64,000 nucleotides of DNA from Archivesica marissinica (taxonomy: Eukaryota > Mollusca > Bivalvia > Venerida > Vesicomyidae), in the NCBI GenBank assembly GCA_014843695.1, contig CM026403.1, positions 5,785,281 through 5,849,280 of the forward strand, given 5' to 3'. The position numbers and the translations under genes were made by a program. The stretch's first letter is position 1; every line of letters begins with the position of its first letter. The notes under the pieces were generated by a model, which saw nothing but the letters and a program-made list of their open reading frames with translations, did not search any database and was not told the origin of the DNA. Below are positions 1 through 64,000 of this stretch, one piece after another.

Positions 1-3000
1 ATACACAGCCAGGAATACAACCATGTTACATGGCAATACACAGCACGGAATACAACCATGTTACATGACAATACACAGCACGGAATACAACCCTGTTACA
101 TGACAATGCACAGCACGGAATACAACCATGTTACATGACAATACACAGCACGGAATACAACCATGTTACATGACAATACACAACCAGGAATACAACCATT
201 TTACATGACAATACACAGCCGGGAATACAACCATGTTACATGACAATACACAACACGGAATACAACCATGTTACATGACAATTCACAGCACTGAATACAA
301 CCATGTTACATGACAATACACAGCCAGGAATACAACCATTTTACATGACAATACATAGTACGGAATACAACCATGTTACATGGCAATACACAGCACGGAA
401 TACAACCATGTTACATGACAATACACAGCCAGGAATACAACATATTACATAGCAATACACAGCACGGAATACAACCATGTTACATGACAATACACAGCAA
501 GGAATACAACCATGTTACATGACAATACACAGCCAGGAATATAACCATGTTAAATGACAATACACAGCACGGAATACAACCATGTTACATGACAATACAT
601 AGCCAGGAATACAACCATGTTACATAGCAATACACAGCACGGAATACAACCATGTTACATGACAATACACCACACGGAATACAACCATGTTACATGACAA
701 TACACAGCACGGAATACAACCATGTTACATGACAATACACAGCACGGAATACAACCATGTTACATGACAATACACAGCACGGAATACAACCATGTTACAT
801 GAAAATACACAACACGGAATACAACCATGTTACATGACAATACACAGCCAGGAATACAACCATATTACATGACAATTCACAGCACTGAATACAACCATGT
901 TACATGACAATACACAGCCAGGAATACAACCATTTTACATGACAATACATAGTACGGAATACAACCATGTTACATGGCAATACACAGCACGGAATACAAC
1001 CATGTTACATGACAATACACAGCCAGGAATACAAACATATTACATAGCAATACACAGCACGGAATACAACCATGTTACATGACAATACACAGCAAGGAAT
1101 ACAACCATGTTACATGACAATACACAGCCAGGAATATAACCATGTTACATGACAATACACAGCACGGAATACAACCATATTACATGACAATACATAGCCA
1201 GGAATACAACCATGTTACATAGCAATACACAGCACGGAATACAACCATGTTACATGACAATACACAACATGGAATACAACCATGTTACATGACAATACAC
1301 AGCCAGGAATACAACCATGTTACATGACAATACACAACACGGAATACAACCATGTTACATGACAATACACCACACGGAATACAACCATGTTACATGACAA
1401 TACACAGCACGGAATACAACCATGTTACATGACAATACACAACACGGAATACAACCATGTTACATGACAATACACCACACGGAATACAACCATGTTACAT
1501 GACAATACACAGCACGGAATACAACCATGTTACATGAAAATACACAACACGGAATACAACCATGTTACATGACAATTCACAGCACTGAATACAACCATGT
1601 TACATGACAATACACAACCAGGAATACAACCATGTTACATGACAATACACAGCCAGGAATACAACCATGTTACATGACAATACATAGTACGGAATACAAC
1701 CATGTTACATGGCAATACACAGCACGGAATACAACCATGTTACATGACAATACACAGCCAGGAATACAAACATATTACATAGCAATACACAGCACGGAAT
1801 ACAACCATGTTACATGACAATACACAGCAAGGAATACAACCATGTTACATGACAATACACAGCCAGGAATATAACCATGTTACATGACAATACACAGCAC
1901 GGAATACAACCATGTTACATGACAATACATAGCCAGGAATACAACCATGTTACATAGCAATACACAGCACGGAATACAACCATGTTACATGACAATACAC
2001 AACATGGAATACAACCATGTTACATGAAAATACATAGCCAGGAATACAACAATGTTACATGACAATACACAACACGGAATACAACCATGTTACATGACAA
2101 TACACAGCATGGAATACAACCATGTTACAGGACAATACACAGCACGGAATACAACCATGTTACATGACAATACACAGCACGGAATACAACCATGTTACAG
2201 GACAATACACAGCACGGAATACAACCATGTTACATGACAATACACAACACGGAATACAACCATGTTACATGACAATACACAGCACGGAATACAACCATGT
2301 TACATGACAATACACAGCCAGGAATACAACCATGTTACATGACAATACACTGCACGGAATACAACCATGTTACATGACAATACACAGCACGGAATACAAC
2401 CATGTTACATGACAATACACAACCAGGAATACAACCATGTTACATGACAATACACAGCCAGGAATACAACCATGTTACATGATAATACACAGCACGGAAT
2501 ACAACCATGTTACATGGTAATACACAGCACGGAATACAACCATGTTACATGGCAATACAAAGCACGGAATACAACCATGTTACATGACAATACACAGCAC
2601 GGTATACAACATGTTACATGACAATACACAACACGGAATACAACCATGTTACATGACAATACACAGCACGGAATATAACCATGTTACATGACAATACACA
2701 GCACGGAATACAACCATGTTACATGACAATACACAGCACGGAATACAACCATGTTACATGACAATACACAGCACGGAATACAACCATGTTACATGACAAT
2801 ACACAGCACGGAATACAACCCTGTTACATGACAATACACAGCACGGAATACAACCATGTTACATGACAATACACAGCACGGAATACAACCATGTTACATG
2901 ACAATAAACAACCAGGAATACAACCATGTTACATGACAATACACAGCACGGAATACAACCATGTTACATGGCAATACACAGCCAGGAATACAACCATGTT

Positions 3001-3526
3001 ACATGACAATACACAGCACGGAATACAACCATGTTACATGGTAATACACAGCACGGAATACAACCATGTTACATGGCAATATACAGCACGGAATACAACC
3101 ATGTTACATGACAATACACAGCACGGAATACAACCATGTTACATGACAATACACAGCACGGAATACAACCATGTTACATGACAATACACAGCCAGGAATA
3201 CAACCATGTTACACGGCAATACACAGCCAGGAATACAACCATGTTACATGACAATACACAGCCAGGAATACAACCATGTTACATGACAATACACAGCACG
3301 GAATACAACCATGTTACACGACAATACACAGCACGGAATACAACCATGTTACATGGCAATACACAGCCAGGAATACAACCATGTTACATGGCAATACACA
3401 GCACGGAATACAACCATGTTACATGGCAATACACAGCCAGGAATACAACCATGTTACACGACAATACACAGCACGGAATACAACCATATTACACGACAAT
3501 ACACAGCACGGAATACAACCATGTTA
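1..3526. repeat. 35-bp minisatellite, array A
   Basis: About 100 head-to-tail copies of a 35-bp unit that begins ATGTTACATGACAATACACA. Common variants are TGGCAATACA for TGACAATACA and AGCCAGGAA for AGCACGGAA. The array runs off the left edge, so its true length is unknown. A rare variant containing CATATTACATAGCAATACAC occurs at about 441, 1036 and 1771. The last two are 735 bp (21 units) apart and the first two 595 bp (17 units), which shows higher-order duplication. Short open frames of 61-160 codons on the + strand are produced by the 105-bp (3 x 35) reading cycle and are not genes. The right end is cut by a family A SINE. Confidence 0.97.
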
Positions 3527-3816
3527 GTGTGCTTTTACGTTTATTTATCGTCGCTACCGGTTGCCCATATGAGCGACGCCTCCTGAAGAGATTAGTTATT
3601 TTAGAATTTGGAGGATAGTGCAATGACACAGACAGAGACCCATTCCAGAATATCCTCTGGTTCTTTTACGTGCACGGTGTACAGCATCGACACGAGACCT
3701 CGGTTTAACGTCCCATCTGAAAGACTATTAATTGTATTAAGGTCAGACGGGGGATCGAACCTGCGATCCCTGGATTACCAGTCCAGCGTGTTACCACTGG
3801 ACTACATATCCGTCTG
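3527..3816 (-). mobile_element. SINE family A, full length
   Basis: A tRNA-derived SINE on the minus strand. Read in its own direction it has a head with A box TAGTCCAGTGG, a stem-loop CTGGACTGGTAATCCAG with loop bases in the position of a GGT (Thr) anticodon, and B box GGTTCGATCC. A body of about 160 bp follows, then a tail hairpin (CGTCGCT...AGCGACG) ending ATAAATAAACGTAAAA. It lies inside a terminal 35-bp unit: GTTA precedes it and GTTACATGACAATA follows it, which suggests a short target duplication. The T-stem does not pair well, so this is not a functional tRNA gene. I cannot assign the family to a named database entry. Confidence 0.9.
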
Positions 3817-4304
3817 TTACATGACAATAGACGATTTGCACAGGCGTATTGCAGTTAACACTAAGAGAAGATAATTTCGAATAACATTAGTTGCATTACA
3901 TGTAAAGGTTACCTCCCATATATTACAATATGTCATGGGATGTGTGGATGTTTTCCCAAGCTTCGTATGATGGATGACATCACGTACGATGGTGTGAAAT
4001 ACTTTATTTTATACAGCTTTGGAGGTGGAAGCAAGGCACCGGGAATATTCTGTTTAGCGAATACGAATAGTTTATTCAGTATTAAACATTCCATAACAAT
4101 GTGTATAACCTACACAACTAGAATACATAAGTATATAATACAGTATGTAAACGGGTGTAGGACAATAATCCCCGGACAATACCCCCCATATAGTTTGACA
4201 TAGGCGGACAATATCCCCCATCAAAATGTCAAGGCGGACAATATCCCCATGTGGAAAATCACAGGGCGGACCTATACAGAAAAAAGGTTGTTATTTATAA
4301 GTTA
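3817..4304. other. Unique segment, copy 1 of a recent duplication
   Basis: Non-repetitive sequence with no convincing gene. Together with the SINE before it, it matches 10511-11287 with about three differences in 780 bp. An 87-codon open frame (3940-4203, +) is present in both copies, but it has no recognisable domain and its conservation follows from the recent duplication. Homology stops at about 4304, just after TTATTTATAAGTTA. The last 100 bp hold two GGACAATATCCCC units in the opposite orientation to the array that follows. Confidence 0.85.
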
Positions 4305-5213
4305 ACAAGGGTGGTGGATAATGTTTGGGGGGATATAGTCCTACCCGTGAATTCCAATGGGGGATATATGTCCGCCTTATGATTTTCCATGGGGGTATTT
4401 TCCGCCCTGTCTTTCTGATGGGGGAATATTGTCCGCCTGTGTCAAAATATATGGGGGGGGGATATTGTCCGGAGGGTGGGATATTGTCCGCCTATAGGGA
4501 GGAGGGATATTGTCCGCCTATATGGAGGGGGATATTGTCCGCCTATAGGGAGGGGATATTGTCCGGGGGATATTGTCCACCTATATGGAGCGGTGATATT
4601 GTCCGGAGGGATATTGTCCGGGGGATATTTTCCGCCTATAGGGAGAGGGATATTGTCCGCCTATAGGGAGGGGGGATATTGTCCGGGGGATATTGTCCGG
4701 GGGGGATATTTTCCGGGGGGATATTGTCGGGGGGATATTGTCCGGGGGATATTGTCTGGGAGGGGATATTGTCCGGGGGATATTGTCCGCCTATAGGGAG
4801 GGGATATTGTCCGGGGGGATATTGTCCAAGGGGATATTGTCCGGGGGGATATTGTCCGCCTATAGGGAGGGGATATTGTCCGGGATATTGTCCGCCTATA
4901 GGGAGGGTGGGATATTGTCCGGGGGGATATTGTCCGCCTATAGGGAGGGGGATATTGTCCGGGGGGATATTGTCCGGGGGATATTGTCCTGGGGGATATT
5001 GTCCGGGGGATATTGTCCAGGGGATATTGTCCGGGGGGATATTGTCCGGGGGATATTGTCCGGGGGGATATTGTCCAGGGGGATATTGTCCGGGGGGATA
5101 TTGTCCGGGGGATATTGTCCTGGGGGATATTGTCCGGGGGATATTGTCCAGGGGATATTGTCCGGGGGGATATTGTCCGGGATTATTGTCCGGGGGATAT
5201 TGTCCCGGGGACA
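4305..5213. repeat. G-rich 14-bp array (GGGGGATATTGTCC) with spacer variants
   Basis: About 55 copies of a short unit GGGGGATATTGTCC, some followed by GCCTATAGGGAGG. Unit length varies from 13 to about 27 bp. Runs of four to seven G recur every 9-10 bases on the + strand, so G-quadruplexes are possible. Units in reverse orientation (GGACAATATCCCC) sit at about 4147-4250, giving an inverted arrangement around a short spacer. Proline/glycine-rich open frames on both strands are artefacts. The array abuts a LINE 3' end on its right. Confidence 0.95.
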
Positions 5214-5216
5214 ATT

Positions 5217-5237
5217 TCATATATCATCATATTCCAT

Positions 5238-5297
<60 letters not shown>

Positions 5298-5467
5298 TAT
5301 AGGTTCTCTACTTTTCAGCTTTAACATTACTATATAATTCCAATATGCAGTTTTCACTTATAGTCCTATCATTTGATTTGTATATATGTTGAGGGCCTCG
5401 TGGTAAATTATCTTGTGTTAAATGAGTTCTCTCGTAAAATAAAGTCTTTATTATTATTATTATTATA
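5217..5467 (+). mobile_element. 5'-truncated LINE 3' end
   Basis: This matches the 3' end of the LINE at 20263-22574. Shared blocks include ATCATCATATTCCAT, TTTTCAGCTTT, TGTATATATGTTGAGGGCCT and AATAAAGTCTTTATTATTATT. It ends in the same (ATT)n tail. An (AT)n tract has expanded inside it at 5240-5293. It carries no coding sequence. Strong 5' truncation is normal for non-LTR elements copied by target-primed reverse transcription. Confidence 0.88.
5240..5293. repeat. (AT)n microsatellite
   Basis: An uninterrupted AT dinucleotide run of about 54 bp inside the truncated LINE copy. Confidence 0.99.
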
Positions 5468-5905
5468 AACATTTTGAAGATCATTAGCAAGATAAGTCAC
5501 TATAGAATCCATTAATTGACTAGAAGTTGAAAGAGTCGTGTCATCTGCAATATTTCACCCCAAAAATGTTCCATTTTTAGTTCCATCTGTAGCGTGCTTT
5601 TTTGTGTGACTAATGTTCATATGAGCTTTCATTCAGTATGAAAATATCAACTTTTGCAATTAGTTTGAACCTAATATCTATATTGACTGGAATATTATCA
5701 TACAAAGTAAGTACGGTTTTCCTGTTATCTTCGAGTAGGCCTAGATGCGTTTCAATGTCATTGCCGTTTTAATTAGTGTAGAAAAGTGTAGCGATTTGTC
5801 AGCAAGGATTTTATCTCAGTATATGTTTCGTCTGTGTACACTGTCACTGTTATTGCATATGTCTTAGAAGACTATTTACATTCATATAAAACACCTTCAT
5901 TTGTT
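5468..5905. other. Non-coding; right part duplicated at 63.4 kb
   Basis: No gene is visible. From about 5708 (GTACGGTTTTCCTGTTATCT) to the SINE at 5906 the sequence matches 63078-63569, where a family A SINE has been added. Shared landmarks are TGTTTCGTCTGTGTACACTG and CTTAGAAGACTATTTACATT. It is therefore a dispersed or segmental repeat. The left part (5468-5707) has no recognised content. Confidence 0.8.
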
Positions 5906-6076
5906 AAGCTTTATTTATTTTACAACGATTGCGAAGCAAGTTTTAACAACTTATATTAATCACTCTTGTTGGCTCGGATGAAAGCGTATAATTATGTGGT
6001 CATTCATGTGGGAGGAAACCGGAGTACCCGGAGAAAACTCACCTGTCCGATCTGGCGATCATCGTACCATCTCACA
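5906..6076 (-). mobile_element. SINE family C, 3' portion (split copy)
   Basis: This is the 3' part of a family C SINE on the minus strand, from the AATAAAGCTT-type tail to the body ending at ATCTCACA. It contains the reverse complement of GGTTTTCTCCGGGTACTCCG (one mismatch). The rest of the same SINE, including its tRNA-like head, resumes at 11816. The SINE was split by the element at 6077-11815. Confidence 0.92.
6069..6076. repeat. Target site duplication ATCTCACA, left
   Basis: An 8-bp sequence immediately left of the inverted-repeat element. It is repeated exactly at 11816-11823. In unsplit family C copies it occurs once (for example CCATCTCACATACTTC near 63732), so it is a true target duplication. 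Confidence 0.92.
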
Positions 6077-7017
6077 CACAGGGATTCGGCACGTTTGTGG
6101 GTACTAGTCAGGCCCGTCGCTGGGCATACGCAAGTACGCACGTGCGTATCATTGGTCTCAGAAAATGAAAAAATCCAAAAATGCAATAAAACCCCAGGGG
6201 GGTAGTAGGGATACATAGGCGCCGTGATGTGTGGAATGGTGGAATAATATAACCCACTGCAAATATGGTGCATCTCGAAATTTAGTGTGTGCTATTTTAC
6301 GTGCTTGTTTAATTGATAATGGCGATAGATCATGTATATTATACATCTAGCCTTAATTTATACCTTTCTACGGATTGTCGTAAGAACTTTAGTCCTGTAC
6401 GTTACAAAATGCACTAAAATGCAGGAAATTGCTTCCTCATTTCAAACAATTTCAGGGGAGGGGCATGCCCCCGGACCCCCCTAGCGTACTAGCTCGCTAT
6501 GATCACTCGACAAACAAGCATATTTGACCGTGCGTATCATAAAAATAGCTCCAGCGACGGCCCTGCTAGTATATATATTTAAGTACAGGGATAATACTCT
6601 GTGGGATGTCAGATTTCGCATCGATCAGTAAAATGGCCCTATCTGAAACAATTTTGTACAAAGCTGTCCAAATATAACGCCTATCCCGAGTCTTTATATT
6701 GTTCTTCAAATAAAACACAACTTTAAGCTGCATGCATGTATACTTTGCAAACAATTGCCCCAAACATTGGCCATAGCAGGTCACATTTCCGTACTAGGAC
6801 ACGGGTTCTGTCAGCAACAAAAACAATCTTCGACGGGAGAGTTTTAACTGTGAATAACATTATCAATAAAATGTGTTTCCACTAACGTGTAGGTTTATTC
6901 GGCAAAAATGTACGTCAAAAAGAGATTTCGTAGCATTTTCAATTTGTTTTGAAAAATTCTAAAGCGGCGCAATTCACGTTGATACGAGCGTTGAAACGAG
7001 CGTTCTGATTGGATTAT
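6077..7017. repeat. Left terminal inverted-repeat arm (interrupted)
   Basis: The reverse complement of 11335-11815 once the insertion at 6109-6565 and one CTAGT are removed. It ends at TTCTGATTGGATTAT. A 72-codon open frame (6566-6784, minus) appears in both arms with two substitutions. It has no known domain and most likely reflects arm conservation, not coding. Confidence 0.9.
6109..6565. mobile_element. 457-bp MITE with 15-bp terminal inverted repeats
   Basis: Left end CAGGCCCGTCGCTGG and right end CCAGCGACGGCCCTG are inverted repeats with one mismatch. CTAGT is duplicated on each side (6104-6108 and 6566-6570). The uninterrupted site exists once in the opposite arm (ACTAG at 11784-11788), which proves the insertion. 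Internally it has the palindrome TACGCACGTGCGTA (6135-6148) and GGGCATGCCCCCGGACCCCC near the right end. CAGGSCCG-type ends suggest a hAT-like origin. A 5-bp duplication is unusual for hAT apart from the hAT5 group, so the superfamily stays open. There is no coding capacity. Confidence 0.9.
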
Positions 7018-7029
7018 TAGAATGTAACA
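7012..7029. repeat. 18-bp direct repeat at left cargo junction
   Basis: GATTATTAGAATGTAACA occurs here, next to the left arm, and again at 11288-11305, next to the right arm. The two copies bracket the minisatellite cargo. Removing the cargo and one copy would leave a continuous 50-60-bp loop between the arms. Confidence 0.8.
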
Positions 7030-10000
7030 GGAATACAACCATGTTAAATGGTAATACACAGCCAGGAATACAACCATGTTACATTACAATACACAGCCAG
7101 CAATACAACTATGTTACATGACAATACACAGCGCGGAATACAACCATGTTACATTGCAATACACAGCACGGAATACAACCATGTTACATTGCAATACACA
7201 GCACGGAATACAACCATGTTACATGACAATACACAGCACGGAATACAACCATGTTACATGACAATACACAGCCAGGAATACAACCATGTTACATGGCAAT
7301 ATACAGCACGGAATACAACCATGTTACATGGCAATATACAGCACGGAATACAACCATGTTACATGACAATATACAGCACGGAATACAACCATGTTACATG
7401 GCAATATACAGCACGGAATACAACCATGTTACACGGCAATACACAGCACGGAATACAACCATGTTACATGACAATACACAGCACGGTATGCAACATGTTA
7501 CATGACAATACACAGCCAGGAATACAACCATGTTACACGGCAATACACAGCCAGGAATACAACCATGTTACATGACAATACACAGCACGGAATACAACCA
7601 TGTTACATGGCAATACACAGCCAGGAATACAACCATGTTACATGACAATACACAGCCAGGAATACAACCATGTTACATGACAATACACAGCCAGGAATAC
7701 AACCATGTTACATGGCAATACACAGCCAGGAATACAACCATGTTACATGACAATACACAGCCAGGAATACAACCATGTTACATGACAATACACAGCCAGG
7801 AATACAACCATGTTACATGACAATACACAACCAGGAATACAACCATGTTACATGCCAATACACAGCACGGAATACAACCATGTTACATGACAATACACAG
7901 CCAGGAATACAACCATGTTACATGACAATACACAGCACGGAATACAACCATGTTACATGGCAATACACAGTCAGGAATACAACCATGTTACATGACAATA
8001 CACAACCAGGAATACAACCATGTTACATGACAATACACAGCCAGGAATACAGCCATGTTACATGACAATACACAACCAGGAATACAACCATGTTACATGA
8101 CAATACACAGCCAGGAATACAACCATGTTACATGACAATACACAGCCAGGAATACAACCATGTTACATGACAATACACAGCCAGGAATACAACCATGTTA
8201 CAGGACAATACACAGCACGGAATACAACCATGTTACATGACAATACACAGCACGGAATACAACCATGTTACATGACAATACACAGCACGGAATACAACCA
8301 TGTTACATGACAATACACAGCCAGAAATACAACCATGTTACATGACAATACACAGCACGGAATACAACCATGTTACAGGACAATACACAGCACGGAATAC
8401 AACCATGTTACATGACAATAAACAGCCAGAAATACAACCATGTTACATGACAATACACAGCACCGAATACAACCATGTTACATGACAATACACAGCACGG
8501 AATACAACAATGTTACATGACAATACACAGCATGGAATACAACCATGTTACATGACAATACACAGCGCGGAATACAACCATGTTACATTGCAATACACAG
8601 CACGGAATACAACCATGTTACATTGCAATACACAGCGCGGAATACAACAATGTTACATGACAATACACAGCATGGAATACAACCATGTTACATGACAATA
8701 CACAGCACGGAATACAACCATGTTACATGGTAATACACAGCACGGAATACAACCATGTTACATGGCAATATACAGCACGGAATACAACCATGTTACATGA
8801 CAATACACAGCACGGAATACAACCATGTTACATGACAATACACAGCACGGAATACAACCATGTTACATGACAATACACAGCACGGAATACAACCATGTTA
8901 CATGGCAATACACAGCACGGAATACAACCATGTTACATGGCAATACACAGCCAGGAATACAACCATGTTACATGGCAATACACAGCACGGAATACAACCA
9001 TGTTACATGGCAATACACAGCCAGGAATACAACCATGTTACATGACAATACACAGCCAGGAATACAACCATGTTACATGACAATACACAGCACGGAATAC
9101 AACCATGTTACATGACAATACACAACCAGGAATACAACCATGTTACATGACAATACACAGCCAGGAATACAGCCATGTTACATGACAATACACAACCAGG
9201 AATACAACCATGTTACATGACAATACACAGCCAGGAATACAACCATGTTACATGACAATACACAGCCAGGAATACAACCATGTTACATGACAATACACAG
9301 CCAGGAATACAACCATGTTACATGACAATACACAGCACGGAATACAACCATGTTACATGACAATACACAGCACGGAATACAACCATGTTACATGACAATA
9401 CACAGCACGGAATACAACCATGTTACATGACAATACACAGCCAGAAATACAACCATGTTACATGACAATACACAGCACGGAATACAACCATGTTACAGGA
9501 CAATACCCAGCACGGAATACAACCATGTTACATGACAATAAACAGCCAGAAATACAACCATGTTACATGACAATACACAGCACCGAATACAACCATGTTA
9601 CATGACAATACACAGCCAGGAATACAACCATGTTACATGACAATAAACAGCATGGAATACAACCATGTTACATGACAATGCACAGCACGGAATACAACCA
9701 TGTTAAATGACAATACACAGCACGGAATACAACCATGTTACATGGCAATACACAACCAGGAATACAACCATGTTACATGGCAATACACAGCACGGAATAC
9801 AACCATGTTACATGACAATACACAGCACGGAATACAACCATGTTACATGACAATACACAGCACGGAATACAACCATGTTACATGACAATACACAGCACGG
9901 AATACAACCATGTTACATGGCAATACACAGCACGGAATACAACCATGTTACATGACAATACACAGCCAGGAATACAACCATGTTACATGACAATACACAG

Positions 10001-10510
10001 CACGGAATACAACCATGTTACATGGCAATACACAGCACGGAATACAACCATGTTACATGGCAATATACAGCACGGAATACAACCATGTTACATGACAATA
10101 CACAGCACGGAATACAACCATGTTACATGACAATACACAGCACGGAATACAACCATGTTACATGACAATACACAGCACGGAATACAACCATGTTACATGA
10201 CAATACACAGCACGGAATACAACCATGTTACATGGCAATATACAGCACGGAATACAACCATGTTACATGACAATACACAGCACGGAATACAACCATGTTA
10301 CATGACAATACACAGCCAGGAATACAACCATGTTACATGGCAATACACAGCCAGGAATACAACCATGTTACATGGCAATATACAGCACGGAATACAACCA
10401 TGTTACATGACAATACATAGCACGGAATACAACCATGTTACATGACAATACATAGCACGGAATACAACCATGTTACATGACAATACACAGCACGGAATAC
10501 AACCATGTTA
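7030..10510. repeat. 35-bp minisatellite, array B
   Basis: About 99 copies of the same 35-bp unit as array A. It has private variants (ACATTGCAATACACAG, AGCCAGAAATACAACC). The block with CCAGAAATAC variants at about 8300-8485 recurs at 9420-9605, an offset of 1120 bp or 32 units, so the array also expanded by multi-unit duplication. It forms most of the cargo of the inverted-repeat element and ends at a family A SINE exactly as array A does. Confidence 0.97.
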
Positions 10511-10800
10511 GTGTGCTTTTACGTTTATTTATCGTCGCTACCGGTTGCCCATATGAGCGACGCCTCCTGAAGAGATTAGTTATTTTAGAATTTGGAGGAT
10601 AGTGCAATGATACAGACAGAGACCCATTCCAGAATATCCTCTGGTTCTTTTACGTGCACGGTGTACAGCATCGACACGAGACCTCGGTTTAACGTCCCAT
10701 CTGAAAGACTATTAATTGTATTAAGGTCAGACGGGGGATCGAACCTGCGATCCCTGGATTACCAGTCCAGCGTGTTACCACTGGACTACATATCCGTCTG
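10511..10800 (-). mobile_element. SINE family A, full length (duplicate of 3527-3816)
   Basis: Same structure, flanking junctions and insertion point as the copy at 3527-3816, with a single base change within the element (GATACAG for GACACAG). It moved with the neighbouring array and segment and did not insert independently. Confidence 0.93.
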
Positions 10801-11287
10801 TTACAAGACAATAGACGATTTGCACAGGCGTATTGCAGTTAACACTAAGAGAAGATAATTTCGAATAACATTAGTTGCATTACATGTAAAGGTTACCTCC
10901 CATATATTACAATATGTCATGGGATGTGTGGATGTTTTCCCAAGCTTCGTATGATGGATGACATCACGTACGATGGTGTGAAATACTTTATTTTATACAG
11001 CTTTGGAGGTGGAAGCAAGGCACCGGGAATATTCTGTTTAGCGAATACGAATAGTTTATTCAGTATTAAACATTCCATAACAATGTGTATAACCTACACA
11101 ACTAGAATACATAAGTATATAATACAGTATGTAAACGGGTGTAGGACAATAATCCCCGGACAATACCCCCCATATAGTTTGACATAGGCGGACAATATCC
11201 CCCATCAAAATGTCAAGGCGGACAATATCCCCTGTGGAAAATCACAGGGCGGACCTATACAGAAAAAAGGTTGTTATTTATAAGTTA
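10801..11287. other. Unique segment, copy 2 of the duplication
   Basis: Near-identical to 3817-4304; the visible differences are GTTACAAGAC for GTTACATGAC and one base missing in ATCCCCTGTGG. The match ends at AAGTTA, where element sequence (GATTATTAGAATG) begins. No gene is recognised. Confidence 0.88.
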
Positions 11288-11334
11288 GATTATTAGAATG
11301 TAACAAGATGTTTTTTTATATATGAAGAATAACC

Positions 11335-11815
11335 ATAATCCAATCAGAACGCTCGTCTCAACGCTCGTATCAACGTGAATTGCGCCGCTTTAGAATTTTT
11401 CAAAACAAATTGAAAATGCTACGAAATCTCTTTTTGACGTACATTTTTGCCGAATAAACCTACACGTTAGTGGAAACACATTTTATTGATAATGTTATTC
11501 ACAGTTAAAACTCTCCCGACGAAGATTTTTTTTTTGTTGCTGACAGAACCCGTGTCCTAGTACGGAAATGTGACCTGCTATGGCCAATGTTTGTGGCAAT
11601 TGTTTGCAAAGTATACATGCATGCAGCTTAAAGTTGTGTTTTATTTGAAGAACAATATAAAGACTCGGGATAGACGTTATATTTGGACAGCTTTGTACAA
11701 AATTGTCTCGGATAGGGCCATTTTACTGATCGATGCGAAATCTGACATCCCACAGAGTAGAATCCCTGTACTTAAATATATATACTAGTACCCCCAAACG
11801 TGCCGAATCCCTGTG
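11335..11815. repeat. Right terminal inverted-repeat arm
   Basis: The uninterrupted 481-bp arm that pairs with 6077-7017. It holds the empty target site for the nested MITE (11784-11788). Confidence 0.9.
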
Positions 11816-11899
11816 ATCTCACATACTTCACGGTCCGAGGATCGAACCCGGGTCGTATTAGTGAGAATCAAGCGTGCTAACGACTGCGCTAATCGGACC
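11816..11899 (-). mobile_element. SINE family C, tRNA-like head (split copy)
   Basis: Continues the SINE interrupted at 6076. It begins with the second ATCTCACA and contains, in reverse complement, the B box GGTTCGATCCTCGGAC and the A-box region TTAGCGCAGTCGTTAGC. Confidence 0.92.
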
Positions 11900-13624
11900 T
11901 TCATTTGAATCCTCAACAAATGAATTTTGACTCATAGCTGCTCTATATAGATGGAAACATTATCAGCTTGATGCGCGAATATAGATATATAGCTTTCCCC
12001 CCTAAAGCAATACAATCAAGTGCACCACATGCGTCCAACTAACGCAGCCGGCCATTCTACATTAATAAGCGTCTATAAACATAGTGTGCTTTCTGACAAT
12101 CACATCCCGAACGATTATTACACATCACTTTTAATATAATTGTGTACACATTACATAATTATGCATGTTCATCAACAACGTACACACATTATTTCCCGCT
12201 ACAAGCAGTACATTCATATAACATTCACATTTTAACCGGTGTAGATTTTTCGGATGCTTACAATAGATGTGTTTGATTGTCCTGTATCCGGCTGCATATT
12301 ACTATTGAACATGCATGACGATCAATGAGAATCGCTAATTGCCTATTACCTCCTTTGGCAGATAAAGTCTGTTTTATTCCAAAATGCAAAATGTGAATAG
12401 GTCCTTTTAGTTAGAATCCTTTGTTTTTACTGTTGTTACCTAACCAGAGATTGCGACATGATAAATGTGATGTTATCAAAATCATGTTAATTAACTGATA
12501 ACATTCTTTTACAAATAAGTACTCATTGCATATACTGTATGGGATCTGTTCAGATCTAATAATTTAATACTCATAAGAAGCGATAGTGGGATAACATTGC
12601 TAGCATGTTGTGCAAAGGAATAAACGATAAAAACAGAGGAAACACTTAATAGGACCTATCTACTTTTAGGGAGTATTCAGGGGCAGTAACTCACCGATAC
12701 CTCTCATTATTTCCTACAATGTTTTCCTACAATCTCCAGTTACAATTTTATAAATATGCTAATTTCGCAACAAGTCGTATCACCAAATGAAAAGTGTATT
12801 TTACTATACAATCGGTCGATCAATCAGAGGTCGTACTAATCTATGGTAGTTATTAGGTCCTATGCACTTTCTGGATATTTATTTGTAGAAAATATCTTTT
12901 GGAATCACAGATGTAACCAAAAATGTTAAGCTCATTTTCCACAAACCGCAAACATGGTATTAGAGCATTGGAATGTTAACGCGAAGATATGTAGCTTATA
13001 GACTATTTACTGTACAGAATCGGAAACGGACACTGTAAAAACCGTGCTTCGTAGTCTACATCGGCATGCACATATCATCAATTGATTCTAGACAATAATT
13101 ACGTGGAAATGTTGCAGACCTAGTTATGACAAGTGGGTTAGGCAAGAATAATCTATGTTATGCAAATAAATCCACAATCCGAGCTTTCAAAGGAAGTGCC
13201 AGGATCGGCTTTGACGATTGATCAATTTAAAATAATACAGACCAAGCCTTGAAGTGCATACCAAAGTTCAACAAAGATTAGTTAGTTAGTACTATTGTTT
13301 TCTGAATTCTGCGTGACGTTAAAAACTAGCGGCAAGGTTTTGTTTGTCTTGTACCGGATTACCGGACACAGTGTAATAGTACGGCACGATTAAAATACGA
13401 AGTAAGCCACATCGAAATTAAATTAATTATATATGCAATGAACTAATATTATTAATTGAAACGGACCGTATTATATGAATATCCGATTTAAATACTTAAA
13501 TATGGACCATATCACACACACATACACTGCACTATATCGACCATTGATCAAAACGGGGTAAAATCTGAAACGTTTAGTTTATTTCCCTATATTAATGATA
13601 TAGTACTGTTAACGGAATGATGTG
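11900..13624. other. 1.7 kb without recognised features
   Basis: AT-rich sequence with stops in all frames. I see no repeat, RNA gene or convincing open frame in it. Confidence 0.6.
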
Positions 13625-13686
13625 CAGACGGAACTGGTAACCCAGGGATTGCAGGTTCGATCCCCCCGTCTGAACCTAATAAAATT
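13625..13686 (+). mobile_element. SINE family A head fragment
   Basis: CAGACGGA, ACTGGTAACCCAGGG, GCAGGTTCGATCC and CGTCTGAACCTAATAAAATT match the family A head. The A-box half is deleted. The fragment stops at AATAAAATTA, where the 34-bp array starts. Confidence 0.85.
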
Positions 13687-14971
13687 ATGCATGTTGTACA
13701 GAATGTGTCCTGCGTGTGTTCGGTATGTTTTACAGAATGTGTCCTGCGTGTGTTCGTCATGTTTTACAGAATGTGTCCTGCGTGTGTTCTGTATGTTTTA
13801 CAGAATGTGTCCTGCGTGTGTTCTGTATGTTGTACAGAATGTGTCCTGCGTGTGTTCTGCATGTTGTACAGAATGTGTCCTGCGTGTGTTCTCTATGTTT
13901 TACAGAATGTATCCTGCGTGTGTTCTCTATGTTGTACAGAATGTGTCCTGCGTGTGTTCGGCATGTTTTACAGAATGTGTCCTGCGTGTGTTCTGTATGT
14001 TTTACAGAATGTGTCCTGCGTGTGTTCTGTATGTTTTACAGAATGTGTCCTGCGTGTGTTCGGCATGATTTACAGAATGTGTCCTGCGTGTGTTCTGTAT
14101 GTTTTACAGAATGTGTCCTGCGTGTGTTCGGCATGATTTACAGAATGTGTCCTGCGTGTGTTCGGCATGATTTACAGAATGTGTCCTGCGTGTGTTCTGC
14201 ATGTTTTACAGAATGTGTCCTGCGTGTGTTCGGCATGTTTTACAGAATGTGTCCTGCGTGTGTTCGGCATGTTTTACAGAATGTGTCCTGCGTGTGTTCG
14301 GCATGATTTACAGAATGTGTCCTGCGTGTGTTCGGCATGATTTACAGAATGTGTCCTGCGTGTGTTCGGCATGATTTACAGAATGTGTCCTGTGTGTGTT
14401 CTGTATGTTTTACAGAATGTGTCCTGCGTGTGTTCTGTATGTTTTACAGAATGTGTCCTGCGTGTGTTCTCTATGTTTTACAGAATGTATCCTGCGTGTG
14501 TTCGGCATGTTGTACAGAATGTGTCCTGCGTGTGTTCGGCATGATTTACAGAATGTGTCCTGCGTGTGTTCGGCATGTTTTACAGAATGTGTCCTGCGTG
14601 TGTTCGGCATGTTTTACAGAATGTATCCTGCGTGTGTTCGGCATGTTGTACAGAATGTGTCCTGCGTGTGTTCGGCATGATTTACAGAATGTGTCCTGCG
14701 TGTGTTCGGCATGTTTTACAGAATGTGTCCTGCGTGTGTTCGGCATGTTTTACAGAATGTGTCCTGCGTGTGTTCGGCATGTTTTACAGAATGTGTCCTG
14801 CGTGTGTTCGGCATGTTTTACAGAATGTGTCCTGCGTGTGTTCGGCATGATTTACAGAATGTGTCCTGCGTGTGTTCTCTATGTTGTACAGAATGTGTCC
14901 TGCGTGTGTTCTCTATGTTGTACAGAATGTGTCCTGCGTGTGTTCGGCATGTTTTACATAATGTGTTCTGC
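13687..14971. repeat. 34-bp minisatellite
   Basis: About 38 copies of a 34-bp unit containing TACAGAATGTGTCCTGCGTG. The spacer varies among CGGCATGTTT, CTGTATGTTT, CTCTATGTTG and CGGCATGATT. Because 34 is not a multiple of three, the three + frames are read in turn, giving cysteine-rich open frames of up to 279 codons. These are artefacts. The left edge falls inside a family A SINE. Confidence 0.96.
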
Positions 14972-15242
14972 ATGTATTTACTGCCAACATGCTAGTATGG
15001 CCCATCAATCGTTACTGAAATACAGGTGTTTACACAAACTATACGAATGTGCATTTTCGTTACAGTTAGAAGTACAGGTTAGTGTTGCCTATGTTTGTGT
15101 GACCATCTTTCCTACTACCTGTGTACACATTCATATAACGTCCTGTGAACGCCAACATCCTGGATGAAACAATGAAAACAAAGAAGATGTATCGAAGATG
15201 TTGGTCTGTGGAATGTGTCGGTATTATAAAGCACACCATTCC
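14972..15242. other. Spacer without recognised features
   Basis: Single-copy sequence of about 270 bp between the 34-bp array and a SINE. Nothing is recognised. Confidence 0.5.
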
Positions 15243-15520
15243 GTGTGTTTTATGTTTATTCACTGGTTGCCCATATGAGCGACATCTGAAGAGATTAGTC
15301 ATTTTAGATTGTTGGAGGATAGTGCAATGATACAGACAGAGATCCATTCCAGAGTCTCCTCTGGTTCTTTTACGTGCATCATGTACAGCACCGACACGAG
15401 ACATCGGTTTAAAGTCCCATCTGAAAGACTGTTAATTTTATGAGGGTCAGACTGGGGATCGAACCTGCTTTCCTTGGATTACCAGTTCAGCATGTTACCA
15501 CTGGACTACATATATGTCTG
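15243..15520 (-). mobile_element. SINE family A, diverged
   Basis: Complete in outline, from tail TTTTATGTTTATT to head TATGTCTG. It is more diverged than the others: the tail hairpin has lost bases, and the B-box region reads GGGGATCGAACCTGCTTTCC on the + strand. It is probably an older insertion. Confidence 0.88.
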
Positions 15521-16096
15521 TGATAGTGCAACTGTTTGAAAGCAGTCTTCTAAATAATTGCACAGCTATACATGTATATAGTTTTGCCATTTAAAACTTG
15601 CTGTGAAAGATAGTATGGCCTATCAAAAAGTTACCCCCACATTTGTATGAATATATCATTTCATTCAGTAATAAATAGATAAGACTGCGGGAGTTTCTTT
15701 CCAACGATCAAATGATTTATGCACAGTCATCTATATGCTGGTGAGAGGACACGTTCTATTCTGGTACAGTGGATGACGTTGCATTTCGTATTCATTAAAT
15801 AAATGCATGCTAAATAATGATCACCGATAAACCGCCAAGAAAAATAGCGAAAAAACAGAAATATCCTCTCGAAATAATAAGAGAAATAATTAAAGCGAAA
15901 TAAGAAAAGTCGTCAAGCGAAATAATAATAATAGTACGATTCTCTGTATAAACAGTTGCTGTTTGGCATCTATATTCCTATTTGTTATTTTTGTTTTGGC
16001 ATTATTTCCATTGGGGAGTTCGTGTTATTTTGTTGCTTTGGTTGACATAGTGTTTTGTCTACTCACGTTACGGTCGACATGCGTATTATGCACGTG
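15521..16096. other. Spacer without recognised features
   Basis: AT-rich sequence of 576 bp. No open frame or repeat stands out. Confidence 0.5.
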
Positions 16097-16387
16097 TGTG
16101 TGTTTTGCGTTTATTGATCGTCGCTACCGGTTGCCAATATGAGCGGCGTCTCCTGAAGAGATTAGTAATTTTAGATTTTTGGAGGATAGTGCAATGATAC
16201 AGACAGAGACCCATTCCAGAGTCTCTTCTGGTTCTTTTACGTGCACGGTGTACAGCACCGACACGAGACCTCGGTTTAACGTCCCATCTGAAAGACTGTT
16301 AATTTTATTAGGGTCAGGCTGGGGATCGAACCTACGATCCCTGGATTACCAGTCCAGCCTGCTACCACTAGACTACAGATCCGTCTG
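16097..16387 (-). mobile_element. SINE family A, full length
   Basis: A complete minus-strand copy with hairpin tail, body and Thr-like head ending CAGATCCGTCTG (+ strand). Confidence 0.9.
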
Positions 16388-16467
16388 AATTATGCACTTG
16401 TTTGAAGACATACACTTTAAAAATTACGATATTTAATAAAACACTTTATTGAAATACGTACATACTG

Positions 16468-16792
16468 AGACCGCCTTCGTGGTCGAGTGGCTACGGACGC
16501 TGATTTGTATACCACTGTAATCTATCATCACTGATTGTCACTGTTTCGAGCCCCGCTCAGGCAGTGTCTCTTTATATGAAAAGGTTCGCAGTAGTTTCTT
16601 ACGGAGGTTGGTGCACCAAATAATGGTTAACCGCTGCAGCCTGCCCAGGCAAGGTGCTGTTAGGAAAAAGAAGAAGAAGAAGAATGCTTTATTAAGACGT
16701 AAACTTTACAGTTAGGTAAACTGCCCGCCGGCGATATAGCCCAAGATGGTGCTGATGAATGCGTAAAACCCACAGAAACAAACTAACAAAAA
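16468..16792 (+). mobile_element. SINE family B with 12-bp target duplication
   Basis: A tRNA-like head with A box TGGTCGAGTGG and B box GTTTCGAGCCC, separated by a long variable region as in class II tRNAs. The body contains TTCTTACGGAGGTTGGTGCA and AACTGCCCGCCGGCGATATA, and the tail is CAAACTAACAAAAA. ACGTACATACTG is duplicated at 16456-16467 and 16793-16804. An extra stretch of about 50 bp with (GAA)n at about 16664-16714 splits the body compared with the copy at 37316. Confidence 0.9.
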
Positions 16793-16998
16793 ACGTACAT
16801 ACTGCGCATGTCTGTCGTAGATTAATTGGCATGTATATCGGGCGGCTGATTGGACACGTGCTACGTATACGGTCAAGTTCTGTGTAGGAAATGAATAGTA
16901 ATACGTGTAGGAGTCACTGAGTCCTCCATTGGAAGCCAACAATGCCCTACATATAGGGGATATACTAACATGACGGAAGCCGCACTGTCCCAGATCCA

Positions 16999-17210
16999 CA
17001 CCAATGCAACCAGGGTTCGATCCTCGGACATGGAAGTATATGAGATGGTACGGTGGTCGCCATATCGGACAGGTGGGTTTTCTCCGGATACTCCGGTTTC
17101 CTCCCACACGAATGACCACATTTACGCTTTCATGCGCACAAACGATAGTAATTAATATAAGTTGTTAAAGCTTATTTCACAATACTTGTAAAATTAATAA
17201 AGTTTAAACT
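16999..17210 (+). mobile_element. SINE family C, 5' truncated
   Basis: Begins near CACCAATGCAACCAGGGTTC, keeps the B box and the body (GGGTTTTCTCCGGATACTCC), and ends TTAATAAAGTTT. The A-box half of the head is missing. Confidence 0.88.
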
Positions 17211-17785
17211 TTAAACATGATACAAATGTATTGAACCTATGCTGGACAGATTTTAGGGAGGGGCGCTAGATCCATAGTGCTTTAGTAACATATGATCAGT
17301 TAGATGAACATCAGCGGTTTTTTCACTTTTGGGGGATTGGGGCTGGGTAAAATATGGAACAATCGACAGGCTGGAACCCAGGCTTGTGGTATACGTGCAG
17401 ATCTATATACATGTGTCTATATATATTCAATTTAATTTGTAAATCATAACCTAACAAAAACAAGCGGGAAGCGCAATGGCCTGTCGGTTACCACCTCAGA
17501 CTTGTGATTACCTGCACCCGACTACAAGTAGGCAGCACCATGCAAGTTTGAAACCTGCCAGAGGGGAGGGGGTATATAAATATAAGAGAAATAAAAGTAC
17601 AATTCAGCTAACATAATTAATATAAACAAAAAAACCAAAACATTTATACATTTCTTGAATTCATCTATTAAAAAATAGCCAATATGAGGTAAACACATGA
17701 TTATTATGCAAGATTTTAAACATCATTCACGTATTAACATTATTTAGACTTATTTGAGAATGATCTGTTTAGAAAATTTAAAACT
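17211..17785. other. Spacer with a weak tRNA-like stretch
   Basis: No gene is seen. Around 17465-17575 there is an A-box-like AATGGCCTGTCGG and a B-box-like AAGTTTGAAACCTGCC, as in a decayed class II tRNA or SINE head. Folding is poor, so this stays a suggestion. Confidence 0.35.
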
Positions 17786-17985
17786 GTATTTATTTTGCAA
17801 CGATTGCGGAGCAAGTTTTAACAACTTATATTATTCACTCTCGTTGGCGCGGATGAAAGCGTAAATGTGGTCATTCGTGTGGGAGGAAACCGGAGTACCC
17901 GGAGAAAACCCACTTGTCCGATCTGTCGACCATCGTACCATCTCGCATACTTCCCAGTCCGAGGATCGAACCTGAGTCAGATTAT
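17786..17985 (-). mobile_element. SINE family C, head truncated
   Basis: A minus-strand copy from tail TATTTATTTTGCAACGATTG to GAGGATCGAACCTGAGTCAG. Similarity ends before the A-box region. Confidence 0.88.
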
Positions 17986-18260
17986 TGAAATCCGAAAAAC
18001 CGGAAGTTGCGCGCACTATTAGATGATGCGCAACAAATCTGTACAAGACAACGAAATAAATATTGTTCTGCATTTTACACAGTTTAGAGATGGTTCATTT
18101 CTTAACACACAATAAAACTAACAACGAAATACAATATTGGCATATTTGTGATCCCAAATCTGGACTTGCCGGTGTTATGTTAACAATCACCCAGCATGAA
18201 TGTGAGCAATTGAAGCAGTACATGTTATCATGTATTTGTATTCGGTATAATAGCTTCATC
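17986..18260. other. Spacer without recognised features
   Basis: A 75-codon + frame (18063-18290) runs into the neighbouring array and has no recognisable domain. I do not call it a gene. Confidence 0.4.
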
Positions 18261-19333
18261 TCGGGAGATAATGTTTACTCGGGGAGATAATGTTTACTCG
18301 GGGAGATAATGTTTACTCGGGAGATAATGTTTAATCGGGAGGTAATGTTTACTCGGGGAGATAATGTTTACTCGGGAGATAATGTTTACTCGGGGAGAAA
18401 ATGTTTACTCGGGAGATAATGTTTACTCGGGGAGATAATGTTGGGGAGATAATGTTTACTCGGGGAGATAATGTTTACTCGGGAGATAATGTTTACTCGG
18501 GGAGATAATGTTTACTCGGGAGATAATGTTTACTCGGGGAGATAATGTTTACTCGGAGATAATGTTTACTCGGGAGATAATGTTTACTCGGGATAATGTT
18601 TACTCGGGAGATAATGTTTACTCGGGAGATAATGTTTACTCGGGGAGATAATGTTTACTCGGAGATAATGTTTACTCGGGGAGATAATGTTTACTCGGGA
18701 GATAATGTTTACTCGGGGAGATAATGTTTACTCGGGAGATAATGTTTACTCGGGAGATAATGTTTACTCGGGGAGATAATGTTTACTCGGGAGATAATGT
18801 TTACTCGGGAGATAATGTTTACTCGGGAGATAATGTTTACTCGGGAGATAATGTTTACTCGGGAGATAATGTTTACTCGGGAGATAATGTTTACTCGGGA
18901 GTAATGTTTACTCGGGAGATAATGTTTACTCGGGGATAATGTACTCGGGAGATAATGTTTACTCGGGAGATAATGTTTACTCGGAGATAAGTTTACTCGG
19001 GGAGATAATGTTTACTCGGGAGATAATGTTTACTCGGGGAGATAATGTTTACTCGGGAGATAATGTTTACTCGGGAGATAATGTTTACTCGGGAGATAAT
19101 GTTTACTCGGGGAGATAATGTTTACTCGGGAGATAATGTTTACTCGGGGAGATAAATGTTTACTCGGGGAGATAATGTTTACTCGGGGAGATAATGTTTA
19201 CTCGGGAGATAATGTTTACTCGGGGAGATAATGTTTACTCGGGAGATAATGTTTACTCGGGGAGATAATGTATAATGTTTACTCGGGGAGATAATGTTTA
19301 CTCGGGGAGATAATGTTTACTCGGGGAGATAAT
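18261..19333. repeat. 18/19-bp minisatellite (GGGAGATAATGTTTACTC)
   Basis: About 57 copies of GGGAGATAATGTTTACTC, mixed with a 19-bp form that has one extra G. Occasional units are 1-10 bp shorter or longer. The frequent G-number change suggests replication slippage. Confidence 0.97.
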
Positions 19334-19659
19334 CCACAGTATTATACTACACGTGAGTATTTAATGCAACATTCACATGCAATAGTATTTACTATTCGCC
19401 TCCGAGATAATATTGACCGGTTAATAGTTTCGGTAATATTGACTGCCTATGGGTTCAAGTCTGAGCCAGTAAAACGCTCATTGGGATATTGCTAAAATCA
19501 GATCGCCTCACTTAGTCGGTAGACGCTTATTGAAATGTATAAACATAAACTTAGATAGTTACAGATTATATTAATATATTTACAGAGACTGGAGACTTGA
19601 TTATTTGCTGTAGCCAGATTTCTGTTAAAATACTTGTTTCTGGGTCAGGCATAATAAAA
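19334..19659. other. Spacer without recognised features
   Basis: AT-rich unique sequence of about 325 bp; nothing is recognised. Confidence 0.5.
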
Positions 19660-19794
19660 TAAATATTGCATTCCTAAGTGAGCAATATGAAAAATATAAC
19701 CACGAGAAACATAGATAGTAACATCTACTGACGTTTAATAGTCATGTTCTCGGGTGATATTTTTCATATTGCTCACTTAGGAATGCAATATTTA
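19660..19794. repeat. Long near-perfect hairpin, small foldback candidate
   Basis: The left arm (19660-19714) contains AAATATTGCATTCCTAAGTG and AGCAATATGAAAAATAT. The right arm (19741-19794) is its reverse complement with few mismatches. The loop is about 26 bp. It could be a small MITE, or the source of a hairpin RNA if transcribed. No clear target duplication beyond TA was found. Confidence 0.85.
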
Positions 19795-20056
19795 TATAAT
19801 ATCACACTAAACCAAGGGCAATATTTATAGAGTAAAGAAATAGTTCGAGAATGTAGTACGGGTGGTGTAGAAACCGGATACATGTCAAAAATACTCACAT
19901 TGACGTTCGAAATATGTACCAAATATATCATGGCCGAACTTACGAATTCAGCAATAATCTCATAAGAAACGACTTATTGTTGAACGTATCTACGTGCTAA
20001 ATTGAATTAACTCATATTATATATGTAAGTATTATATCTATGTATTTAATGTGCAT
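19795..20056. other. Spacer without recognised features
   Basis: AT-rich single-copy sequence between the hairpin and a SINE. Confidence 0.5.
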
Positions 20057-20262
20057 TGTTTTGTTTTTATTTAAGTTTATTTAACGTCGCTACGGGTTGC
20101 TAATTTGAGCGACGGACAGTTTACTTAACAACACCTTTCCTGGGCAGGCTCCAGCAGTACTCGGTGCACCAACCTCCGTAAGAAAATGCCAACTTTTTCA
20201 TATAAATGAGACACGGCCTGAGCGGGACTTGAACCCGTGACCATCAGAGATGATAGGTTACA
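20057..20262 (-). mobile_element. SINE family B with family A tail, head interrupted
   Basis: A minus-strand family B body (CACCAACCTCCGTAAGAAA, GAGCGGGACTTGAACCCGTG) whose tail is the CGTCGCT...AGCGACG hairpin seen in family A. The head stops at TGATAGGTTACA, where the LINE begins. It shows that the tail module is shared between SINE families. Confidence 0.85.
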
Positions 20263-22170
20263 ATAAACAAATATCAGATAAGTTTAAAATATGGAGACAA
20301 AAAGTCAAATCACTTATATTTACCTCAAAGCATAATTACTACACCACACATATTAACTCGAATAAACACAATCCGAAACAATTATGGAGCAGCCTAAATG
20401 AATTATCAGGACTGAACAATAAATCTCAAACACAATACCTACATGATGAACATGGATGTAAAATAGTAAATGCTAACTATACGGCCACTATTTTTAATGA
20501 ACATTTCTGTAATATTCATAGGCAGTTTCAGTCTGATAACCCACCACCGCACTACTCTAACTTTGCACTTGAAACTACAACAACACTAAATTGTCAAACA
20601 TATCTAGATTTTCTATTCCCTTAGTATCTGTGCAGTTTGTTGAAAAACAACTTCTTTCACTTGATGTATCTAAATCAACGGGCTCTGATAATTTACATGC
20701 CAGATTCTTAAAGCTTTCTGCCAAAATCATTGCTCCAATTTTAACACAAATATTCGATTCTAGCATAAACTCCAATAAATTTCCCAAAGCATTTAAATTA
20801 GCCAGAGTTATACCCATTCACAAAAAAGGTGACAAATCAGATAAAAATAATTACAGACCTATATCAATATTACCTGTTATGTCATTGATTTTTGAGCGCC
20901 ATGTCAGCCTTCACTTGAAACAATTTCTCGAGGAACATAATTTATTATATAATCGACAGTCCGGATTCCGTGAAAATCATTCATGTCAAACTGCCCGTAC
21001 ACGCTTACTGGATGACTGGATATCAGCAATTGATAAGAATGAAGTAGTGGTCACAGTCTTTCTGGATCTTTCCAAAGCCTTTGATCTGGTTGATCATTCT
21101 ATCTTAATACGTAAATTAGCTTATTATGGTCTTGCTGAATCATCACAAAATTGGTTTTCCTCATACTTAGCTGACAGGTTCCAACAAACGAATGTTTCTG
21201 GTGCTCATTCTGATGCTGGATCTGTTGTTTCTGGTGTTCCTCAGGGGTCTGTCTTAGGTCCCATTCTCTTTATAATTTACATCAATGACTTACCTATGAC
21301 TCCTACCAGCACAGTTGCAGACATATTTGCTGACGATACAACTATATCTGCCTCCGATCAATCTCTTGACACTCTTACTACTTCTTTATCTACTGATCTG
21401 ATAAATGTTCAACAGTGGTGTTTAGACAATCGTATGATTCTCAATACTTCTAAGACCAAAATCATGTATATTTCCTCTAAATCAAAAGCTCATAGTATCA
21501 GTGAGTCTGCTCTTGAAGTGAAAGTGAACAACACCGTCATACATCCGAGTTCTGCTGAACGACTACTCGGAGTTATGATTGACAACACACTATCCTGGGA
21601 TAAGCATACTGACAATGTTTTAAAAAATGTAACTCTTATTTATATTTATTGTCTCGTATAAAAAGGTATCTCTCTATTCCCAATCGCAACCTCTTCTACA
21701 ATGCTTACATATTGCCTCACTTAGACTTTTGTTGTGTGATTTGGGGTAACTGCAACTCATCTTTAGAAGATAAAATAGTTCGGTTACAAAAGAGAGCAGC
21801 TAGACTAATTCTAGATCAGGACTTTGACACTCCATCGCAATTATTATTCTCCCAACTAAAATGGATGACCTTTCCAGAACGAGTCATATATCAGAAGGCT
21901 ATACAACTGTATAAAACATTACATGGAGCTGCTCCAGACTATTTAAAATCGTCCTTCACTTTTACTTCTGATATACATCCTAGAATTCTTAGATCAACCT
22001 CAGAATATCAATTATACACACCAAGACAAAATTGTGAATTATTTCGTAATACATTTGAATTTTCAGGATCATCTATTTGGAATTCATTGCCTCACTCAGT
22101 TCAAAATGCTCCAACTATCCAACAGTTCAAAATTCTCTACTTAAGGTGGAACTATAACAATTCAAACTAA
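20263..22170 (+). pseudogene. Reverse transcriptase of the LINE, two frameshifts
   Basis: The product would copy element RNA into DNA at a nicked target. The frame is broken twice: near 20580-20600 and in the A-run at about 21622-21627, where one A appears to be missing. In the middle frame (20591-21661, 356 codons) the fingers motif NYRPISILP is at residues 87-95, motif A FLDLSKAFD at 157-165, motif B SGVPQGSVLGP at 214-224 and the catalytic FADD at 246-249. The third frame (to 22170) carries the C-terminal region with LDFCCVIWG and LQKRAARLI, typical of this superfamily. All catalytic aspartates are present, but the frameshifts and the missing endonuclease mean it is dead. Confidence 0.93.
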
Positions 22171-22574
22171 TCGCGTACTTCTACTGTTATTATAAACGTG
22201 TATTGCCATTGCTATATTTATTAGAATCGGAATATTGCTGTCCTTAAGTTGATTTCATACATATTTTGAAGATACCACTACAAGTCAAATCTGCACATTG
22301 TTAGATAGATCTAGTATCATTAATTGTCTCATTCCCATTTTCTACTCTGCTAGCCAATTCCATATAATTATCATCATATTCCATTACATATTAAATATAG
22401 TTTCTCTATTTTTCAGCTTTTACATTGCTATATTATTCCAATGTGCAGTTCTCACTTATAGTGCTATCTTTTGATTGCATTTGATTGTATATATGTTGAG
22501 GGCCTCATGGTAGATTAACTTTTGTTAAATGAGTACTCTCGTTAAATAAAGTCTTTATTATTATTATTATTATT
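20263..22574 (+). mobile_element. Non-LTR retrotransposon (LINE), 5' truncated
   Basis: A 2.3-kb element with a reverse transcriptase coding region, a 3' UTR of about 380 bp containing TATATATGTTGAGGGCCTCA, and an (ATT)n tail at about 22552-22574. No endonuclease domain remains, so the 5' half is lost. It sits inside a family B SINE: GTTACA ends the SINE at 20257-20262, and GTTACAGTTGTAT follows the tail at 22575, suggesting a 6-bp target duplication. Protein motifs and the microsatellite tail fit the CR1/L2/Rex/Daphne side of the Jockey-CR1 superfamily; the clade is an inference. A second 3' end lies at 5217-5467, so the family was active more than once. Confidence 0.92.
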
Positions 22575-22595
22575 GTTACAGTTGTATCAGTTGTA

Positions 22596-22781
22596 TGTAT
22601 CGTCGCTACCGGTTGCCATATGAGCGATGCCTCCTGAATAGATTAGTCATTTTAGATTTTTGGAGGATAGTGCATGATACAGACAGATACCCATTCCAGA
22701 GTCTCCTCTGGTTCTTTTACGTGCACGGTGTACAGCATCGACACGAGACCTCGGTTTAACGTCCCATCTGAAAGACTGTTA
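22596..22781 (-). mobile_element. SINE family A, head missing
   Basis: Tail hairpin and body are present, up to CATCTGAAAGACTGTTA. The tRNA-like head is absent, as expected for 5' truncation of a minus-strand copy. Confidence 0.88.
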
Positions 22782-23133
22782 TGTCGATTGCTATATTTGC
22801 TATATATATCTTGTTGTTGTTGTTGTAGTTGTTGTTGTTATTACTGTTGTATTACCAGTATTATAGTTTAGGTTTGACATTGTAAGCCATGTTAGGAGGC
22901 TAGCTCGGCGCATAATGGGAACGGAACACACACTGATGACTACATGTGCAGCATCCCATATTGTTGTTGTTGTTGTTGTTGTTGTTGTTATTGTTGTTAC
23001 TGTTGCAGCAGCCCACATTGCCATCTAATCATTAATACTATTACAACAGGTCAATATTCATGCTCAGTCGAGTTAAACATGTAGTCACCCATTGAATGCA
23101 TTTATGCGGCGGAAACTTAAAATAAACTGTTGT
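22782..23133. repeat. Unnamed dispersed repeat with (TTG)n tracts
   Basis: The stretch containing GGAACACACACTGATGACTA, CATGTGCAGCA and AATATTCATGCTCAGTCGAG matches 55664-55780. TTG tracts lie at about 22811-22850 and 22963-22993. In both places it lies next to family A SINEs. The family is not recognised. Confidence 0.75.
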
Positions 23134-23410
23134 GTGTGTTTTACGTTTATTTATCGTAGCTACCGTTGCCCATATGAACGACGCCTCCTGAAGCGATTAG
23201 TCATTTTAGATGTGTGGAGGATAGTGCAATGATACAGGCAGAGACCCATTCCAGAATCTCTTCTGGTTCATTAACGTGCATGGAAACGAAACCTCGGATT
23301 AATGTTCCGTCTGAAAGACTGTCAATTGTATTAGGATCAGACGGGGGATCGAACCTGCGATCCGTGGATAACCAGTCCAGGGTGTTACCACCGGACTACA
23401 GATCCGTCTG
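23134..23410 (-). mobile_element. SINE family A, diverged
   Basis: A complete copy with a gap of about 15 bp in the body around CGTGCATGGAAACG. The head ends CAGATCCGTCTG (+ strand). Confidence 0.9.
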
Positions 23411-23571
23411 TATCTATAATGAATCAACTAAATAAAGTTAATTTAAGTGCCCACAGCATGAATGGTTTTGAGCGACTAAATTGTCTGGGAATCAGATTTC
23501 TCTGTAAAATACAAATAAAATATACCTAGCTAATGTTCATGACAAACTACATAGCTCATTTACAAGAAACT

Positions 23572-23718
23572 AATATAATGACCTGGTTCCCGGTTAATAT
23601 AATGACCTGGTTCCCGGTTAATATAATGACCTGGTTCCCGGTTAATATAATGACCTGGTTCCCGGTTAATATAATGACCTGGTTCCCGGTTAATATAATG
23701 ACCTGGTTCCCGGTTAAT
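23572..23718. repeat. 24-bp tandem repeat, 6 copies
   Basis: Six near-identical units containing ATAATGACCTGGTTCCCGGT. They lie in a 125-codon + frame (23533-23910) that repeats the peptide NIMTWFPV; the repeat length of 24 explains the open frame. Confidence 0.96.
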
Positions 23719-24051
23719 CACACGGTCACCGTCTACCGACGTGTTAGATTTAGATTAAGAATATCATTCAGATGCACTAGTGTGAGACACGGATATTCAA
23801 TTACGTCATCCATTCGATTCATGAATGTACGTATGTCGAGCGAAAATAGTATCAATGTTGAAAATAGACAACGTGTTCTCGATTCAAATATGTTCAGTTT
23901 TACATCATAAAAACATTTTTGCTTTTGATCTTAGCAAAAATAATAATCATTATTTAAACCACAAATATACACCATGAGATAGTTAAATACCAGTCTTTAC
24001 TTGGTGGTAAGGGTGACGGTATTGCACATGGACGGAACTAGCTGGAAACCA
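23719..24051. other. Spacer without recognised features
   Basis: Unique sequence of about 330 bp before the 36-bp satellite. No gene is recognised. Confidence 0.5.
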
Positions 24052-27000
24052 GTGTACAGACCAGTAGGTGTGAGAGAATATAAACAAGTGTACAGACCAG
24101 TAGGTGTGAGAGAATAGAAGCAAGTGTACAGACCAGTAGGTGTGAGAGAATAGAAGCAAGTGTACAGACCAGTAGGTGTGAGAGAATATAAACAAGTGTA
24201 CAGACCAGCAGGTGTGAGAGAATATAGACAAGCGTACAGACCAGTAGGTGTGAGAGAATATAAACAAGTGCACAGACCAGTAGGTGTGAGAGAATAGAAG
24301 CAAGTGTACAGACCAGTAGGTGTGAGAGAATAGAAGCAAGTATACAGACCAGTAGGTGTGAGAGAATAGAAGCAAGTGTACAGACCAGTAGGTGTGAGAG
24401 AATATAAACAAGTGTACAGACCAGTAGGTGTGAGAGAATATAAACAAGTGTACAGACCAGTATGTGTGAGAGAATATAAACAAGTGTACAGACCAGTAGG
24501 TGTGAGAGAATAGAAGCAAGTGTACAGACCAGTAGGTGTGAGAGAATAGAAACAAGTGTACAGACCAGTAGGTGTGAGAGAATAGAAACAAGTGTACAGA
24601 CCAGTAGGTGTGAGAGAATATAAACAAGTGTACAGACCAGTAGGTGTGAGAGAATATAAACAAGCGTACAGACCAGTAGGTGTGAGAGAATATAAACAAG
24701 TGTACAGACCAGTAGGTGTGAGAGAATATAAACAAGTGTACAGACCAGTAGGTGTGAGAGAATATAAACAAGTGTACAGACCAGTAGGTGTGAGAGAATA
24801 TAAACAAGTGTACAGACCAGTAGGTGTGAGAGAATATAAACAAGTGTACAGACCAGTAGGTGTGAGAGAATATAAACAAGTGTACAGACCAGTAGGTGTG
24901 AGAGAATATAAACAAGTGTACAGACCAGTAGGTGTGAGAGAATATAAACAAGTGTACAGACCAGTAGGTGTGAGAGAATATAAACAAGTGTACAGACCAG
25001 TAGGTGTGAGAGAATATAAACAAGTGTACAGACCAGTAGGTGTGAGAGAATATAAACAAGTGTACAGACCAGTAGGTGTGAGAGAATATAAACAAGTGTA
25101 CAGACCAGTAGGTGTGAGAGAATAGAAACAAGTGTACAGACCAGTAGGTGTGAGAGAATATAAGCAAGTGTACAGACCAGTAGGTGTGAGAGAATAGAAA
25201 CAAGTGTACAGACCAGTAGGTGTGAGAGAATATAAACAAGTGTACAGACCAGTAGGTGTGAGAGAATATAAACAAGTGTACAGACCAGTATGTGTGAGAG
25301 AATAGAAACAAGTGTACAGACCAGTAGGTGTGAGAGAATATAGCAAATGTACAGACCAGTAGGTGTGAGAGAATATAAACAAGTGTACAGACCAGTAGGT
25401 GTGAGAGAATATAAACAAGTGTACAGACCAGTAGGTGTGAGAGAATATAAACAAGTGTACAGACCAGTAGGTGTGAGAGAATAAAACGTACAGACCAGTA
25501 GGTGTGAGAGAATATAAACAAGCGTACAGACCAGTAGGTGTGAGAGAATATAAACAAGTGTACAGACCAGTAGGTGTGAGAGAATAGAAACAAGTGTACA
25601 GACCAGTAGGTGTGAGAGAATATAAACAAGTGTACAGACCAGTAGGTGTGAGAGAATATAAACAAGTGTACAGACCAGTAGGTGTGAGAGAATATAAACA
25701 AGTGTACAGACCAGTAGGTGTGAGAGAATATAAACAAGTGTACAGACCAGTAGGTGTGAGAGAATATAAACAAGTGTACAGACCAGTAGGTGTGAGAGAA
25801 TATAAACAAGCGTACAGACCAGTAGGTGTGAGAGAATAGAAACAAGTGTACAGACCAGTAGGTGTGAGAGAATATAAACAAGTGTACAGACCAGTAGGTG
25901 TGAGAGAATATAAACAAGTATACAGACCAGTAGGTATGAGAGAATATAAACAAATGTACAGACCAGTAGGTGTGAGAGAATAGAAACAAGTGTACAGACC
26001 AGTAGGTGTGAGAGAATAGAAACAAGCGTACAGACCAGTAGGTGTGAGAGAATAGAAACAAGGGTACAGACCAGTAGGTGTGAGAGAATATAAACAAGTG
26101 TACAGACCAGTAGGTGTGAGAGAATATAAGCAAGTGTACAGACCAGTAGGTATGAGAGAATATAAACAAGTGTACAGACCAGTAGGTGTGAGAGAATATA
26201 GACAAGCGTACAGACCAGTAGGTGTGAGAGAATAGAAACAAGTGTACAGACCAGTAGGTGTGAGAGAATATAAACAAGTATACAGACCAGTAGGTGTGAG
26301 AGAATATAAACAAGTATACAGACCAGTAGGTGTGAGAGAATAGAAACAAGTGTATAGACCAGTAGGTGTGAGAGAATATAAACAAGTATACAGACCAGTA
26401 GGTATGAGAGAATATAAACAAATGTACAGACCAGTAGGTGTGAGAGAATATAAACAAGTATACAGACCAGTAGGTATGAGAGAATATAAACAAATGTACA
26501 GACCAGTAGGTGTGAGAGAATAGAAACAAGTGTACAGACCAGTAGGTGTGAGAGAATAGAAACAAGCGTACAGACCAGTAGGTGTGAGAGAATAGAAACA
26601 AGGGTACAGACCAGTAGGTGTGAGAGAATATAAACAAGTGTACAGACCAGTAGGTGTGAGAGAATATAAGCAAGTGTACAGACCAGTAGGTATGAGAGAA
26701 TATAAACAAGTGTACAGACCAGTAGGTGTGAGAGAATATAAACAAGTGTACAGACCAGTAGGTGTGAGAGAATATAAACAAGTGTACAGACCAGTAGGTG
26801 TGAGAGAATATAAACAAGTATACAGACCAGTAGGTGTGAGAGAATAGAAACAAGTATACAGACCAGTAGGTGTGAGAGAATAGAAACAAGTGTATAGACC
26901 AGTAGGTGTGAGAGAATATAAACAAGTATACAGACCAGTAGGTATGAGAGAATATAAACAAATGTACAGACCAGTAGGTGTGAGAGAATATAAACAAGTG

Positions 27001-30000
27001 TACAGACCAGTAGGTGTGAGAGAATATAAACAAGTGTACAGACCAGTAGGTGTGAGAGAATATAAGCAAGTGTACAGACCAGTAGGTGTGAGAGAATATA
27101 AACAAGTGTACAGACCAGTAGGTGTGAGAGAATATAAACAAGTGTACAGACCAGTAGGTGTGAGAGAATATAAACAAGTGTACAGACCAGTATGTGTGAG
27201 AGAATAGAAACAAGTATACAGACCAGTAGGTGTGAGAGAATATAAACAAGTGTACAGACCAGTAGGTGTGAGAGAATATAAACAAGTGTACAGACCAGTA
27301 GGTGTGAGAGAATATAAGCAAGTGTACAGACCAGTAGGTGTGAGAGAATATAAACAAGCGTACAGACCAGTAGGTGTGAGAGAATATAAACAAGTGTACA
27401 GACCAGTAGGTGTGAGAGAATATAAACAAGCGTACAGACCAGTAGGTGTGAGAGAATAGAAACAAGTGTACAGACCAGTAGGTGTGAGAGAATATAAACA
27501 AGTATACAGACCAGTAGGTATGAGAGAATATAAACAAATGTACAGACCAGTAGGTGTGAGAGAATATAAACAAGTATACAGACCAGTAGGTATGAGAGAA
27601 TATAAACAAATGTACAGACCAGTAGGTGTGAGAGAATAGAAACAAGTGTACAGACCAGTAGGTGTGAGAGAATAGAAACAAGCGTACAGACCAGTAGGTG
27701 TGAGAGAATAGAAACAAGGGTACAGACCAGTAGGTGTGAGAGAATATAAACAAGTGTACAGACCAGTAGGTGTGAGAGAATATAAGCAAGTGTACAGACC
27801 AGTAGGTATGAGAGAATATAAACAAGTGTACAGACCAGTAGGTGTGAGAGAATATAAACAAGTGTACAGACCAGTAGGTGTGAGAGAATATAAACAAGTG
27901 TACAGACCAGTAGGTGTGAGAGAATATAAACAAGTATACAGACCAGTAGGTGTGAGAGAATAGAAACAAGTATACAGACCAGTAGGTGTGAGAGAATAGA
28001 AACAAGTGTACAGACCAGTAGGTGTGAGAGAATATAAACAAGTATACAGACCAGTAGGTATGAGAGAATATAAACAAATGTACAGACCAGTAGGTGTGAG
28101 AGAATATACAAGTGTACAGACCAGTAGGTGTGAGAGAATATAAACAAGTGTACAGACCAGTAGGTGTGAGAGAATAGAAACAAGTGTACAGACCAGTAGG
28201 TGTGAGAGAATATAAACAAGTGTACAGACCAGTAGGTGTGAGAGAATATAAACAAGTGTACAGACCAGTAGGTGTGAGAGAATATAAACAAGTGTACAGA
28301 CCAGTAGGTGTGAGAGAATATAAACAAGTGTACAGACCAGTAGGTGTGAGAGAATAGAAACAAGTGTACAGACCAGTAGGTGTGAGAGAATATAAACAAG
28401 TGTACAGACCAGTAGGTGTGAGAGAATATAAACAAGTGTACAGACCAGTAGGTGTGAGAGAATATAAACAAGTGTACAGACCAGTAGGTGTGAGAGAATA
28501 TAAACAAGCGTACAGACCAGTAGGTGTGAGAGAATATAAACAAGTGTACAGACCAGTAGGTGTGAGAGAATATAAACAAGCGTACAGACCAGTAGGTGTG
28601 AGAGAATAGAAACAAGTGTACAGACCAGTAGGTGTGAGAGAATATAAACAAGTATACAGACCAGTAGGTATGAGAGAATATAAACAAATGTACAGACCAG
28701 TAGGTGTGAGAGAATAGAAACAAGTGTACAGACCAGTAGGTGTGAGAGAATATAAACAAGTGTACAGACCAGTAGGTATGAGAGAATATAAACAAATGTA
28801 CAGACCAGTAGGTGTGAGAGAATAGAAACAAGTGTACAGACCAGTAGGTGTGAGAGAATAGAAACAAGTGTACAGACCAGTAGGTGTGAGAGAATATAAA
28901 CAAGTGTACAGACCAGTAGGTGTGAGAGAATATAAACAAGTGTACAGACCAGTAGGTATGAGAGAATATAAACAAATGTACAGACCAGTAGGTGTGAGAG
29001 AATAGAAACAAGTGTACAGACCAGTAGGTGTGAGAGAATAGAAACAAGCGTACAGACCAGTAGGTGTGAGAGAATAGAAACAAGTGTACAGACCAGTAGG
29101 TGTGAGAGAATATAAACAAGTGTACAGACCAGTAGGTGTGAGAGAATATAAGCAAGTGTACAGACCAGTAGGTGTGAGAGAATATAAACAAGTGTACAGA
29201 CCAGTAGGTGTGAGAGAATATAAACAAGTGTACAGACCAGTAGGTGTGAGAGAATATAAACAAGTGTACAGACCAGTAGGTGTGAGAGAATATAAACAAG
29301 TATACAGACCAGTAGGTGTGAGAGAATATAAACAAGTGTACAGACCAGTAGGTGTGAGAGAATATAAACAAGTATACAGACCAGTAGGTGTGAGAGAATA
29401 TAAACAAGTGTACAGACCAGTAGGTGTGAGAGAATATAAACAAGTATACAGACCAGTAGGTGTGAGAGAATATAAACAAGTGTACAGACCAGTAGGTGTG
29501 AGAGAATATAAACAAGTGTACAGACCAGTAGGTGTGAGAGAATATAAACAAGTGTACAGACCAGTAGGTGTGAGAGAATATAAACAAGTGTACAGACCAG
29601 TAGGTGTGAGAGAATATAAACAAGTGTACAGACCAGTAGGTGTGAGAGAATATAAACAAGTGTACAGACCAGTAGGTGTGAGAGAATATAAACAAGTGTA
29701 CAGACCAGTAGGTGTGAGAGAATATAACAAGTGTACAGACCAGTAGGTGTGAGAGAATATAAACAAGTGTACAGACCAGTAGGTGTGAGAGAATATAAAC
29801 AAGTGTACAGACCAGTAGGTGTGAGAGAATATAAACAAGTGTACAGACCAGTAGGTGTGAGAGAATATAAACAAGTGTACAGACCAGTAGGTGTGAGAGA
29901 ATATAAACAAGTGTACAGACCAGTAGGTGTGAGAGAATATAAACAAGTGTACAGACCAGTAGGTGTGAGAGAATATAAACAAGTGTACAGACCAGTAGGT

Positions 30001-30049
30001 GTGAGAGAATATAAACAAGTGTACAGACCAGTAGGTGTGAGAGAATAGA
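24052..30049. repeat. 36-bp satellite, at least 166 copies
   Basis: About 166 copies of a 36-bp unit containing GTGTACAGACCAGTAGGTGT and GAGAGAATATAAACAA. Variation clusters at a few sites (ATAAAC/AGAAAC, GTGTAC/GCGTAC/GTATAC, GGTGTG/GGTATG). A marker AAACAAGGGTAC occurs at about 26056, 26596 and 27712; the spacings are 540 bp (15 units) and 1116 bp (31 units), so blocks were duplicated. The unit is a multiple of three and has no stop in any minus frame, which yields minus-strand open frames of 2011 and 1885 codons. The + frame is broken by TAG in many units. I read this as non-coding satellite. It ends in the assembly gap. Confidence 0.97.
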
Positions 30050-31049
30050 NNNNNNNNNNNNNNNNNNNNNNNNNNNNNNNNNNNNNNNNNNNNNNNNNNN
30101 NNNNNNNNNNNNNNNNNNNNNNNNNNNNNNNNNNNNNNNNNNNNNNNNNNNNNNNNNNNNNNNNNNNNNNNNNNNNNNNNNNNNNNNNNNNNNNNNNNNN
30201 NNNNNNNNNNNNNNNNNNNNNNNNNNNNNNNNNNNNNNNNNNNNNNNNNNNNNNNNNNNNNNNNNNNNNNNNNNNNNNNNNNNNNNNNNNNNNNNNNNNN
30301 NNNNNNNNNNNNNNNNNNNNNNNNNNNNNNNNNNNNNNNNNNNNNNNNNNNNNNNNNNNNNNNNNNNNNNNNNNNNNNNNNNNNNNNNNNNNNNNNNNNN
30401 NNNNNNNNNNNNNNNNNNNNNNNNNNNNNNNNNNNNNNNNNNNNNNNNNNNNNNNNNNNNNNNNNNNNNNNNNNNNNNNNNNNNNNNNNNNNNNNNNNNN
30501 NNNNNNNNNNNNNNNNNNNNNNNNNNNNNNNNNNNNNNNNNNNNNNNNNNNNNNNNNNNNNNNNNNNNNNNNNNNNNNNNNNNNNNNNNNNNNNNNNNNN
30601 NNNNNNNNNNNNNNNNNNNNNNNNNNNNNNNNNNNNNNNNNNNNNNNNNNNNNNNNNNNNNNNNNNNNNNNNNNNNNNNNNNNNNNNNNNNNNNNNNNNN
30701 NNNNNNNNNNNNNNNNNNNNNNNNNNNNNNNNNNNNNNNNNNNNNNNNNNNNNNNNNNNNNNNNNNNNNNNNNNNNNNNNNNNNNNNNNNNNNNNNNNNN
30801 NNNNNNNNNNNNNNNNNNNNNNNNNNNNNNNNNNNNNNNNNNNNNNNNNNNNNNNNNNNNNNNNNNNNNNNNNNNNNNNNNNNNNNNNNNNNNNNNNNNN
30901 NNNNNNNNNNNNNNNNNNNNNNNNNNNNNNNNNNNNNNNNNNNNNNNNNNNNNNNNNNNNNNNNNNNNNNNNNNNNNNNNNNNNNNNNNNNNNNNNNNNN
31001 NNNNNNNNNNNNNNNNNNNNNNNNNNNNNNNNNNNNNNNNNNNNNNNNN
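30050..31049. other. Assembly gap, 1000 N
   Basis: Exactly 1000 N, a conventional placeholder. The satellite enters from the left, while unrelated sequence follows. The real missing length is unknown and the join itself is unproven. Confidence 0.99.
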
Positions 31050-31480
31050 AATTAGGATTTCTTACTCGATAAAAACGTACGCCTAGCTCGAATAATATAA
31101 TGAACTTACCCGTATATTCGTTGAAGCCGCTTGAGTACTAAGACCGTTCTAATAGGACTATATTTATATAGAAGCGTTGGTTATTTATGGATCGGTTCGT
31201 AGTCTATATTTATAGAATGGTACGAGATCGCTATTTATAAAGCTATTACCAATAGGCTATATAGTGACGCGTATACCAAAAAAAGCAAAGAGCTCGGTAG
31301 TGGTGACGTATAAGCAACAAGTAAAGAGATCGGTAGTTGCGCGATATATCATCAATAGGCTCTATAGTGACGCGCACTCGCGTGACGTACTTCATATTCC
31401 CTTATATGCAAATGAGTTACTATAAAGCGTATTCAAAATGGCGCCCGTTTGTTTACCATTCAAAGAGCTGCATGTACTAC
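31050..31480. other. Unique segment with octamer and TATA-like motifs
   Basis: Single-copy sequence with a degenerate internal duplication of about 100 bp (AATAGGCTATATAGTGACGC at 31251 and AATAGGCTCTATAGTGACGC at 31353). An octamer ATGCAAAT at 31406-31413 lies 7 bp before TATAAAG at 31421. Octamer plus TATA occurs in histone and snRNA promoters, but no gene follows, only a minisatellite. Promoter function is a weak inference. Confidence 0.4.
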
Positions 31481-33240
31481 TCACAAACACAAGTACTGTA
31501 AGTCGTACACAAACACAAGTACTGGAGGGGAACACAAACACAAGCTACTGGAGGGGTACACAAACAAAGTATGGAGTGGTACACAAACACAAGTACTGGA
31601 GTGGAACACAAACATAAGTACTGGAGTGGTACACAAACATAAGTACTGGAGTGCGTACACAAACCAAGTACTGGAGTGGTACACAAACAACAAGTACTGG
31701 AGTGGTACACAAACACAAGTACTGGAGTGGTACACAAACACAAGTACTGGAGTGGTACACAAACAAAGTATGGAGTGGTACACAAACACAAGTACTGGAG
31801 TGGTACACAACCACAAGTACTGGAAGTCGTACACAAACACACGTATTGGAGTGGTACACAAACACAAGTACTGGAGTGGTACACAAACACAAGTACTGGA
31901 GTGGTACACAAACACAAGTACTGGAGTGGTACACAAACACAAGTACTGGAGTGGTACACAAACACACGTACTGGAGTGGTACACAAACACAAGTACTGGA
32001 GTGGTACACAAACACAAGTACTGGAGTGGTACACAAACACAAGTACTGGAGTGGTACACAAACATAAGTACTGGAGTGGTACACAAACACAAGTACTGGA
32101 GTGGTACACAAGCACAAGTACTGGAGTCGTACACAAACACAAGTACTGGAGTGGTACACAAGCACAAGTACTGTGAGTCGTACACAAACACAAGTACTGG
32201 AGTGGTACACAAACACAAGTACTGGAGTGGTACACAAACACAAGTACTGGAGTGGTACACAAACACAAGTACTGGAGTGGTACACAAACATAAGTACTGG
32301 AGTCGTACACAAACACAAGTACTGGAGTGGTACACAAACACAAGTACTGGAGTGGTACACAAGCACAAGTACTGGAGTGGTACACAAACACAAGTACTGG
32401 AGTGGTACACAAACATAAGTACTGGAAGTCGTACACAAACACAAGTACTGGAGTGGTACACAAGCACAAGTACTGGAGTGGTACACAAACACAAGTACTG
32501 GAGGGGAACACAAACACAAGTACTGGAGGGGAACACAAACACAAGTACTGTAAGTCGTACACAATCACAAGTACGGGAAGTCGTACACAATCACAAGTAC
32601 AGGAAGTCGTACACAATCACAAGTACAGGAAGTCGTACACAATCACAAGTACTGGAGGGGAACACAAACACAAGTACTGGAGGGGAACACAAACACAAGT
32701 ACTGGAGGGGAACACAAACACAAGTACTGTAAGTCGTACACAATCACAAGTACGGGAAGTCGTACACAATCACAAGTACAGGAAGTCGTACACAATCACA
32801 AGTACAGGAAGTCGTACACAATCACAAATACAGGAAGTCGTACACAATCACAAGTACAGGAAGTCGTACACAAACACAAGTACAGGAAGTCGTACACAAT
32901 CACAAGTACAGGAAGTCGTACACAATCACAAGTACAGGAAGTCGTACACAAACACAAGTACAGGAAGTCGTACACAATCACAAGTACTGGAGGGGAACAC
33001 AAACACAAGTACTGGAGGGGAACACAAACACAAGTACGGGAAGTCGTACACAATCACAAGTACAGGAAGTCGTACACAATCACAAGTACGGGAAGTCGTA
33101 CACAATCACAAGTACGGGAAGTCGTACACAAACACAAGTACAGGAAGTCGTACACAATCACAAGTACGGGAAGTCGTACACAAACACACATACACACATA
33201 CTGGAGTGGTACACAAACCTAGGTACTGGAGTGGTACACA
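31481..33240. repeat. 25/26-bp minisatellite
   Basis: About 69 copies. The left two thirds use a 25-bp unit containing ACAAACACAAGTACTGGAGT. The right third uses a 26-bp unit containing ACAATCACAAGTACAGGAAG, with blocks of GGAGGGGAAC mixed in. Open frames of 320-427 codons on the + strand and up to 379 on the minus strand come from stop-free units and are not genes. Confidence 0.96.
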
Positions 33241-34154
33241 TTTTGTTTTATTTTACTTGTTTTATTTTACTTGTGTTGTTTTCAATTAGCGACTGCTACT
33301 CAGTTTTTACATTAGTTTTATCCTAAGCATATTTTATTTCCAAGTGTTTGTGCATATAATACATATAATACATATAATACATATAATACATATAATACAC
33401 ACGTCAATATGCAGGAAAGGGAGTAGAATGAAAACGGTTGTCCATTGTTTATGGTTTGCTACTGTATTGTGTAGCAATGACGCTAGAGTAACTTGTAGTT
33501 TTCAATGTGTGACTACTCTTTAATAGATAGGTTTACCGTGGTGTATATATGTATCTTTAAAGCTTTTGAAATAAGAAATCACATGCATTATTAATCATCA
33601 CTTTTCTCCTCGTAATGATTTCCATGTAATATTATGTATTTCTGAACTGTTCATAAATTGTTAATACATTGATGAGATAGCTTCCTGTTTATCGCAATTT
33701 GAATACTGCGCATTTGAAGATGTTGTAAGAATGTGTACATGTATTTACTTTGATTCGGATTAAGCGTGATGCTATAAACCACCATTGACATACAGATACA
33801 TGAGATGTATTTATAATGAACAACAACTATTAATGTAATTGCTTATTATTAAATAACTGCTGTATGTATAAATGTATACATGTACCATGGACTCATGGGT
33901 TTATGACCTTTTGTTCAATCAAATCTATCTATATACACTCAACAAAATTCCTAATGTGTCACCTCGTGCTTTACAGTATTTGGAGCAAACTATTTAACCA
34001 TATTTTATCTATATTCATAACATCTTATTTGATACATATCATTACATGATCTTTAGGCAATGACTTGCTTTATATTCATCTGGCATAAAATGCCTTAATT
34101 GAAAATATTTCAATGATGTTGTACGATTATTAGTTGGCTCCCAATATTATATAG
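33241..34154. other. Spacer with a short 10-bp repeat
   Basis: AT-rich sequence without recognised genes. At about 33352-33400 there are five copies of CATATAATAC. Confidence 0.6.
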
Positions 34155-35435
34155 CACAAGGTGACGGATTCACAAGGTGACCGATTCACCGATTCACAAG
34201 GTGACCGATTCACAAGGTGACCGATTCACAAGGTGACGGATTCACAAGGTGACCGATTCACAAGATGGCCGATTCACCGATTCACAAGGTGACCGATTCA
34301 CAAGGTGACCGATTCACAAGATGGCCGATTCACCGATTCACAAGGTGGCCGATTCACCGATTCACAAGGTGACCGATTCACCGATTCACAAGGTGACCGA
34401 TTCACAAGGTGACACTGTGACCGATTCACCGATTCACAAGGTGACCGATTCACAAGGTGACACGGTGACCGATTCACCGATTCACAAGGTGACCGATTCA
34501 CAAGGTGACAAGGTGACCTATTCACAAGGTGACCGATTCACAAGGTGACAAGGTGACCGATTCACCGATTCACAAGGTGACCGATTCACCGATTCACAAG
34601 GTGACCGATTCACAAGATGACGGATTCACAAGGTGACGGATTCACAAGGTGACCGATTCACAAGGTGACGGATTCACAAGGTGGCCGATTCACAAGGTGA
34701 CCGATTCACAAGGTGACCGATTCACAAGGTGACCGATTCACAAGGTGACGGATTCACAAGGTGACTGATTCACAAGGTGACCGATTCACAAGGTGACCGA
34801 TTCACAAGGTGACCGATTCACCGATTCACAAGGTAACCGATTCACCGATTCACAAGATGACGGATTCACAAGGTGACGGATTCACAAGGTGACCGATTCA
34901 CACCCATTCACAAGGTGACCGATTCACCGATTCATAAGGTGACCGATTCACAGATTCACAAGGTGACCGATTCACAGATTCACAAGGTGACCGATTCACC
35001 GATTCACAAGGTGACCGATTCACCGATTCACAAGGTGACCGATTCACCGATTCACAAGGTGACCGATTCACCGATTCACAAGGTGACCGATTCACCGATT
35101 CACAAGGTGACCGATTCACCGATTCACAAGGTGACCGATTCACAAGGTGACCGATTCACCGATTCACAAGGTGACCGATTCACCGATTCACAAGGTGACC
35201 GATTCACCGATTCACAAGGTGAACGATTCACCGATTCACAAGGTGACCGATTCACAAGGTGACCGATTCACCGATTCACAAGGTGACCGATTCACCGATT
35301 CACAAGGTGACCGATTCACCGATTCACAAGGTGACCGATTCACCGATTCACAAGGTGACCGATTCACCGATTCACAAGGTGAACGATTCACCGATTCACA
35401 AGGTGACCGATTCACGATTCACAAGGTGACCGATT
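34155..35435. repeat. 24/16-bp minisatellite (GATTCACAAGGTGACC)
   Basis: A 16-bp unit GATTCACAAGGTGACC alternates with an optional 8-bp GATTCACC, giving 16- and 24-bp periods. The right half is almost pure 24-bp form and the left half is mixed. Open frames repeating IHKVTDSP are a by-product. Confidence 0.96.
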
Positions 35436-35512
35436 AGGAATGTTGTTGAGTATATATATATATTATTCTTACTGTAGTATGCAATGATGTTGGTATAGCA
35501 ATTTGGAAGGTG

Positions 35513-36272
35513 AGTTCTATTCGGGTGTCGGTGCCTGACATAATGCTCTGATGGGACACCCGCTGTCTTCTTCCATCAATTATAGCTGGAGAGTCGCCAC
35601 ATGGTCTACCTGTTGGTGCGTTGTATTCGGGTGTCGGTGCCTGACATAATGCTCTGGAGAGTCGCCACATGGTCTACCTGTTGGTGCGTTGTATTCGGGT
35701 GTCGGTGCCTGACATAATGCTCTGGAGAGTCGCCACATGGTCTACCTGTTGGTGCGTTGTATCCGGTTGCTGGTGCCTGACATAATGCTCTGGAGAGTCG
35801 CCACATGGTCTACCTGTTGGTGCGTTGTATTTGGGTGTCGGTGCCTGACATAATGCTCTGGAGAGTCGCCACATGGTCTACCTGTTGGTGCGTTGTATTC
35901 GGGTGTCGGTGCCTGACATAATGCTCTGGAGAGTCGCCACATGGTCTACCTGTTGGTGCGTTGTATCCGGGTGCTGGTGCCTGACATAATGCTCTGGAGA
36001 GTCGCCACATGGTCTACCTGTTGGTGCGTTGTATTCGGGTGTCGGTGCCTGACATAATGCTCTGGAGAGTCGCCACATGGTCTACCTGTTGGTGCGTTGT
36101 ATCCGGGTGCTGGTGCCTGACATAATGCTCTGGAGAGTCGCCACATGGTCTACCTGTTGGTGCGTTGTATCCGGGTGTCGGTGCCTGACATAATGCTCTG
36201 ATGGGAGACCCGCTGTCTTCTTCCATCAATTATAGCTGGAGAGTCGCCACATGGTCTACGCTGTTGGTGCGA
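35513..36272. repeat. 68-bp minisatellite with special end units
   Basis: Eight to nine 68-bp units containing GGTGCCTGACATAATGCTCT and AGTCGCCACATGGTCTACCT, with a TATTCGGGTGTC/TATCCGGGTGCT switch. Both the first and the last unit carry the same extra stretch of about 40 bp with CCGCTGTCTTCTTCCATCAA (35560 and 36210). This looks like internal amplification between two copies of a longer ancestral unit. Confidence 0.95.
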
Positions 36273-36738
36273 TATTAAACCCCTAACACAAACCTTTAGA
36301 TGTCTGGATCCGTTTAAGGCTTATATTTTACTTAAAACACACACTTATACAATAAGATCCTACTAATTAAAATTGTTAATTTCGTCCATTTGCGCATAGG
36401 ATTTAATACAATACTCTGGCCTTTTGACACCAGTCCAATATTAATAATAAGGGACTGGGGGGTGGGGGGGGGGGTCTGCAAGTACAAAGGTATGACGTCA
36501 CGAAAGTGTTGAAGTATGTTGCATTTCTTAACACACGGTAAGGCTAACACCGAACAGCTATATGAAATTCTATGCAACATTATCGGATCTGGGTATAAAT
36601 CACCAATTCTCGAAATTACTCAATTCAGGCAGACGCCATGGTAAAAACGATAAAATATAAATCGAGGAAAATCCCTACACAAAAAGTGAATGAAAACATT
36701 TTTTATATTGTTGTTTTAGTTTTGCGAAATAAAATGGT
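36273..36738. other. Spacer without recognised features
   Basis: Unique sequence with a G-rich run at about 36452-36476. No gene is recognised. Confidence 0.5.
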
Positions 36739-36876
36739 TATTTGGTTTGTTGACAGGGTCTATTTGGTTTGTTGACAGGGTCTATTTGGTTTGTTGACAG
36801 GGTCTATTTGGTTTGTTGACAGGGTCTATTTGGTTTGTTGACAGGGTCTATTTGGTTTGTTGACAGGGTCTATTTG
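36739..36876. repeat. 22-bp tandem repeat, about 6 copies
   Basis: Near-identical units containing TATTTGGTTTGTTGACAGGG. Very low divergence suggests a recent expansion. Confidence 0.96.
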
Positions 36877-37053
36877 AGGAATGACTCGCTGGTAAATAGT
36901 TTCCATCGGGGTATGAACTACATTGGGTTAAAGTGGGTGGAGGCGGAATGCATTTGTATTTTCGTAGTTGGGATCAGGGAGATGAGTTTATACAACTGGA
37001 AACTGGAGGCGATATTTTATTTTGCAAATGTCACGTTACATTAATTTAAATGT

Positions 37054-37315
37054 GTGTGTGTTTTACGTTTATTTATCGTCGCTACCGGTTGCCCATATGA
37101 GCGACGCCTCCTGAAGAGATTAGTCGTTTTAGATTTTGGAGGATAGTGCATGATACAGAGATAAATCCACTCCAGAGTCTCCTCTGGTTCTTTTACGTGC
37201 ACGGTGTAAAGCACCGACACGAGACCTCGGTTTAACGTCCCATCTGAAAGACTGTTAATTTTATTAGGGTCAGGTGGGGATCGAACCTGCGATCCCTGGA
37301 TTACCGGTCCAGCGT
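37054..37315 (-). mobile_element. SINE family A, split by a family B SINE (part 1)
   Basis: Tail, body and part of the head on the minus strand, up to GTCCAGCGT. The remaining head continues at 37590-37625 after the nested insertion. Confidence 0.93.
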
Positions 37316-37589
37316 AGGCCGCCTCCGTGGTCGAGTGGTTAATGTCGCTGACTTGTATACCACTGTAACCTATCATCACTGATGGTCACGGATTCGAGCC
37401 CCGCTCAGACCGTGTTTCATTTATATGAACAAGTTGGCAGTTTCTTACGGAGGTTGGTGCACCCAAGTACTGGTTAACAGCTGGAGCCTGCCCAGGAAAG
37501 GTGTTGTTAGGTAAACTGCCCGCCGGCGATATAGCCCAAAAATGGTGCTGATGCAGGCGTAAAACCCGAAATATAGCATAACATAACAA
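37316..37589 (+). mobile_element. SINE family B nested in family A, 9-bp target duplication
   Basis: A complete copy: A box TGGTCGAGTGG, B box GATTCGAGCCC, body AACTGCCCGCCGGCGATATA, tail ACATAACA. GTCCAGCGT is duplicated at 37307-37315 and 37590-37598, so the borders are certain. It shows that family B moved after this family A copy was already in place. Confidence 0.95.
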
Positions 37590-37625
37590 GTCCAGCGTGT
37601 TACCACTGGACTACATATTCGTCTT
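37590..37625 (-). mobile_element. SINE family A, head remainder (part 2)
   Basis: Continues the split copy with GTCCAGCGTGTTACCACTGG and ends ATTCGTCTT. Confidence 0.9.
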
Positions 37626-38127
37626 AAGTCTTATCTCACAGATACTATTACTTGATGGATGAACAGGTATGTATTAAAACAAATTAATATGTTCTTAACT
37701 GTCTTCATTGCACAACGTTTTTGCCTCGAAGTACGCGATTTTAAACTGTATTTTGAATTATTGTTTTGTGGTCCGTCGGATCGTAAGTCGCTTGGTACGT
37801 TTTTGTTATCCTTTGTTCTATCGTAATTGCATAATTCCCCCACCCCCGACGTAATGCACACATTCCATGTTACTTTTCACATATATTTTTGAAGACTATG
37901 TAAACGTAAGTTTTTAACTTCTGTTGTGAGAAACGACTACATTTGAAATTGGTGGATACAATATAACTGTGTTCTAGTAATTTTGAATGTGGTAAACGAG
38001 GGATAGCCCTCCCGCCACACAATTAGAGATATAGTCAAACAGATTATACAATACCATATTTTGATTTTTAAAAATATCCAAGAGAGATGGAATTTCGCTT
38101 CAATAATTTAAAACCTAACTGTCTTCA
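37626..38127. other. Spacer without recognised features
   Basis: About 500 bp of unique sequence with no convincing open frame. Confidence 0.5.
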
Positions 38128-38684
38128 TGCCCGTGAGAATCCGTCGTACGTGATCAAAGCGGAAGCAGAGCTTATATAGTTTCTCTCCTTGGACATGCGT
38201 GACATTTGTCTAAGGCGCTTGCCCGTGAGAACCCGTCTTACGTGAAGGTACATGGCATTTGTCTAAGGCGCTTGCCCGTGAGAATCCGTCTTACGTGAAG
38301 GTGCATGGCATGTGTCTAAGGCGCTTGCCCGTGAGAACCCGTCGTACGTGAAGGTGCATGACATTTGTCTAAGGGGCTTGCCCGTTAGAATCCGTCGTAC
38401 GTGAAGGTGCATGACATTTGTCTAAGGCGCTTGTCCGTGAGAATCCGTCGTACGTGAAGGTGCATGCCATTTGTCTAAGGCGCTTGTCCGTGAGAACCCG
38501 TCGTACGTGAAGGTGCATGACATTTGTCTAAGGGGCTTGCCCGTGAGAATCCGTCGTACGTGAAGGTGCATGACATTTGTCTAAGGCGCTTGTCCGTGAG
38601 AACCCGTCGTACGTGAAGGTGCATGACATTTGTCTAAGGCGCTTGTCCGTGAGAACCCGTAGTACGTGAAGGTGCATGACATTT
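38128..38684. repeat. 53-bp tandem repeat, about 10 copies
   Basis: The unit contains TGCCCGTGAGAATCCGTCGT and GGTGCATGACATTTGTCTAA. The first unit is interrupted and more diverged. Confidence 0.94.
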
Positions 38685-38831
38685 AGAATAGATTGCCAAA
38701 TTACATGGAATTACTAAAAGTTGAATAATTTTACATATGCAGTATGTGTACATGTTTGCATAGATAATATAAACAACAGAACAGAACAACATTTTATTAT
38801 CAGACTTGTACATAGTACATAATCATATAAT

Positions 38832-39085
38832 GTGTGTTTTACGTTTATTTATCGTCGCTACCGGTTGCCCATATGAGCGAAGCCTCCTGAAGAGATTAGT
38901 TATTTTTAGATATTGGAGGATAGTGCATGATACAGACAGAGACTCATTCCAGAATCTCTTCTGGTTCTTTTACGTGCACGGTGTAAAGCACCGACACGAG
39001 ACCTCGGTTTAACGTCCCATCTGAAAGACTGTTAATTTTATTAGGGTCAGACGGGGGATCGAACCTGCGATCCCTGGATTACCAG
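38832..39085 (-). mobile_element. SINE family A, 5' truncated, 11-bp target duplication
   Basis: A minus-strand copy ending at ATTACCAG inside the head. AATCATATAAT occurs directly before (38821-38831) and directly after (39086-39096), so the truncation happened at insertion, as expected for LINE-driven retrotransposition. Confidence 0.95.
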
Positions 39086-39096
39086 AATCATATAAT

Positions 39097-39601
39097 ACAT
39101 AATATATAATCTATTTATTTACATCACGTGACTTGTTAGTTATACATTCAAGTGTGTTCATTGTATTAGTAATAGAGGATGGACATTATATTTAAGCAGA
39201 ATATCGTATAATATCAAGTATATTTAACAAAAAGAAACAATTTTATTAGATACAAATTATTATGGTTATTTGTCTTTAACATAATCATGGACATGTATCA
39301 AGGAAGGCTTAGAGAGTTTCTGAGGTACAAAGCTCTTTTCAAATAATTTGCTAATTTAAATAGGATTGATCTATCGGATGTTTTTAATAGTTCTAGATAT
39401 GTATACACGGACGTCTTCTGTAATAGTACGGCTTTAAATACCTATGTCGAATGTTAATGTAGCATGTATAAAGTAAACTGATTTTATCTGGGTTTCTGTA
39501 ACCACCCATGCAGAATGAACACACTTATAGTATCATTGTTGCCTAAACTATTTAACACTGTAGTGAGCAGGGCCTCTAAGATGTGGATAGCGCTCTCAGT
39601 T
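39097..39601. other. Spacer without recognised features
   Basis: AT-rich sequence of about 500 bp; nothing is recognised. Confidence 0.5.
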
Positions 39602-40863
39602 GATAGGACATACTAATCTTGACAAAGCATTCTTGTCTCGAGCCGGATAGGACATACTACACTTGACAAAGTATTATAGTCTCGAGCATGATAGGACATA
39701 CTACACTTGACAAAGCATTCTTGTCATGAGCAAGATAGGACATACTACACTTGACAAAGTATTATAGTCTCGAGCATGATAGGACATACTACACTTGACA
39801 AAGTATTATAGTCTCGAGCATGATAGGACATACTACACTTGACAAAGTATTATATTCTCGAGCATGATAGGACATACTACACTTGACAAAGCATTCTTGT
39901 CTCGAGAATGATAGGACATACTACACTTGACAAAGCATTCTTGTCTCGAGAATGATAGGACATACTACACTTGACAAAGCATTCTTGTCTCGAGAATGAT
40001 AGGACATACTACACTTGACAAAGCATTCTTGTCTCGAGAATGATAGGACATACTACACTTGACAAAGCATTCTTGTCTCGAGAATGATAGGACATACTAC
40101 ACTTGACAAAGCATTCTTGTCTCGAGAATGATAGGACATACTACACTTGACAAAGTATTATAGTCTCGAGCATGATAGGACATACTACACTTGACAAAGT
40201 ATTATAGTCTCGAGCATGATAGGACATACTACACTTGACAAAGCATTCTTGTCTCGAGAATGATAGGACATACTACACTTGACAAAGCATTCTTGTCTCG
40301 AGCAGGATAGGACCTACTACTCTTGACAAAGCATTCTTGTCTCGAGCATGATAGGACCTACTACTCTTGACAAAGCATTCTTGTCTCGAGCATGATAGGA
40401 CCTACTACTCCTGACAAAGCATTCTTGTCTCGAGCAGGATAGGACATACTACTCCTGACAAAGCATTCTTGTCTCGAGCAGGATAGGACATACTACTCCT
40501 GACAAAGCATTCTTGTCTCGAGCAGGATAGGACCTACTACCCTTGACAAAGCATTCTTTTCTCGTGCATGATAGGACCTACTACTTTTGACAAAGCATTC
40601 TTGTCTCGAGCAAGATAGGACCTACTACTCCTGACAAAGCATTCTTGTCTCGAGCAAGATAGGACCTATTACTCTTGACAAAGCATTCTTGTCTCGTGCA
40701 TGATAGGACCTACTACTCCTGACAAAGTATTCTTTTCTCGTGCATGATAGGACCTACTACTCCTGACAACGCATTCTTGTCTCGAGCATGATAGGACATA
40801 CTACTCTTGACAAAGCATTCTTGTCTCGAGCAAGATAGGACCTACTACTCTTGACAAAGCATC
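39602..40863. repeat. 44-bp minisatellite
   Basis: About 28 copies of a 44-bp unit containing GATAGGACATACTACACTTG, with two internal types: AAGCATTCTTGTCTCGAG and AAGTATTATAGTCTCGAG. The right half uses CCTACTACTC in place of CATACTACAC. The last unit is cut at GCATCC by a family C SINE. Confidence 0.95.
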
Positions 40864-41086
40864 CTATTAGCGCAGTTGTTAGCGCGCTCGCTTCTCACCA
40901 ATGCAACCCGGGTTCGATCCTCGGACCGGGAAGTATGTGAGATGGTACGGTGATCGCCAGATCGGAGAGGTGGGTTTTTTCTTCGGGTACTCAGGTTTCA
41001 TCCCACACGAATGACCACATTACGCTTTCATCCGAGCCAACGAGAGTGATTAATATAAGCTGTTAAAACTTACTTCACAACAGTTT
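40864..41086 (+). mobile_element. SINE family C, near full length
   Basis: The head begins ATTAGCGCAGTTGTTAGCGC and has B box GGTTCGATCC. The body contains ACGAATGACCACATTACGCT, and the 3' part GATTAATATAAGCTGTTAAA. Its first bases fuse directly to the 44-bp array. Confidence 0.92.
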
Positions 41087-41599
41087 AAACAAAGCACCCT
41101 TGTCTATCATGATCACTTGTGTAACCTCGGGTACTACTAACCACCGTGTGTTTGGTTTCTCTTTCAGGTATCCATCACAGTAATTAAGTATATATGTGAT
41201 ACATGTAATATGATCTACATATCGGACGTAATCTGGAGTAATCTCAGGTAATATATAGCGACAGTAACACACGGGTATCATCACAGAAACAGTCGTACTA
41301 CAGTACATGCCTGGGTGTATTAGCATGTGTACACACGTTAATAGGCAGATGTGCATCCGAGGGCGAATGTAGTTCTAATAATTATATAGTGCATTTTACT
41401 TTGGGTAAAGCATGCATTTTTATGACAATTTTAAGCAGTGGCTAGCTTTTGTATTTTAGATAGTTTTTGTTTTTTTAAGAAATTATGTGTAGAAACGATG
41501 TGATACAGTTTGGTATACTGTTTGGCGGAAGAATACTGTGTGGTCACACAGTGACGTCATTCACAGGTAAGCGGTGTCAATGGTGTAGCTTTTGCTGTA
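41087..41599. other. Spacer without recognised features
   Basis: About 510 bp. A 93-codon minus frame (41075-41356) overlaps the SINE and has no known domain. Confidence 0.45.
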
Positions 41600-41830
41600 C
41601 AGACGGATCTATAGTCCAGTGGTAACAAGCTGGACTGGTAATCCAGGGATCGCAGGTTCGATCCCCCGTATGACCCTAATAAAATGAACAATCGTTCAGA
41701 TAGGACTTTAAACCGAGGTCTCGTGTCGGTGTTGTACACCGTGCACGTAAAAGAATTAGAGGATACTCTGGAATGGGTCTCTGTCTGTATCTTAAATAAA
41801 CTTAATTAAAAACAAAACAAACAAACAACA
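41600..41830 (+). mobile_element. SINE family A, tail hairpin deleted
   Basis: A plus-strand head CAGACGGATCTATAGTCCAG with both promoter boxes and the body. After GTCTGTATC it jumps straight to TTAAATAAACTTAATTAAAA, so the hairpin module is missing. Confidence 0.9.
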
Positions 41831-41998
41831 ACTCACATATAGTTATAAAATGCAGCGAGGGCGCATTAAATATTATTCAATATTGCAGAAACAGGGATGA
41901 ATTCGTAGTCATTAATAGATGGGGACTTACTGTTGTGATGTTTTCTTGGAATGAGAATCGTGTCCTATTCATTGCATTGTATATACTCATTGGTACTA

Positions 41999-42503
<505 letters not shown>

Positions 42504-42518
42504 TAAGTAAGTAAGTAA

Positions 42519-42920
42519 TAGTGACATGTGTATCATAATCAACAAGTACTAGTATAACAACAAACAAGCGCAAACACCCGGCCTATTGGGCCTACATGTC
42601 ACCTAAACATGGCAGTATATATTCAATCTATCACATGTATATGAAATTAGATACACTAGTGAGGTATCTCTTTACATTTACTGCAGTATAACGATTACAT
42701 TATATCAATATAAGAAGTGGATTAATACACTACAAGGGTAACGCTAGTATGTACACAGCTTTTGACCGAGCTTCATATGGTCCTTTTATTACATATTTCC
42801 TTGTTTCACAATGGCTGTATATAGCACAGCGTATAGTACAAACTACGGAGCTCATACAGTCTTGTTTGAGGCTATATACACACATAACCGACAACTAAAT
42901 GGATTACACTATGGTATTTT
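42519..42920. other. Spacer without recognised features
   Basis: About 400 bp of unique sequence; no gene is seen. Confidence 0.5.
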
Positions 42921-43140
42921 AAGCTTTATTTATTTTACAATGATTGCGAAGCACGTTTTAACAACTTATATTAATCACTCTCGTTGGCGCGGATGAAAGC
43001 GTAAATGTGGTCATTCATGTGGGAGGAAACCACAGTACCCGGAGAAAACCACAGTACCCGGAGAAAACCCACCTACCTGTCCGATCTGGTGACCACCGTA
43101 CCAGCTCACATACTTCCCGGTCCGAGGATCCAACATGGGT
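42921..43140 (-). mobile_element. SINE family C, head truncated, inverted partner
   Basis: A minus-strand copy with a 20-bp duplication in the body (two ACAGTACCCGGAGAAAACC). It lies head to head with the copy at 43192, with a spacer of about 50 bp. Confidence 0.92.
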
Positions 43141-43191
43141 TACTCTTTGTGTGGTATATTGCGAACAATATTTTTCCAAAGCATTAGGCTA

Positions 43192-43395
43192 GGTAACCCG
43201 GGTTCGATCCTCGAACCGGGAAGTTTGTGAGATGGTACGATGGTCGCCATATCGGACAGGTGGGTTTTCTCCGGGTACTCCGGTTTCCTCTCACACGAAT
43301 GACCACATTTACGTTTTCATCCGCACCAACGAGAGTGATTAATATAAGTTGTTAAAATTTGCTTCGCAATCGTTGTAAAATAAATAAAGCTTCAA
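43192..43395 (+). mobile_element. SINE family C, head truncated, inverted partner
   Basis: A plus-strand copy from AACCCGGGTTCGATCCTCG to AATAAAGCTTC. With the preceding copy it forms an inverted pair with 200-bp arms. Confidence 0.92.
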
Positions 43396-43420
43396 CGTAT
43401 TAGGTTTGTCGGTGTTTTTG

Positions 43421-43931
43421 CTTTAGATACATGTACACATTTAGGACCACGGACTACTTTAGATACATGTACACATTTAGGACCACGGACTACTTTAGAT
43501 ACATGTACACATTTAGGACCACGGACTACTTTAGATACATGTACACATTTAGGACCACGGACTACTTTAGATACATGTGTACACATTTAGGACCACGGAC
43601 TACTTTAGATACATGTACACATTTAGGACCACGGACTACTTTAGATACATGTACACATTTAGGACCACGGACTACTTTAGATACATGTACACATTTAGGA
43701 CCACGGACTACTTTAGATACATGTACACATTTAGGACCACGGACTACTTTAGATACATGTACACATTTAGGACCACGGACTACTTTAGATACATGTACAC
43801 ATTTAGGACAAACGGACTACTTTAGATACATGTACACATTTAGGACCACGGACTACTTTAGATACATGTACACATTTAGGACCACGGACTACTTTAGATA
43901 CATGTACACATTTAGGACCACGGACTACTTT
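43421..43931. repeat. 36-bp tandem repeat, about 14 copies
   Basis: The unit contains ACATGTACACATTTAGGACC and ACGGACTACTTTAGAT. One unit has two extra bases (ATGTGTACAC at 43575) and another reads ACAAACGG. It is unrelated to the 36-bp satellite at 24 kb. Confidence 0.96.
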
Positions 43932-43987
43932 CTGTGCTTTACAGAAAAAGCTGAAACAAAAGAAATACGCGGAATTTCCAAAAATAT

Positions 43988-44716
43988 ATACTAGAGGACA
44001 TAGAGAACGCACACCTACATTATATGATTATTAAAGCGACACTACATCAGTGAAAACGAAAATTTATACACAATATAATTTCCTATTATATTGTATAATT
44101 TTATTCCAAATAATTGGCTCAAAAACTGAGTATTTCAACTAATAAACAAACGTCGTATATGCGGTTTGTTGACATAACAAAATAATGTAAGCAGGGTCGA
44201 CATACATGCGTACCTGTGTATCCCGAATAACGAGATTTAGTGTACATATTTACCGTTATATCTCACATTAGTGCCCATGCATATTTATTTGTAGACTAAT
44301 CTTAGTTAAATTTAGTATCTCTAAGCGACAGTATCAAGCGTTTAGTATTGACTACAATGACGATTCAGGAGCGTGGATGATCGGTATATGAAATTCTACA
44401 TTCACGTTTGAAGGTATGTAGACCATAAACACACTGTTTATTGATTCAATATTTGTGTTCGAATGTACTCGGAAGAATGTGTAGTAGCAATGCATGAATA
44501 CGTGAACAGTGCATTGTTTTGGCTTTTTGCGATGTAATGTCGCTTTAAACGAAATACGAAGAATTCCACAAAGATATAATCACATCTTTATTACAAAACA
44601 CAAATGGAACAAATAAATATATTCCAAAATGTTTAAAACTATGTATTTATATAGTTATTGTTTTTCATGTAAAAACACACTTATCCGAAGTGTGCGTTTT
44701 CTATGTCCCCTAGTAT
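43988..44716. mobile_element. Candidate 0.73-kb MITE
   Basis: Left CTAGAGGACATAGAGAACGC (43991) and right GCGTTTTCTATGTCCCCTAG (about 44694-44713) are inverted repeats with two mismatches. TA flanks both ends. A second inner pair, TTAAAGCGACACTACATC (44031) and GATGTAATGTCGCTTTAA (44531), supports an inverted layout. There is no coding capacity. TA flanks would fit a Tc1/mariner-type origin, which is an inference. Confidence 0.6.
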
Positions 44717-44973
44717 ACATTGTTAACTTTAGTTCCTATTTTTAGATTTTAAATCATGATACGTATAACATATCACCGACGTTGACAAGTTCCATAAAGC
44801 GTATACATCTCTCTGATAACAGCGTATTGTTTGAGGCAACTCGGGCATATATAGTTATGAAACGTTCATATTTATCTGTGTTACGTTTTCATAATCGTAT
44901 ATAATACCAAACTATCTCGGTATTTCCGCTAAGAGAATATAGGCTGTATATATGAATATACATATATTATACA

Positions 44974-46962
44974 AAAGGGGCACTCGGTAGAGCGCATGCC
45001 CCCATAATGATGTTCACCGCTAGCAGAGATACCGTGCTAAGTGGCATGTTTTCCCTATATAACAACAATAGAGGGTACACGATAGAGCGAATATCCCCAC
45101 CACACTGTCCACCGCTAGCAGAGATACCGTGCTAAGTGGCATGTTTTCCCTATATAACAACAATAGAGGGTACACGATAGAGCGAATATCCCCACCACAC
45201 TGTTCACCGCTAGCAGAGATACCGTGCTAAGTGGCATGTTTTCCCTATATAACAACAATAGAGGGTACACGATAGAGCGAATATCCCCACCACACTGTTC
45301 ACCGCTAGCAGAGATACCGTGCTAAGTGGCATGTTTTCCATATATAACAACAATAGAGGGTACACGATAGAGCGCATATCCCCACCACACTGTCCACAGC
45401 TAGCTAAGTGGCATGTTTTCCCTATATAACAACAATAGAGGGTACACGATAGAGCGCATATCCCCACAACACTGTCCACAGCTAGCAGAGATACCGTACT
45501 AAGTGGCATGTTTTCCCTATATAACAACAATAGAGGGTACACGATAGAGCGAATATCCCCACCAAGCTGTCCACCGCTAGCAGAGATACCGTGCTAAGTG
45601 GCATGTTTTCCCTATATAACAACAATAGAGGGTACACGATAGAGCGCATATCCCCACCAAGCTGTCCACCGCTAGCAGAGATACCGTGCTAAGTGGCATG
45701 TTTTCCCTATATAACAACAATAGAGGGTACACGATAGAGCGCATATCCCCCACCACACTGTCCAACGATAGCAGAGATACCGTGCTAAGTGGCATGTTTT
45801 CCCTATATAACAACACTAGAGGGTGCCCGGTAGAGCGAATATCCCCACCACACTGTCCACAGCTAGCAGAGATACCGTGCTAAGTGGCATGTTTTCCATA
45901 TATAACAACAATAGAGGGTACACGATAGAGCGCATATCCCCACCACACTGTCCACAGCTAGCTAAGTGGCATGTTTTCCCTATATAACAACAATAGAGGG
46001 TACACGATAGAGCGCATATCCCCACAACACTGTCCACAGCTAGCTAAGTGGCATGTTTTCCCTATATAACAACAATAGAGGGTACACGATAGAGCGAATA
46101 TCCCCACCAAGCTGTCCACCGCTAGCAGAGATACCGTGCTAAGTGGCATGTTTTCCCTATATAACAACAATAGAGGGTACACGATAGAGCGCATATCCCC
46201 ACCAAGCTGTCCACCGCTAGCAGAGATACCGTGCTAAGTGGCATGTTTTCCCTATATAACAACAATAGAGGGTACACGATAGAGCGCATATCCCCCACCA
46301 CACTGTCCAACGATAGCAGAGATACCGTGCTAAGTGGCATGTTTTCCCTATATAACAACACTAGAGGGTGCCCGGTAGAGCGAATATCCCCACCACACTG
46401 TCCACAGCTAGCAGAGATACCGTGCTAAGTGGCATGTTTTCCATATATAACAACAATAGAGGGTACACGATAGAGCGCATATCCCCACCACACTGTCCAC
46501 AGCTAGCTAAGTGGCATGTTTTCCCTATATAACAACAATAGAGGGTACACGATAGAGCGCATATCCCCACCACACTGTCCACAGCTAGCTAAGTGGCATG
46601 TTTTCCATATATAACAACAATAGAGGGTGCCCGGTAGAGCGCATATCCCCACCACACTGTCCACAGCTAGCTAAGTGGCATGTTTTCCCTATATAACAAC
46701 AATAGAGGGTACACGATAGAGCGCATATCCCCCACCACACTGTTCACCGCTAGCAGAGATACCGTGCTAAGTGGCATGTTTTCCATATATAACAACAATA
46801 GAGGGTACACGATAGAGCGCATATCCCCCACCACACTGTTCACCGCTAGCAGAGATACCGTGCTAAGTGGCATGTTTTCCATATATAACAACAATAGAGG
46901 GTGCCCGGTAGAGCGCATATCCCCCACCACACTGTTCACCGCTAGCTAAGTTTTCCCTATAT
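44974..46962. repeat. 95-bp minisatellite with higher-order repeat
   Basis: About 22 units containing AAGTGGCATGTTTTCCCTAT and GAGGGTACACGATAGAGCG. A full form has GCTAGCAGAGATACCGTGCT; a shorter form lacks the AGAGATACCGTG part and reads AGCTAGCTAAGTGG. The block 45577-45883 recurs at 46122-46428 (offset 545 bp) with identical translated frames, so a multi-unit block was duplicated very recently. Confidence 0.95.
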
Positions 46963-47114
46963 CACAATGAAGACGAATCATTTTCTCCCGGATCCAGATG
47001 ATCAACAGCCATACGCCCATGACGGACCTTCCTCAAGAACGAACGAATCGGGATGTATTATGTTAATATATATACATTTATAAATATGGATTTATGTGCA
47101 ATCAAAGTATAAGA

Positions 47115-50100
47115 CATATACAATAGTGGGAAGCTAAATATACATACATAATACACGGGTTAGTAATGCATATACAATAGTGCGAAGCTAAATATACATA
47201 CATAATACACGGGTTAGTAATGCATATACAATAGTGGGAAGCTAAATATACATACATAATACACGGGTTAGTAATGCATATACAATACAAGCTAAATATA
47301 CATACATAATACACGGGTTAGTAATGCATATACAATAGTGGGAAGCTAAATATACATACATAATACACGGGTTAGTAATGCATATACAATAGTGCGAAGC
47401 TAAATATACATACATAATACACGGGTTAGTAATGCATATACAATAGTGCGAAGCTAAATATACATACATAATACACGGGTTAGTAATGCATATACAATAG
47501 TGGGAAGCTAAATATACATACATAATACACGGGTTAGTAATGCATATACAATAGTGGGAAGCTAAATATACATACATAATACACGGGTTAGTAATGCATA
47601 TACAATAGTGCGAAGCTAAATATACATACATAATACACGGGTTAGTAATGCATATACAATAGTGGGAAGCTAAATATACATACATAATACACGGGTTAGT
47701 AATGCATATACAATAGTGGGAAGCTAAATATACATACATAATACACGGGTTAGTAATGCATATACAATAGTGCGAAGCTAAATATACATACATAATACAC
47801 GGGTTAGTAATGCATATACAATAGTGCGAAGCTAAATATACATACATAATACACGGGTTAGTAATGCATATACAATAGTGGGAAGCTAAATATACATACA
47901 TAATACACGGGTTAGTAATGCATATACAATACAAGCTAAATATACATACATAATACACGGGTTAGTAATGCATATACAATAGTGGGAAGCTAAATATACA
48001 TACATAATACACGGGTTAGTAATGCATATACAATAGTGGGAAGCTAAATATACATACATAATACACGGGTTAGTAATGCATATACAATAGTGGAAGCTAA
48101 ATATACATACATAATACACGGGTTAGTAATGCATATACAATAGTGCGAAGCTAAATATACATACATAATACACGGGTTAGTAATGCATATACAATAGTGG
48201 GAAGCTAAATATACATACATAATACACGGGTTAGTAATGCATATACAATAGTGGGAAGCTAAATATACATACATAATACACGGGTTAGTAATGCATATAC
48301 AATACAAGCTAAATATACATACATAATACACGGGTTAGTAATGCATATACAATACAAGCTAAATATACATACATAATACACGGGTTAGTAATGCATATAC
48401 AATAGTGGGAAGCTAAATATACATACATAATACACGGGTTAGTAATGCATATACAATAGTGGGAAGCTAAATATACATACATAATACACGGGTTAGTAAT
48501 GCATATACAATAGTGCGAAGCTAAATATACATACATAATACACGGGTTAGTAATGCATATACAATAGTGCGAAGCTAAATATACATACATAATACACGGG
48601 TTAGTAATGCATATACAATAGTGCGAAGTTAAATATACATACATAATACACGGGTTAGTAATGCATATACAATACAAGCTAAATATACATACATAATACA
48701 CGGGTTAGTAATGCATATATCATAGTGCGAAGCTAAATATACATACATAATACACGGGTTAGTAATGCATATACAATACAAGCTAAATATACATACATAA
48801 TACACGGGTTAGTAATGCATATACAATACAAGCTAAATATACATACATAATACACGGGTTAGTAATGCATATACAATACAAGCTAAATATACATACATAA
48901 TACACGGGTTAGTAATGCATATACAATAGTGCGAAGCTAAATATACATACATAATACACGGGTTAGTAATGCATATACAATACAAGCTAAATATACATAC
49001 ATAATACACGGGTTAGTAATGCATATACAATAGTGCGAAGCTAAATATACATACATAATACACGGGTTAGTAATGCATATACAATAGTGCGAAGCTAAAT
49101 ATACATACATAATACACGGGTTAGTAATGCATATACAATACAAGCTAAATATACATACATAATACACGGGTTAGTAATGCATATATGATAGTGCGAAGCT
49201 AAATATACATACATAATACACGGGTTAGTAATGCATATACAATAGTGCGAAGCTAAATATACATACATAATACACGGGTTAGTAATGCATATACAATACA
49301 AGCTAAATATACATACATAATACACGGGTTAGTAATGCATATATGATAGTGCGAAGCTAAATATACATACATAATACACGGGTTAGTAATGTATATACAA
49401 TAGTGGGAAGCTAAATATACATACATAATACACGGGTTAGTAATGCATATACAATAGTGGGAAGCTAAATATACATACATAATACACGGGTTAGTAATGC
49501 ATATACATAGTGCGAAGCTAAATATACATACATAATACACGGGTTAGTAATGCATATACAATAGTGCGAAGCTAAATATACATACATAATACACGGGTTA
49601 GTAATGCATATACAATAGTGCGAAGCTAAATATACATACATAATACACGGGTTAGTAATGCATATACAATAGTGGGAAGCTAAATATACATACATAATAC
49701 ACGGGTTAGTAATGCATATACAATACAAGCTAAATATACATACATAATACACGGGTTAGTAATGCATATACAATAGTGGGAAGCTAAATATACATACATA
49801 ATACACGGGTTAGTAATGCATATACAATAGTGGGAAGCTAAATATACATACATAATACACGGGTTAGTAATGCATATACAATAGTGGGAAGCTAAATATA
49901 CATACATAATACACGGGTTAGTAATGCATATACAATAGTGGGAAGCTAAATATACATACATAATACACGGGTTAGTAATGCATATACAATAGTGGGAAGC
50001 TAAATATACATACATAATACACGGGTTAGTAATGCATATACAATAGTGGGAAGCTAAATATACATACATAATACACGGGTTAGTAATGCATATACAATAC

Positions 50101-53100
50101 AAGCTAAATATACATACATAATACACGGGTTAGTAATGCATATACAATAGTGCGAAGCTAAATATACATACATAATACACGGGTTAGTAATGCATATACA
50201 ATAGTGCAAGCTAAATATACATACATAATACACGGGTTAGTAATGCATATACAATACAAGCTAAATATACATACATAATACACGGGTTAGTAATGCATAT
50301 ACAATAGTGGGAAGCTAAATATACATACATAATACACGGGTTAGTAATGCATATACAATACAAGCTAAATATACATACATAATACACGGGTTAGTAATGC
50401 ATATACAATACAAGCTAAATATACATACATAATACACGGGTTAGTAATGCATATACAATAGTGGGAAGCTAAATATACATACATAATACACGGGTTAGTA
50501 ATGCATATACAATAGTGCGAAGCTAAATATACATACATAATACACGGGTTAGTAATGCATATACAATAGTGCGAAGCTAAATATACATACATAATACACG
50601 GGTTAGTAATGCATATACAATAGTGCGAAGCTAAATATACATACATAATACACGGGTTAGTAATGCATATACAATACAAGCTAAATATACATACATAATA
50701 CACGGGTTAGTAATGCATATACAATACAAGCTAAATATACATACATAATACACGGGTTAGTAATGCATATATCATAGTGCGAAGCTAAATATACATACAT
50801 AATACACGGGTTAGTAATGCATATACAATACAAGCTAAATATACATACATAATACACGGGTTAGTAATGCATATATCATAGTGCGAAGCTAAATATACAT
50901 ACATAATACACGGGTTAGTAATGCATATACAATACAAGCTAAATATACATACATAATACACGGGTTAGTAATGCATATACAATACAAGCTAAATATACAT
51001 ACATAATACACGGGTTAGTAATGCATATACAATACAAGCTAAATATACATACATAATACACGGGTTAGTAATGCATATATGATAGTGCGAAGCTAAATAT
51101 ACATACATAATACACGGGTAGTAATGCATTACAATACAAGCTAAATATACATACATAATACACGGGTTAGTAATGCATATACAATAAAGCTAAATATACA
51201 TACATAATACACGGGTTAGTAATGCATATACAATAGTGAAGCTAAATATACATACATAATACACGGGTTAGTAATGCATATACAATAGTGGGAAGCTAAA
51301 TATACATACATAATACACGGGTTAGTAATGCATATACAATACAAGCTAAATATACATACATAATACACGGGTTAGTAATGCATATACAATAGTGGGAAGC
51401 TAAATATACATACATAATACACGGGTTAGTAATGCATATACAATAGTGGGAAGCTAAATATACATACATAATACACGGGTTAGTAATGCATATACAATAG
51501 TGGGAAGCTAAATATACATACATAATACACGGGTTAGTAATGCATATACAATAGTGGGAAGCTAAATATACATACATAATACACGGGTTAGTAATGCATA
51601 TACAATAGTGGGAAGCTAAATATACATACATAATACACGGGTTAGTAATGCATATACAATACAAGCTAAATATACATACATAATACACGGGTTAGTAATG
51701 CATATACAATACAAGCTAAATATACATACATAATACACGGGTTAGTAATGCATATACAATAGTGGGAAGCTAAATATACATACATAATACACGGGTTAGT
51801 AATGCATATACAATACAAGCTAAATATACATACATAATACACGGGTTAGTAATGCATATACAATAGTGCGAAGCTAAATATACATACATAATACACGGGT
51901 TAGTAATGCATATACAATAGTGGGAAGCTAAATATACATACATAATACACGGGTTAGTAATGCATATACAATAGTGGGAAGCTAAATATACATACATAAT
52001 ACACGGGTTAGTAATGCATATACAATACAAGCTAAATATACATACATAATACACGGGTTAGTAATGCATATACAATAGTGCGAAGTTAAATATACATACA
52101 TAATACACGGGTTAGTAATGCATATACAATAGTGGGAAGCTAAATATACATACATAATACACGGGTTAGTAATGCATATACAATAGTGCGAAGCTAAATA
52201 TACATACATAATACACGGGTTAGTAATGCATATACAATAGTGCGAAGCTAAATATACATACATAATACACGGGTTAGTAATGCATATACAATAGTGGGAA
52301 GCTAAATATACATACATAATACACGGGTTAGTAATGCATATACAATAGAAGCTAAATATACATACATAATACACGGGTTAGTAATGCATATACAATAGTG
52401 GGAAGCTAAATATACATACATAATACACGGGTTAGTAATGCATATACAATAGTGCGAAGCTAAATATACATACATAATACACGGGTTAGTAATGCATATA
52501 CAATACAAGCTAAATATACATACATAATACACGGGTTAGTAATGCATATACAATACAAGCTAAATATACATACATAATACACGGGTTAGTAATGCATATA
52601 CAATAGTGGGAAGCTAAATATACATACATAATACACGGGTTAGTAATGCATATACAATACAAGCTAAATATACATACATAATACACGGGTTAGTAATGCA
52701 TATACAATACAAGCTAAATATACATACATAATACACGGGTTAGTAATGCATATACAATACAAGCTAAATATACATACATAATACACGGGTTAGTAATGCA
52801 TATACAATAGTACGAAGCTAAATATACATACATAATACACGGGTTAGTAATGCATATACAATAGTGGGAAGCTAAATATACATACATAATACACGGGTTA
52901 GTAATGCATATACAATAGTGCGAAGCTAAATATACATACATAATACACGGGTTAGTAATGCATATACAATACAAGCTAAATATACATACATAATACACGG
53001 GTTAGTAATGCATATACAATAGTGCGAAGCTAAATATACATACATAATACACGGGTTAGTAATGCATATACAATAGTGGGAAGCTAAATATACATACATA

Positions 53101-53920
53101 ATACACGGGTTAGTAATGCATATACAATAGTGCAAAGCTAAATATACATACATAATACACGGGTTAGTAATGCATATACAATAGTGCGAAGCTAAATATA
53201 CATACATAATACACGGGTTAGTAATGCATATACAATACAAGCTAAATATACATACATAATACACGGGTTAGTAATGCATATACAATAGTGGGAAGCTAAA
53301 TATACATACATAATACACGGGTTAGTAATGCATATACAATACAAGCTAAATATACATACATAATACACGGGTTAGTAATGCATATATACAATAGTAGGAA
53401 GCTAAATATACATACATAATACACGGGTTAGTAATGCATATACAATAGTGGGAAGCTAAATATACATACATAATACACGGGTTAGTAATGCATATACAAT
53501 AGTGCGAAGCTAAATATACATACATAATACACGGGTTAGTAATGCATATACAATACAAGCTAAATATACATACATAATACACGGGTTAGTAATGCATATA
53601 CAATAGTGGGAAGCTAAATATACATACATAATACACGGGTTAGTAATGCATATACAATAGTGCGAAGCTAAATATACATACATAATACACGGGTTAGTAA
53701 TGCATATACAATAGTGCGAAGTTAAATATAGCTACATAATACACGGGTTAGTAATGCATATACAATAGTGGGAAGCTAAATATACATACATAATACACGG
53801 GTTAGTAATGCATATACAATAGTGCGAAGCTAAATATACATACATAATACACGGGTTAGTAATGCACATACACTAGTGGGAAGCTAAATATACATACATA
53901 ATACACGGGTTAGTAATGCT
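47115..53920. repeat. 54/50-bp satellite of two monomer types
   Basis: About 128 units sharing CATACATAATACACGGGTTA and GTAATGCATATACAAT. The long monomer continues AGTGGGAAGC or AGTGCGAAGC (54 bp) and the short one ACAAGC (50 bp). The types alternate in irregular runs. A few units differ further (ATATATCATAGTG, ATATATGATAGTG, one with TATATACAATAGTAGG). Minus-strand open frames of 70-238 codons arise from runs of long monomers (54 is a multiple of three) and end after short ones. Confidence 0.97.
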
Positions 53921-54070
53921 AGCTCTCTATTCTCAAGAAACGCAAGGAATTAGTTCATGTTTCTATCTACCGCTACCTTGTATTTTATAATAGAGTAATT
54001 GTTGGACCCAACTAATTATCAATGCACATGGACTATTTAGTATGTGCAGGCCATGGCAAGTGTGTGGAAA

Positions 54071-54332
54071 CAGACGGATCTGTAGTCCAGTGGTAACACG
54101 CTGGACTGGTAATCCAGGGATCGCATGTTCGATGCCAAGTTCTGACCCTAATAAAAGTAACAGTTTTTCAGATGGGACATTAAACCGAGGTCACCTGTCG
54201 GTGCTGTACACCGCGCACGTAAAATAACCAGATGAGACTCTGGAATGGGTCTCTGTCTGTATCATTGCACACTCCTCCAAAAATCTAAAATTACTAATCT
54301 CTTCAGGAGGCGTCGCTCATATGGGCAACCGG
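54071..54332 (+). mobile_element. SINE family A ending at an array
   Basis: A plus-strand head, body and most of the tail hairpin, to CATATGGGCAACCGGT. There the 68-bp array starts and the AGCGACG half of the hairpin is missing. Confidence 0.9.
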
Positions 54333-54872
54333 TGTGCCGTGTCGGAGACAGACCTGGGTTGCCCATTCGAGCAGTATTTCAGGCACGGTCGGACAGTCGG
54401 TGTGCCGTGTCGGAGCAAGGCCTCGGTTGTCCATTCGAGCAATATTTCAGGCACGGTCGGACAGTATGGATGCCGTGTCGGAGCAGGACCTCGGTTGTTC
54501 ATTCGATCAGTATTTCAGGCACGGTCGGACAGTCTGGATGCGTGTCGGAGCAGGACCTCGGTTGCCCATTCGAGCAGTATTTCAGGCACGGTCGGACAGT
54601 CGGTGTGCCGTGTCGGAGCAAGGCCTCGGTTGTCCATTCGAGCAGTATTTGAGGCACGGTCGGACAGTCGGTGTGCCGTGTCGGAGCAGGACCTCGGTTG
54701 TTCATTCGATCAGTATTTCAGGCACGGTCGGACAGTCTGGATGCGTGTCGGAGCAGGACCTCGGTTGCCCATTCGAGCAGTATTTCAGGCACGGTCGGAC
54801 AGTCGGTGTGCCGTGTCGGAGCAGGACCTCGGTTGTTCATTCGAGCAGTATTTCAGACACGGTCGGTCACGC
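54333..54872. repeat. 68-bp tandem repeat, about 8 copies
   Basis: The unit contains CATTCGAGCAGTATTTCAGG and CACGGTCGGACAGT. Some units are 2-4 bp shorter. It begins at the SINE boundary. Open frames of up to 199 codons run through it in several frames and are not genes. It is unrelated to the 68-bp array at 35.5 kb. Confidence 0.95.
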
Positions 54873-55350
54873 TGACTGCCGTGATGCTAAGCATCACGAC
54901 AGCAAGCGGGATAATGTGTCCGTTTATCCGTGAAATAAGTAACAACAATTTAATGTGATATTTTGGATAAATGGAAAAAAATAAAAATGTCGTCTCACGA
55001 TCCGACGATTAAGATAAAAATGTATGGAATGTTGAATGGACATCAATCTAAACTAAATTGTTAAACAAAGTAACATTGGTGTATCTCCCTAACACTTGAT
55101 TGTAATATAATATTCTACAGATGTTTTTTTCAATGGACATTCTGGCCGAGGTAAGTAACATTGGTTTGGCTACTACAATGCCAATGTATGTCGTATTGGT
55201 ATTGGCGTCAAGACGTGCTTCTATGAGGGAAAGTGTTAAGCATTATGCTATACACGTGTATTTGAGATTTTTGGCGATCACCGCCCCGCCCACAAGACGC
55301 CCCTCCCCCAATACTATGTAAATATCTGACATAATTCTTCTTCTTAGATT
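54873..55350. other. Spacer without recognised features
   Basis: Unique sequence of about 480 bp; no gene is seen. Confidence 0.5.
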
Positions 55351-55576
55351 CCCCGTCTGACCCTAATAAATTAACAGTCTTTCAGATGGGACGTTAAACC
55401 GAGGTCTCGTGTCGGTGCTTTACACCGTGCACGTAAAAGAACCAGAGGAGACTCTGGAATGGGTCTCTATCTGTATCATTGCACTATCCTCCAAAAATCT
55501 AAAAATGACTAATCTCTTCAGGAGGCGTCGCTCATATGGGCATCCGGTAGCGACGATAAATAAACGTAAAACACAC
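55351..55576 (+). mobile_element. SINE family A, head missing
   Basis: It begins CCCCGTCTGACCCTAATAAA, then has the full body, hairpin and tail ATAAATAAACGTAAAACACA. Confidence 0.9.
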
Positions 55577-55611
55577 ACTTCTTCTTTGGCAATACAAATA
55601 CACCAGATAAT

Positions 55612-55657
55612 AGTGTGTGTGTGTGTGCGTGTGTGCGTGCGTGCGTGCGTGCGTGTA
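55612..55657. repeat. (GT)n/(GTGC)n microsatellite
   Basis: Alternating purine-pyrimidine run of about 46 bp, with potential for Z-DNA. Confidence 0.97.
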
Positions 55658-55663
55658 TGAGAT

Positions 55664-55780
55664 CGGAACACACACTGATGACTACATGTGCAGCAGCTGA
55701 CATTGCCCTCTAATTAAGAACAACGGGTGAATATTCATATCCAGTCCAGTTAAACATTGAAGAAAATGTAGTCACACATT
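55664..55780. repeat. Unnamed dispersed repeat, copy 2
   Basis: Shares GGAACACACACTGATGACTA, CATGTGCAGCAG and AATATTCAT with 22915-23095 but lacks the TTG tract. Confidence 0.75.
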
Positions 55781-55866
55781 AAAGTCCCATCTGAAAGACT
55801 GTTCATTTTATTAGGGTCCCTGGATTACCAGTCCAGCGCGTTACCACTGGACTACAGATCCGTCTG
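55781..55866 (-). mobile_element. SINE family A fragment with internal deletion
   Basis: A short body piece joined directly to the anticodon-like half of the head. The B-box region between AGGGT and CCCTGG is deleted. It ends CAGATCCGTCTG (+ strand). Confidence 0.85.
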
Positions 55867-55895
55867 TCTAGTTTAGTTAAGGTATTAATTTCTTT

Positions 55896-57236
55896 ATATA
55901 TGGAGACAAACTTCATCACATGCCACTCGTCGTCTAGCAAGTTAACTGTAATGATGTATGGAGACTAACTTCATCACACGCCATGCGTCGTCTAGCAAGT
56001 TAACTGTAATGATGTATGTAGACTAACTTCATCACACGCCACGCGTCGTCTAGCAAGTTAACTGTAATGATGTATGGAGACTAACTTCATCACATGCCAC
56101 TCGTCGTCTAGCACGTTAACTGTAATGATGTATGTAGACTAACTTCATCACATGCCACTCGTCGTCTAGCAAGTTAACTGTAATGATGTATGTAGACTAA
56201 CTTCATCACATGCCAGGCGTCGTCTAGCAAGGTAACTGTAATGATGTATGGCGACTAACTTCATCACACGCCATGCCTCGTCTAGCAAGTTAACTGTAAT
56301 GATGTATGGAGACTAACTTCATCACACGCCATGCCTCGTCTAGCAAGTTAACTGTAATGATGTATGGAGACTAACTTCATCACATGCCAGGCGTCGTCTA
56401 GCAAGTTAACTGTAATGATGTACGGAGACTAACTTCATCACATGCCGCGCGTCGTCTAGCACGTTAACTGTAATGATGTATGTAGACTAACTTCATCACA
56501 TGCCATGCCTCGTCTAGCAAGTTAACTGTAATGATGTATGGAGACTAACTTCATCACATGCCAGGCGTCGTCTAGCAAGTTAACTGTAATGATGTATGGA
56601 GACTAACTTCATCACATGCCGCGCGTCGTCTAGCACGTTAACTGTAATGATGTATGGAGACTAACTTCATCACACGCCGCGCGTCGTCTAGCAAGTTAAC
56701 TGTAATGATGTATGGAGACTAACTTCATCACATGCCACGCGTCGTCTAGCACGTTAACTGTAATGATGTATGGAGACTAACTTCATCACATGCCGCGCGT
56801 CGTCTAGCACGTTAACTGTAATGATGTATGGAGACTAACTTCATCACATGCCACTCGTCGTCTAGCACGTTAACTGTAATGATGTATGTAGACTAACTTC
56901 ATCACACGCCATGCCTCGTCTAGCAAGTTAACTGTAATGATGTATGGAGACTAACTTCATCACATGCCACTCGTCGTCTAGCACGTTAACTGTAATGATG
57001 TATGTAGACTAACTTCATCGCACACCATGCCTCGTCTAGCACGTTAACTGTAATGATGTATGGAGACTAACTTCATCACACGCCGCGCGTCGTCTAGCAA
57101 GTTAACTGTAATGATGTATGTAGACTAACTTCATCACATGCCAGGCGTCGTCTAGCAAGTTAACTGTAATGATGTATGTAGACTAACTTCATCACAATGC
57201 CACGCGTCGTCTAGCAAGGTAACTTTAATGATGATT
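55896..57236. repeat. 58-bp minisatellite
   Basis: About 23 copies containing TTAACTGTAATGATGTATGG and GACTAACTTCATCACA. A variable 6-bp block just before CGTCTAGCA (CACTCGT, CGCGCGT, CAGGCGT, CATGCCT) distinguishes unit types. Confidence 0.96.
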
Positions 57237-57579
57237 ACTAACAAGCTTACTAATTATAAACCCAGAACGATTTGCTACTAGAGTCAGCAAGCTTATACCG
57301 AGATCCGTGAGCTACCCACAAAACCAACCACACGAGACTAATATGCTAAAAAAACAACATAGCCGGCAATATGGAAGAAACCCTAGATATGGGTGATAAA
57401 CTTTATTACATGTAGTTACTAGCTTATCTACCCATTCACAATTCCTGTTTCGCAAAACATTTATCCCACATAGACGATAACAGGATAGCAACACCATCTA
57501 TGTGATTTACGTCAGATCTGGGGTTTTCAATTCAAAAGCAATGAAGCTATTTAAATAAACTATACTAGCACGAGAAAGG
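57237..57579. other. Spacer without recognised features
   Basis: Unique sequence of about 340 bp. A 61-codon minus frame (57312-57497) has no known domain. Confidence 0.45.
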
Positions 57580-58584
57580 GTAATCACACATAGCACATGG
57601 CGCACGTACGGTAACAACATACAGTACATGGCGCACGTACGGTAACAACATATAGCACGTGACGCACGTACGGTAACAACATATAGCACGTGACGCACGT
57701 ACGATAACAACATATAGTACATGACGCACGTACGGTAACAACATATAGCACGTGACGCACGTACGGTAACAACATATAGTACATGGCGCACGTACGGTAA
57801 CAACATATAGCACGTGACGCACGTACGGTAACAACATATAGTACATGGCGCACGTACGGTAACAACATATAGCACGTGACGCACGTACGGTAACCACATA
57901 TAGTACATGACGCACGTACGGTAACCACATATAGTACATGACGCACGTACGGTAACCACATATAATACATGGCGCACGTACGGTAACCACATATAGCACG
58001 TGACGCACGTACGGTAACAACATATAGTACATGACGCACGTACGGTAATACCATATAACACGTGGCGCACGTACGGTAACAACATATAGTACATGACGCA
58101 CGTACGGTAAGAACATATAGCACGTGACGCACGTACGGTAACAACATATAGTACATGGCGCATGTATGGTAACACCATATAATACATGGCGCACGTACGG
58201 TAACAACATATAGTACATGGCGCACGTACGGTAACAACATATAGCACGTGACGCACGTACGGTAACAACATATAGTACATGGCGCATGTATGGTAACAAC
58301 ATATAGCACGTGACGCACGTACGGTAACACCATATAGTACATGGCGCATGTATGGTAACAACATATAGCACGTGACGCACGTACGGTAACACCATATAAC
58401 ACGTGGCGCACGTACGGTAACCACATATAGTAAATGACGCACGTACGGTAAGAACATATAGCACGTGACGCACGTACGGTAATACCATATAACACGTGGC
58501 GCACGTACGGTAACAACATACAGTACATGGCGCACGTACGGTAACCACATAAAGTACATGACGCACGTACGGTAACCACATATA
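57580..58584. repeat. 31-bp minisatellite rich in CACGTG/CGTACG
   Basis: About 32 copies containing GCACGTACGGTAACAACATA. Many units carry GCACGTGACGCACGTACGG, so E-box palindromes (CACGTG) recur at 31-bp steps or multiples. Stop-free minus frames of 338-385 codons are artefacts of a 31-bp unit read in all frames. Confidence 0.96.
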
Positions 58585-58596
58585 GGCCTATAGGAG

Positions 58597-59142
58597 TCAC
58601 CGGTGGGGATGTATGGGGTGGGAACTGTAGGGGACACCAGTATGTGTGTGGGGGACTATAGGGGACACCAGTAGGGGTGTTTGGGAAGGGGACTATAGGG
58701 GACGCCAGTATGTGTGTGTGGGTGGGGACTGTAGGGGACATCAGTAGAGGTGTGTGGGGTGACGACTATAGGGGACGCCAGTATGTGTGTGTGGGTGGGG
58801 ACTGTAGGGGACATCAGTAGTGGTGTGTGGAATGGGGACTGTAGGGTACACGAGTAGGGGTGTGTGGAATGGGGACTATAGGGGATACCAGTAGAGGTGT
58901 GTGGAATGGGGACTGTAGGGGACACCAGTAGGGGTGTGTGGAATGGGGACTGTAGGGGACACCAGTAGGGGTGTGTGGAATGGGGACTGCAGGGGATACC
59001 AGTAGGGGTGTGTGGGGTGGCGACTATAGGGGACACCAGTAGGGGTGTGTGGAATGGGGACTGCAGGGGACACCAGTAGGGGTTGCGACTATAGGGGACA
59101 CCAGTAGGGGTGTGTGGGGTGGCTACTATAGGGGACACCAGT
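58597..59142. repeat. 37/38-bp G-rich minisatellite
   Basis: About 14 copies containing GTAGGGGACACCAGTAGGGG and TGTGTGG. Three to four G-runs per unit on the + strand make G-quadruplexes possible. Confidence 0.95.
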
Positions 59143-59627
59143 AAGGTATATCATATAGTGTCATATCATTAGCATATCATAATTACACAACATGTTACTA
59201 TTCCTGCTTATCTTGAAGAAATCCTGCCATATAATACGTGACGAATATATATCATGATAAACCCGGCTATGCAGTAGTGTACGTGACAAATGAACATGGT
59301 GGCGAATATATATTAGAGATATAGGTGTTGCTAAGTGAGGATGTACCAAGTATCCTATTTCATATGTTGATTGAGAATCCTAGTACATCGATCAACCGTA
59401 AACAGTGAGGCATGTCGTAAACAAGTTAATGGAAAAGTCACCCTGTGACTGTCGAAATAAAATCTGTGAAGTTTTACTAACAATACGAATACCGCACAAT
59501 TACAGCTACATACAGGCGTTGTTTATTATTGTGTACCATGTTTCTTTACAATTGAGGATTCAAATGAGCTGTAATAAACATCCAGTAATAGTCATCTTCA
59601 GTTCCACTCAGTAGTTATAAATATTAC
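59143..59627. other. Spacer without recognised features
   Basis: About 480 bp of unique sequence; no gene is seen. Confidence 0.5.
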
Positions 59628-62600
59628 ATACTGACACCACCTATATCTCACCTACATACTGACACCACCTATATCTCACCTACATACTGACACCACCTAT
59701 ATCTCACCTACATACTGACACCACCTATATCTCACCTACATACTGACACCACCTATATCTCACCTACATACTGACACCACCTATATCTCACCTACATACT
59801 GACACCACCTATATCTCACCTACATACTGACACCCCATATCTCACCTACATACTGACACCCCATATCTCACCTACATACTGACACCACCCATATCTCACC
59901 TACATACTGACACCACCCATATCTCACTTACATACTGACACCCCATATCTCACTTACATACTGACACCACCTATATCTCACTTACATACTGACACCACCT
60001 ATATCTCACTTACATACTGACACCACCTATATCTCACCTACATACTGACACCACCTATATCTCACCTACATACTGACACCACCTATATCTCACTACAACT
60101 GACACACTACATACTGACACCACCTATATCTCACTTACATACTGACATCCCATATCTCACCTACATACTGACACCACCTATATCTCACCTACATACTGAC
60201 ACCCCATATCTCACCTACATACTGACACCACCCATATCTCACCTACATACTGACACCACCTATATCTCACTTACATACTGACACCCCATATCTCACCTAC
60301 ATACTGACACCACCTATATCTCACCTACATACTGACACCACCTATATCTCACCTACATACTGACACCACCTATATCTCACCTACATACTGACACCACCTA
60401 TATCTCACCTACATACTGACACCACCTATATCTCACCTACATACTGACACCACCTATATCTCACCTACATACTGACACCACCTATATCTCACTTACATAC
60501 TGACACCACCTATATCTCACCTACATACTGACACCACCCATATCTCACATACATACTGACACCACCTATATCTCACCTACATACTGACACCACCTATATC
60601 TCACCTACATACTGACACCACCTATATCTCACCTACATACTGACACCACCCATATCTCACCTACATACTGACACCACCCATATCTCACCTACATACTGAC
60701 ACCACCTATATCTCACCTACATACTGACACCACCCATATCTCACCTACATACTGACACCACCCATATCTCACCTACATACTGACACCACCTATATCTCAC
60801 CTACATACTGACATCCCATATCTCACCTACATACTGACATCCCATATCTCACTTACATACTGACATCCCATATCTCACTTACATACTGACATCCTATATC
60901 TCACCTACATACTGACATCCCATATCTCACTTACATACTGACATCCCATATCTCACCTACATACTGACATCCCATATCTCACTTACATACTGACAACCTA
61001 TATCTCACCTACATACTGACATCCCATATCTCACTTACATACTGACAACCTATATCTCACCTACATACTGACATCCCATATCTCACTTACATACTGACAT
61101 CCTATATCTCACCTACATACTGACATCCCATATCTCACTTACATACTGACATCCCATATCTCACCTACATACTGACATCCTATATCTCACCTACATACTG
61201 ACATCCCATATCTCACCTACATACTGACATCCCATATCTCACCTACATACTGACATCCCATATCTCACCTACATACTGACATCCCATATCTCACCTACAT
61301 ACTGACATCCCATATCTCACCTACATACTGACATCCCATATCTCACCTACATACTGACACCCCATATCTCACCTACATACTGACACCCCATATCTCACTT
61401 ACATACTGACACCCCATATCTCACCTACATACTGACACCCCATCTCACCTACATACTGACACCACCCATATCTCACATACATACTGACACCACCTATATC
61501 TCACCTACATACTGACACCCATATCTCACCTACATACTGACACCCCATATCTCACCTACATACTGACACCACCCATATCTCACCTACATACTGACACCAC
61601 CTATATCTCACCTACATACTGACATCCCATATCTCACCTACATACTGACATCCCATATCTCACTTACATACTGACATCCCATATCTCACTTACATACTGA
61701 CATCCTATATCTCACCTACATACTGACATCCCATATCTCACTTACATACTGACATCCCATATCTCAACTACATACTGACATCCCATATCTCACTTACATA
61801 CTGACATCCCATATCTAACCTACATACTGACATCCCATATCTCACCTACATACTGACATCGTATATCTCACCTACATACTGACATCCTATATCTCACTTA
61901 CATACTGACACCACCTATTTCTCACCTACATACTGACATCCCATATCTCACTTACATACTGACACCACCTATATCTCACCTACATACTGACATCCCATAT
62001 CTCACCTACATACTGACATCCCATATCTAACCTACATACTGACATCCCATATCTCACTTACATACTGACACCACCTATATCTCACCTACATACTGACATC
62101 CCATATCTAACCTACATACTGACATCCCATATCTAACCTACATACTGACATCCCATATCTCACCTACATACTGACATCCTATATCTCACCTACATACTGA
62201 CATCCCATATCTCACTTACATACTGACATCCCATATCTAACCTACATACTGACATCCCATATCTAACCTACATACTGACATCCCATATCTCACCTACATA
62301 CTGACATCCCATATCTAACCTACATACTGACATCCCATATCTAACCTACATACTGACATCCCATATCTCACTTACATACTGACACCACCTATATCTCACC
62401 TACATACTGACATCCCATATCTCACCTACATACTGACATCCCATATCTAACCTACATACTGACATCACATATCTAACCTACATACTGACATCCCATATCT
62501 CACCTACATACTGACACCACCTATGTCTCACCTACATACTGACACCACCTATATCTCACTTACATACTGACACCACCCATATCTCACTTACATACTGACA

Positions 62601-63018
62601 CCACATATGTCTCACCTACATACTGACACCACCCATATCTCACTTACATACTGACACCACCTATGTCTCACCTACATACTGACACCACCTATATCTCACC
62701 TACATACTGACACCACCCATATCTCACTTACATACTGACACCACCTATGTCTCACCTACCTACTAACACCACCTATATCTCACCTACACACTGACACCAC
62801 CTATATCTCACCTACATACTGACACCACCTATATCTCACCTACATACTGACACCACATATATCTCACCTACATACTGACACCACCTATATCTCACCTACA
62901 TACTGACACCACCTATATCTCACATACATACTGACACCACCTATATCTCACCTACATACTGACACCACCCATATCCCACCTACATACTGACACCACCTAT
63001 ATCTCACCTACATACTGA
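59628..63018. repeat. 28/26-bp minisatellite
   Basis: About 125 copies beginning CATACTGACA. Long units continue CCACCTATATCTCACCTA (28 bp) and short units TCCCATATCTCACCTA (26 bp). The types are zoned: long units dominate 59.6-60.8 and 62.5-63.0 kb, short ones 60.8-62.5 kb. Confidence 0.97.
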
Positions 63019-63120
63019 AATGCGGAGGTGTATTTATACCATCACCAAGTATGCCAAGGTGTATTTATACCAACACCAAGTACGGTTTTCCTGTCATCTT
63101 CGAGTAGATGCCTTTCAAGT
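63019..63120. other. Duplicated segment, left piece
   Basis: Contains two copies of AAGGTGTATTTATACC-like sequence, then GTACGGTTTTCCTGTCATCT, which matches 5708 onward. It ends ATGCCTTTCAA (63108-63118), one arm of the next SINE's target duplication. Confidence 0.8.
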
Positions 63121-63409
63121 TGTGTGTTTTACGTTTATTTATCGTCGCTACCGGTTGCCCATATGAGCGACGCCTCCTGAAGAAATTAGTCATTTTGGAT
63201 TTTGGAGGATAGTGCATGATACAGATAGAGACCCATTCCAGAGTCTCCTCTGGTTCTTTTACGTGCACGGTGTAAAGCACCGACACGAGACCTCGGTTTA
63301 ACGTCCCATCTGAAAGACTGTTAATTTTATTAGGGTCAGACGGGGGATCGAACCTGCGATCCCTGGATTACCAGTCCAGCGTGTTATCACTGGACTATAG
63401 ATCAGTCTG
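63121..63409 (-). mobile_element. SINE family A, full length, 11-bp target duplication
   Basis: A complete minus-strand copy. ATGCCTTTCAA (63108-63118) and ATGCGTTTCAA (63411-63421) flank it with one mismatch. The 5.7-kb paralogue has the same site without the SINE (GATGCGTTTCAATG at about 5744), so insertion came after the duplication. Confidence 0.95.
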
Positions 63410-63410
63410 T

Positions 63411-63569
63411 ATGCGTTTCAATGCCATTGACGTTTTAATTAGTACGAACAGTGTAGCGATTTGTCATCAAGGATTTTTATCCCAGTATATGTTTCGTCTG
63501 TGTACACTGTCATTGTTATTGCATCTGTCTTAGAAGACTATTTACATTCATATAAAACACCATTTTTTA
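63411..63569. other. Duplicated segment, right piece
   Basis: Matches 5745-5905 with scattered changes (for example TGTTTCGTCTGTGTACACTG). Confidence 0.85.
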
Positions 63570-63807
63570 AAGCTTTATTTATTTTACAACGACTGTGAAG
63601 CAAGTTTTAACAACTTATATTAATCACTCTCGTTGGCTCGGATGAAAGCGTATATGTTGTCATGCATGTGGGAGGAAACCGGAGTACCCGGAGAAAACCC
63701 ACTTGTCCGATCTGGCGACAACCGTACCATCTCACATACTTCTCAGTCCGAGGATCGAACCTGGGTCGCATTATTGAGAAGCGAGCGCGCTAACAATTGC
63801 GCTAATC
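63570..63807 (-). mobile_element. SINE family C, near full length (paralogue of the split copy)
   Basis: A complete body and head, ending GCGCTAAC...GCGCTAAT. It is the uninterrupted counterpart of the SINE split at 6076/11816 and shows a single ATCTCACA, the empty site. Confidence 0.93.
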
Positions 63808-63879
63808 ACCTATCTCACATACATACATATTAATAACTAAACTAATATGTCACATCCTGAAACTGACCTGACAGGACTG

Positions 63880-64000
63880 GGTGTATAAGCTGGAGTTTGT
63901 AGTTGTGTCCTGGTATATACGCTGGAGTTTGTAGTTGTGTCCTGGTGTATAAGCTGGAGTTTGTAGTTGTGTCCTGGTATATTAGCTGGAGTTTGTAGTT
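63880..64000. repeat. 32-bp tandem repeat, runs off the window
   Basis: Nearly four units containing AGCTGGAGTTTGTAGTTGTG. The array continues beyond the right edge. Confidence 0.93.

What the first reader, a model, noticed from the sequence alone, without database searches (positions are those of the whole stretch)
6069..11823. Base-precise 5.7-kb inverted-repeat transposon with a minisatellite as cargo
Two inverted arms of about 480 bp enclose a 3.5-kb 35-bp array, a SINE and a unique segment. The whole unit sits inside a SINE with an exact 8-bp duplication ATCTCACA, and an empty paralogous site exists at 63.7 kb. Short MITEs with tandem cores are known; an element moving kilobases of satellite plus another SINE is a plausible route for spreading satellites.
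Basis: partly seen in the sequence, partly recalled or inferred. Interest (0 to 1): 0.85.

Follow-up and report, generated by a model that had tools for sequence, protein, structure and literature searches.

The report
Minisatellite copied into a transposon's loop
A one-kilobase, almost perfectly palindromic transposon sits in this animal-like DNA, and its loop appears to have been filled by a four-kilobase copy of the repeat array next door, which shows how a mobile element can pick up satellite DNA but not that the element ever moved it.

Summary
The anatomy is confirmed. An element with inverted ends (6077-11815) lies inside a SINE-like repeat, flanked by an exact 8-bp duplication ATCTCACA. 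Six uninterrupted copies of that repeat lie in the same window.

The reading "transposon that carries a minisatellite as cargo" is only partly right. The inner 4,258 bp (array + SINE + 473 bp of flank, 7030-11287) has its own exact 18-bp duplication, GATTATTAGAATGTAACA, at 7012-7029 and 11288-11305. The same block lies 2.7 kb upstream (window 1-4304). Its non-array part matches at 775 of 778 alignment columns, and the match stops exactly at the duplication.

The best reading is that a 1,001-bp foldback element with a 41-nt loop was already present, and that its loop later received a copy of the neighbouring array. The anatomy resembles repair-mediated duplication: close donor, 18-nt duplication, no poly-A, at most 2 nt of microhomology. 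It is about seven times longer than the longest proximal case in the human survey I read. Loop cleavage as the trigger is inference.

Whether the composite has ever moved could not be tested: all 13 requests to the genome search did not complete. Novelty is a new variant of a known kind. Interest is moderate, because a donor-like copy, the acceptor and both element junctions can be read to the base.

The parts
5745..6068 (-). Left part of the target SINE-like repeat (family B); 5745-5903 is shared only with the copy at 63.4 kb
   Evidence: 5745-6076 is 91.0% over 333 columns to 63411-63736; five further copies match from 5904, 5906 or 5919 on. The tRNA-like head at its far end is my reading of the sequence, not a tool result.
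6069..6076 (.). 8-bp target duplication ATCTCACA, left copy
   Evidence: exact copy at 11816-11823; single copy in the uninterrupted repeat at 63729-63736
6077..6108 (.). Outer end of the left arm, CACAGGGATTCGG...
   Evidence: 32-bp inverted match to 11784-11815, 97%
6104..6108 (.). 5-bp duplication CTAGT of the nested insert, left copy (right copy 6566-6570)
   Evidence: read directly; the uninterrupted right arm has it once
6109..6565 (.). Nested 457-bp insert with inverted ends CAGGSCCGTCGCTGG, probably another MITE
   Evidence: splits the left arm
6571..7017 (.). Rest of the left arm of the foldback element
   Evidence: inverted match to the right arm
7012..7029 (.). 18-bp duplication GATTATTAGAATGTAACA, left copy (6 bp of stem plus 12 nt of loop)
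   Evidence: exact copy at 11288-11305
7030..10510 (.). 35-bp minisatellite array, about 99 units
   Evidence: Tandem Repeats Finder, 94% matches
10511..10801 (-). SINE (family A), inserted near the right end of the array
   Evidence: 10511-10815 is 99.3% to 3527-3831 over 305 columns, and further full or partial copies lie in the window; one of them, at 54076-54143, just passes Rfam's tRNA threshold (30 bits, threshold 29)
10815..11287 (.). Right flank of the array, the last part of the captured block
   Evidence: 99.8% to 3831-4304 over 474 columns, match ends at 11287
11288..11305 (.). 18-bp duplication, right copy
11306..11334 (.). Rest of the original 41-nt loop
   Evidence: 7018-7029 plus 11306-11334
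11335..11815 (.). Right arm of the foldback element, 481 bp, uninterrupted
11816..11823 (.). 8-bp target duplication ATCTCACA, right copy
11824..11900 (-). Right part of the target SINE-like repeat
1..4304 (.). Donor-like copy of the captured block: array 1-3526, SINE 3527-3817, flank to 4304; runs off the left edge of the window
   Evidence: 3527-4304 against 10511-11287: 775 identities, 2 mismatches, 1 gap
4172..4472 (.). Inverted repeat around the donor end (arms 4172-4276 and 4365-4472); the captured block ends inside its spacer
   Evidence: 83.6% over 110 columns; fold of 4150-4490

Best explanation
A non-autonomous foldback-type DNA transposon, 1,001 bp long when the later inserts are left out (two arms of about 480 bp around a 41-nt loop), inserted into a SINE-like repeat and made an 8-bp duplication. 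Later its loop, or the tip of its stem, was broken with a stagger of 18 nt. The break was repaired by inserting a copy of the minisatellite block that lies 2.7 kb upstream in the same orientation: array, SINE and 473 bp of flank, 4,258 bp in all. Filling in the stagger left the 18-bp duplication. The array then changed its unit order quickly in one or both copies. SHOWN by the sequence: both duplications, the intact ends, the donor-like copy, where identity stops. INFERRED: that the block came second and in place, that repair did it, and that the palindrome's tip was the weak point. The result is an element with intact ends around a satellite array, which could in principle move it later; nothing here shows that it has.
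For: 18-bp exact direct repeat exactly at both edges of the block, against a longest match of 8 bp in 10,428 same-spacing control pairs. Leaving out the block, one copy of the repeat and the nested insert gives one continuous stem-loop. Identity to the donor-like copy ends at 4304/11287, exactly where the 18-mer begins, and that copy goes on into an inverted repeat whose other half the element lacks, so the upstream junction looks native. Donor and acceptor are close. Non-array divergence of the two block copies is 2 substitutions in 777 aligned bases, against 10 in 479 between the arms (Fisher p 0.0018), which fits a block younger than the palindrome. No poly-A or poly-T at either block end. 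A human survey that kept 824 proximal repair-mediated duplications gives donors within 5 kb and, among 39 inspected, a target duplication in 6 (range over the whole table 4-21 nt) and poly-A in none (PMC2671141, abstract, outline and passages read). For Galileo, another transposon with long inverted ends, nuclease cleavage at the loop was proposed for a breakpoint in its middle segment (PMC2775673, passages).
Against: The block is far longer than the proximal cases of that survey (maximum 619 bp; 3,424 bp for distant ones), and none of its 39 inspected proximal cases had a target duplication alone: 5 of the 6 also had microhomology and 1 had filler plus a deletion. Here microhomology is at most 2 nt (CA) at the left junction, where the matching donor unit cannot be identified, and none at the right, by my reading. 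The array units of the two copies are mostly not in the same order right up to the SINE, which a faithful recent copy would not show; only weak shared order remains (local alignment score 20.3 against a largest value of 17.3 in 200 shuffles). The arms need not have been identical when the element landed, so the dating argument is soft. A duplication overlapping the loop has a chance of about 6% if sites were random (58 of 984 start positions, hand count), so loop cleavage is not established by one event.
Confidence: 0.68

Rival explanations
1. The composite moved as one unit: the foldback element acquired the block somewhere else and then transposed here with its cargo.
For: The outer ends and the 8-bp duplication are intact and enclose everything; that transposons of 5.7 kb can move is recalled.
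Against: A near-identical copy of the block lies 2.7 kb upstream; if the cargo had come from elsewhere this neighbour would be a coincidence, unless the donor locus or the composite is repeated genome-wide, which I could not test. Block divergence is lower than arm divergence. No second copy of the arms in the window.
Confidence: 0.17
2. The block was inserted by LINE-type target-primed reverse transcription of a read-through transcript; an 18-bp duplication is typical of that route (recalled).
For: Size of the duplication; a LINE-like reverse transcriptase ORF lies at 20573-21658 in the same window (Pfam RVT_1, E 8e-32).
Against: No poly-A or other added tail at the right end: every base up to 11287 is also in the donor-like copy. 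Two stretches that I take for LINE 3' ends (5297-5466 and 22395-22573) end in TTA repeats, the block does not. In the survey poly-A/T was seen in 17 of 29 distant cases and in 0 of 39 proximal ones.
Confidence: 0.1
3. The block is an unrecognised mobile element (for example a Helitron-like one) with its own ends at 7030 and 11287.
For: In the Pacific oyster, arrays of all 13 studied clusters are cores of Helentron elements (PMC7492417, abstract and passages).
Against: Helitrons and the Cg_HINE elements leave no target duplication; here there are 18 bp. (minimum length 20) lists no inverted ends for the block. The left edge is at a plain array unit. Of 22 arrays tested only this one has a flanking duplication that is not array or SINE sequence or a 12-mer.
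Confidence: 0.08
4. Assembly artefact: one allele of the upstream locus was wrongly joined into the element.
For: The assembly is scaffolded, with exactly 1,000 N at 30050-31049 beside another array; arrays are hard to assemble.
Against: It needs two wrong joins that happen to leave an exact 18-bp target duplication and a near-perfect stem-loop when undone; the two arrays differ in unit order, so one is not a plain copy of the other.
Confidence: 0.07

Closest known systems
[quoted passage not shown] 2009, PMC2671141; abstract, outline and passages read)
   Same: Donor within 5 kb on the same chromosome, acceptor inside a transposable element, a target duplication within the 4-21 nt range, no poly-A.
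   Different: 4,258 bp instead of at most 619 bp for proximal cases; donor is mostly a minisatellite array; acceptor is the tip of a 1-kb palindrome; at most 2 nt of microhomology; probably not a vertebrate.
Foldback-type elements Galileo (PMC2775673, PMC3573991) and Tetris (PMC4079207); passages read
   Same: Long inverted arms, 7-bp (Galileo) or 8-10-bp (Tetris) target duplications; Tetris is linked to satellite arrays; loop cleavage was proposed for Galileo.
   Different: In Tetris and Galileo the tandem repeats lie inside the arms (for Tetris they are thought to derive from arm sequence). Here the array lies in the loop, has a copy outside and has its own target duplication.
MITE thought to have captured a tandem repeat: miDNA4 (Xenopus, Scalvenzi and Pollet) as told in the review PMC12628747, passages read; the original was not read
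   Same: A pre-existing tandem repeat inside a MITE, proposed to enter during replication or repair.
   Different: As told there, the case rests on flanking short direct repeats of 5 bp or more; here a donor-like copy, the acceptor and both junctions can be read.
Helentron-type HINE elements of the Pacific oyster (PMC7492417; abstract, one section and passages read)
   Same: Non-autonomous element with a central minisatellite-like array.
   Different: No target duplication, insertion preference for TT, subterminal inverted repeats and a 3' palindrome; the element here has target duplications and true terminal inverted repeats. I did not search for subterminal repeats of the HINE type.

Membership tests
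TIR DNA transposon (MITE / foldback type) | Terminal inverted repeats at both ends | tested here: met
TIR DNA transposon (MITE / foldback type) | Target duplication and a pre-insertion site | tested here: met
   8 bp; six uninterrupted repeat copies, octamer exact in three
TIR DNA transposon (MITE / foldback type) | Other copies in the genome and a transposase-bearing relative | not testable with these tools
   No second copy in the window. The genome search did not complete. No exact match to two arm patterns in viral contigs; six 19-mer matches in genome contigs are in bacterial records and stop after 19-22 bp.
hAT or P superfamily | Transposase of that superfamily; end motif | not testable with these tools
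   8-bp duplication fits both (recalled); the ends CACAG alone do not decide. A literature search for the end consensus strings listed 9 papers, none opened.
Helitron / Helentron (HINE) | No target duplication | tested here: not met
   8-bp duplication of the element, 18-bp duplication of the block
Repair-mediated duplication | Donor within 5 kb | tested here: met
   2,707 bp between 4304 and 7012, nested insert included
Repair-mediated duplication | Signature of break repair at the junctions (duplication, deletion, filler or microhomology), no poly-A | tested here: met
   18-nt duplication, no poly-A, no filler; but a duplication without microhomology or filler was seen in 0 of 39 proximal cases of the survey
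Repair-mediated duplication | Length in the range described for proximal cases (to 619 bp) | tested here: not met
   4,258 bp; so I call it a variant, not a plain member
LINE-mediated insertion | 3' tail (poly-A or short repeat) at one end | tested here: not met

The most novel reading that the evidence does not exclude
Palindromic foldback elements act as traps for tandem arrays: their hairpin tips break often, and repair fills them from whatever array is near. That makes satellite-loaded transposons with intact ends, able to carry the array elsewhere. In this reading the block's right end in the spacer of the donor's own inverted repeat is no accident, and hairpins set both ends of the copy.
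Probability: 0.22. Interest if true: 0.72.

Novelty: new variant of a known kind. Interest (0 to 1): 0.47.

Why it matters
How satellite arrays get into transposons is, in the reviews I saw passages of, mostly argued from finished products. Here a donor-like copy, an acceptor, a target duplication and both junctions are within 12 kb, so the step can be read to the base. If it recurs, a simple local repair route would explain how satellites get onto mobile ends, and the question becomes testable by listing what sits in the loops of all copies of this element.

Tried and rejected
Tandem duplication of the whole region: rejected, because the second block ends at 11287 and does not go on into donor sequence 4305 and beyond. 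Reverse direction (element to upstream locus): thought unlikely, because the upstream locus, as far as it lies in the window, has no trace of the arms or of the 18-mer and runs on into an inverted repeat that spans the junction. Its left end lies outside the window, so this is not excluded. A general habit of arrays here to carry flanking duplications: tested on 22 arrays; 5 of 22 had a shared exact word of 12 bp or more within 1 kb on either side, array parts skipped (at most four words printed per array). One is this one; 35586-36200 has a 52-bp word that belongs to a longer copy of unit end, 38-bp spacer and unit start on both sides; 38196-38684 and 54330-54866 share words that lie in family-A SINE copies; 43421-43931 shares two 12-mers that I take as chance. 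The first array (1-3526) could not be tested for lack of a left flank. Helitron reading: rejected on the duplications. Superfamily by end motif: a literature search listed 9 papers, none opened. Matches outside the genome: three scans of viral contigs gave 0; the one scan of genome contigs gave 6 bacterial records that match only 19-22 bp of the end. Host: the LINE search found 7,636 hits and lists 120; two of the 120 carry an organism name (Pinctada imbricata at 45% and a Candidatus Thiodiazotropha MAG at 43%), which hints at a bivalve and no more. ARAGORN, run with the bacterial code, found no tRNA. Novelty in print: a literature search with five terms on satellite-array capture found 0 papers, and no title or abstract start in the listings describes this arrangement; I opened nine papers in part, and the library lacks most subscription journals. 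Satovic and Plohl 2013 on clam MITEs was not held.
Full report
1. What is there. The window holds an element with inverted ends from 6077 to 11815. The outer 32 bp of both ends match in inverted orientation with one mismatch. The full arms, 479 and 481 bp, agree at 469 positions with 10 mismatches and one 2-nt gap, once a nested insert is left out. The element lies in a SINE-like repeat and is flanked by ATCTCACA on both sides. The joined flanks match six uninterrupted copies of that repeat in the same window at 82-92% identity across the junction; the octamer is exact in three of the six and has one changed base in the other three.

2. The nested insert. The left arm is interrupted at 6109-6565 by 457 bp with inverted ends (CAGGCCCGTCGCTGG and, on the other strand, CAGGGCCGTCGCTGG) and a 5-bp duplication CTAGT. 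It explains why the left arm is in two pieces.

3. The captured block. Between the arms lie a 35-bp array of about 99 units (7030-10510), a SINE at about 10511-10801 and 473 bp of flank found nowhere else in this window but in the upstream copy, save for its own CGGACAATATCCCC motif, which recurs at 4.3-5.2 kb. The block is bounded on both sides by the same 18 bases, GATTATTAGAATGTAACA, at 7012-7029 and 11288-11305. With up to three mismatches the window holds one further match, at 44.9 kb with three mismatches. As a control I took 10,428 pairs of non-array positions with the same spacing: the longest exact match that starts at such a pair is 8 bp. Leaving out the block, one copy of the 18-mer and the nested insert gives 1,001 bp that fold into one long stem with a short tip: the stem-loop of the original element, with 41 nt between the arms. 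Six of the 18 bases belong to the stem and twelve to the loop.

4. The donor-like copy. Window 3527-4304 matches 10511-11287 at 775 of 778 columns, with two substitutions and one 1-nt gap, and is preceded by an array with the same 35-bp consensus. The match ends at 4304/11287, the base before the right 18-mer. In the upstream copy the sequence then runs on through the second half of an inverted repeat (4172-4276 with 4365-4472, 83.6%), so the upstream junction looks original and the copy in the element looks cut. Within the window the upstream locus has no arms and no 18-mer; its left end is beyond the window.

5. The arrays. Written as strings of unit types, the two arrays (100 and 99 units, 65 types) share only one run of five or more identical units. 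Yet units differ about as much within an array (2.64 and 2.38 differences per pair) as between arrays (2.55), and the shared order is a little more than chance: best local score 20.3 against at most 17.3 in 200 shuffles (98 units of each array used, so two and one units were dropped as more than 8 differences from the consensus). I read this as one pool of units with fast turnover in one or both copies after duplication. It is also the main point against a simple recent copy, because the unit order differs right up to the SINE while the SINE itself hardly differs.

6. Order of events. The target repeat came first, the palindromic element second. The nested insert and the block came later, in unknown order. 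The block copy (2 substitutions in 777) looks younger than the arm divergence (10 in 479; Fisher p 0.0018), if the arms were identical at insertion, which is not known.

7. How it works. The duplication of 18 bp calls for a staggered break at the tip of the palindrome, filling-in, and insertion of a copy of nearby DNA. This is close to what Pace and colleagues named repair-mediated duplication: donors within 5 kb and, among 39 inspected proximal cases, a target duplication in 6 and poly-A in none (PMC2671141; abstract, outline and passages). Two points differ: the present block is far longer than their proximal maximum of 619 bp, and none of those 39 had a target duplication without microhomology or filler, whereas here at most 2 nt of microhomology can be argued for. 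Why the break fell at the tip is inference. Authors on Galileo proposed that long inverted ends form hairpins and that nucleases cut the loop (PMC2775673; passages). A duplication overlapping the loop has a chance of about 6% under random choice (hand count), and the donor's end also lies in the spacer of an inverted repeat; both are suggestive and both were noticed after the fact.

8. Alternatives. Cargo that arrived with the element: needs the near-identical neighbour to be a coincidence or a genome-wide repeat. LINE-type insertion: no tail at either end. Helitron: these leave no target duplication (PMC7492417). Assembly error: two wrong joins would have to leave an exact duplication; the N gap at 30050-31049 shows that the assembly is not gap-free, so reads should be checked.

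9. Against the known. Foldback elements with tandem repeats are known (Tetris, Galileo), but there the repeats lie in the arms (PMC4079207, PMC3573991; passages). A MITE that captured a tandem repeat was proposed for Xenopus miDNA4, according to a review (PMC12628747; passages). What seems new here is the legible event: donor-like copy, acceptor, both junctions and the duplication. Hence new variant of a known kind; the literature check behind this is limited to the searches named under what was tried.

10. What could not be done. So copy number, other loops, and any transposase-bearing relative remain unknown, and the superfamily is open.

Noticed in passing
window 1-64000: About 61% of the non-N bases (38,271 of 63,000) lie in 23 tandem arrays of many different unit lengths (array list taken by hand): a minisatellite-rich region.
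   Followed up: partly
30050-31049: A run of exactly 1,000 N next to the 36-bp array that begins at 24046: a scaffold gap of conventional size.
   Followed up: no
20573-22170: LINE-like remnant: reverse transcriptase domain (RVT_1, E 8e-32) in one ORF and an overlapping ORF in another frame without a Pfam match.
   Followed up: partly
5297-5466 and 22395-22573: Two copies of a stretch, 86.6% alike, that end in TTA repeats, perhaps the 3' end of the LINE family.
   Followed up: no
63122-63410: A family-A SINE inserted within a family-B repeat, with an imperfect duplication of about 11 bp (read).
   Followed up: no
4160-5211: The 14-bp motif GGGGATATTGTCCG forms an array beside inverted copies of itself; the boundary folds as a hairpin.
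   Followed up: partly
35558-36259: A 68-bp-unit array is bounded on both sides by the same stretch of unit end, 38-bp spacer and unit start, as if a longer repeat had been interrupted by array growth.
   Followed up: partly
11758-11815: A second copy of the end motif (TACAGGGATTC) lies 45 bp inside the right end, with two changed bases in the left arm; possibly a repeated transposase binding site.
   Followed up: no
7030-10510: The captured array has its own internal long-period repetition, strongest at a lag of 32 units.
   Followed up: no
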